From Actinomycetota bacterium (lineage in GTDB: Bacteria; Actinomycetota; Actinomycetes; Actinomycetales; Microbacteriaceae), in NCBI GenBank assembly GCA_013297625.1, contig JAAFHT010000016.1, forward strand, positions 1 through 34,146: a stretch of DNA of 34,146 nt, read 5' to 3'. Under the pieces are notes generated by a model. That model saw only the letters and a list, made by a program, of their open reading frames with translations, had not been told where the DNA came from and made no database searches. Numbering within the stretch: position 1 is the stretch's first letter; every line of letters begins with the position of its first letter. The translations under genes were made by a program, and so were the position numbers. This document shows positions 1-34,146 of this stretch, piece by piece.

Positions 1-327
1 TGTCCGACGTCGCGGGCTCGGCGTCAGCGGCAGCCTCGGCCGGAGCCTCGGACTTCGCCTTCGCGGCCTTCTTCGCGGGCTTCTCCGGAACCTCGATGGG
101 TGCCGGGGTGGCCCGCAAGCCGAGCTCGCGCTCGCGAATGATCGTGTAGATGCGCGCGATGTCGCGCTTCACCGCACGAAGTCGGCCGTGGCTCTCAAGC
201 TGGCCGGTCGCTGCCTGGAAGCGCAGGTTGAACAGCTCTTCCTTGGCCTTCTTCAGCTCGTCGACGAGTCGCTCGTCTTCAAACGTGTCGAGCTCGACAG
301 GTGCCAGCTCTTTCGATCCGATCGCCA

Positions 328-328
<1 letters not shown>
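1..328 (-). CDS. rpmC: 50S ribosomal protein L29, 3' end outside window
   Basis: This is L29, a small helical protein of the large subunit near the peptide exit tunnel. It is not in the ORF track as a minus-strand entry; I translated it by hand. It begins [19 protein letters not shown] and carries the family core ([20 protein letters not shown], then [14 protein letters not shown]). The ATG overlaps the TAA of rplP by one base (TAATG), which suggests translational coupling. At least 109 codons are open and no stop is reached before the window edge, whereas L29 is usually about 65-80 residues. The excess is an Ala/Lys/Glu/Pro-rich tail after residue ~75 ([20 protein letters not shown]), probably disordered. 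Last visible gene of the S10 operon. Confidence 0.93.
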
Positions 329-747
<419 letters not shown>

Positions 748-752
748 TGTTC

Positions 753-1529
753 TTAGCCTTCCGCTCCGGCCGCGACGGGAGCCGCGGTGGCGGCCGAACG
801 GCCACCCTCACGACGAGGACCGCGGTCCGAATCACGACGCTCGGGGCGCGACGACTTCTGGGTCGCCTGCTCGCGAGCAAGTTCTTTATTGGTGATGTCG
901 CCCTTGTAGATCCAGACCTTCACGCCGATGCGGCCGAAGGTGGTCTTGGCCTCGTAGAAGCCGTAGTCGATGTTCGCGCGCAGCGTGTGCAGCGGCACAC
1001 GGCCTTCGCGGTAGAACTCCGACCGGCTCATCTCAGCGCCACCAAGGCGGCCCGAGACCTGGATGCGAACACCCTTGACGGTTCCGGTGCGCTGCGCGCC
1101 CTGCAGGCCCTTACGCATTGCGCGACGGAATGCCACGCGAGCGCTGAGCTGCTCGGCGATACCCTGCGCAACCAGCTGAGCCTCAGCCTCGGGGTTCTTG
1201 ACCTCGAGGATGTTGAGCTGAATCTGCTTGGCGGTGAGCTTCTCGAGGTCAGCACGAATGCGCTCGGCCTCGGCGCCACGACGACCAATCACAATGCCCG
1301 GGCGGGCGGTGTGGATGTCGACGCGAACGCGGTCACGCGTGCGCTCGATCTCGATGCGGGCAACGCCGGCTCGGTCGAGGCTCTTGGTGAGCATCGCCCG
1401 AATCTTGACGTCTTCGGCAACGTAGTCCGAGTACCGCTGGCCGGGCTTGGTCGAGTCGGAGAACCAGCGCGACACGTGGTCGGTCGTGATTCCGAGACGG
1501 AAACCGTACGGGTTGACTTTCTGGCCCAT
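753..1529 (-). CDS. rpsC: 30S ribosomal protein S3
   Basis: S3 lines the mRNA entry channel of the small subunit. The 258-residue product begins [15 protein letters not shown]. It has a KH domain with the nucleic-acid-binding loop IGRRG at about residues 81-85, followed by the C-terminal S3 domain ([23 protein letters not shown]). The tail from residue ~215 is Arg/Gly/Ala-rich and probably disordered, as in other actinobacterial S3 proteins. It starts 2 bp after the rplV stop in the S10 operon. Confidence 0.98.
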
Positions 1530-1531
1530 GA

Positions 1532-1933
1532 CTACTTGCTCGCCTTCTTCTTGCCGGTGCTCGAACCCGTGGCGACCAGCTCATCCGGCGTGGCGAGCAC
1601 GATGGTGATGTGGCTGGTGCGCTTGAGGATGCGGAACGCACGACCCTGCGCACGCGGCTGGAACCGCTTGAGGGTGGCGCCCTCGTCGACGAACGCGCGA
1701 GACACGTACAGGTCTTGCTCGTCGAGGAAGGTGTTCGCAGCATCCGCCTTCACACGCGCGTTGGCGATGGCCGCAGCGACGAGCTTGTAGACGGGCTCGC
1801 TCGCACCCTGGGGCGCGAACTTCAGGATGGCAAGGGCCTCGAGGGCTTGCTTGCCGCGGATCAGGTCGACGACGCGACGAGCCTTCTGAGGCGTCACGCG
1901 GATGTGTCGCACGCGGGCGATCGACTCCACCAT
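1532..1933 (-). CDS. rplV: 50S ribosomal protein L22
   Basis: L22 contributes a beta-hairpin to the peptide exit tunnel. The track ORF starts at 1951, but I choose the ATG at 1933 ([21 protein letters not shown]). A GAGGAG Shine-Dalgarno sequence lies a few bases before it, and the protein then starts where the family normally does. The result is 133 residues with the conserved [11 protein letters not shown] and [12 protein letters not shown] segments and a short Lys/Ser-rich end. It sits between rpsS and rpsC in the operon. Confidence 0.96.
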
Positions 1934-1960
1934 GTCAGTACTCCTCTTCACGCCGCCGGG

Positions 1961-2242
1961 TTACCGGCGACGACCCTTCTTGTCGTCCTTCTCGTGGCCG
2001 CGGAAGGTGCGGGTCGGCGCAAACTCGCCGAGCTTGTGGCCCACCATGGTTTCGGTCACGAACACGGGAATGTGCTTGCGGCCGTCGTGCACAGCGATGG
2101 TGTGTCCGAGCATTGCGGGCACGATCATCGACCGGCGCGACCAGGTCTTGATGACGTTCTTGGTGCTGGCCTCGTTCTGGGCGAACACCTTGCGGAGCAG
2201 GTGGTCGTCGACGAACGGACCCTTTTTGAGACTGCGAGGCAT
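1961..2242 (-). CDS. rpsS: 30S ribosomal protein S19
   Basis: S19 is in the small-subunit head, contacting S13 and the A-site region. The product is 93 residues, a typical length. It starts [19 protein letters not shown] and contains the conserved [33 protein letters not shown] and [18 protein letters not shown] stretches. It lies 15 bp downstream of rplB and 27 bp before the chosen rplV start. Standard S10 operon member. Confidence 0.98.
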
Positions 2243-2257
2243 TGTTCTCGACTCCTA

Positions 2258-3094
<837 letters not shown>

Positions 3095-3113
3095 TGTCGT
3101 TGTTCCTTCGTGC

Positions 3114-3425
3114 CTAGCCGACGGCCGTGAAGATGTCGATGGAGCCCGACTTCAGGGTGACAATCGCGCGCTTGGTGTCTTTGCGCTTGCCGGTGCCGAA
3201 GCGGGTGCGGCGGGTCTTGCCCGTGCGGTTCAGCGTGTTCACCGTGGCGACCTTGACCGAGAAGATCTTCTCGATAGCGAGCTTGATCTCGGTCTTGTTC
3301 GCGCGCGGGTCAACGAGGAACGTGTACTTGCCGTCGTCGATGAGCGCGTAGCTCTTTTCGCTCACGACAGGCGCGATGATGATGTCGCGCGGGTCTTTGT
3401 TCTGAGCGACAGCGTGGATGCTCAT
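3114..3425 (-). CDS. rplW: 50S ribosomal protein L23
   Basis: L23 sits at the peptide tunnel exit and is a docking site for trigger factor and SRP. The product has 103 residues, with [17 protein letters not shown] near the N-terminus and the family segment [24 protein letters not shown]. Its ATG overlaps the rplD stop by 4 nt (ATGA), indicating translational coupling. Typical length and position. Confidence 0.97.
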
Positions 3426-4069
3426 GCGCCGGCCTCTTCTTTCTTGGTCTTCGCGGCCACGAAGGCGCTGTAGGCGCCCTTCGTGAACACGACATCGTCG
3501 CTAACCAGAACGTCGTAGGCGTTGAGCTGGTCGGGGCTGATCACGTGCAAGTTCTTGAGGTTGCGCACGCTCTTGCGGTTGACCTCGTCGTCACGATCGA
3601 TCACGACGAGAACCTTGCGGCCCGTCGTGAGCTGAGCGAGAACGGCGGCGGCGGCCTTGGTCGAGGGCACGTCAGAGCCGAAGCCCTCAACGACGTGCAA
3701 ACGCTCGCCCCGAGCGCGGTCGCTCAGTGCACCCAGAAGGGCGGCGGCGATCATCTTCTTGGGGGTGCGCTGCGCGTAGTTGCGCGGGGTGGGACCGTGC
3801 ACGATGCCACCGCCGCGGTGCTCGGGAGCACGCACAGAGCCCTGACGGCTGCGGCCAGTGCCCTTCTGCTTGAACGGCTTGACGCCCGAGCCCGAGACCT
3901 CGCCGCGACCCTTGGTCGAGTGAGTGCCCTGGCGGGCGGCCGCAAGCTGGGCCACAACGACCTGGTGCAGCAGCGGAACGTTGGTGGAGACGTCGAAGAC
4001 GGCGGCGGGCAGGTCGACCGAACCGGTCTTTTTGCCGGCGGCGTCGATTACGTCGAGCGTGGTTGCCAT
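3422..4069 (-). CDS. rplD: 50S ribosomal protein L4
   Basis: L4 is a primary 23S rRNA-binding protein with a loop into the exit tunnel. In several bacteria it also represses its own S10 operon; whether it does so here is unknown. The 215-residue product contains the extended-loop signature [38 protein letters not shown]. Its stop overlaps rplW by 4 nt and it begins 5 bp after rplC. The ~340-nt leader upstream of rpsJ would be the place to look for L4 control. Confidence 0.97.
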
Positions 4070-4074
4070 GGCGA

Positions 4075-4725
4075 TTACGCTCCCTTCACGGCGTTGCGAA
4101 CGAAAACGAGACGGCCACGAGCACCGGGAACCGCGCCCTTGATGAGCAGCAGACCCTTCTCGAGGTCGACGGAGTGGACGAGCAGGTTCATGACCGTCAC
4201 GCGGTCGCCACCCATACGGCCCGCCATGCGCATGCCCTTGAAGACGCGGCTGGGGGTCGACGAAGCGCCGATCGAGCCGGGCTTGCGGTGGTTGCGGTGC
4301 GAACCGTGCGAGGCCGAAACGCCCTTGAAGTTGTGGCGCTTCATGACACCCGCGAAGCCCTTGCCCTTGCTCGTGCCGACGACGTCGACGAGCTGGCCCG
4401 CCTCGAAGATGTCGACAGCGAGCAGCTGGCCGGGCGTGTACTGCGCGGCGTCAGCCGTGCGCACCTCGGTGAGGTGACGGCGCGGCGTGCTGCCGGCCTT
4501 CTCGAAGTGGCCGCTGAGCGGCTTGGTGACCTTGCGCGGGTCGATGGCGCCGTAGGCGATCTGAACGGCCGAGTAGCCGTCGACCTCAGGGGTGCGCACC
4601 TGCGTCACCACGTTGGGCGAAATCTCTACGACGGTGACGGGAACGAGCTTGTTGTTCGCGTCCCACACCTGCGTCATGCCGAGCTTCGTGCCCAGCAGAC
4701 CCTTGGTCGTCTTGGTTGCAGACAT
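4075..4725 (-). CDS. rplC: 50S ribosomal protein L3
   Basis: L3 is an early assembly protein of the large subunit, with a loop reaching the peptidyl-transferase centre. The 216-residue product starts [22 protein letters not shown] and contains [19 protein letters not shown] and the loop region [19 protein letters not shown]. Start and length match actinobacterial L3. It is separated from rpsJ by 11 bp in the same transcript. Confidence 0.98.
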
Positions 4726-4736
4726 GTCGGGGTTCC

Positions 4737-5045
<309 letters not shown>

Positions 5046-5386
5046 GCTCAACTCTCTTCCTTCTTGGACGTGATGCACCCATCAGGGCACACCTCACGCG
5101 GAGCGCAATCGCTGTCGCACCACTGTTCTTCTGTCAAACGAACGGCGCTGACTCAACGGCACCGACCGACCCCCGCGCTCGGGCGTGTCGCCCTGGTGGG
5201 AAACACACACGAACAGGCACAGGGATACCCCTGTGCTGACCGGAGTGGGTTTAAGCTGTGTTCTTCTGCCTGCGGCCTAGGCTCATCGCGACCTGCACGA
5301 CCCCTCGCGAGAGAGGATGTGCGGTGCTCGTCCTATGCACTGCCTGGCAGTGAGCCGCGCTAAAGCACGGCGTGTGGAACTAGAAG
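5046..5386 (-). other. Long untranslated leader of the S10 operon
   Basis: This ~340-nt stretch lies between the proposed S10 promoter and the rpsJ start, and I see no convincing gene in it. It contains several dyads: GCACAGGG-atac-CCCTGTGC at 5217-5236 (perfect 8-bp arms, 4-nt loop), a 15-bp palindrome cactgcctggcagtg at 5338-5352, and cgtgtgg/ccacacg, whose arms at 5371-5377 and 5393-5399 straddle the -10 element. A TTGACA hexamer (minus strand, 5137-5132) has no good -10 partner. A leader this long suggests mRNA-based autoregulation, but I do not recognise a known S10-leader fold. Confidence 0.45.
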
Positions 5387-5415
5387 AGTCTGCCACACGG
5401 CCCACACGCGTGCAA
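5387..5415 (-). promoter_or_regulatory. Putative S10 operon promoter
   Basis: Read on the minus strand, TTGCAC (5415-5410) is followed by a 17-bp spacer and CAGACT (5392-5387). This is close to the primary-sigma consensus TTGACA-N17-TANNNT. It is just downstream of a strong hairpin that would end transcription from the membrane-protein/hut side, and upstream of the long rpsJ leader. The -10 begins with C rather than T, so the call is moderate. Confidence 0.5.
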
Positions 5416-5419
5416 CCCG

Positions 5420-5446
5420 GGCGTGTCGCGCAGGCCGCGACACGCC
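5420..5446 (-). terminator. Strong hairpin after the hut/membrane-protein unit
   Basis: The arms ggcgtgtcgcg and cgcgacacgcc (11 bp, perfect) flank a 5-nt loop, 20 bp after the stop of the 159-residue membrane protein. No U-run follows on the minus strand, which is common for actinobacterial intrinsic terminators. It separates the hut-side transcript from the S10 promoter. Confidence 0.65.
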
Positions 5447-5465
5447 GAAGAACCCGGAAACTGCT

Positions 5466-5945
5466 CTACGAGGGGCTGATTTCCGCCCCGGCAGGGGCCG
5501 ATTGGGCGGGTTTTGGCCGCAGAATGACGAGGTTGACCAGCAGAATCGCCGTGACACCGGCCACGAGCAGGGTTACGCTCGCTGCTCCGGCGATGACGAG
5601 CACGAGCATCCCCCACGAATCGGCTCCTCCGCCGTTCACCGCGACCGTCACGATCGTCAGGAGCGCCACGTTGATGACAATCGCGATGACGAGCGCCACG
5701 AGGTGGGCGACGATGCGAGCGCGGCGCGGTCGCCGACGCAGCACGATGCTGCCGATCGTGACGAACACCACGAACAGGCCGATCGCAATGCCGAGAAGGC
5801 CAAACAACAGGCGTGGAGCCTGATCAACGAACGCAGCGAGCGGATCCACCGCCTCGGCGAGCGAGATCACCCCGAGAATGAGCCACGCGAGTGCGACGGT
5901 GATTCCGACAATGAGCACAATCTCGAGCGCGATGCGGCGGGCCAT
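5466..5945 (-). CDS. Small four-helix membrane protein of unknown function
   Basis: I do not recognise a family. The track ORF is longer (from 6182), but that start would overlap hutI. The ATG at 5945 (MARRIALEIVLIVGITVAL) has a GAAGAAGG ribosome-binding site 7 nt upstream and gives 159 residues. Four hydrophobic segments are visible: ~5-28, ~45-68, ~82-105 and ~112-140. A basic stretch RRRPRRAR lies between the second and third, probably cytoplasmic, and a short Pro/Ala-rich tail ends the protein. It starts 40 bp after hutI, so it may be read with the hut operon, but nothing in it suggests a role in histidine breakdown. Confidence 0.7.
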   Translation of the reverse strand: MARRIALEIVLIVGITVALAWLILGVISLAEAVDPLAAFVDQAPRLLFGLLGIAIGLFVVFVTIGSIVLRRRPRRARIVAHLVALVIAIVINVALLTIVTVAVNGGGADSWGMLVLVIAGAASVTLLVAGVTAILLVNLVILRPKPAQSAPAGAEISPS

Positions 5946-5985
5946 CAGCGACCTTCTTCCCGTGGGGTGAATCGGTGTCGCGAGC

Positions 5986-7179
5986 CTAGCGGGCCTGCTG
6001 TGGGTGAGCGAGGGCGACTCCGCCAACGAGCACGGTGCGCACGAGCGGCACCCCGGGGCGGTACGCGAGATAGCGATAGTCAGGCGCGTCGAGGATGACC
6101 GCGTCACCCCGAGCGCCCACCCCCAGGTGCCCGACATCGGTGCGGCGCAACGCCCGCGCTCCACCCCGGGTGGCTGCGGCAAGCGCTTCGAGCGGAGTCA
6201 TGCCGAGCTCACGCACCGCGAGCGCCACGGCGAGCGGCATGCTGCTCGAGTAGTTCGACCCCGGGTTGCAGTCGCTCGCGATCGCGACGGCGACGCCCGC
6301 GTCGATCAAGCGCCGGGCATCCGGATACGGCTGCTTCGTCGAGAACTCGACGAGGGGCAGCAGAGTGGCGACCGTGCCTTCTCCCCCGCGCGCACTCGCG
6401 GCGAGAGCGTCGACGTCGGCGTCGGTGAGGTGCGTGCAGTGGTCGACGCTCGCGGCGTCGAGCTCGACCGCGAGGGCGACTCCGCCGTCGGCTTCGAGCT
6501 GCCCGGCGTGCACGCGCAGGCCGAGCCCCGCATCCCGACCGGCCGTGAGAATGCGCCGGGCCTCGTCGACCGTGAAGGCTCCCGAGTCGATGAAGACATC
6601 GACCCAGCGGGCGTGGGGCGCGCAGGCGGCGAGCATTTCGGCGCACACGAGGTCGACGTAGGCCTCGCGGTCGTCGGCGAACTCGGTCGGCACCACGTGG
6701 GCGCCGAGAAACGTGGTGTCGTCGGTGACCTCGCGCGCGATGCGGAGGGCGCGCTCTTCATCGACGAGGCTGAGCCCGTATCCGCTCTTGATCTCGAGCG
6801 TCGTCGTGCCCTGAGCGCGCGATTGGGCAACGAGGTGGGCCAGTCGCGCGCGCAGGTCGTCGTCGCTGGCGGCGCGCGTCGCGGCCACGGTCGTGCGAAT
6901 GCCGCCCGCTGTGTAGGGTCGGCCGGTCATGCGCGCTGCGAACTCCGCAACGCGGTCACCCGCGAAGACCAGGTGGCTGTGGCTGTCAACGAAGCCGGGA
7001 ATCACCGCGGCGCCGTCGGCGTCGATGAGCTCGTCGGCGGCGGGCGCGCTCGCTGCATCGCCCACCCACGTGACGAGGCCCTCGTCAATGACGAATGCCG
7101 CGTCGGTGCGAATCGGCCGCTCGGGCTCGGCCGGGTCGACCGTGACGAGTTGCCCGATGTTCGTGATGACGGTGCTCAT
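5986..7179 (-). CDS. hutI: Imidazolonepropionase
   Basis: HutI is a cytoplasmic metal-dependent amidohydrolase that opens 4-imidazolone-5-propionate to N-formimino-L-glutamate, the third step of histidine degradation. The family metal motif is seen in [16 protein letters not shown], followed by [25 protein letters not shown] and the late metal/substrate motif [18 protein letters not shown] choose the ATG at 7179 ([16 protein letters not shown]), which has GGAGAG upstream, over the track start at 7233; this gives 397 residues, close to the family norm. Its ATG overlaps the hutG stop by 4 nt. It is the last hut gene. Confidence 0.94.
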
Positions 7180-8081
7180 GTGCTCTCCCCCGCGGTACGG
7201 CTCGCGAGACCGGCCAGTGCCTCGAGCACGCACAGGGCGGCAAGCCGAATCGTGCGCTGATCAGGAGTATCGCGCATCGCGTCGAGTTCGGTGAGGTCAA
7301 TGCTCGTGACTGCCGGATGCGCTCCCGCGAGCCGCGCGGCTGTGCGCAGTTCGATCGCGCTCAGCCCGCCGGGCACGCTCGCCGGACAGCCAGGGGCAAC
7401 ACTGCGGTCGCACACATCGAGGTCGAGGTCGACGTGCACGGGGCCGCCCGCCGACGCCGCACGGTCGAGCCCCGCGGTCATGGCGGATTCGATCGGGGTG
7501 CTGAACAGCTCGGCGCGCGTGACGACGGTGATGCCGTGCTCGTGGGCCCGCGCACGATAGGCCGCAGAGTTTGCAAGCGGTTCGATGCCGAGCTGGCTCA
7601 CGCGCGAGCCGTCGAGGCCCGCCTCGAGCAGTCGGCGAACGGGCGAGCCGTTCGTGATTCCGTCGCGCAGATCGTGGTGGGCGTCGAGTGTCACGAGTCC
7701 CGCGGTGCTGATCGCCGCGCCCCATGAGCCGAGGGCTGCTGGCACCGTCGCGGCATTGTCGCCGCCAAGCACGATCACGAGCCGTGCCGTCGCGGCGAGT
7801 TCGGCAACCCGCGCCGTCGCGGCCTCTTCACCCGCTCCGTCGGGCTCGAGCACGTCGCCCGCGTCGAGCACGATGAGCTGCGAGCCGTCGGGCCGAGTGA
7901 GCGCGTCGGCGGAGTAGTAGCGCAGGGCATCCCGAATCGCCGCGGGCGTCGTGTGCGCTTGACCCGGCGAGAGGGCGGTGCGCCAGGTCGGGATGCCCAC
8001 CAGCACGGCATCGGCGCGCGAACCCGGCGCCCACGCGGGCCAGTCGCCCGCGCGCGGCCACAACGGGTCGTGGCTCAGCAC
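7176..8081 (-). CDS. hutG: Formimidoylglutamase, arginase/agmatinase superfamily
   Basis: This ureohydrolase-fold enzyme probably hydrolyses N-formimino-L-glutamate to glutamate and formamide. Superfamily motifs are visible: LGGDNA (~105-110), [11 protein letters not shown] (~131-141), [14 protein letters not shown] (~218-231), and the closing [12 protein letters not shown]. The usual GGDH histidine, a Mn ligand in arginases, is Asn here. The track ORF runs to 8309 inside hutU; I propose the GTG at 8081 ([15 protein letters not shown]), 2 nt after the hutU stop, with GAGCAGGG upstream, giving 301 residues. The N-terminus matches what this family looks like, but other starts are possible. A related guanidino-hydrolase activity cannot be excluded, though the hut context favours HutG. 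Confidence 0.85.
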
Positions 8082-8083
8082 GC

Positions 8084-9796
8084 TCAGCCCTGCTCGCGCA
8101 TCGGAATGCGCACGCCGAGGTCGGCCACGATCTGCTCGCCCTCGGTGTAGCCGGCGTCGATGTGGCGAATGACGCCCATGCCGGGGTCGTTGGTGAGCAC
8201 GCGCTGCACTTTCTGCCCGGCGAGCGCCGTGCCGTCGGCAACGACGACCTGCCCGGCGTGGATCGATCGGCCGATGCCGACTCCCCCGCCGTGGTGAATC
8301 GACACCCACGTGGCACCGCTCGCGGTGTTGACGAGAGCATTGAGCAGGGGCCAGTCGGCGATCGCGTCGCTGCCGTCTTTCATCGACTCGGTCTCGCGGT
8401 AGGGGCTCGCGACGCTTCCGGAGTCGAGGTGGTCGCGGCCGATGGCGACGGGAGCACTGAGCTCGCCGCTCGCGACCATGTCGTTGAAGCGCTCGCCGGC
8501 CTTGTCACGTTCGCCATAACCGAGCCAGCAAATGCGCGCCGGCAGGCCCTGGTAATGCACGCGCTCTTGCGCCATCGGAATCCAGCGCTGCAGGCTCTCG
8601 TTCTCGGGGAACATCTCGAGCACGGCGCGGTCGGTCGCCGCGATGTCGGCGGGGTCGCCGCTGAGCGCCGCCCAGCGGAACGGCCCCTTACCCTGGGCGA
8701 AGAGCGGGCGAATGAACGCGGGTACGAAGCCCGGGAACGAGAACGCATCGGCGTAGCCCGCCGCCTTCGCCTCGGTGCGGATGTTATTGCCGTAGTCGAA
8801 GACTTCGGAGCCCGCGCGCTGGAAGCCAACCATCGCCTCCACCTGTAGCGCCATCGACGCCCGCGATGCCGCGGCGAACCCGATGGGGTCGCGCTCGCGC
8901 GCCGCGTGCCACTCGTCGACCGTGTGCTCGATGGGCAAGTAGGCGAGCGGGTCGTGCGCACTCGTCTGGTCGGTGACGATGTCGATCGGGGCGCCCATGG
9001 CGAGCAAGCGTGGAAACACCTCGGCTGCGTTGCCGAGCACGCCGATCGAGAGCCCGCGGCGGGCATCCCGTGCCGCGATCGCCAGCTCGAGAGCGTGCTC
9101 GAGGGAGTCGGCTTGCACGTCGAGATAGCGGTGCTCGACGCGCCGGGCGATGCGGCTGGGGTCAACGTCGACACAGATCGCGACGCCATCGTTCATCGTT
9201 ACGGCGAGCGGCTGAGCGCCGCCCATGCCGCCGAGCCCGCCGGTGAGGGTGATGGTGCCGGCGAGAGTGCCGCCAAACTTCTGCGTCGCGACCGCGGCGA
9301 AGGTTTCGAAGGTGCCCTGCAGGATGCCCTGGGTTCCGATGTAGATCCACGAGCCGGCCGTCATCTGGCCGTACATCGTGAGGCCGAGCGCCTCGAGGCG
9401 ACGGAACTCATCCCAATTCGCCCAGTCGCCGACGAGGTTCGAGTTCGCGAGCAGCACGCGCGGCGCCCACTCGTGCGTCTGCATGACGCCGACGGGGCGA
9501 CCCGACTGCACGAGCATCGTCTCGTCACCCTTGAGCGTCGCGAGCGTGCGCGTGAGGGCGTCGAAGCTCGCCCAGTCGCGCGCGGCCTTGCCCGTGCCGC
9601 CGTAGACGACGAGCTCATCGGGGTGCTCGGCAACCTCGGGGTCGAGGTTGTTCTGCAGCATGCGCAGGGCGCCCTCTTGCTGCCAACCGAGCGTGTGCAG
9701 CTGGGTGCCGCGGTGGGCGCGAACGGGGCGGGGGCCGCTGGGTGACGGCGCTGCGCCGGATGCTGCGGCCGCGGCCGCGCTGTCGGTGAGGGTCAT
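8084..9796 (-). CDS. hutU: Urocanate hydratase
   Basis: HutU is an NAD+-dependent cytoplasmic enzyme converting urocanate to imidazolonepropionate. The 570-residue product is near the usual ~555-560. It shows the family's landmarks in order: [64 protein letters not shown], the conserved cysteine region [33 protein letters not shown] and [21 protein letters not shown]. The Ala-rich extension at the N-terminus (~residues 5-20) accounts for the extra length. It starts 21 bp after the hutH stop. Confidence 0.97.
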
Positions 9797-9817
9797 GGCA
9801 TTCTCCTGTCGTCAGGT

Positions 9818-11362
9818 CTAGCGAATCTCGGTGACCGCGCGCGCGGCGGCGAGCAGCGTGCCGTCGTGCGTGAGTCGCACGGCGTGTTCGATCTCGGGGG
9901 CGAGGTAGCGGTCGGGGCCGGGGCCGGGCACGTGCTCGCGCAGGGCAGCGACGACGGCCAAGGTGGCCGCGGCCGGGGCGATGCCCCGCAGGTCGAGGCC
10001 CCGTGCGGCCGTGAGCAGCTCGATCGCGACGACCCGCGTCAGCCCATCGATCGCACGCCGCAGTTTGCGTGCGGCCGACCAGCCCATGGCCACGTGGTCT
10101 TCTTGCATCGCGCTCGACGGAATCGAGTCGACGCTCGCGGGCACGGCGAGGCGCTTGAGCTCGCTCACGATGCCGGCTTGCGTGTATTGCGCGATCATGT
10201 GGCCCGAGTCAACGCCAGGGTCGTGGGCGAGAAACGGCGGGAGGCCCTGGTTGCGACTCGCGTCGAGGAAGCGGTCGGTGCGCCGCTCACTCATGCTCGC
10301 GAGGTCGGCCACGGCAATCGCGAGAAAGTCGAGCACGTAACCGAGGGGTGCGCCATGGAACGAGCCGTTCGACACCACACGGCCGTCGAGCGTCACGACG
10401 GGGTTGTCGACCGAGCTCGCGAGCTCGCGGTTCGCGACCATGGCCGCGTGCGCCATCGTGTCGCGCACGGCTCCGTGCACCTGGGGCGCGCAGCGCAGCG
10501 AGTAGGCGTCTTGCACGCGCTGGCAGTCGTCGTGCCCGTCGGTCACCGTGCGGTGGCTCGCGACGATGGGCGAACCGCTGAGCACGTTGCGCAGGTTCGC
10601 GGCGCTGGTCGCGATACCGGGGTGGGGGCGCAAGGTTTGCAGCTCCTCAGCGAACGGGCGATCAGAACCCAACAGGCCTTCGACACTCATGGCCGCGGCG
10701 AGGTCGGCTGTCGCCACGAGACGGTCGAGGTCGGTCAGGGCCAGAGCGAGCATCCCGAGCATGCCATCGGTGCCGTTGATCAGCGCGAGGCCTTCCTTTT
10801 CGCGCGGCTCGACCGGCTCGATGCCGGCGGTGGCCAGCGCTTGCGAGGCAGGCATGAGTTCGCCGCTCGCGTCGCGCACGGTGCCTTCGCCCATGATCGC
10901 GAGCGCGCAGTGCGCGAGGGGGGCGAGGTCGCCCGAGCATCCGAGGCTGCCGTACTCGCCGACGATCGGAGTGAGCCCTGCGTTGAGCACGGCCGCGTAG
11001 GTTTCGGCGACGAGGGGGCGCGCACCCGTGCGCGCGGTCGTGAGAGTCTGCAGGCGCAGCAGCATGGTGCCGCGCACGACCTCACGCTCGACCTCGGGGC
11101 CGCTGCTCGCGGCGTGCGAGCGCACGAGTGAGCGCTGCAGCTCGGCCCGCTTGGCCGGCGGAATGTGCGTCGTGGCGAGCGCACCAAACCCGGTCGAGAC
11201 GCCGTAGTGCGGTTCAACGTCGTCAGCCAGCCCCTCGATGATCGCGCGCGTCACAGCCATCGCGGCGAGGGCGTCAGGGTCGATCACCACGCGCGCGTCG
11301 TGCCGCGCGACGGCGACGACCTCGTCAATCGTGAGGGGGCGAGTGCCGAGCGTGATCTGCAT
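9818..11362 (-). CDS. hutH: Histidine ammonia-lyase
   Basis: HutH removes ammonia from L-histidine to give urocanate, the first and committed step. The 514-residue product has the conserved YGVSTGFG at ~53-60 and the MIO prosthetic-group triad in GSLGCSGDLAPLAH (C142-S143-G144). The triad is Cys-Ser-Gly rather than Ala-Ser-Gly; I believe this form also occurs in other actinobacterial HutH proteins. NGTDGMLG and QEDHVAMGWSAARKL are also present. The ATG at 11362 (MQITLGTRPLTIDEV) is chosen because the track's longer N-terminus overlaps the divergent regulator and is not HutH-like. It is the first gene of the hut operon. Confidence 0.96.
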   Translation of the reverse strand: MQITLGTRPLTIDEVVAVARHDARVVIDPDALAAMAVTRAIIEGLADDVEPHYGVSTGFGALATTHIPPAKRAELQRSLVRSHAASSGPEVEREVVRGTMLLRLQTLTTARTGARPLVAETYAAVLNAGLTPIVGEYGSLGCSGDLAPLAHCALAIMGEGTVRDASGELMPASQALATAGIEPVEPREKEGLALINGTDGMLGMLALALTDLDRLVATADLAAAMSVEGLLGSDRPFAEELQTLRPHPGIATSAANLRNVLSGSPIVASHRTVTDGHDDCQRVQDAYSLRCAPQVHGAVRDTMAHAAMVANRELASSVDNPVVTLDGRVVSNGSFHGAPLGYVLDFLAIAVADLASMSERRTDRFLDASRNQGLPPFLAHDPGVDSGHMIAQYTQAGIVSELKRLAVPASVDSIPSSAMQEDHVAMGWSAARKLRRAIDGLTRVVAIELLTAARGLDLRGIAPAAATLAVVAALREHVPGPGPDRYLAPEIEHAVRLTHDGTLLAAARAVTEIR

Positions 11363-11387
11363 GCCCCTAGTGAACGCGTCACTCGCC

Positions 11388-11416
11388 TCGACCGCATCGG
11401 CCCGGCGCGATAATCT
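11388..11416 (+). promoter_or_regulatory. Putative iclR promoter
   Basis: TCGACC (11388-11393), a 17-bp spacer and TAATCT (11411-11416) form a primary-sigma-like promoter 26 bp before the iclR start codon. It lies in the short divergent space between hutH and iclR. The -35 is imperfect. Confidence 0.45.
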
Positions 11417-11434
11417 GTCTGAAATCACAGACAG
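11415..11434. promoter_or_regulatory. Operator-like inverted repeat between iclR and hutH
   Basis: The perfect dyad CTGTCTG-aaatca-CAGACAG overlaps the end of the proposed iclR -10 and its transcription start, and lies ~52 bp upstream of the hutH ATG on the other strand. An IclR-family dimer binding here could autoregulate and control the hut operon. The binding is inference. Confidence 0.5.
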
Positions 11435-11441
11435 GGGGTGG

Positions 11442-12215
11442 ATGCTCGTGCCCGACGTTCCCGCCGCTCGCGCCGCCCTGCGCATCGTCACCCACCTCGC
11501 GCACCACAATGATCCGGTGCCGGCCTCGACCCTCGCGCGTGAGTTGGAGCTGCCGCGGTCAACCGTCTACCAATTGCTGCGCGTGCTGCAAGACGAGGGC
11601 TTTGTCGTGCACTACCCCGAGGCACGGGCTTACGGCTTGGGGGCTCTCGTCGCTGAGATCGGCGGCTCGGTGTTGAGCGCCAGCCGACTCGCTCGGCTCG
11701 GCGGGCCGCTGCTCGAGCGCCTCGTGCGCGCGGCCCCCGTTCCGGTCGTCGCGCAGTTGGCCGTGCTCGCGGGTAGTGATGTCTCGTATGTCGGCCAGTC
11801 CTCGGCGCCGCGCGCACCGACCACCGTCGTGCGCGTGGGCGTTCGCCTGCCCTCCCACCTCACGGCCACGGGCCGCGCGATGCTCGCCGCACTGCCCCCG
11901 GCGCAAGTGCGCGCGCTCTTCCCCCATCGCGATTCGCTGATCACCCGCCGCGGAGTCGGGCCGCGCACCTTGCCCGAGCTTGACCGCATTCTCGCCAACG
12001 CCCGCGAGGTCGGCGTCGCGAGTGAAGACGGCGACATCACGGCGGACTACGCCTCGGTCGCGGCCACCGCCATCGACCGCACGGGCTACCCGGCCGCGGC
12101 GCTCGGGCTCACCTACCGTGCAGAAGCAGTCAGCGCCGACCAGGTGAGTACCCTGGCCGGCGCTGTGCGTGAAGCGGCAGCTTCCCTTACGGCGCGGCTG
12201 CAGGGTCGGTCGTAG
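11442..12215 (+). CDS. IclR-family transcriptional regulator of the hut cluster
   Basis: This is a 257-residue DNA-binding regulator. The N-terminal winged helix-turn-helix (~1-65) includes STLARELELPRSTVYQLLRVLQDEGFVV. The IclR effector-binding domain follows (PVPVVAQLAVLAGSDVSYVGQS; LPSHLTATGRAMLAALPP; GVASEDGDITADYASVAATAI). The ATG at 11442 has AGGGGG just upstream; the longer track start would run through hutH. It is the only confident plus-strand gene and is divergent from hutH, so it probably senses a histidine-pathway intermediate such as urocanate, which is inference. Its last 121 bp, including the stop, recur exactly at 13175-13295. Confidence 0.9.
   Translation: MLVPDVPAARAALRIVTHLAHHNDPVPASTLARELELPRSTVYQLLRVLQDEGFVVHYPEARAYGLGALVAEIGGSVLSASRLARLGGPLLERLVRAAPVPVVAQLAVLAGSDVSYVGQSSAPRAPTTVVRVGVRLPSHLTATGRAMLAALPPAQVRALFPHRDSLITRRGVGPRTLPELDRILANAREVGVASEDGDITADYASVAATAIDRTGYPAAALGLTYRAEAVSADQVSTLAGAVREAAASLTARLQGRS
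12095..12215 (+). repeat. 121-bp direct repeat, copy 1 (3' end of iclR)
   Basis: This segment is identical, base for base, to 13175-13295, offset by exactly 1080 bp. It ends at the last base of the iclR stop codon; one mismatch (t versus c) follows, then four more matching bases. It forms the left boundary of a ~0.96-kb insert. No transposase or integrase is present. Confidence 0.97.
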
Positions 12216-12315
12216 TCGCCAGCGGTCCGAACAAGGGCGCAAAGGGCGACTGAAGAGGGCCATTCACGGTCGCCGCGACGAACCGTGGGGGCCCATCGCC
12301 GGGGGCGCCCATTCA

Positions 12316-12789
12316 CTACTCACGCGGAAAGCACACGCTCTGTCCATCGAGAGATGCGAAACCGTTAGACCCGACGCTGAACTGAATCGAGAGCCCGTCG
12401 GGCTGAAAGGCGACGACGTCGAACCCAAAATCGCCCGCGTCGCGTTGCTCCGCGCTGAAACCACGACTCTCGAGATGACGTTGCACTGCGTCCGCAGCCT
12501 CCTGGGCGGTAACCGACACAGTGCCCTCGGTGTCGATTTGCCAAGAGCCGCCCGGCTGACCATCAGGCTGAGTGCAGGCACCGGGGACCTGCAGCTGGTC
12601 GTCAGTGGACCATCCCTCCCCGATGATCGCTTGCATTGCCTCGCTCTCAGCGAGCAGGCCAGCCTTTGCCTCCTCTGCGGTCACCATCACGGAACCTCCT
12701 GTCTGCGCGCTCATCGCACAACCCCCAAGTCCCAGGCTCACGGTGATGATCACCACGAGCGCACCTTGTACCCAAAGCCGTCGCTTCAT
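12316..12789 (-). CDS. Predicted lipoprotein, function unknown
   Basis: The 157-residue product starts MKRRLWVQGALVVIITVSLGLGGC, a lipoprotein signal peptide with lipobox LGGC at ~21-24, so the mature protein would be anchored to the outer face of the membrane by Cys24. The rest is a small soluble domain with no motif I can name (WSTDDQLQVPGACTQPDGQPGG; TAQEAADAVQRHLESRGF). I choose the ATG at 12789 over the track start at 12834 because it begins the signal peptide. Its ATG overlaps the upstream hydrolase fragment's stop by 4 nt (ATGA), so the two came as an operon pair. It is inside the repeat-bounded insert and its original promoter is probably lost. Confidence 0.72.
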   Translation of the reverse strand: MKRRLWVQGALVVIITVSLGLGGCAMSAQTGGSVMVTAEEAKAGLLAESEAMQAIIGEGWSTDDQLQVPGACTQPDGQPGGSWQIDTEGTVSVTAQEAADAVQRHLESRGFSAEQRDAGDFGFDVVAFQPDGLSIQFSVGSNGFASLDGQSVCFPRE

Positions 12790-13174
12790 GTCCCTCCTCC
12801 GATTCTCGCGATCTGGTCGAGAGAGTTCGTACATCGATCCAGGTAACCCTGCTTGTCGCCGCTCGACATCGACTCCAGCAGCATGCCGTCGTCGTCGACA
12901 TCCTCGGGAGCGTAGCTCCTCCCGGAGCTGAATCGCTCCGCGCCGAACGTCGTATCCAAGCGATCAAGGTTCCCCGAGGCGAACATTCCGATCGGCGCGA
13001 TGTGGTCCTTGCCCGCCGGCGTGACGAACACCTGTCCCGTGACACGTCGAGATGGGTGACCGAATCGACAAGCTTTGCGACACCCGGTGATCCGAACATC
13101 ACGAAGGCATCAGCGCTTGCCCCCGTCGAGAGAACGTAAGTCGGCATCTGAAAACCATACGAGTGGGCGAGCAT
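12786..13174 (-). pseudogene. 3' fragment of a DUF1023-type alpha/beta hydrolase, frameshifted
   Basis: Two reading frames together give one protein remnant. The upstream frame reads MLAHSYGFQMPTYVLSTGA...FVMFGSPGVAKLVDSVTHLDV; near 13040 the sense moves to another frame, reading GQVFVTPAGKDHIAPIGMFASG...TTFGAERFSSGRSYAPED. The HSYG nucleophile motif and GSPGV segment followed by an acidic residue and a HG/SG region resemble actinobacterial DUF1023 hydrolases. The fragment begins exactly where the 121-bp repeat ends, so everything before the nucleophile elbow (usually most of the protein) is missing. The single frameshift could also be a sequencing error, but the truncation cannot. It was probably translationally coupled to the lipoprotein gene. 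Confidence 0.65.
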
Positions 13175-13295
13175 CGCGGCGCTCGGGCTCACCTACCGTG
13201 CAGAAGCAGTCAGCGCCGACCAGGTGAGTACCCTGGCCGGCGCTGTGCGTGAAGCGGCAGCTTCCCTTACGGCGCGGCTGCAGGGTCGGTCGTAG
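13175..13295 (+). repeat. 121-bp direct repeat, copy 2 (orphan iclR tail)
   Basis: This is an exact second copy of the iclR 3' end (compare 12095-12215), detached from the rest of iclR. Its antisense strand also encodes the last ~9 codons and stop of the neighbouring small 11-mer-repeat gene (13267-13506). This suggests that iclR and that gene were originally convergent and overlapped by ~29 bp before the insertion. Confidence 0.96.
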
Positions 13296-13506
13296 CCGCC
13301 TCAGCTTCGGGCTCGTCGCCGTCGAAGTGATCCTTGATGTCACCCACGACGCCCTGCGCCTTCTCGGCCGCGTCGCCCGCGAACTCCTTTACGTCGCCCG
13401 CGAACTCCTTGGCGTTATCTGCCACGTCTCCCGCGACATCCTTCGCCTTCTCGGCAACGTCGCCCGCGATGTCTTTGGCCTTGTCAACGATGTCGTCGAT
13501 ACCCAC
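13267..13506 (-). CDS. Small 11-residue-repeat helical protein (MT0933/LEA-like)
   Basis: The 79-residue product reads VGIDDIVDKAKDIAGDVAEKAKD... with repeating units such as KAKDIAGDVAE, KAKDVAGDVAD and NAKEFAGDVKE, then an acidic/Ala tail. Such 11-mer amphipathic repeats resemble the small actinobacterial proteins annotated as MT0933-like antitoxins and also LEA-type stress proteins. No toxin partner is next to it, so I would not assign antitoxin function. The start is GTG at 13506, preceded by GGAAGGA; the track start at 13596 lacks this and has unrelated sequence. The C-terminus (ATTDPAAAP) is encoded within the orphan iclR repeat. Confidence 0.7.
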   Translation of the reverse strand: MGIDDIVDKAKDIAGDVAEKAKDVAGDVADNAKEFAGDVKEFAGDAAEKAQGVVGDIKDHFDGDEPEAEAATTDPAAAP

Positions 13507-13608
13507 AGTTGGTCCTTCCTGACGGTCGGGAGCATCCCGCCGCCCCCACCATTGTGGCGAAAGACGCGACCGGGCAGAAGAGCCACCGCGACACACCCAG
13601 CAACAGCA

Positions 13609-13642
13609 AAGCGGGGCCGCACCCGTCGGTGCGACCCCGCTT
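13609..13642 (-). terminator. Intrinsic terminator of tuf / str operon
   Basis: Minus-strand RNA folds as AAGCGGGGUCGCACC-GACG-GGUGCGGCCCCGCUU, a 15-bp stem with one G-U pair and a 4-nt loop, followed by UUUGCUGUUGC. The single plus-strand mismatch (c/a) becomes a wobble pair only on the minus strand, showing which transcript it serves. It lies 18 bp after the tuf stop. Confidence 0.9.
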
Positions 13643-13659
13643 GACAGTGAGTCAGAAGA

Positions 13660-14853
13660 CTACTTGAGGATCTTCGTGACCGTGCCGGCGCCAACGGTGC
13701 GGCCACCCTCACGGATGGCGAAGCCGAGGCCCTCTTCCATGGCGATGGGCTGGATCAGCTCAACGACCATGTCGGTGGTGTCGCCGGGCATGACCATCTC
13801 GGTGCCCTCGGGCAGCGAGATGACGCCGGTGACGTCGGTGGTGCGGAAGTAGAACTGCGGGCGGTAGTTCGTGTAGAACGGGTTGTGACGGCCACCCTCG
13901 TCCTTCGAGAGGATGTACGCGGTGCCCTCGAAGTTCGTGTGCGGCATGACCGAACCCGGCTTGACGACAACCTGGCCGCGCTCGACGTCTTCGCGCTTGG
14001 TGCCGCGAAGGAGCAGACCACAGTTCTCGCCGGCCCAGGCCTCGTCGAGCTGCTTGTGGAACATCTCGATACCCGTGACGATGGTCTTCTGCGTCGGACG
14101 GATGCCGACGATCTCGACCTCGGAGTTGATCGCGAGGGTGCCGCGCTCGGCGCGACCCGTCACAACCGTGCCACGGCCGGTGATCGTGAAGACGTCCTCG
14201 ATGGGCATGAGGAACGGCTTGTCCTTGTCGCGCACCGGGTCCGGCACCGACTCGTCGACGGCGTCCATGAGGTCGAGGATGGACTGCGTCCACTTCTCGT
14301 CACCCTCGAGAGCCTTGAGGCCCGAGACGCGCACAACGGGAGCGTTGTCGCCGTCGAAGCCCTGGCTCGAGAGCAGCTCGCGAACCTCGATCTCGACGAG
14401 CTCGAGGATCTCTTCGTCGTCGACCATGTCGCTCTTGTTGAGGGCGACGAGCAGGTAGGGCACGCCGACCTGCTTGGCGAGGAGCACGTGCTCACGCGTC
14501 TGAGCCATCGGGCCGTCGGTCGCCGCAACCACGAGGATCGCGCCGTCCATCTGAGCAGCACCGGTGATCATGTTCTTGATGTAGTCAGCGTGGCCCGGGG
14601 CGTCGACGTGCGCGTAGTGGCGCTTCGGCGTCTCGTACTCAACGTGCGAGATGTTGATGGTGATACCGCGCTGACGCTCTTCGGGAGCCGAGTCGATCGA
14701 CGCGAAGTCGCGCTGAACGTTGGTCGCCGACGGGAACTTGTCGGCAAGCACCTTCGAGATGGCAGCGGTGAGCGTGGTCTTGCCGTGGTCGACGTGACCG
14801 ATGGTTCCGATGTTGACGTGCGGCTTGCTCCGCTCGAACTTGGCCTTAGCCAC
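13660..14853 (-). CDS. tuf: Elongation factor Tu
   Basis: EF-Tu is the GTPase that delivers aminoacyl-tRNA to the ribosome. The 397-residue product has G1 GHVDHGKT (19-26), G3 DAPGHADY, G4 NKSD, and the C-terminal beta-barrel ending [16 protein letters not shown]. The start codon is GTG, preceded by a strong GAGGAGG. It is the last gene of the str operon, 105 bp after fusA, and is followed by a strong terminator. Confidence 0.99.
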
Positions 14854-14858
14854 TGTGG

Positions 14859-14872
14859 GTCCTCCTCAGGAC
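14859..14872 (-). other. Small hairpin over the tuf Shine-Dalgarno sequence
   Basis: On the minus strand GTCCT-GAGG-AGGAC can form a 5-bp stem with a 4-nt loop. The Shine-Dalgarno GAGGAGG lies in the loop and 3' arm. It may tune EF-Tu translation; the stem is short, so this is tentative. Confidence 0.3.
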
Positions 14873-14929
14873 TTGGTGCTCAGCATCCGGTGAGACGCCG
14901 CGCGGTTTGGTGTGTATGTATCGTACTCA

Positions 14930-14968
14930 GGCTCGGCGAGCCCTCGCAGGTCGGGCGATTACTCGCCC
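14930..14968 (-). other. Paired hairpins at the fusA stop / fusA-tuf junction
   Basis: Two short dyads follow each other: GGGCGA-gtaa-TCGCCC spans the fusA stop codon (14953-14968), and GGCTC-gcc-GAGCC lies just after (14930-14942). They could attenuate, protect or mark a processing site between fusA and tuf. A weak TACGAT -10-like element follows without a convincing -35. Confidence 0.35.
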
Positions 14969-17073
14969 TTGTTCTTCTGGACGATCTCGTCGGCGACGGC
15001 CTTCGGGACCTCCGCGTAGCTGTCGAACGACATCGAGTAGACGGCGCGCCCGGAGGTCTTCGACCGAAGGTCTCCGACGTACCCGAACATTTCAGACAGC
15101 GGCACGAGGGCGCGGACAACCTTCACGCCCGTCGCGTCGTCCATCGACTGGATCTGACCACGACGAGAGTTCAGGTCGCCGATGACGTCGCCCATGTACT
15201 CCTCGGGGGTGCGCACCTCGACCGCCATGAGCGGCTCGAGAAGCACGGGGTTCGCCTTGCGCGCGGCCTCCTTGAAGGCCATCGAGCCGGCGATCTTGAA
15301 CGCCATTTCTGACGAGTCAACGTCGTGCGAGGCGCCATCGATGAGCGTCGCCTTGACGCCCACCGTCGGGAAGCCCGCGAGCACGCCGACCTGCATGGCG
15401 TCTTGGATGCCCGCGTCGACCGAAGGGATGTACTCGCGCGGAACGCGACCACCCGTGACAGCGTTGACGAACTCGTAGCTCGTCTCGGGAGTCACCTCAA
15501 GCGGCTCGAGGCTGATCTGGATCTTGGCGAACTGACCCGAACCACCCGTCTGCTTCTTGTGGGTGTAGTCGTACTTCTCGATCGTCTTCTTGATCGTCTC
15601 GCGGTAGGCCACCTGGGGCTTGCCGACGTTGGCCTCGACGTTGAACTCGCGCTTCATGCGGTCAACCAAGATGTCGAGGTGCAACTCGCCCATGCCCTTG
15701 ATAACGGTCTGACCGGTTTCGATGTTCTGCTCGGTGCGGAACGTCGGGTCTTCTTCGGCGAGCTTCTGGATGGCCGTTCCGAGCTTCTCCTGGTCGGCCT
15801 TGGTCTTCGGCTCGATGGCCACCTCGATCACGGGCTCGGGGAAGGTCATCGACTCGAGCACGACCGGGTTGTTCGGGTCGCACAGCGTGTCACCCGTGGT
15901 CGTGTCTTTCAGACCGATGACCGCGTAAATGTGGCCAGCGGTGACCGAGTCGACCGGGTTCTCTTTGTTGGCGTGCATCTGGAAGATCTTGCCGATGCGC
16001 TCTTTCTTGCCCTTCGTCGAGTTGACGATCTGGGCGCCCGACTCGATCGATCCCGAGTAGACGCGCACGTAGGTCAAGCGGCCAAAGAAGGGGTGCACCG
16101 CAACCTTGAACGCGAGCGCAGCGAAGGGCTCTTTCGCGTCAGGCTTGCGAATGATCTCTTTCTCTTCGTCACGCGGGTCGTGCGCAACCGTGGCCGGAAC
16201 ATCCAGCGGGCTCGGCAGGTAGTCAACGACAGCGTCGAGCATGGGCTGCACGCCGCGGTTCTTGAACGCCGAGCCACACAGCACCGGGTAGATCTCGCTG
16301 TTGACGGTGAGCTTGCGAATCGCGGCCTTAATCTCGGCAACGGTCAGCTCTTCGCCACCGAAGTACTTCTCCATGAGCGCATCGTCGGTCTCAGCGACCG
16401 TCTCGAGCAACGTGGTGCGGTACTCGTTGGCCTTGTCGACGAGGTCGGCCGGAATGGGCTCGATGTCGTACTTTGCACCCATCTCAACGTCACCCTTGGC
16501 GTCGCCGCGCCACGTGAGGGCGCGCATCTCGACGAGGTCGACAACACCCTCGAAGGTGTTCTCAAAACCGATGGGCAGCTGAATGACGAGCGGCTTGGCG
16601 CCGAGGCGCTTCACGATCGTGTCAACGGTGAAGTAGAAGTCAGCGCCGAGCTTGTCCATCTTGTTGACGAAGCAAATGCGCGGCACGTCGTACTTGTCGG
16701 CCTGACGCCACACGGTCTCTGACTGGGGCTCAACGCCCTCTTTGCCATCGAAGACCGCAACGGCACCGTCGAGCACGCGAAGCGAGCGCTCGACCTCGAC
16801 CGTGAAGTCGACGTGGCCGGGGGTGTCGATGATGTTGATCTGGTGCTTGTTCCAGAAACACGTGGTGGCAGCCGACGTGATCGTGATGCCGCGCTCTTGC
16901 TCCTGCGCCATCCAGTCCATCGTGGCAGCGCCGTCGTGAACCTCACCGATCTTGTGCGTGATGCCCGTGTAGAACAGGATGCGCTCGGTCGTGGTGGTCT
17001 TGCCGGCGTCGATGTGCGCCATGATGCCGATGTTGCGGACCTTGTTGAGGTCGGTGAGCACGTCCTGTGCCAC
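14959..17073 (-). CDS. fusA: Elongation factor G
   Basis: EF-G is the GTPase driving ribosomal translocation and, with RRF, recycling. The 704-residue product has G1 AHIDAGKT (19-26), G3 DTPGHVDF, G4 NKMD, and domains II-V including [18 protein letters not shown] and the C-terminal [30 protein letters not shown]. It starts with GTG, with AAGGA upstream. The gap to rpsG is 160 bp and contains a large hairpin; the gap to tuf is 105 bp. It has the standard length. Confidence 0.99.
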
Positions 17074-17152
17074 AGCGGTGTCCTTACGTTAGGGAGCGAA
17101 ATGTGTGTCTTGGCTGCCGGATGGTGTCGGCCCGGGACGGGCCGCCACCGGC

Positions 17153-17194
17153 CTGCGCAGCGGGGGCCAGAAATGGCCCCCGCCTCATGCGCAG
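17153..17194 (-). other. Large hairpin between rpsG and fusA
   Basis: The inner stem is perfect: gcgggggcca-gaaa-tggcccccgc (10 bp, 17160-17183). An outer 7-bp stem ctgcgca/tgcgcag continues it after a 4-nt bulge on one side. There is no U-run. Since fusA and tuf must still be transcribed, this is more likely a partial attenuator, processing or translational control element than a full terminator. Confidence 0.6.
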
Positions 17195-17233
17195 TCCGGC
17201 CTTCGAACGCACTGCCGCTGGGAAGCCGAAGGC

Positions 17234-17704
17234 TTACCAGCGGTAGTGCGCGAAGGCCTTGTTGCTCTCGGCCATCTTGTGCGTGTCTTCGCGACGCTTC
17301 ACGGCGGCACCCAGGCCGTTGGATGCGTCGAGAATCTCGTTCATGAGGCGCTCGGTCATGGTCTTCTCGCGACGCGCCTTGGCGTAGCTCGTCAGCCAAC
17401 GCAGCGCGAGGGTGTTCGCGCGGTGCGGCTTGACCTCAACCGGAACCTGGTAGGTCGAGCCACCGACACGACGCGACCGCACCTCGAGGGTGGGGCGCAC
17501 GTTGTCGAGGGCCTTCTTGAGCGTGGCAACAGCGTCTTGGCCGTTCTTGGCAGCGACGCCTTCGAGTGCACCGTAGACGATGCGCTCGGCGAGGCCCTTT
17601 TTGCCATCGAGCAAGATCTTGTTGACGAGCTGGCTCACGATCGGAGCGCCGTAAACCGGGTCGGCAACGACGGGGCGCTTGGGTGCTGGTCCTTTACGAG
17701 GCAT
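17234..17704 (-). CDS. rpsG: 30S ribosomal protein S7
   Basis: S7 initiates assembly of the 16S rRNA 3' domain and contacts E-site tRNA. The 156-residue product begins [36 protein letters not shown] and includes [16 protein letters not shown] and the C-terminal NKAFAHYRW, all typical of actinobacterial S7. Its ATG overlaps the end of rpsL by one base (stop TAA at 17706-17704, start at 17704). Confidence 0.98.
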
Positions 17705-18078
17705 TACTTCTTGTCCATCTTCGCTCCGTAGCGGCTACGCGCTTGCTTCCGGTTCTTGACCGCCTGGGTGTCGAGCGCGCCGCGCACAATCTTGTAGCGC
17801 ACACCGGGCAGGTCTTTCACACGACCGCCACGCACGAGCACCATCGAGTGCTCCTGCAGGTTGTGGCCCTCGCCGGGAATGTAGGCGGTGACCTCAGTGC
17901 CGTTGCTGAGCTTGACGCGAGCGACCTTGCGCAGAGCCGAGTTCGGCTTCTTGGGGGTCGTCGTGTAAACGCGCGTGCACACGCCGCGCTGCTGGGGGTT
18001 GGCCTTGAGGGCCGGTGCCTTGGTCTTGGAGACCTTCGGCGTGCGGCCCTTGCGGACCAGCTGCTGAATAGTGGGCAA
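17704..18078 (-). CDS. rpsL: 30S ribosomal protein S12
   Basis: S12 sits at the decoding centre and controls accuracy. The track ORF begins at 18102, but the family start (M)[14 protein letters not shown] corresponds to a TTG at 18078, with AAGGAG 5 nt upstream, giving the standard 124 residues. Lys43 (TTPKKPNS) and Lys88 (GGRVKDLPG), the classical sites of streptomycin-resistance changes, are both the wild-type lysines. It is the first gene of the str operon, after a ~250-nt leader. Confidence 0.97.
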
Positions 18079-18336
18079 AAGTGCTCCTTGTGAATGCTGC
18101 ACGGTGACAGCGGTTGCGGTTGGATGTCCCCGCTCGAAGCTTGCGCCTCGACCGGGCTCACGCGAATCCGACGATTTCGCCGAGCAAGCTCAACGACGAC
18201 GAATATGCCGTGGGGGTGTCGGCTCACCCGCCGAAGCGAGAGAAAACCCAGTGACCCTCTGTGCGAACTCGAGCTGCGACTGGGGCTCCGCTTTCGCGGC
18301 ACACCACAGACGCGTGCCTAAGCACACACCTGCCCA

Positions 18337-18365
18337 AGAATAGACCTCGCGCGCGACGCGGTCAA
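18337..18365 (-). promoter_or_regulatory. str operon promoter (rpsL-rpsG-fusA-tuf)
   Basis: On the minus strand TTGACC (18365-18360), a 17-bp spacer and TATTCT (18342-18337) make a near-consensus primary-sigma promoter, the clearest in the window. The -35 overlaps the stop codon of the upstream membrane-protein gene. It implies a leader of roughly 250 nt before the rpsL TTG; I see no convincing gene in that leader. Confidence 0.8.
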
Positions 18366-19084
18366 ACGGCGGTGGTGCCGCCCACGGTTGCGCGGTGCTC
18401 GGCGAGCTCGCGCTCATAGCTCGCCCGCGCCTCGACGTTGCGCGCTCGGGCAGTGCGGCCTCGACGCGAAACGATTCCGCCGACCCAAATGGGAACTTCG
18501 CGCGCAGCGATCGCGGCGGCGAACCCGAGCGGGTTGGTGAGTTGCTGAACCACGATCGCGGAGACCTCGGCGGCCGAGCCGCCGACAGCGCCCGCCGCGA
18601 TGATGGCCGCGCCGACGAAGCCGACCCACACCACGACGGCGACGATGAATCCGCCCAGAACGTGCGCCCACCATCCGGCGCGGTTCACGATCACGACGAG
18701 TAGCAGGTACGACAAGAAGAACACGATGACCGGAAGCCAGTAGGCCGGCGCCGAGAGCGACGACACAACCTCTTGCAGCGAAATGCCACGAACAGCGATC
18801 GCGATGACGGCCACGAGGGCCGCGTAGACCGCGGCGAAGACTCCCGTGCTGAACACAGCAACCAGCGCGCCCACCCCGCGCGCACCACGCTTCTTCGGGG
18901 GCTGCGGAGCGGTGACGAAAACGACCGTCGGCTGAGCAGACTCGGCCGCAGCGCCCGCCGGCGCGCTCGCATCTGCTTCGGGAGCCGGGCTTGGCTCGGC
19001 GGCCGCCCGGTCGTCGACCGGTGTCTGTGTCACGTTCTTTGAAGTCGGTTCGGGAACTGACTCGGGTGCAGATGATGTGGCCAT
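18362..19084 (-). CDS. Membrane protein of unknown function with disordered N-terminus
   Basis: I do not recognise a family. The 240-residue product starts at the ATG at 19084 (MATSSAPESVPEPTSK), preceded by GAAAGGA; the track start at 19099 would sit on this site. Residues 1-65 are Pro/Ala/Glu-rich and probably disordered. Hydrophobic segments follow at ~73-100, ~112-136 and ~138-172 (the last long enough for one or two helices). A basic tail ends the protein (SRRGRTARARNVEARASYERELAEH). It lies between the pilus operon and the str promoter in the same direction, so it could be an accessory gene of either unit or independent. A TAGGGT -10-like element at ~19120 has no good -35. Confidence 0.65.
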   Translation of the reverse strand: MATSSAPESVPEPTSKNVTQTPVDDRAAAEPSPAPEADASAPAGAAAESAQPTVVFVTAPQPPKKRGARGVGALVAVFSTGVFAAVYAALVAVIAIAVRGISLQEVVSSLSAPAYWLPVIVFFLSYLLLVVIVNRAGWWAHVLGGFIVAVVVWVGFVGAAIIAAGAVGGSAAEVSAIVVQQLTNPLGFAAAIAAREVPIWVGGIVSRRGRTARARNVEARASYERELAEHRATVGGTTAV

Positions 19085-19138
19085 GACGCGTCCTTTCACC
19101 GGGAATGCGAACGCGCCACCCTACCAAGGTGCGGTTTC

Positions 19139-19161
19139 GGGATGCCCATCGCGGGCATCCC
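19139..19161 (-). terminator. Hairpin at the end of the pilus operon
   Basis: GGGATGCCC-5 nt-GGGCATCCC forms a perfect 9-bp stem 11 bp after the pilO stop. On the minus strand it is followed by GAAACC, not a U-run. The position suggests termination of the pil transcript. Confidence 0.65.
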
Positions 19162-19172
19162 AAAACCTCCAC

Positions 19173-19892
19173 CTACGGCGTGGGAGTAGGAGTGGGTGTT
19201 GGCGGCCCCGAGTCGGTCGGCACCGGAGTGGGCGTCGGATCGGGTTCGGGCTCCGGCTCAGGTTCGGGCGCCGGATTCACTAGGTCGTCACCGCTCACGA
19301 CATACATGACCATCGAGAACGTGATCGTTCCTGAGCCGTCACCGCTTGTCGTGTAGTCGCCGCTGGACACGATGGAGAACCGAGGTGATTTCTGCAACGC
19401 TTCGATGTAATCCAAGATCGACGACAGAGGCCCGGTAACGGTCACCGCGACGGGCACGCCCAGCAGTGAACCGGCGGGCAGGATGCCCTCCCCGTCAATT
19501 TCGGGTGCGGGAGGCTGTGCGTCCGCTTCGAGCACCAGTGGCGTAGTCGGGGCCGGCTCGTTGATCTGGATGTTCTGCAGGCCGAGACCGGCCGAGAGCA
19601 AGCGGATGAGCAGCTCTTCGATAGCGTCGTCGTATTGCGCGGCGGTCGGAAACTCTTCGCGCAAGCCCTCGAGTTCAACGAGCAACTCGTCGAGGTTCTC
19701 GAAGTCAGACTGCAACTGGGCGATCGCAGCACGCGCGACATCATTCTGCGCTTGCACGTTTCGACGTTCAGTTTCGAACCGAGCGGCATCGGCAAGCCGC
19801 GGAGAGATGCCCAAGAACCACCCGAGTGCAACCACGGCAATCATGATGAGCACCGCGGCGAAGGTCCAGATTCGAGTTGTTGCCGTGGTCAT
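19173..19892 (-). CDS. pilO: PilO-like type IV pilus alignment protein
   Basis: This is a bitopic membrane protein. It has a short cytoplasmic start, one transmembrane helix (~10-30, TFAAVLIMIAVVALGWFLGI), a coiled coil (~35-80, RRNVQAQNDVARAAIAQLQSDFENLDELLVELEGLREEF), and a ferredoxin-like domain with the PilO-type segment VTVTGPLSSILDYIEALQKSPRFSIVSSGDY. PilO pairs with PilN to link PilM to the pilus. Residues ~206-239 are an unusual tail of Pro-Glu and Pro-Thr repeats (PEPEPEPEPDPTPTP). The start overlaps pilN by 4 nt. Assignment rests on architecture and position; similarity in this family is always weak. Confidence 0.8.
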   Translation of the reverse strand: MTTATTRIWTFAAVLIMIAVVALGWFLGISPRLADAARFETERRNVQAQNDVARAAIAQLQSDFENLDELLVELEGLREEFPTAAQYDDAIEELLIRLLSAGLGLQNIQINEPAPTTPLVLEADAQPPAPEIDGEGILPAGSLLGVPVAVTVTGPLSSILDYIEALQKSPRFSIVSSGDYTTSGDGSGTITFSMVMYVVSGDDLVNPAPEPEPEPEPDPTPTPVPTDSGPPTPTPTPTP

Positions 19893-20560
19893 TCGGTCAC
19901 CTCATCCACACCAAAGCGCTGCGCGAGAGCCAGGTCATTCAGGTTGATCGTCACGGCCGTCTTGTAGCCGCTCTCTTGGAAAGTGACCGAATCAATGCTC
20001 GCGTCGGCGAAAGTCTCGATCTTCTCCCACGCGCGATACCACGTCTGGGGCGTGGGTACCTCGGCAGTCGAGATCACTATGCGAATCGTCGCCGTGCGCG
20101 GAGCACGGAGCGGACCGGTCACACCCAAGGCCGGCTGGGCGGGCGCATCAGACTGAAACGTGAGCGTATCCACAAGTTCGTCGGCGCTCAATACGGCCAA
20201 GTACGGCGTCAACGATTCGCGCCACAAGACCTCAACGGTACCCAGTTGGGCTCGAACATCCGTGATCGACTGCAGCTGACCGCGCACTTGCGTCACCTCA
20301 GCGAACTCCAACTGAGTTACGAGCAATTGCTCGGTGATAGTGCGCTCAGCAGCGAGCTGCGCTTCAGACGCCGTGGCAATGAAGGTTGACCCAACAATGC
20401 CGGCGACGGTCAGCGCAATGACGGCGATGACCGCTGTCACGAGTCCACGACGACGCCCGCGCTCTTTCTTCTGCAGGGCCACTTCGGGCGGCATGAGGTG
20501 TGCACGAGGCACACCGCCGTAGACGAGCGCCCCTGTCTCGCGGCCATCTCGACGACTCAT
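19889..20560 (-). CDS. pilN: PilN-like type IV pilus alignment protein
   Basis: This 223-residue bitopic protein has a cytoplasmic N-terminus containing HLMPPEVALQKKERGRRR, which resembles the INLLP-type PilM-binding motif of PilN. A transmembrane helix (LVTAVIAVIALTVAGIVGSTFIA) and an extracytoplasmic coiled-coil/ferredoxin-like part follow (SITDVRAQLGTVEVLWRESLTPYLAVL). I choose the ATG at 20560 (MSRRDGRETGALVYGG), which overlaps the pilM stop by 4 nt, over the track start at 20599. It should form the PilM-N-O inner-membrane complex with its neighbours. Confidence 0.8.
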   Translation of the reverse strand: MSRRDGRETGALVYGGVPRAHLMPPEVALQKKERGRRRGLVTAVIAVIALTVAGIVGSTFIATASEAQLAAERTITEQLLVTQLEFAEVTQVRGQLQSITDVRAQLGTVEVLWRESLTPYLAVLSADELVDTLTFQSDAPAQPALGVTGPLRAPRTATIRIVISTAEVPTPQTWYRAWEKIETFADASIDSVTFQESGYKTAVTINLNDLALAQRFGVDEVTE

Positions 20561-21606
20561 GCTGCGCTCCCGACGGCTAGACCGATCGCGGTAATCCACG
20601 TCTGCATTTGCTCATTGCTGTCGTGGCCGCGCATCGACCGCGCGACCGAGACACCTGCGGTGGGGTTCACCGGAACGACAGAAATACGCGTCGACTCGGC
20701 GAGCGCGCTGGCGAGCCCGCGCAGCCGAGTGGCACCGCCCGCTACCGACAAGTGATCGAACGCCACACCCGTGCGCACTCCCGCAAAGTACGCGAGGGTG
20801 TTGCGCACCGCCGTGAGCAACTCGCTCGTCGACTCGTGAATCACCTCGGCGGCCAGTCGCTCTTCATCGGTACTGCCCGCACCCGTCAGCCCCAAGTCGC
20901 GCTTGAGGGCTTCGGCCCGCTCGCGCGGCACCGAGAGTCGCGTCATGATGGCGCGCGTCGCGTCGTCACCGCCAGCGGGAACAATGCGCACGAAAAGCGG
21001 AACACCGGCTTGAACGATGACGATCGAGGTCGCATTCGCCCCGATGTTCATGTGCACCGCGAATCCGCTCGTCGGGCTCGACAGGGTGTGCACGCGGGTC
21101 ATGGCGAAGGGCAGCAGATCCATGCTCACGGGAGTGAGGCCCGCCAGCGTCGCCGCCGTGACATTGACGCTCACCGCCTGCTTGAAGGCAGCAACCAACA
21201 GCCCATTCACGATGGGCCCCGATTCGTTCTGCCCTTCCCCGATCGGGTAGTAGTCAAGAACGGCATCACTCACTGGCACGGGGAGTAGTTCTTGAACCTG
21301 GTACGGGAGCGACTCTTTGATCTGAGCGAGAGGGATGCGCGGCACGGCGAAGTCGCGCACGATGACGCTCTGCCCGCCAATGCCGAGGGCGACCTCTTTC
21401 GAGCGAAAGCCCCCCGCCGACCACAGTCGCTTGAATGCCGACGCTACGGTGTGCACCTCGAGAATCTCGCCCCGCTTCACCGAACCCTCGGGCAGCGGCA
21501 CTTCGTGGGCGCGAAGCAGAGTCGGCCGCGCTTTCGATGCGTCGTCGATCTCGACGGCGCGCAGAAACGAGCTGCCGATGTCGACACCTACTACTCCGCC
21601 AGCCAT
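20557..21606 (-). CDS. pilM: PilM, actin-like type IV pilus assembly ATPase
   Basis: PilM is a cytoplasmic actin-fold protein that binds the PilN N-terminus and is required for pilus assembly. The 349-residue product has the phosphate-1 motif VGVDIGSSFLRAVEI at the start, then GGFRSKEVALGIGGQSVIVRDFAVPRIPLAQIKESLPYQVQELLPVPV (the PilM signature), and later MNIGANATSIVIVQAGVPLFVR and HLSVAGGATRLRGLASALAE. The length matches the family. It lies 10 bp after pilD and is coupled to pilN. Confidence 0.93.
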   Translation of the reverse strand: MAGGVVGVDIGSSFLRAVEIDDASKARPTLLRAHEVPLPEGSVKRGEILEVHTVASAFKRLWSAGGFRSKEVALGIGGQSVIVRDFAVPRIPLAQIKESLPYQVQELLPVPVSDAVLDYYPIGEGQNESGPIVNGLLVAAFKQAVSVNVTAATLAGLTPVSMDLLPFAMTRVHTLSSPTSGFAVHMNIGANATSIVIVQAGVPLFVRIVPAGGDDATRAIMTRLSVPRERAEALKRDLGLTGAGSTDEERLAAEVIHESTSELLTAVRNTLAYFAGVRTGVAFDHLSVAGGATRLRGLASALAESTRISVVPVNPTAGVSVARSMRGHDSNEQMQTWITAIGLAVGSAA

Positions 21607-21616
21607 GTGTTTCTCC

Positions 21617-22444
21617 TCAGTTCAGTCCGAATAGGGCGAGGTAGCCTCGCGCAATCGGTTCGCCCAGCAGTATTCCTACCCAGGCCCCTCCCAGCATCCA
21701 CGGCCCGAAGGGTATTCCTGTGTTGCGACTCGCCCGTCGTGCCACGATCAGCGCAACGCCGACCACGCCACCCAGAATGAAGGCCGCGAGGGCGCCCACG
21801 GCGAGAGCAGCCCAGCCATACCAGCCGAGCATCAGGCCGATGACGCCCGCAAGCTTAACGTCGCCCATTCCCATGCCGCGCGGAGAGATAAGCGCGAGAG
21901 CCAAATACACCGCGAACAGGATGCCCGCACCCGCGGCAGCGCGAGCCGCCGACTCCAGATCACCCGCCGCAATCGCGGCTGCGGCAAGCAGAGCGGCGAG
22001 CACGGGGTAGGCGGGCAACACGATGGCGTCGGGCAAGCGGTGCGTGTCGAGGTCGATGGCGGTGAGGGCGATCGAGATCGACGCGAAGTAGAACAGGGCC
22101 GTGGTCACGAGGAGCACCGCGAGGGCATCCGGCATCGTGGTCGTTGCCAGGAGAGCCGGCAACTGAACGATAGCGATCGCCGCGAAGGCCAGAGCGGTCG
22201 CAAGTTCAATCAGGGGGTAGCGAATGGAGAACGGCGCCGCGCAATCGCGGCACCGGCCCCGAAGCACCAGCCACGAAACGATCGGAATGTTGTCGTAGGG
22301 CCGCACCGGAGCCGCGCATGCCGCGCACGCGCTGGGCGGGCGCACGATCGACACCCCGAGTGGCACACGGTGAATCACCACGTTCAAGAACGAGCCGATG
22401 GCGGCGCCAAACACGCCGACGAGCGTCGGCACAACGATGGTCAC
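21617..22444 (-). CDS. pilD: Prepilin peptidase / N-methyltransferase
   Basis: PilD is a membrane aspartyl protease that cleaves prepilin leaders and methylates the new N-terminus. The 275-residue product has the N-terminal domain with two CxxC pairs (C40/C43 and C65/C68), the family's zinc motif, within RPPSACAACAAPVRPYDNIPIVSWLVLRGRCRDC. It also has the two catalytic regions TAIDLDTHRLPD (~129-139) and GMGDVKLAG (~192-200). Multiple transmembrane helices are evident. It lies inside the minor-pilin/pilMNO operon, 11 bp after the large PilX-position gene, and should process PilA and the minor pilins encoded here. Confidence 0.95.
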   Translation of the reverse strand: MTIVVPTLVGVFGAAIGSFLNVVIHRVPLGVSIVRPPSACAACAAPVRPYDNIPIVSWLVLRGRCRDCAAPFSIRYPLIELATALAFAAIAIVQLPALLATTTMPDALAVLLVTTALFYFASISIALTAIDLDTHRLPDAIVLPAYPVLAALLAAAAIAAGDLESAARAAAGAGILFAVYLALALISPRGMGMGDVKLAGVIGLMLGWYGWAALAVGALAAFILGGVVGVALIVARRASRNTGIPFGPWMLGGAWVGILLGEPIARGYLALFGLN

Positions 22445-22455
22445 GCGCGAGCCGG

Positions 22456-24093
22456 TTACGCGGGTGGGTCGATGTCGGTGTATGCGACCAGCGCGCCGGG
22501 GTGTCCGGGCGTGGCGGGCCCGCCGACCGCACCTTCTCCGCCGGGGCCGCCCGCACCATTACCCAGGTCGAACCCGGGAATACCGATCGGCACGTAGGTC
22601 AACTCACTGTTGTTGGAGAACGTGACTCGGCCGCTGTAGTACTGACCTCGCCACGCGAGCTGGTTGCTGTTCTGCACGGTGCACGGGCTGTAGATCAAGA
22701 TGGCGACGGCATCGATGGTTTCGTTGCGGTTGTTGATGTCGAAGCGGCCGCACCCGGTCGTCGTCGGTCGATTATCGGCAACCGTGTCGGGCGTGATGAA
22801 CCGCAGGGCGCGGTCGAAGTTGCCAACCGAGGCGACGGTGAAGTTCTCGAGGTTGACCGTGCGCGGCATGATGAACGTCAGGTCGGTGCGCATCGACATC
22901 ACAAGGTTGGCGCTCGATGAGAACACGACCGACGTGCACCCCCGCATGTCGATGACCGTAGGGGTGGTGTAGGTACTGAAGGCGAGAACCTGGGCGTTGG
23001 TTCTCGTGCGGTTGTCAATCGTGCAGGGGCCGGTGTAGGTGCGCACGGTCCAGCCCAGGGTCTGCCAGTTGGCGGCGACGTAGTTGACGTCAATCCATCG
23101 GGGCGGGGTGGGGGCGACGACGTCGTTGCGGAAGTAAAACACAGGGTTCGCACCCGTCGTCCGCGCCACCGAACACGCGTCGCCCGCGGCATCCCAGCCC
23201 GTTGCGCCGGTGGTGCAGCGCTGGCCCCAGCTGTCGATTTCTCCGCGGGCATACACGCCACCCGAGATTCTGGTGCTCGGGTCAATGCGCGTGATGCCCG
23301 TTCCGGCCGCGATCACATCGCCGCCGATGGTCTTGTTGCCCTGCAGCCCGACGGTTCCGGAGGCCCACACATTGCCGCCAGCACTGCACGTGTTGTCGAG
23401 CTGGATGTTGCCGTTCGCGGCAACGATGTCGCCTTGGACGTAAACGCTGTTGCTGCACAAGATGTTGCCTTCGGCAACGATCACGTTGGCCGAGTTGCCG
23501 TTAAACGAGAGCAACTCAAGGCTGTTCGAGAGACCAGGCGTGCCGTAGCTGAACACCGCGGCACCCGTGACGGCCTCGGAGTTCGCTCCGGGCGTCCAGA
23601 CATACACCGCCTGCACTGCTGACTCATCGCCGGCCGACGCAGACTCGGCGACACCGGTGTCAGCCGCGAAGCCCGTTGACTGAATGCGAATCTGGGTAGT
23701 GGCCCCGTCGGGACAACCGGGCGTCCACGCGGCGCCGGCGTTGGTGCGGTGCGCAACGTTCGCGATGAAGAAGGGGTTAGCCGCGGCAGTTCCGGTCAAC
23801 GTGGGGTCAACGGCACCCTGTGTCACGGTGAGCTCTCCCGTGCCCGGGCAGTCGTCGGCGAACAACTCGGCGAGCATCGCATCGACACCCGCTTCGGCTG
23901 CGGCGTTCGACTGCACACCCGCACGGGTGAGCGAGGTGTAGCTCAACGCATCTACGGTGGCGCCGGTAACGGTCATGGTGACCATCGAGGTGACCGCAAT
24001 CAAGCCGACAACCGCGATCATGGCGTTGCCACGATCGTCTCGGCTCGCAGCACGGAGAACCCCCGTGGGGCGAACAGCACGTGTCAGAAACAT
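22456..24093 (-). CDS. Large PilX-position pilus protein, candidate tip component
   Basis: The 545-residue product has a short basic start, then a hydrophobic helix (RGNAMIAVVGLIAVTSMVTMTVTGATVDAL) and a helical continuation with QSNAAAEAGVDAMLAEL, the architecture of PilX/PilK-type minor pilins. The rest is a large extracellular region with ten cysteines (possible disulfides). The middle (VYVQGDIVAANGNIQLDN...GGNVWASGTVGLQGNKTIGGDVIAAGTG) looks like short beta-helix rungs similar to bactofilins. A Gly/Pro-rich tail (GGPGGEGAVGGPATPGHPG) nears the C-terminus. The gene overlaps the preceding prepilin gene by 10 bp; the ribosome-binding site is weak, so a slightly later start is possible. Surface adhesion or pilus-tip function is inference. 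Confidence 0.7.
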   Translation of the reverse strand: MFLTRAVRPTGVLRAASRDDRGNAMIAVVGLIAVTSMVTMTVTGATVDALSYTSLTRAGVQSNAAAEAGVDAMLAELFADDCPGTGELTVTQGAVDPTLTGTAAANPFFIANVAHRTNAGAAWTPGCPDGATTQIRIQSTGFAADTGVAESASAGDESAVQAVYVWTPGANSEAVTGAAVFSYGTPGLSNSLELLSFNGNSANVIVAEGNILCSNSVYVQGDIVAANGNIQLDNTCSAGGNVWASGTVGLQGNKTIGGDVIAAGTGITRIDPSTRISGGVYARGEIDSWGQRCTTGATGWDAAGDACSVARTTGANPVFYFRNDVVAPTPPRWIDVNYVAANWQTLGWTVRTYTGPCTIDNRTRTNAQVLAFSTYTTPTVIDMRGCTSVVFSSSANLVMSMRTDLTFIMPRTVNLENFTVASVGNFDRALRFITPDTVADNRPTTTGCGRFDINNRNETIDAVAILIYSPCTVQNSNQLAWRGQYYSGRVTFSNNSELTYVPIGIPGFDLGNGAGGPGGEGAVGGPATPGHPGALVAYTDIDPPA

Positions 24094-24662
24094 GTCGGGC
24101 TCACATTCGATTGCGGTGCACGGCCGGTCACGGTCGTGATGAAGAGCGAGCTGACTCCTGCTCCCCCGTCAACAGAGAAGCTTACGGCCATGCCGCGTGT
24201 TCCATCCAGGGCGAAAACCGGAACAGTGGTGCCCGAGTTGTCGACGATGGGCGCAACTCCTGAACTAATCGCAGTCCAGTCTGAACTGACCGACCCCGGG
24301 GCCGGCGGAACGATTGCGACGGCGCTTGAGCGCTCAAAGATCGTGCCGACCTCGTTGTCGTAGAACCAAGCCTGGCACCGAGCCGTGCCGCCAGCCGTCG
24401 TTCGCGCAATGGCGAAAACGGAGGCGCCATCGGCGTCAGGATCGATCGACACAGCGGTCGAGTTGCGAACCGTTTCTTCGATCACGTTCACGACCAGTTG
24501 ACCGTCAGTTGTCGACCCGGTGACGTCTCGGACCGTGCGGTCGGCGGTGAGGGCACTGACGATGATGCTGCCGACAACGGTCAACACGACGGCAAAGAGC
24601 GACATGGCGACGAGTAACTCTATGAGCGAGAAGCCGCGATCATTAGCGTGAGGCCGGATCAT
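24084..24662 (-). CDS. Type IV minor prepilin, PilW-like
   Basis: The 192-residue product has a short basic leader and the class III prepilin site DRG|FSLIELLVAMSLFAVVLTVVGSIIVSAL, with the hallmark Glu at position +5 after the cleavage point. The globular part (TTDGQLVVNVIEETVRNSTAVSI...) resembles PilW/PulJ-type pseudopilins. Two cysteines near the C-terminus may pair (RCQAWF, SPTCF). It overlaps the neighbouring prepilin gene by 4 nt upstream and the large pilus gene by 10 nt downstream. It is probably part of the tip-initiating minor pilin complex. Confidence 0.85.
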   Translation of the reverse strand: MIRPHANDRGFSLIELLVAMSLFAVVLTVVGSIIVSALTADRTVRDVTGSTTDGQLVVNVIEETVRNSTAVSIDPDADGASVFAIARTTAGGTARCQAWFYDNEVGTIFERSSAVAIVPPAPGSVSSDWTAISSGVAPIVDNSGTTVPVFALDGTRGMAVSFSVDGGAGVSSLFITTVTGRAPQSNVSPTCF

Positions 24663-25099
24663 GGCGTGCCCGTCAAGAAGATTTGCGTGCGGGCATCGGC
24701 AAGAACCGACTCATCAGCGTTGTTGATCGCGATGACCGTCACGGTGATGGCGCTCCCAGCGGTGCAGTTGGCCACGGTCGGAACCGTTGTGGTGACGGTG
24801 ATGGTGACACCTTGCGCGTCGACCTCTTGAGTCGTGGCGTTGAGAAGCTGGGCCGCTGCACAGTCGGCCGCACCCCGCGAGCGAGCATCATCGATCGCCT
24901 GAGATACGAGCCTGGTCGCGGTTGCCGAGGTTGAGTTGAGCTCTGAGGCGCGGAGCGCAGAGACGATAACCGGAATGAAGGCGATGGCCAGAAGGGAAAT
25001 CAAGAACATCGAGATAACGATCTCGATCAGACCAATGCCGGCATCGGCAGGTGTGGAGCGCGCGGCATCACGGCGAGAGCGGTTGCGCTCTATCGTCAT
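24659..25099 (-). CDS. Type IV minor prepilin, PilV-like
   Basis: I choose the ATG at 25099 (MTIERNRSRRDAARSTPADAG), with GGGGGGA just upstream; the longer track start would run through the pilA terminator. The 146-residue product has a ~22-residue leader ending ADAG|IGLIEIVISMFLISLLAIAFIPVIVSAL, with Glu at +5. The leader is longer than most. The globular domain is short and Thr/Val-rich (VTITVTTTVPTVANCTAGSAITVTVIAI), like PilV/PulI-type pseudopilins. First gene after the pilA terminator, coupled to the next by ATGA. Confidence 0.85.
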   Translation of the reverse strand: MTIERNRSRRDAARSTPADAGIGLIEIVISMFLISLLAIAFIPVIVSALRASELNSTSATATRLVSQAIDDARSRGAADCAAAQLLNATTQEVDAQGVTITVTTTVPTVANCTAGSAITVTVIAINNADESVLADARTQIFLTGTP

Positions 25100-25168
25100 G
25101 ATCCCCCCGATCGCTCGTGCATATGAACTTGGTGGAGCTAGGTGAAGCGAGTTCTTGCGAAAACCGTA

Positions 25169-25200
25169 CAGTGGGGCCGTCGGCTTCGACGACCCCACTG
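25169..25200 (-). terminator. Terminator after pilA
   Basis: Minus-strand RNA folds as CAGUGGGGUCGUCG-AAGC-CGACGGCCCCACUG, a 14-bp stem with one G-U pair and a tetraloop, followed by UACGGUUUUCGC. The plus-strand mismatch becomes a wobble pair only on the minus strand, so it acts on the pil transcript. It would make pilA more abundant than the minor-pilin/pilDMNO genes beyond it. Confidence 0.85.
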
Positions 25201-25226
25201 ACGGTTTCAGTGATGCGGACTACCGG

Positions 25227-25640
25227 TTACGGCGCCGCGCAGGCCTGCGGGGCCGGGCCCGCCGCGCCGCTACCGACGCTAAAGACGGTGCCGCTTGCGC
25301 TGGTCGCCTGGAGGCAGAACGTGCGACCACCGGTAATGATGGACACGCTTGCCGGGAAGCCGAGGTCGGTGAGCGCCGTCGGAGCAGAACCTGCGGCAAC
25401 AGGCGACGGGCCGTTGGGGCTCGCGACGAGCGAGCTCACGACAGCGACCTTGGCGGTCGCGAGGTCGGAGATAGCCGCCGAGTTCTGCGCCTGCGCCTGC
25501 TGGCCGAGGAAGACCGGCACAGCGATGGCGGCGAGGATGCCGATGATGATGACGACAACGAGAAGCTCGATCAGGGTGAAGCCCTTGTCGTTCTTCTCGA
25601 TGCGGTTGAGGCGGTTCTCAAGAGCGGTACGAATGGACAT
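25227..25640 (-). CDS. pilA: Major type IV pilin
   Basis: The 137-residue product has a leader MSIRTALENRLNRIEKNDKG| followed by FTLIELLVVVIIIGILAAIAVPVFLGQQAQAQNSAAISDL, a textbook type IV pilin N-terminal helix with Phe at +1 and Glu at +5. The globular part is compact, with two cysteines (RTFCLQA, APQACAAP) that could form the C-terminal disulfide loop. The ATG at 25640 is chosen over the track start at 25697; AAAGGAAA lies upstream. Its own upstream region and a strong terminator suggest high, separate expression as the pilus subunit. Confidence 0.95.
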   Translation of the reverse strand: MSIRTALENRLNRIEKNDKGFTLIELLVVVIIIGILAAIAVPVFLGQQAQAQNSAAISDLATAKVAVVSSLVASPNGPSPVAAGSAPTALTDLGFPASVSIITGGRTFCLQATSASGTVFSVGSGAAGPAPQACAAP

Positions 25641-25680
25641 GTGTCCGTTTCCTTTCCCATCAAATGAAGGTTGATAGGTG

Positions 25681-25713
25681 GGCCCCCCACGGAACATGAA
25701 ACCGGCCCCCCAC
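25681..25713. promoter_or_regulatory. Direct repeats upstream of pilA
   Basis: The decamer ggccccccac occurs at 25681-25690 and again at 25704-25713, centre-to-centre 23 bp, about two helical turns, in the 140-bp gap between pilC and pilA. The first copy extends into the near-palindrome gtgggccccccac. It could bind a regulator or be part of the pilA 5' leader. I found no convincing -10/-35 nearby. Confidence 0.35.
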
Positions 25714-25744
25714 TGGGTAATTCTGTATCCCTGCCCTACGCCAT

Positions 25745-25768
25745 GGCATCCCCATTGCGGGGGGCACC
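25745..25768 (-). terminator. Imperfect hairpin after pilC
   Basis: On the minus strand GGUGCCCCCC-gcaau-GGGGAUGCC pairs over ~9 positions with one mismatch and two G-U pairs, 12 bp after the pilC stop. It has no U-run. It may weaken read-through from pilBTC into pilA. Confidence 0.3.
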
Positions 25769-25780
25769 CCGGCGTGTCGT

Positions 25781-27010
25781 CTAGATCTGGTTAAAGATGT
25801 CGAAGATGGGCAAGTAGAGCGCCACGATCATGCCGCCGAGAATGACGCCGAGGAAGGCGATCATCAGCGGCTCGATGAGCGAGGTCAAAGCTTCGGTCGT
25901 GCTTTGTACTTCGCTGTCATAGAAGTCGGCGATCTTTTCGAGCATCGTCTCGAGGGCACCCGAGTCTTCACCGACGGCAATCATCTGCGTCACCATGCTC
26001 GGAAAAATCGGCTGAAGCGCGAGCGGTGCGGCGATCGTTCGACCCTGTCGCACAGAGTCTTGCACCGCTTGCACCGATTGCTCGATCTGCCAGTTGCCCG
26101 AGGTAGAGCCCACGATCGAGAGGGCCTGCAGAATCGGAACGCCCGAGCCGATCATGGTTCCGAAGTTGCGCGTGAAACGGGCGATAGCGATCTTCTTGAA
26201 GAGGTCACCAAAGACCGGCATCTTGAGCAAGAGAGGTTCCCACACCGACCGAAACTTCGGAGTGTGACGATTCGCCCGCCACCAGATGGTGCCCACTATT
26301 GCGCCGATCACGACGACCGGACCGAGCCACACCATGTTTTGTGAGATAACGACAAGGATGCGCGTCGGAACCGGCAACTCGCCACCGAGGTCAGCGAAGA
26401 GATCTTCGAAGACGGGAACGATGAACAAGATCATGCCGACGACGGCCAAGAGCGCCATGATCAGCACGACAACGGGATACGTCAAGGCCGACTTGATCGT
26501 CGCCTTGAGCTCGACCTCTTTCTCGTAGTTCTTTGCAACCGAGTCGAGCGAAGTCTCGAGGAAGCCGCCCACCTCGCCCGCGCGCACGAGGTTGAGGAAG
26601 ATCGGAGGAAACTCTCGCGGGTGCTTCGCGAGCGCGTCAGAGAACGTGCTTCCGCCTTCGACGGAACCGCGGACATCATCGAGCGTCGATGCGAGCTTCG
26701 GGTTCTCCGACTGATCAGCGAGGATCGTGAGTGCCTTGAGCAGCGGAAGGCCGGCGCCGATCATGGTCGCGAGCTGACGGCTCATGACCGAGAGATCTTT
26801 GATCGAGACCTTCTTGTCGAAGATTCCGCCCATGGAGAGGTCGCGGTTGAGCCCGGTGCCGGCGGCAACTTGCTTGATCGAGACGGGAGCGATGCCCATG
26901 GTGCGCAAGCGTGCGACGACGGACGACTCGCCCGTAGCATCCACCCGCCCCTTGACGAGCTTGCCGCTCGAGTCGCGGCCTGTGTACTCGAATGTGAGGG
27001 TGGCAGCCAC
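25781..27010 (-). CDS. pilC: PilC, pilus inner-membrane platform protein
   Basis: PilC is the polytopic membrane platform on which PilB and PilT act. The 409-residue product has two T2SSF repeats: the first (~70-195) includes MSRQLATMIGAGLPLLKALTILADQSENPKL and FPPIFLNLVRAGEVGGFLETSLDSVAKNYEKE; the second (~275-400) includes FTRNFGTMIGSGVPILQALSIV and MVTQMIAVGEDSGALETMLEKIADFYDSEV. Three transmembrane segments follow the usual pattern. The start is GTG, overlapping the pilT stop (TAGTG), with GGAGGA upstream. Standard length. Confidence 0.95.
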   Translation of the reverse strand: MAATLTFEYTGRDSSGKLVKGRVDATGESSVVARLRTMGIAPVSIKQVAAGTGLNRDLSMGGIFDKKVSIKDLSVMSRQLATMIGAGLPLLKALTILADQSENPKLASTLDDVRGSVEGGSTFSDALAKHPREFPPIFLNLVRAGEVGGFLETSLDSVAKNYEKEVELKATIKSALTYPVVVLIMALLAVVGMILFIVPVFEDLFADLGGELPVPTRILVVISQNMVWLGPVVVIGAIVGTIWWRANRHTPKFRSVWEPLLLKMPVFGDLFKKIAIARFTRNFGTMIGSGVPILQALSIVGSTSGNWQIEQSVQAVQDSVRQGRTIAAPLALQPIFPSMVTQMIAVGEDSGALETMLEKIADFYDSEVQSTTEALTSLIEPLMIAFLGVILGGMIVALYLPIFDIFNQI

Positions 27011-28455
27011 TATCGGGTTCCTCCGAATCCGTCAGTGAAGGGCGTGGGGGCGGCTCCGGCAGGCGCTCCGGTGCGGTGAACCAAGCGGTTGAAGTTCTCG
27101 GGTTCTTGCATTTTCGCTTGGGCGGCTTCGTAGCTCACCATGTGGCTGTTGACGAGGTCGGCAAGGTGTTGGTCCATCGTGTGCATGCCTGCCTCGCGCC
27201 CGGCTTGCAGCGCTGAAGGGATCTGGTAGGTCTTTCCTTCGCGGATCAGGTTGGCAATAGCGCCCGTGGTCATCATGATCTCGGTTGCAATGATTCGACC
27301 TTGGCCCGAGGCGCGGGGCAGCAGGGTTTGACACACCACACCCTGCAGCGTGAGCGCGAGCTGCGAGCGCACCTGGGTCTGCTGGTGCGGGGGGAAGACA
27401 TCGATGATGCGGTCGACGGTTTGAGCGGCCGACTGCGTGTGCAAGGTCGCGAAGACGAGGTGACCCGTCTCGGCGGCGGTCAACGCGGTAGAGATCGTTT
27501 CGAGGTCACGAAGCTCGCCGATGAGGATGACGTCAGGGTCTTGACGCAACACCCGACGGAGCGCGTCGGCGAACGAGTGCGTGTCGCTGCCCACCTCGCG
27601 TTGATTGACGAGCGCTCGCTGGTTGTGGTGCACGAACTCGATCGGGTCTTCAATCGTGACGATGTGATCGGCGCGCGACTTGTTGACGAGGTCAATCAAG
27701 GCTGCGAGGGTTGTCGACTTTCCCGAACCGGTTGGCCCCGTCACGAGCACAAGCCCGCGCGGCAGCGTGGCGAACTTTGACACGACGCTCGGCACGCCCA
27801 ACTGCTTGAGCGACTTGATCTCGGTGGGAATGAGACGGAAAGCGCCCGCCATCGCCTCGCGGTCTTTGAAGATGTTGACGCGGAAGCGGTCACCACCCCG
27901 CGGGCTGATCGCGATGTCAAGTTCCCACTCGGTGAGAAAGCTCTCGCGCTGGCGGGGCGTCATGATGCTGTGCAAGATCGCCGTGACCTCAGCGCGGCTC
28001 CACACCATCGAGTTCGCCGCCGGGCGCAACTCGCCGTCGATGCGAATCATGGGCGGGGCATCCCCCGCCACATGGAGGTCAGAAGCACCGCGAGCGACCA
28101 CGTCATCGAGCGCTGCGAGCAGAGCCGGGTGGATTCCGGCCATGACGCCTCCTGCGACGGCGGGAGGCGGCGGAGCAAGCACGGGAACGAGGCCGGCGGG
28201 CGGTGCTCCGGGCTCAGGCGCAGCGATCGGTTGCTGGCCCACCGGTGGGGGCGGGCTCAGGTGCGCCATCTCGGCCGAGAAGTCGGGGAGCGACGCCGAG
28301 GGGCTCGGAAGAGGAGGCACCGCCATCGGCGACGAGAGCGAGGCGGCGTTCGCAGCCGCAACGGCTGAACTTTCGTCGGCGGTCACCGACCAGACGCGGC
28401 GTGTGCCCGGGCTAGCGCTGTCGGCCGGCAATCCGAGTCCTAGCGAGTCGGTCAT
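27010..28455 (-). CDS. pilT: PilT retraction ATPase with long N-terminal extension
   Basis: PilT is the hexameric ATPase that depolymerises the pilus. Residues ~105-460 form the conserved core: ASDLHVAGDAPPMIRIDGEL, Walker A GPTGSGKST (240-248), Asp box TIEDPIEFVH, Walker B DPDVILIGELRD (306-317), and the His box GHLVFATLHTQSA. The retraction motif usually written AIRNLIRE reads AIANLIRE (399-406). Before the core is a ~105-residue Pro/Ala/Ser-rich, probably disordered region that ordinary PilT (~345-360 residues) lacks. I choose the ATG at 28455 (MTDSLGLGLPADSA), with GAGGGGAAG upstream, over the track start at 28509. It lies between pilB and pilC. Confidence 0.93.
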   Translation of the reverse strand: MTDSLGLGLPADSASPGTRRVWSVTADESSAVAAANAASLSSPMAVPPLPSPSASLPDFSAEMAHLSPPPPVGQQPIAAPEPGAPPAGLVPVLAPPPPAVAGGVMAGIHPALLAALDDVVARGASDLHVAGDAPPMIRIDGELRPAANSMVWSRAEVTAILHSIMTPRQRESFLTEWELDIAISPRGGDRFRVNIFKDREAMAGAFRLIPTEIKSLKQLGVPSVVSKFATLPRGLVLVTGPTGSGKSTTLAALIDLVNKSRADHIVTIEDPIEFVHHNQRALVNQREVGSDTHSFADALRRVLRQDPDVILIGELRDLETISTALTAAETGHLVFATLHTQSAAQTVDRIIDVFPPHQQTQVRSQLALTLQGVVCQTLLPRASGQGRIIATEIMMTTGAIANLIREGKTYQIPSALQAGREAGMHTMDQHLADLVNSHMVSYEAAQAKMQEPENFNRLVHRTGAPAGAAPTPFTDGFGGTR

Positions 28456-28564
28456 GGTCTTCCCCTCGTTCTTGCGTGGTGCGAGTGCGATGCCCAACGG
28501 CCCTGCCATGCGATTGTTGCGCGGCCTCGCCCCCTAACGGTGCCGCGACAGTTGCCGCGTGTCG

Positions 28565-30229
28565 TCAGGCAACCACGCGCAGAACCTCTTCGATCGACGT
28601 CAGACCCGCACGTACTTTTGCCCAGCCGTCTTGCCGCAGAGTCAGCATGCCCTGTGCCGTGGCGGTGTGCATAATCTCAACACTCGATGCCCGCGAGACC
28701 GCGAGCCGTTCGATCTCTTCGCTCACCATCATGACCTCGTGCAAGGCCAAGCGGCCGCGGTAGCCGGTGCCCGAGCACGCTGAACAGCCGACCGCGTGAT
28801 AGAACCGCGGGCTGAACTCGTCTTCACGTCGCCCGAAGCCCAAGTGATCGAGATGCGTCATGTCGTACTCCTGCAACTGCTTGCAGCGGTCGCAGAGCTT
28901 GCGGGCGAGACGCTGAGCGACGACACAGTCAAGGGCAGAGCCCACGAGGAACGGCTCGATATCCATTTCGATAAGTCGAGTGATCGCGCTGGGTGCATCG
29001 TTCGTGTGCAGGGTCGACAGCACGAGGTGACCCGTCAGTGACGCCTCGATGGCGATCTGAGCGGTCTCTTGGTCGCGAATCTCACCAATGAGCACAACGT
29101 CAGGGTCAGAACGAAGGATGCTGCGCAGGGCGCTCGCAAAGGTCAAGCCCGCCTTCGGGTTGACCTGCACCTGGTTGATGCCGACCATGCGGTATTCGAC
29201 CGGGTCTTCAACCGTGATGACGTTGATCTCGGGTCGAGCGACCGCGTGCAAGGTCGTGTAGAGCGTCGTCGACTTACCAGAGCCGGTCGGCCCGGTGACG
29301 AGAATCATGCCGTAAGGCTTGGTGTACGAGTTGCGGTAGACCGTCAGGTTGCGGTCGAGCATGCCGAGGTCGCCAATGTCACGACGCGTCGCATTGTTGT
29401 CGAGAATACGCATGACGACCTTTTCGCCCCACACGGTCGGCAGGGTGGCCACGCGCAAGTCGATCACTTCGCCGCCGTGCTGCACCGACATGCGGCCGTC
29501 TTGCGGGCGACGCCGCTCAGCGATGTTGATGTCGCTCATGATCTTCAGTCGCGAGATCACGCCGTTCTGGATGTTCTTGGGGGCCTGCTGCACATCGTGC
29601 AGAACACCGTCGATGCGGTATCGCACACGCATCTCAAACTCACCCGGTTCGATGTGAATGTCAGATGCAAGGTCTTGAATCGCCTGGCCGATGATGAGGT
29701 TGACGAAGCGAACGATCGGCGCATCGTCGGCATCGGCTTCGCGCAAAGCCAGTTCGTCGACCTTGCTCGGCGCCGACTCTTCTTGAATCGCGGTCGAGAG
29801 GTCGCTCAGCTCGTTGTCGGCGCGGTGCAAGCGGTTGATGGCTGCAGTGAGGTCATTGCGTTCGGCGACGACAGCGACAACGTGCATGCGCGTAAGGGCT
29901 CGCACGTCGTCCATGGCCAGAACGTCGCCCGGTTCAACCATGGCAAGAGTGATGGTCGTCGGCGTGGCATGGATGGGCAGGATGTTGTGCCGCCGGCACA
30001 GCTGCGCCGGAACGAGCGCCACCGCAGTGCGGTCGACCGGGTACTCGGCTAGCTCAACGAACGAAAGCCCAGCAACCTCAGCCTTGGCCGACGCAACCTG
30101 GGAGGGAGTGACGAGTCCGCGCTCGACAAAATCGCCGACGACGACCTCGTCGCCTTCTTCACGAAGCTTGTCGAGAGTCTCGATCGGCAGTAGCCCACGA
30201 ATGATGAGCACTTCACTGACGGAAACCAC
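28565..30229 (-). CDS. pilB: PilB pilus extension ATPase
   Basis: PilB powers pilus polymerisation. The 554-residue product has an N-terminal GspE/MshE-like domain (~1-130), then the ATPase core: Walker A GPTGSGKST (313-321), Asp box TVEDPVEYRM, Walker B DPDVVLIGEIRD (375-386), and the His box GHLVLSTLHTNDA. A zinc tetracysteine is present (C446/C449 in CDRC, C482/C485 in CSAC). The start is GTG at 30229, with GGGGGGAGGG upstream. First gene of the pilus locus, ~110 bp before pilT. Confidence 0.96.
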   Translation of the reverse strand: MVSVSEVLIIRGLLPIETLDKLREEGDEVVVGDFVERGLVTPSQVASAKAEVAGLSFVELAEYPVDRTAVALVPAQLCRRHNILPIHATPTTITLAMVEPGDVLAMDDVRALTRMHVVAVVAERNDLTAAINRLHRADNELSDLSTAIQEESAPSKVDELALREADADDAPIVRFVNLIIGQAIQDLASDIHIEPGEFEMRVRYRIDGVLHDVQQAPKNIQNGVISRLKIMSDINIAERRRPQDGRMSVQHGGEVIDLRVATLPTVWGEKVVMRILDNNATRRDIGDLGMLDRNLTVYRNSYTKPYGMILVTGPTGSGKSTTLYTTLHAVARPEINVITVEDPVEYRMVGINQVQVNPKAGLTFASALRSILRSDPDVVLIGEIRDQETAQIAIEASLTGHLVLSTLHTNDAPSAITRLIEMDIEPFLVGSALDCVVAQRLARKLCDRCKQLQEYDMTHLDHLGFGRREDEFSPRFYHAVGCSACSGTGYRGRLALHEVMMVSEEIERLAVSRASSVEIMHTATAQGMLTLRQDGWAKVRAGLTSIEEVLRVVA

Positions 30230-30297
30230 AGCAGATCCCTCCCCCCTGGACGCACGCGGCCCGACAATGGGTCGCTTGCACGGACTGCCTGACCGTT

Positions 30298-30325
30298 ACG
30301 GTACGACACGCCGTGGTTCTGACAA
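30298..30325 (-). promoter_or_regulatory. Putative pilB promoter with overlapping palindrome
   Basis: Minus-strand TTGTCA (30325-30320), a 16-bp spacer and TACCGT (30303-30298) resemble a primary-sigma promoter. The perfect palindrome ACCGTtACGGT (30292-30302) overlaps the -10 and could be a repressor site. The leader to the pilB GTG would be about 60 nt. Confidence 0.5.
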
Positions 30326-30383
30326 TAGTCCCGCATTCGGGGGTAGTCCACACCAGTCACACTGTTAACACACGCCCCACAAA

Positions 30384-30427
30384 GACGACAGGGCCCTCAC
30401 CGTGAGTGGTGTGGGCCCCGCCGTCGT
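30384..30427 (-). terminator. Terminator-like hairpin after rpoC
   Basis: On the minus strand ACGAC-GGCG-GGGCCC pairs with GGGCCC-T-GTCGT across a 16-nt loop, followed by CUUUGUGG. The internal loop makes it imperfect, but it lies 17 bp after the rpoC stop and before the pilB promoter, a sensible place for a terminator. Confidence 0.6.
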
Positions 30428-30443
30428 GTGACGTAACGCGAGA

Positions 30444-34146
<3,703 letters not shown>

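Follow-up and report, generated by a model that had tools for sequence, protein, structure and literature searches.

The window, a stretch of 34,146 nucleotides, is contig C10 in full; the contig belongs to a draft genome (G000) of the genus Microcella. On its forward strand lies an iclR gene (11442..12215) that is intact and of full length (257 aa), its product carrying the Pfam domains IclR_C (4e-21) and HTH_IclR (3e-11). The last 121 bp of this gene (12095..12215) terminate on the last base of the stop codon and recur as a direct repeat at 13175..13295 with 121/121 identical positions, an exact match that is far beyond chance. Stretching the repeat to 126 nt brings in one mismatch, T at 12216 against C at 13296. 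The perfect repeat, its end on the iclR stop codon and the intact iclR on its left had already been reported in an earlier, sequence-only reading of this DNA, and all of them hold.

The right, distal copy of the repeat overlaps a small gene (13267..13509, reverse strand) encoding an 80-aa repeat protein that is weakly YtxH/CsbD-like. Domain searches and comparison with the relative G008 identify it as the native tail-to-tail neighbour of iclR. The last residues of this protein (...DPAAAP*) are encoded by the antisense strand of the right copy, as the sequence-only reading had noticed, and the G008 protein has an identical C-terminus. The tuf gene (13660..14853, reverse strand) forms the native right-hand boundary of the iclR-tuf interval, as judged by comparison of Microcella loci. 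This interval (window 12215-13660; loci L206-L216) is variable in the genus, where, among the loci examined, it ranges from 349 to 2197 bp and houses differing small membrane-protein genes.

Between both repeat copies stands a unique, foreign-looking insert of 959 bp (12216..13174), a refinement of the previous estimate of about 0.96 kb; together with one repeat it amounts to 1080 bp. Its GC content is 0.62, versus 0.66 for the genome, and it is absent from all other Microcella genomes searched. It had been described as a gene fragment plus a lipoprotein gene without any recombinase, and this composition is confirmed. The lipoprotein gene (12316..12789, reverse strand) is intact, most likely starting at 12789 rather than at 12834, and encodes a lipobox (..LGLGGC) and two conserved Cys; its GC3 is 0.68, versus 0.83-0.89 in neighbouring genes. 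The predicted fold (pLDDT 81) has as its best PDB match the DUF4853 protein 4mjg, a weak similarity (E 1.6e-3) that gives no function. Positioned upstream of the lipoprotein gene, the fragment (12786..13177, reverse strand) is the 3' part of an Abhydrolase_8-type gene, truncated by the right junction immediately ahead of ..MLAHSYG and frameshifted near 13020-13046. Its two frames match Microcella hydrolases, mostly of 471-538 aa, with a weak PF06259 signal.

An intact pair of the same kind is found elsewhere in the genome, on contig C139, where a hydrolase of 484 aa (PF06259, E 1e-27) accompanies a lipoprotein of 150 aa that is a distant homologue of the inserted one. Identity between the two pairs is only about 30-40% at the protein level, so the insert is not a copy of this other locus. 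Hydrolase homologues are present in most Microcella genomes searched and the hydrolase-lipoprotein pair recurs within the genus. The insert DNA has no match above chance level in 26 Microcella genomes, and no donor or close relative of it was found among 300 genomes of the family, 396 of the order, GTDB 220, plasmids and phages. When the lipoprotein and the C139 hydrolase were scanned with PADLOC, no match came up, and for that reason a defence gene was rejected as the nature of the cargo. That the lipoprotein has an immunity-like role is only a guess. Neither a transposase within the insert nor an inverted repeat at its two ends was detected. Transposition with target-site duplication is ruled out, as the 121-bp repeat is too long compared with the usual 2-14 bp and a transposase is lacking.

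The draft genome comprises 2.43 Mb in 181 contigs, with an estimated completeness of 97% and contamination of 2.9%. Its smallest contig is of about 2 kb, and some gaps of 10 N point to automated scaffolding. Contig ends (L064-L183) overlap by at most 126 nt, a signature of the k-1 type, with several cases of 126, 125 and 124 nt and a single one of 121 nt. At some of these ends, SNPs lie past the overlap, so that strain variation breaks the assembly in places.

Empty sites and age of the insertion

The relatives of this iclR are found mostly in Microcella genomes, the closest one being G008 (MAG FW.016), whose flanks are 93-96% identical to the window at this locus. In G008 the locus is single and uninterrupted: window positions 12095-12220 and those from 13175 onward both align to the same place (L008, from 9598). 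Only one repeat copy is present there, with a tail-to-tail overlap of iclR and the small gene, which is the empty locus that the sequence-only reading had predicted in a close relative for an insertion. Every other Microcella locus examined also has a single iclR 3' end. The same reading had held that relatives all sharing the arrangement with diverged repeats would speak against it, and none of the other Microcella genomes searched carries the insert. Compared with G008, no recipient DNA is lost and 121 bp are duplicated. The gene end has been restored on the left and the native end displaced, the distal copy continuing into the flank that is native in G008.

The two copies show no difference from each other, while the genome departs from G008 at 9 of the 121 positions. 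Either the event is young, then, or gene conversion has homogenised the copies. The zero divergence had been taken as a sign of a recent event. The identity stands, but homogenisation may also explain it.

Recurrence at other gene 3' ends

A survey of direct repeats covering 1.2 Mb, about half of the genome, identified four further loci in which a low-GC insert stands at a gene 3' end with a copy of that end, 39-243 bp long, beyond it. The genes concerned are thuA, a DUF554 gene, a dnaQ-like exonuclease gene and a DUF3418/HrpA-like gene, and the GC content of the inserts at all loci is 0.57-0.62, versus 0.66 for the genome. In the DUF554 gene (C29; L092 1129-2531), an end repeat of 57 bp (96.5% identity) surrounds a 1.3-kb insert with an ORF of 234 aa, and the site is empty in G008, G016 and G012 with exactly that overlap. 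The HrpA-like gene (C100) has a repeat of 49-52 bp and is empty in G008; G016, G012 and G004 bear their own copies of this end (110-119 bp) at other distances. G012 (L255 2376-3387) carries a PIN/Phd toxin-antitoxin pair between 111-bp copies (85% identity) of the HrpA-like 3' end. The dnaQ-like gene (C66) displays a 39-bp repeat and an empty site in G010. Its history is less simple, G008 having the insert without the second copy.

The thuA locus (C40; L103 3013-9080) includes four copies of the gene 3' end, which share one end point within the gene. Beyond the native copy, the others measure 243 bp with a 60-bp deletion (134+50 bp matching), then 49 and 22-30 bp, and the copies are separated by an ORF of 203 aa, two further ORFs and an Rhs-core gene. 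G008 has one copy, and the first step of the array is common to the single-contig genome G016 (86.5% identity). The array looks like the product of serial insertion at one gene end. Within this recurrent class, the iclR locus is the freshest member and in itself a modest event.

Alignment of each locus with its empty relative reveals a common anatomy. The distal copy runs into the native downstream flank at the iclR, DUF554 and HrpA-like loci, and at thuA it retains the native gene tip. The proximal, functional copy carries new sequence that starts in the final few codons or at the stop codon. For instance, thuA ends in ..FDTAN* before the insert, whereas G008 and the displaced copy have ..FDA*, and the DUF554 gene ends in ..GR* versus ..GN*. 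The native copies finish between 0 and 12 nt short of the last stop-codon base, and the other end of the repeat varies in its depth inside the gene. The sequences show insertion, displacement of the native 3' end and recurrence. A variable inner boundary combined with a constant outer one is expected if the donor had the core gene followed by the accessory gene.

The same boundaries bear on site-specific integration at the iclR 3' end, a route also proposed by the sequence-only reading, in which an integrase acting in cis and since lost, or acting in trans, would restore the gene end. A restored gene end with a displaced native end matches integrative elements that use gene 3' ends, and right boundaries at most 12 nt from the stop codons would suit them. 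However, the insert has no recombinase, the repeats range from 39 to 243 bp and the aligned ends display no obvious common core. A recombination core common to the iclR and thuA ends is ruled out, as their only matches are of 9-10 nt, which is the chance level. With neither an integrase nor a core common to the other 3'-end duplications, this route is very unlikely.

Recurrence also weighs on the possibility that the arrangement was created by the assembly or by a mixture of strains. In this case, the second copy would result from a de Bruijn graph that forked where iclR ends (T versus C at 12216) and from an erroneous join at 13174/13175, the insert perhaps stemming from another strain or organism. 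The draft has 181 contigs, its 10-N gaps betray automated scaffolding, the insert occurs in no other genome and the 121-nt repeat (126 nt with one mismatch) is close to the 126-nt limit of contig-end overlaps. Yet at 121 nt the repeat is shorter than this limit and would not necessarily break the graph, and the contig is continuous through the locus. Repeat lengths at the other 3'-end duplications are unrelated and mostly shorter, their copies have diverged, and the same architecture is found in single-contig genomes. An artefact is thus rather improbable at iclR. The idea that the internal repeats of 121 and 125 nt are both artefacts is weakened as well, as the thuA repeat also occurs in single-contig G016 and has additional, diverged copies.

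One-sided homologous recombination as the proposed route

The iclR insertion, seen in one draft assembly, is best explained by homology-facilitated illegitimate recombination (HFIR) with a duplication as its outcome, a reading that we hold to be probable by a modest degree. The donor would be a strain with the lipoprotein/hydrolase pair placed behind its iclR. Incoming DNA would pair through RecA with the iclR 3' end, leading to a homologous crossover on the left; homology would end at the gene end, and the crossover could occur anywhere within the gene. The other end would be joined illegitimately, perhaps over 5 bp, 121 bp upstream of the iclR end and on a sister copy of the chromosome. Joining on the sister copy would yield a duplication in place of the usual deletion, and the lipoprotein gene would arrive together with what is left of its partner hydrolase, a truncated and frameshifted tail. 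Deletion of recipient DNA is the classic result of HFIR; for a duplication, a second copy of the chromosome is needed, as demonstrated for merodiploids induced by transformation (PMC3784515).

At the junctions, the left join stands at the end of the iclR homology. The distal join point is located 121 bp before the gene end, where the insert side and iclR have CGCGG in common (13175..13179), a possible microhomology. This 5-bp match is within chance. We infer a homologous left join, the route of uptake and the role of the cargo.

Natural transformation would be the likeliest entry route. A ComEC family gene (PF03772) is present in the genome and in four relatives, and this gene presence suggests natural competence of Microcella. 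Linear DNA is taken up naturally by two other Microbacteriaceae (PMC11577799). Ku is absent in five genomes, and end joining by Ku was rejected on that account.

Several features would also fit a circle, made from a DNA fragment with the final 121 bp of iclR and the lipoprotein segment, that integrates by one homologous crossover, as the sequence-only reading suggested. The product of such an event would be identical, no repeat (39-243 bp) falls below the minimum lengths usual for RecA, and variable left with constant right boundaries match circles closed at random points. On the other hand, small circles would have to form without a replication or recombinase gene, and protein searches of the collections turned up no free circle. 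The suggestion stands as to the product, and the circle keeps a small share of the probability. The recurrence of the pattern at other genes, which the sequence-only reading had not foreseen, favours a general recombination route.

Replication template switching without donor homology (MMBIR-like), in which the 121 bp would be re-copied on return, accounts for a perfect direct repeat of arbitrary length, and the absence of Ku, which makes end joining unlikely, is in its favour. It leaves unexplained why the boundaries are at gene ends, as well as the differing proximal tips of the thuA, DUF554 and HrpA-like genes, which are expected from a homologous donor. This route is highly improbable.

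Known systems and significance

HFIR is known experimentally from the competent bacteria S. pneumoniae, A. baylyi and P. stutzeri, and from E. coli conjugation (PMC3240628). As in these systems (PMC3240628), a foreign segment would be anchored by homology on one side and have little or no homology at the other join. The iclR locus differs in that it duplicates 121 bp of recipient DNA and deletes none, and in that the donor and the transformation are postulated ones. HFIR was also proposed for arrays of orphan immunity genes at the T6SS loci of V. cholerae, in which accessory genes, in part accompanied by a 3' remnant from a partner gene, were stacked successively behind a conserved anchor (PMC5361080). 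In Microcella, by contrast, the core genes that serve as anchors (iclR, thuA, dnaQ-like or HrpA-like) are unrelated and are not the secretion effector genes, the anchor end is retained in a partial copy, and the immunity role of the iclR cargo is putative.

Transformation can produce duplications through interchromatid pairing of incoming DNA, a likeness that makes transformation-induced merodiploidy a second point of comparison (PMC3784515). The duplication there spans about 107 kb between resident repeats (PMC3784515), whereas about 0.1 kb is involved at iclR, with a foreign insert. Small variable genome segments, which are likewise short accessory segments between conserved genes, were ascribed to illegitimate recombination, HFIR being invoked among the routes, and 10-18% of them are flanked by direct repeats (PMC2884548). 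Those repeats are mostly shorter than 30 bp (PMC2884548), in contrast with the gene 3' ends of 39-243 bp in Microcella. No direct precedent for insertions with a 3'-end duplication emerged from the literature searches.

Tentatively, and with less confidence than for the iclR event, Microcella and perhaps other competent actinobacteria may habitually acquire genes behind core genes without a recombinase, the displaced 3' ends recording the order of gains in arrays. The accessory genes concerned would be toxin-antitoxin, Rhs/immunity-like, lipoprotein and membrane genes, accumulating in an ordered array as at thuA. Gains of single small genes are usually visible only as presence or absence. The footprint composed of a new gene tip, the cargo and the displaced old tip reveals polarity and boundaries, and at thuA also the sequence in which genes were gained. 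Should one-sided recombination commonly end in duplication, this would offer a simple genomic signature of transformation-driven acquisition without mobile elements and would explain accessory genes standing directly behind core genes.

Further gene repeats were encountered in these genomes. As another example of its own, G016 includes a decayed partial copy of tuf (L009 ~8180-8331) between tuf and the small repeat-protein gene, beside a gene for a 172-aa membrane protein, and this duplicate ends 54 nt short of the tuf stop codon. On contig C103 of the genome studied here (L166 12391-14512), a row of three membrane-protein genes shares the same terminal residues, ..QNDTKGLV*, and repeats of 49 bp mark the junctions between the genes.

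Follow-up and report, generated by a model that had tools for sequence, protein, structure and literature searches.

A likely tip-capping minor pilin with a predicted β-solenoid in the type IVa pilus operon of a Microcella-like actinobacterium

The type IVa pilus (T4aP) operon of a Microcella-like actinobacterium encodes, as the last member of its minor-pilin set, a 545-residue modular pilin that lacks glutamate at mature position 5 (Glu5) and carries a large predicted β-solenoid; we call this protein X545. We think it rather likely that X545 is the K-type pilin that caps the tip of the pilus, and that it shows a disulfide-stapled solenoid there for the first contact with a target. The gene occupies positions 22456–24093 of the window (the whole 34,146 bp stretch of DNA that was analysed) and has 545 codons, exactly the reading frame given in the preliminary description of this DNA. 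It lies on the minus strand; a plus-strand reading of 22456–24093 was rejected, as no reading frame is open there. The host genome is closest to Microcella (Microbacteriaceae), and the nearest relatives in the named genome collection are Microbacterium, Microcella and Microbacteriaceae metagenome assemblies.

The X545 gene is part of a complete T4aP operon on the minus strand with the order pilB-pilT-pilC-pilA-pilV-pilW-X545-pilD-pilM-pilN-pilO. The genes for the extension ATPase PilB (28565–30229), the retraction ATPase PilT (27010–28509, identified by its own sequence and its place in the operon), the platform protein PilC (25781–27010) and the major pilin PilA (25227–25697) are followed by those for an I-like, PilV-like minor pilin (24659–25108; NCBIfam type_IV_pilV at 4.1e-5, which is under the cut-off) and a J-like, PilW-like minor pilin (24084–24662). 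The 3′ end of the pilW-like gene overlaps the start of X545 by 10 bp, and only 11 bp separate X545 from pilD (21617–22444), which encodes an A24 prepilin peptidase. Beyond it lie pilM (20557–21606), a pilN-like gene (19889–20599) that has no family match and is assigned by position and synteny only, and a pilO-like gene (19173–19892) assigned by a weak PilO match (0.027) and synteny. The C-terminal tail of the PilO-like protein is rich in Pro, Thr and Glu, a long Glu/Pro stretch being followed by a Pro/Thr-rich one (window 19173–19290; EPEPEPEPDPTPTP...), and is perhaps a cell-wall-spanning segment. The arrangement with X545 between pilW and pilD is kept in about 20 relatives, always in that slot; several relatives also have an extra PilA-like gene directly upstream of pilB. 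The location in a minor-pilin operon that had been noticed earlier is thus borne out, and so is the view of the protein as a minor pilin at the pilX position with a large ectodomain of its own, which is here a predicted β-solenoid. Elsewhere in the window, two copies of a 126-nt direct repeat (12095–12220 and 13175–13300; 99% identical and 1080 bp apart) flank a small lipoprotein-like gene, with no tRNA at the repeat, and positions 13267–13596 encode a small acidic protein made of imperfect 33-bp (11-residue) KAKDVAGDVAE-like repeats.

The N-terminal part of X545 has the character of a pilin. Residues 1–22 (24028–24093, minus strand) form a prepilin leader that ends in DDRG; G22 is conserved in at least 90% of 68 aligned sequences, and most relatives begin with MFL or MLL. 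Cleavage after G22 by the adjacently encoded PilD, which we infer from this motif, would give a mature protein that begins NAMIA and has alanine at +5. Glutamate at +5 is found in none of 89 full-length X545 relatives (0/89), and the operon's own PilA, PilV and PilW all have Glu5. Residues 23–78 (23860–24027, minus strand) are the α1 helix, with an AAAEAG motif; it is uninterrupted from 21 to 78 in the better of two AlphaFold models, is the best conserved segment of X545 across the 68 sequences, and is common to the other actinobacterial proteins that occupy this slot. The cleavage motif and the helix together agree with the pilin-like hydrophobic N-terminus seen at first reading. Pfam N_methyl does not match X545, and a modular-pilin survey based on that canonical signature (IPR012902) would miss the protein because it lacks it.

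Residues 79–177 (23563–23859, minus strand) are the pilin head, with strands at 108–116, 134–142 and 157–167, and residues 178–509 (22567–23562, minus strand) are the predicted β-solenoid module, which has bactofilin/YdcK-like rungs and contains eight cysteines (213, 236, 293, 307, 357, 386, 448 and 471). Both AlphaFold models place a β-solenoid after the pilin head; the second, made from 68 sequences (pLDDT 78.8, pTM 0.62), has many short solenoid-typical strands between 180 and 500, then a last strand at 531–541 that is predicted with confidence. Structure prediction had been proposed as a check, with a pilin helix and a β-helix as the expected outcome, and the helix, the head strands and the β-solenoid were all predicted. 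Residues 510–530 (22504–22566, minus strand) form a variable Gly/Pro-rich linker (28% family gaps, pLDDT ~40–46), which is followed by the conserved last β-strand, residues 531–541 (22471–22503, minus strand; pLDDT ~92, 7% gaps across 68 sequences). This strand probably returns to the pilin sheet, although its pairing with the sheet is not seen in the model; a coevolution analysis of it (mean-field DCA with an effective 58 sequences) did not recover a control hairpin, and its result was discarded for that reason. The collagen-like Gly/Pro tail of the preliminary description is replaced by this short linker: the longest G-X-Y run in X545 is 4 triplets, the Gly/Pro enrichment of 510–530 is confined to close relatives, and a conserved strand comes after it.

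X545 has exactly ten cysteines, as first counted. C82, C127, C213, C236, C357 and C386 are invariant in a 23-member family alignment; in the 68-member alignment four of these (213, 236, 357 and 386) stay invariant, and each of 82, 127 and 471 is present in 67/68. C293 and C307 co-occur (both in 12/68, neither in 56/68), and the number of cysteines is even in 83 of 89 relatives. Such a pattern is expected of an exported protein with disulfides, and from it we infer the pairs themselves; C82 and C127 are probably one of them, and C213–C236, C293–C307, C357–C386 and C448–C471 are the further candidates. The mature protein is acidic, with one lysine, a net charge of −17 and a pI of 4.4 (median 5.0 over 89 relatives). 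By the standard of its operon, X545 is not an unusually fast-evolving protein (median 77% in close relatives vs. 65% for PilW and 62% for PilO), so a host-driven adhesin arms race is not suggested.

When the X545 sequence was searched alone it matched no Pfam family at E 0.1, and Pfam plus NCBIfam gave nothing significant; X545 itself does not match a curated GspK or PilX model. Its relatives do so weakly: NCBIfam GspK matches 17 of the 23 family members (best 2.6e-5) and Pfam PilX_N matches one of them (8.7e-4). YdcK weakly matches 7/23, and Pfam Bactofilin weakly matches nine, X545 not among them (best E 5.5e-5); the 68-member profile finds a YdcK structure at 1.9e-4 and the bactofilin 2n3d at E 0.0017. 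The bactofilin-like rungs that had been noticed by eye are therefore supported by the relatives and by the family profile, but not by X545 alone. This short-rung β-helix similarity covers one part of the module, and X545 differs from bactofilin, a free cytoplasmic polymer, in being an exported pilin fusion. X545 is K-type by its features and not by a model, and a K-type pilin need not match the curated GspK/PilX models: like GspK and PilX it lacks Glu5, comes last in the minor-pilin set after I- and J-like genes and has the weak profile match just described, but the insert of GspK is α-helical whereas that of X545 is a predicted β-solenoid, and no PilY1 gene follows X545. Searches of phage and plasmid collections found no match to X545, a viral structure library gave nothing below E 0.001 for the X545 model, and a search of the open-access literature, which does not cover most subscription journals, found no paper on this family.

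The closest structural counterpart is ComZ of Thermus thermophilus, a GspK-like pilin with a β-solenoid inserted between its penultimate and last strands, for which DNA binding has been shown and a position at the pilus tip argued (PMC6561018). ComZ (6qvi) was the sole solved structure below E 0.001 in Foldseek searches with both X545 models (E 6e-6 and probability 1.00 for the best chains), in keeping with the pilin module plus β-solenoid that the models predict. The two superpose poorly overall, with a TM-score of 0.24–0.28 (better model) at 12–14% identity, which does not demonstrate a ComZ-like insertion topology. The two proteins are alike as GspK-like pilins with a large β-solenoid and a proposed tip position; they differ in that X545 has one lysine, conserved and probably paired cysteines and a monoderm host, whereas ComZ binds DNA through lysines (K98 and K233; PMC6561018).

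These data suggest the following scheme. X545 would be a K-type (GspK/PilX-class) minor pilin of the type IVa pilus of this Microcella-like actinobacterium, whose leader PilD would cut after G22. K-type pilins, which lack Glu5, prime assembly and cap the filament, no subunit being accommodated above them (PMC9934059). Since X545 lacks Glu5 it should be unable to take a subunit above it, and would thus be first-assembled, in a complex with PilV and PilW, and remain as the cap; the tip position is likely in view of the missing Glu5 and the predicted fold, which is ComZ-like. Its head would bear the disulfide-stapled β-solenoid of ~330 residues, which, following the ComZ plan, would interrupt the pilin sheet ahead of its final strand. 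With extension by PilB and retraction by PilT, the solenoid would then lie at the distal end of the filament and would touch the target first. As a best, weak guess, its ligand would most likely be a surface or polysaccharide, in adhesion, with DNA capture next, this order being preferred because exposed X545 is acidic and has a single lysine; adhesion is plausible, and DNA capture is likewise a candidate function.

X545-like proteins are present in 76 of 400 Microbacteriaceae genomes (E 1e-10), and within the class 48 of 395 genomes give X545-like matches (E 0.001), many of these matches spanning the helix and head only. PilM is found in 46 of these 48 genomes (84 of the 395 have PilM in all; Fisher p 3e-34), and 42 of 46 match positions fall within ~15 kb of pilM. 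One genome of the set has two T4P loci (G251, contig C10), each with its own X545-like pilin adjoining pilM. Profile comparison with one of the helix/head-only groups (hhalign 98.5%, E 1.9e-15, columns 6–173, the ectodomain not being significant) indicates that the pilin part of X545 is homologous to other actinobacterial slot proteins and that the ectodomain is not. Three same-genus genomes that have PilM and no X545 carry in the slot a Glu5-less protein of 587–597 residues with an HSND motif (L166:9641–11431, L167:9695–11479 and L168:9510–11270), whose N-terminus is related to that of X545 (hhalign 95.5%, 76 columns) but whose ectodomain is different; DUF4900 matches one of the three, non-significantly (E 0.094). 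In a tree of PilB+PilC+PilM+PilD the operons of the alternative type form their own lineage (support 100), which lies between X545-like-carrying operons of other families and the Microbacteriaceae operons with moderate support (73) and few outgroups. The tree, within the reach of that support and those outgroups, is consistent with replacement of the slot ectodomain; a clean swap inside one operon is not claimed, since the alternative type is its own operon lineage.

PilY1, the tip adhesin of diderm T4aP, has been reported absent from monoderms (PMC9934059). None is present in the locus, as the preliminary description stated, and X545 has no Pfam match to PilY1 (PF05567); no PF05567 match was found in this genome nor in 395 genomes of the class, in a search whose positive control gave no match, so absence over the class is not proven. 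We tentatively propose, as a possibility that may well not hold, that in actinobacterial T4aP the cap pilin without Glu5 serves, in place of PilY1, as a swappable display platform in which one slot combines a conserved carrier with different β-rich ectodomains. X545 is a modular pilin in the broad sense of an extra module on a pilin module, and the idea that a minor pilin carries its own adhesive domain, earlier put forward as a new solution for monoderms, holds for the large ectodomain but not for its novelty: the concept is known from Streptococcus sanguinis, a monoderm whose modular pilins PilB and PilC are adhesive (PMC8179133, PMC9934059). Both systems display a binding module, a putative one in X545, on minor pilins of a monoderm T4aP without PilY1. 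In S. sanguinis, however, the vWA and lectin modules are on pilins other than the Glu5-less one (PilC has Glu5, and PilA has neither Glu5 nor a module), whereas X545 is the Glu5-less pilin itself, its module is a predicted β-solenoid and its pilus is an actinobacterial T4aP.

X545 could instead be a ComZ-like DNA receptor for natural transformation, whose solenoid binds DNA that PilT pulls in and ComEA/ComEC import. We take this seriously but judge it unlikely. The only match to the models below E 0.001 is a DNA-binding tip pilin, and the genome has comEC with an adjacent comEA (SLBB plus helix-hairpin-helix); moreover, an N_methyl search of the genome revealed no pilin cluster besides this one, its sole other find being an isolated canonical pilin gene with Glu5, off the operon (G000, contig C7; L145:1456–1860), so the X545 filament would be the obvious one if the cell is competent. 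However, the lysines through which ComZ binds DNA contrast with the single lysine and acidic charge of X545 and the low pI of its relatives, and comEC and SLBB proteins are not diagnostic because the control Corynebacterium glutamicum has them too. It is less probable still that X545 is an assembly-priming cap only, with the solenoid as a rigid spacer that has no specific ligand. The priming role of K-type pilins and the strong conservation of the helix fit such a part, but the 330-residue module is kept family-wide and a sister operon lineage has another large module in this slot, which suggests selection on the part that is displayed.

The GspK model matches to 17 of the 23 members might also be read as marking a pseudopilin of a type II-like secretion system and not of a pilus. 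We consider this very improbable: the operon has the retraction ATPase PilT and PilM, the X545 model lacks the GspK-type α-helical insert, and the host cell is presumably a monoderm with no outer membrane for secretion. Least credible of all is the reading, to which the Bactofilin profile matches in relatives would point, of X545 as a cytoskeletal bactofilin that is anchored in the membrane and has no relation to pili; the prepilin leader, the pilin head, conserved paired cysteines as expected of an exported protein and the strict linkage to pil genes all speak against it.

All actinobacterial type IV pili that had been studied by 2019 belonged to the Flp/Tad class (PMC6916266). What appears to be new here is a tip-pilin family of actinobacterial T4aP together with its swappable slot. 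If X545 is the K-type cap that we think likely, this conserved family is a concrete candidate for what these pili hold, and X545 links ComZ, GspK and the modular pilins, in each of which the capping or tip subunit is a place of attachment for extra domains.
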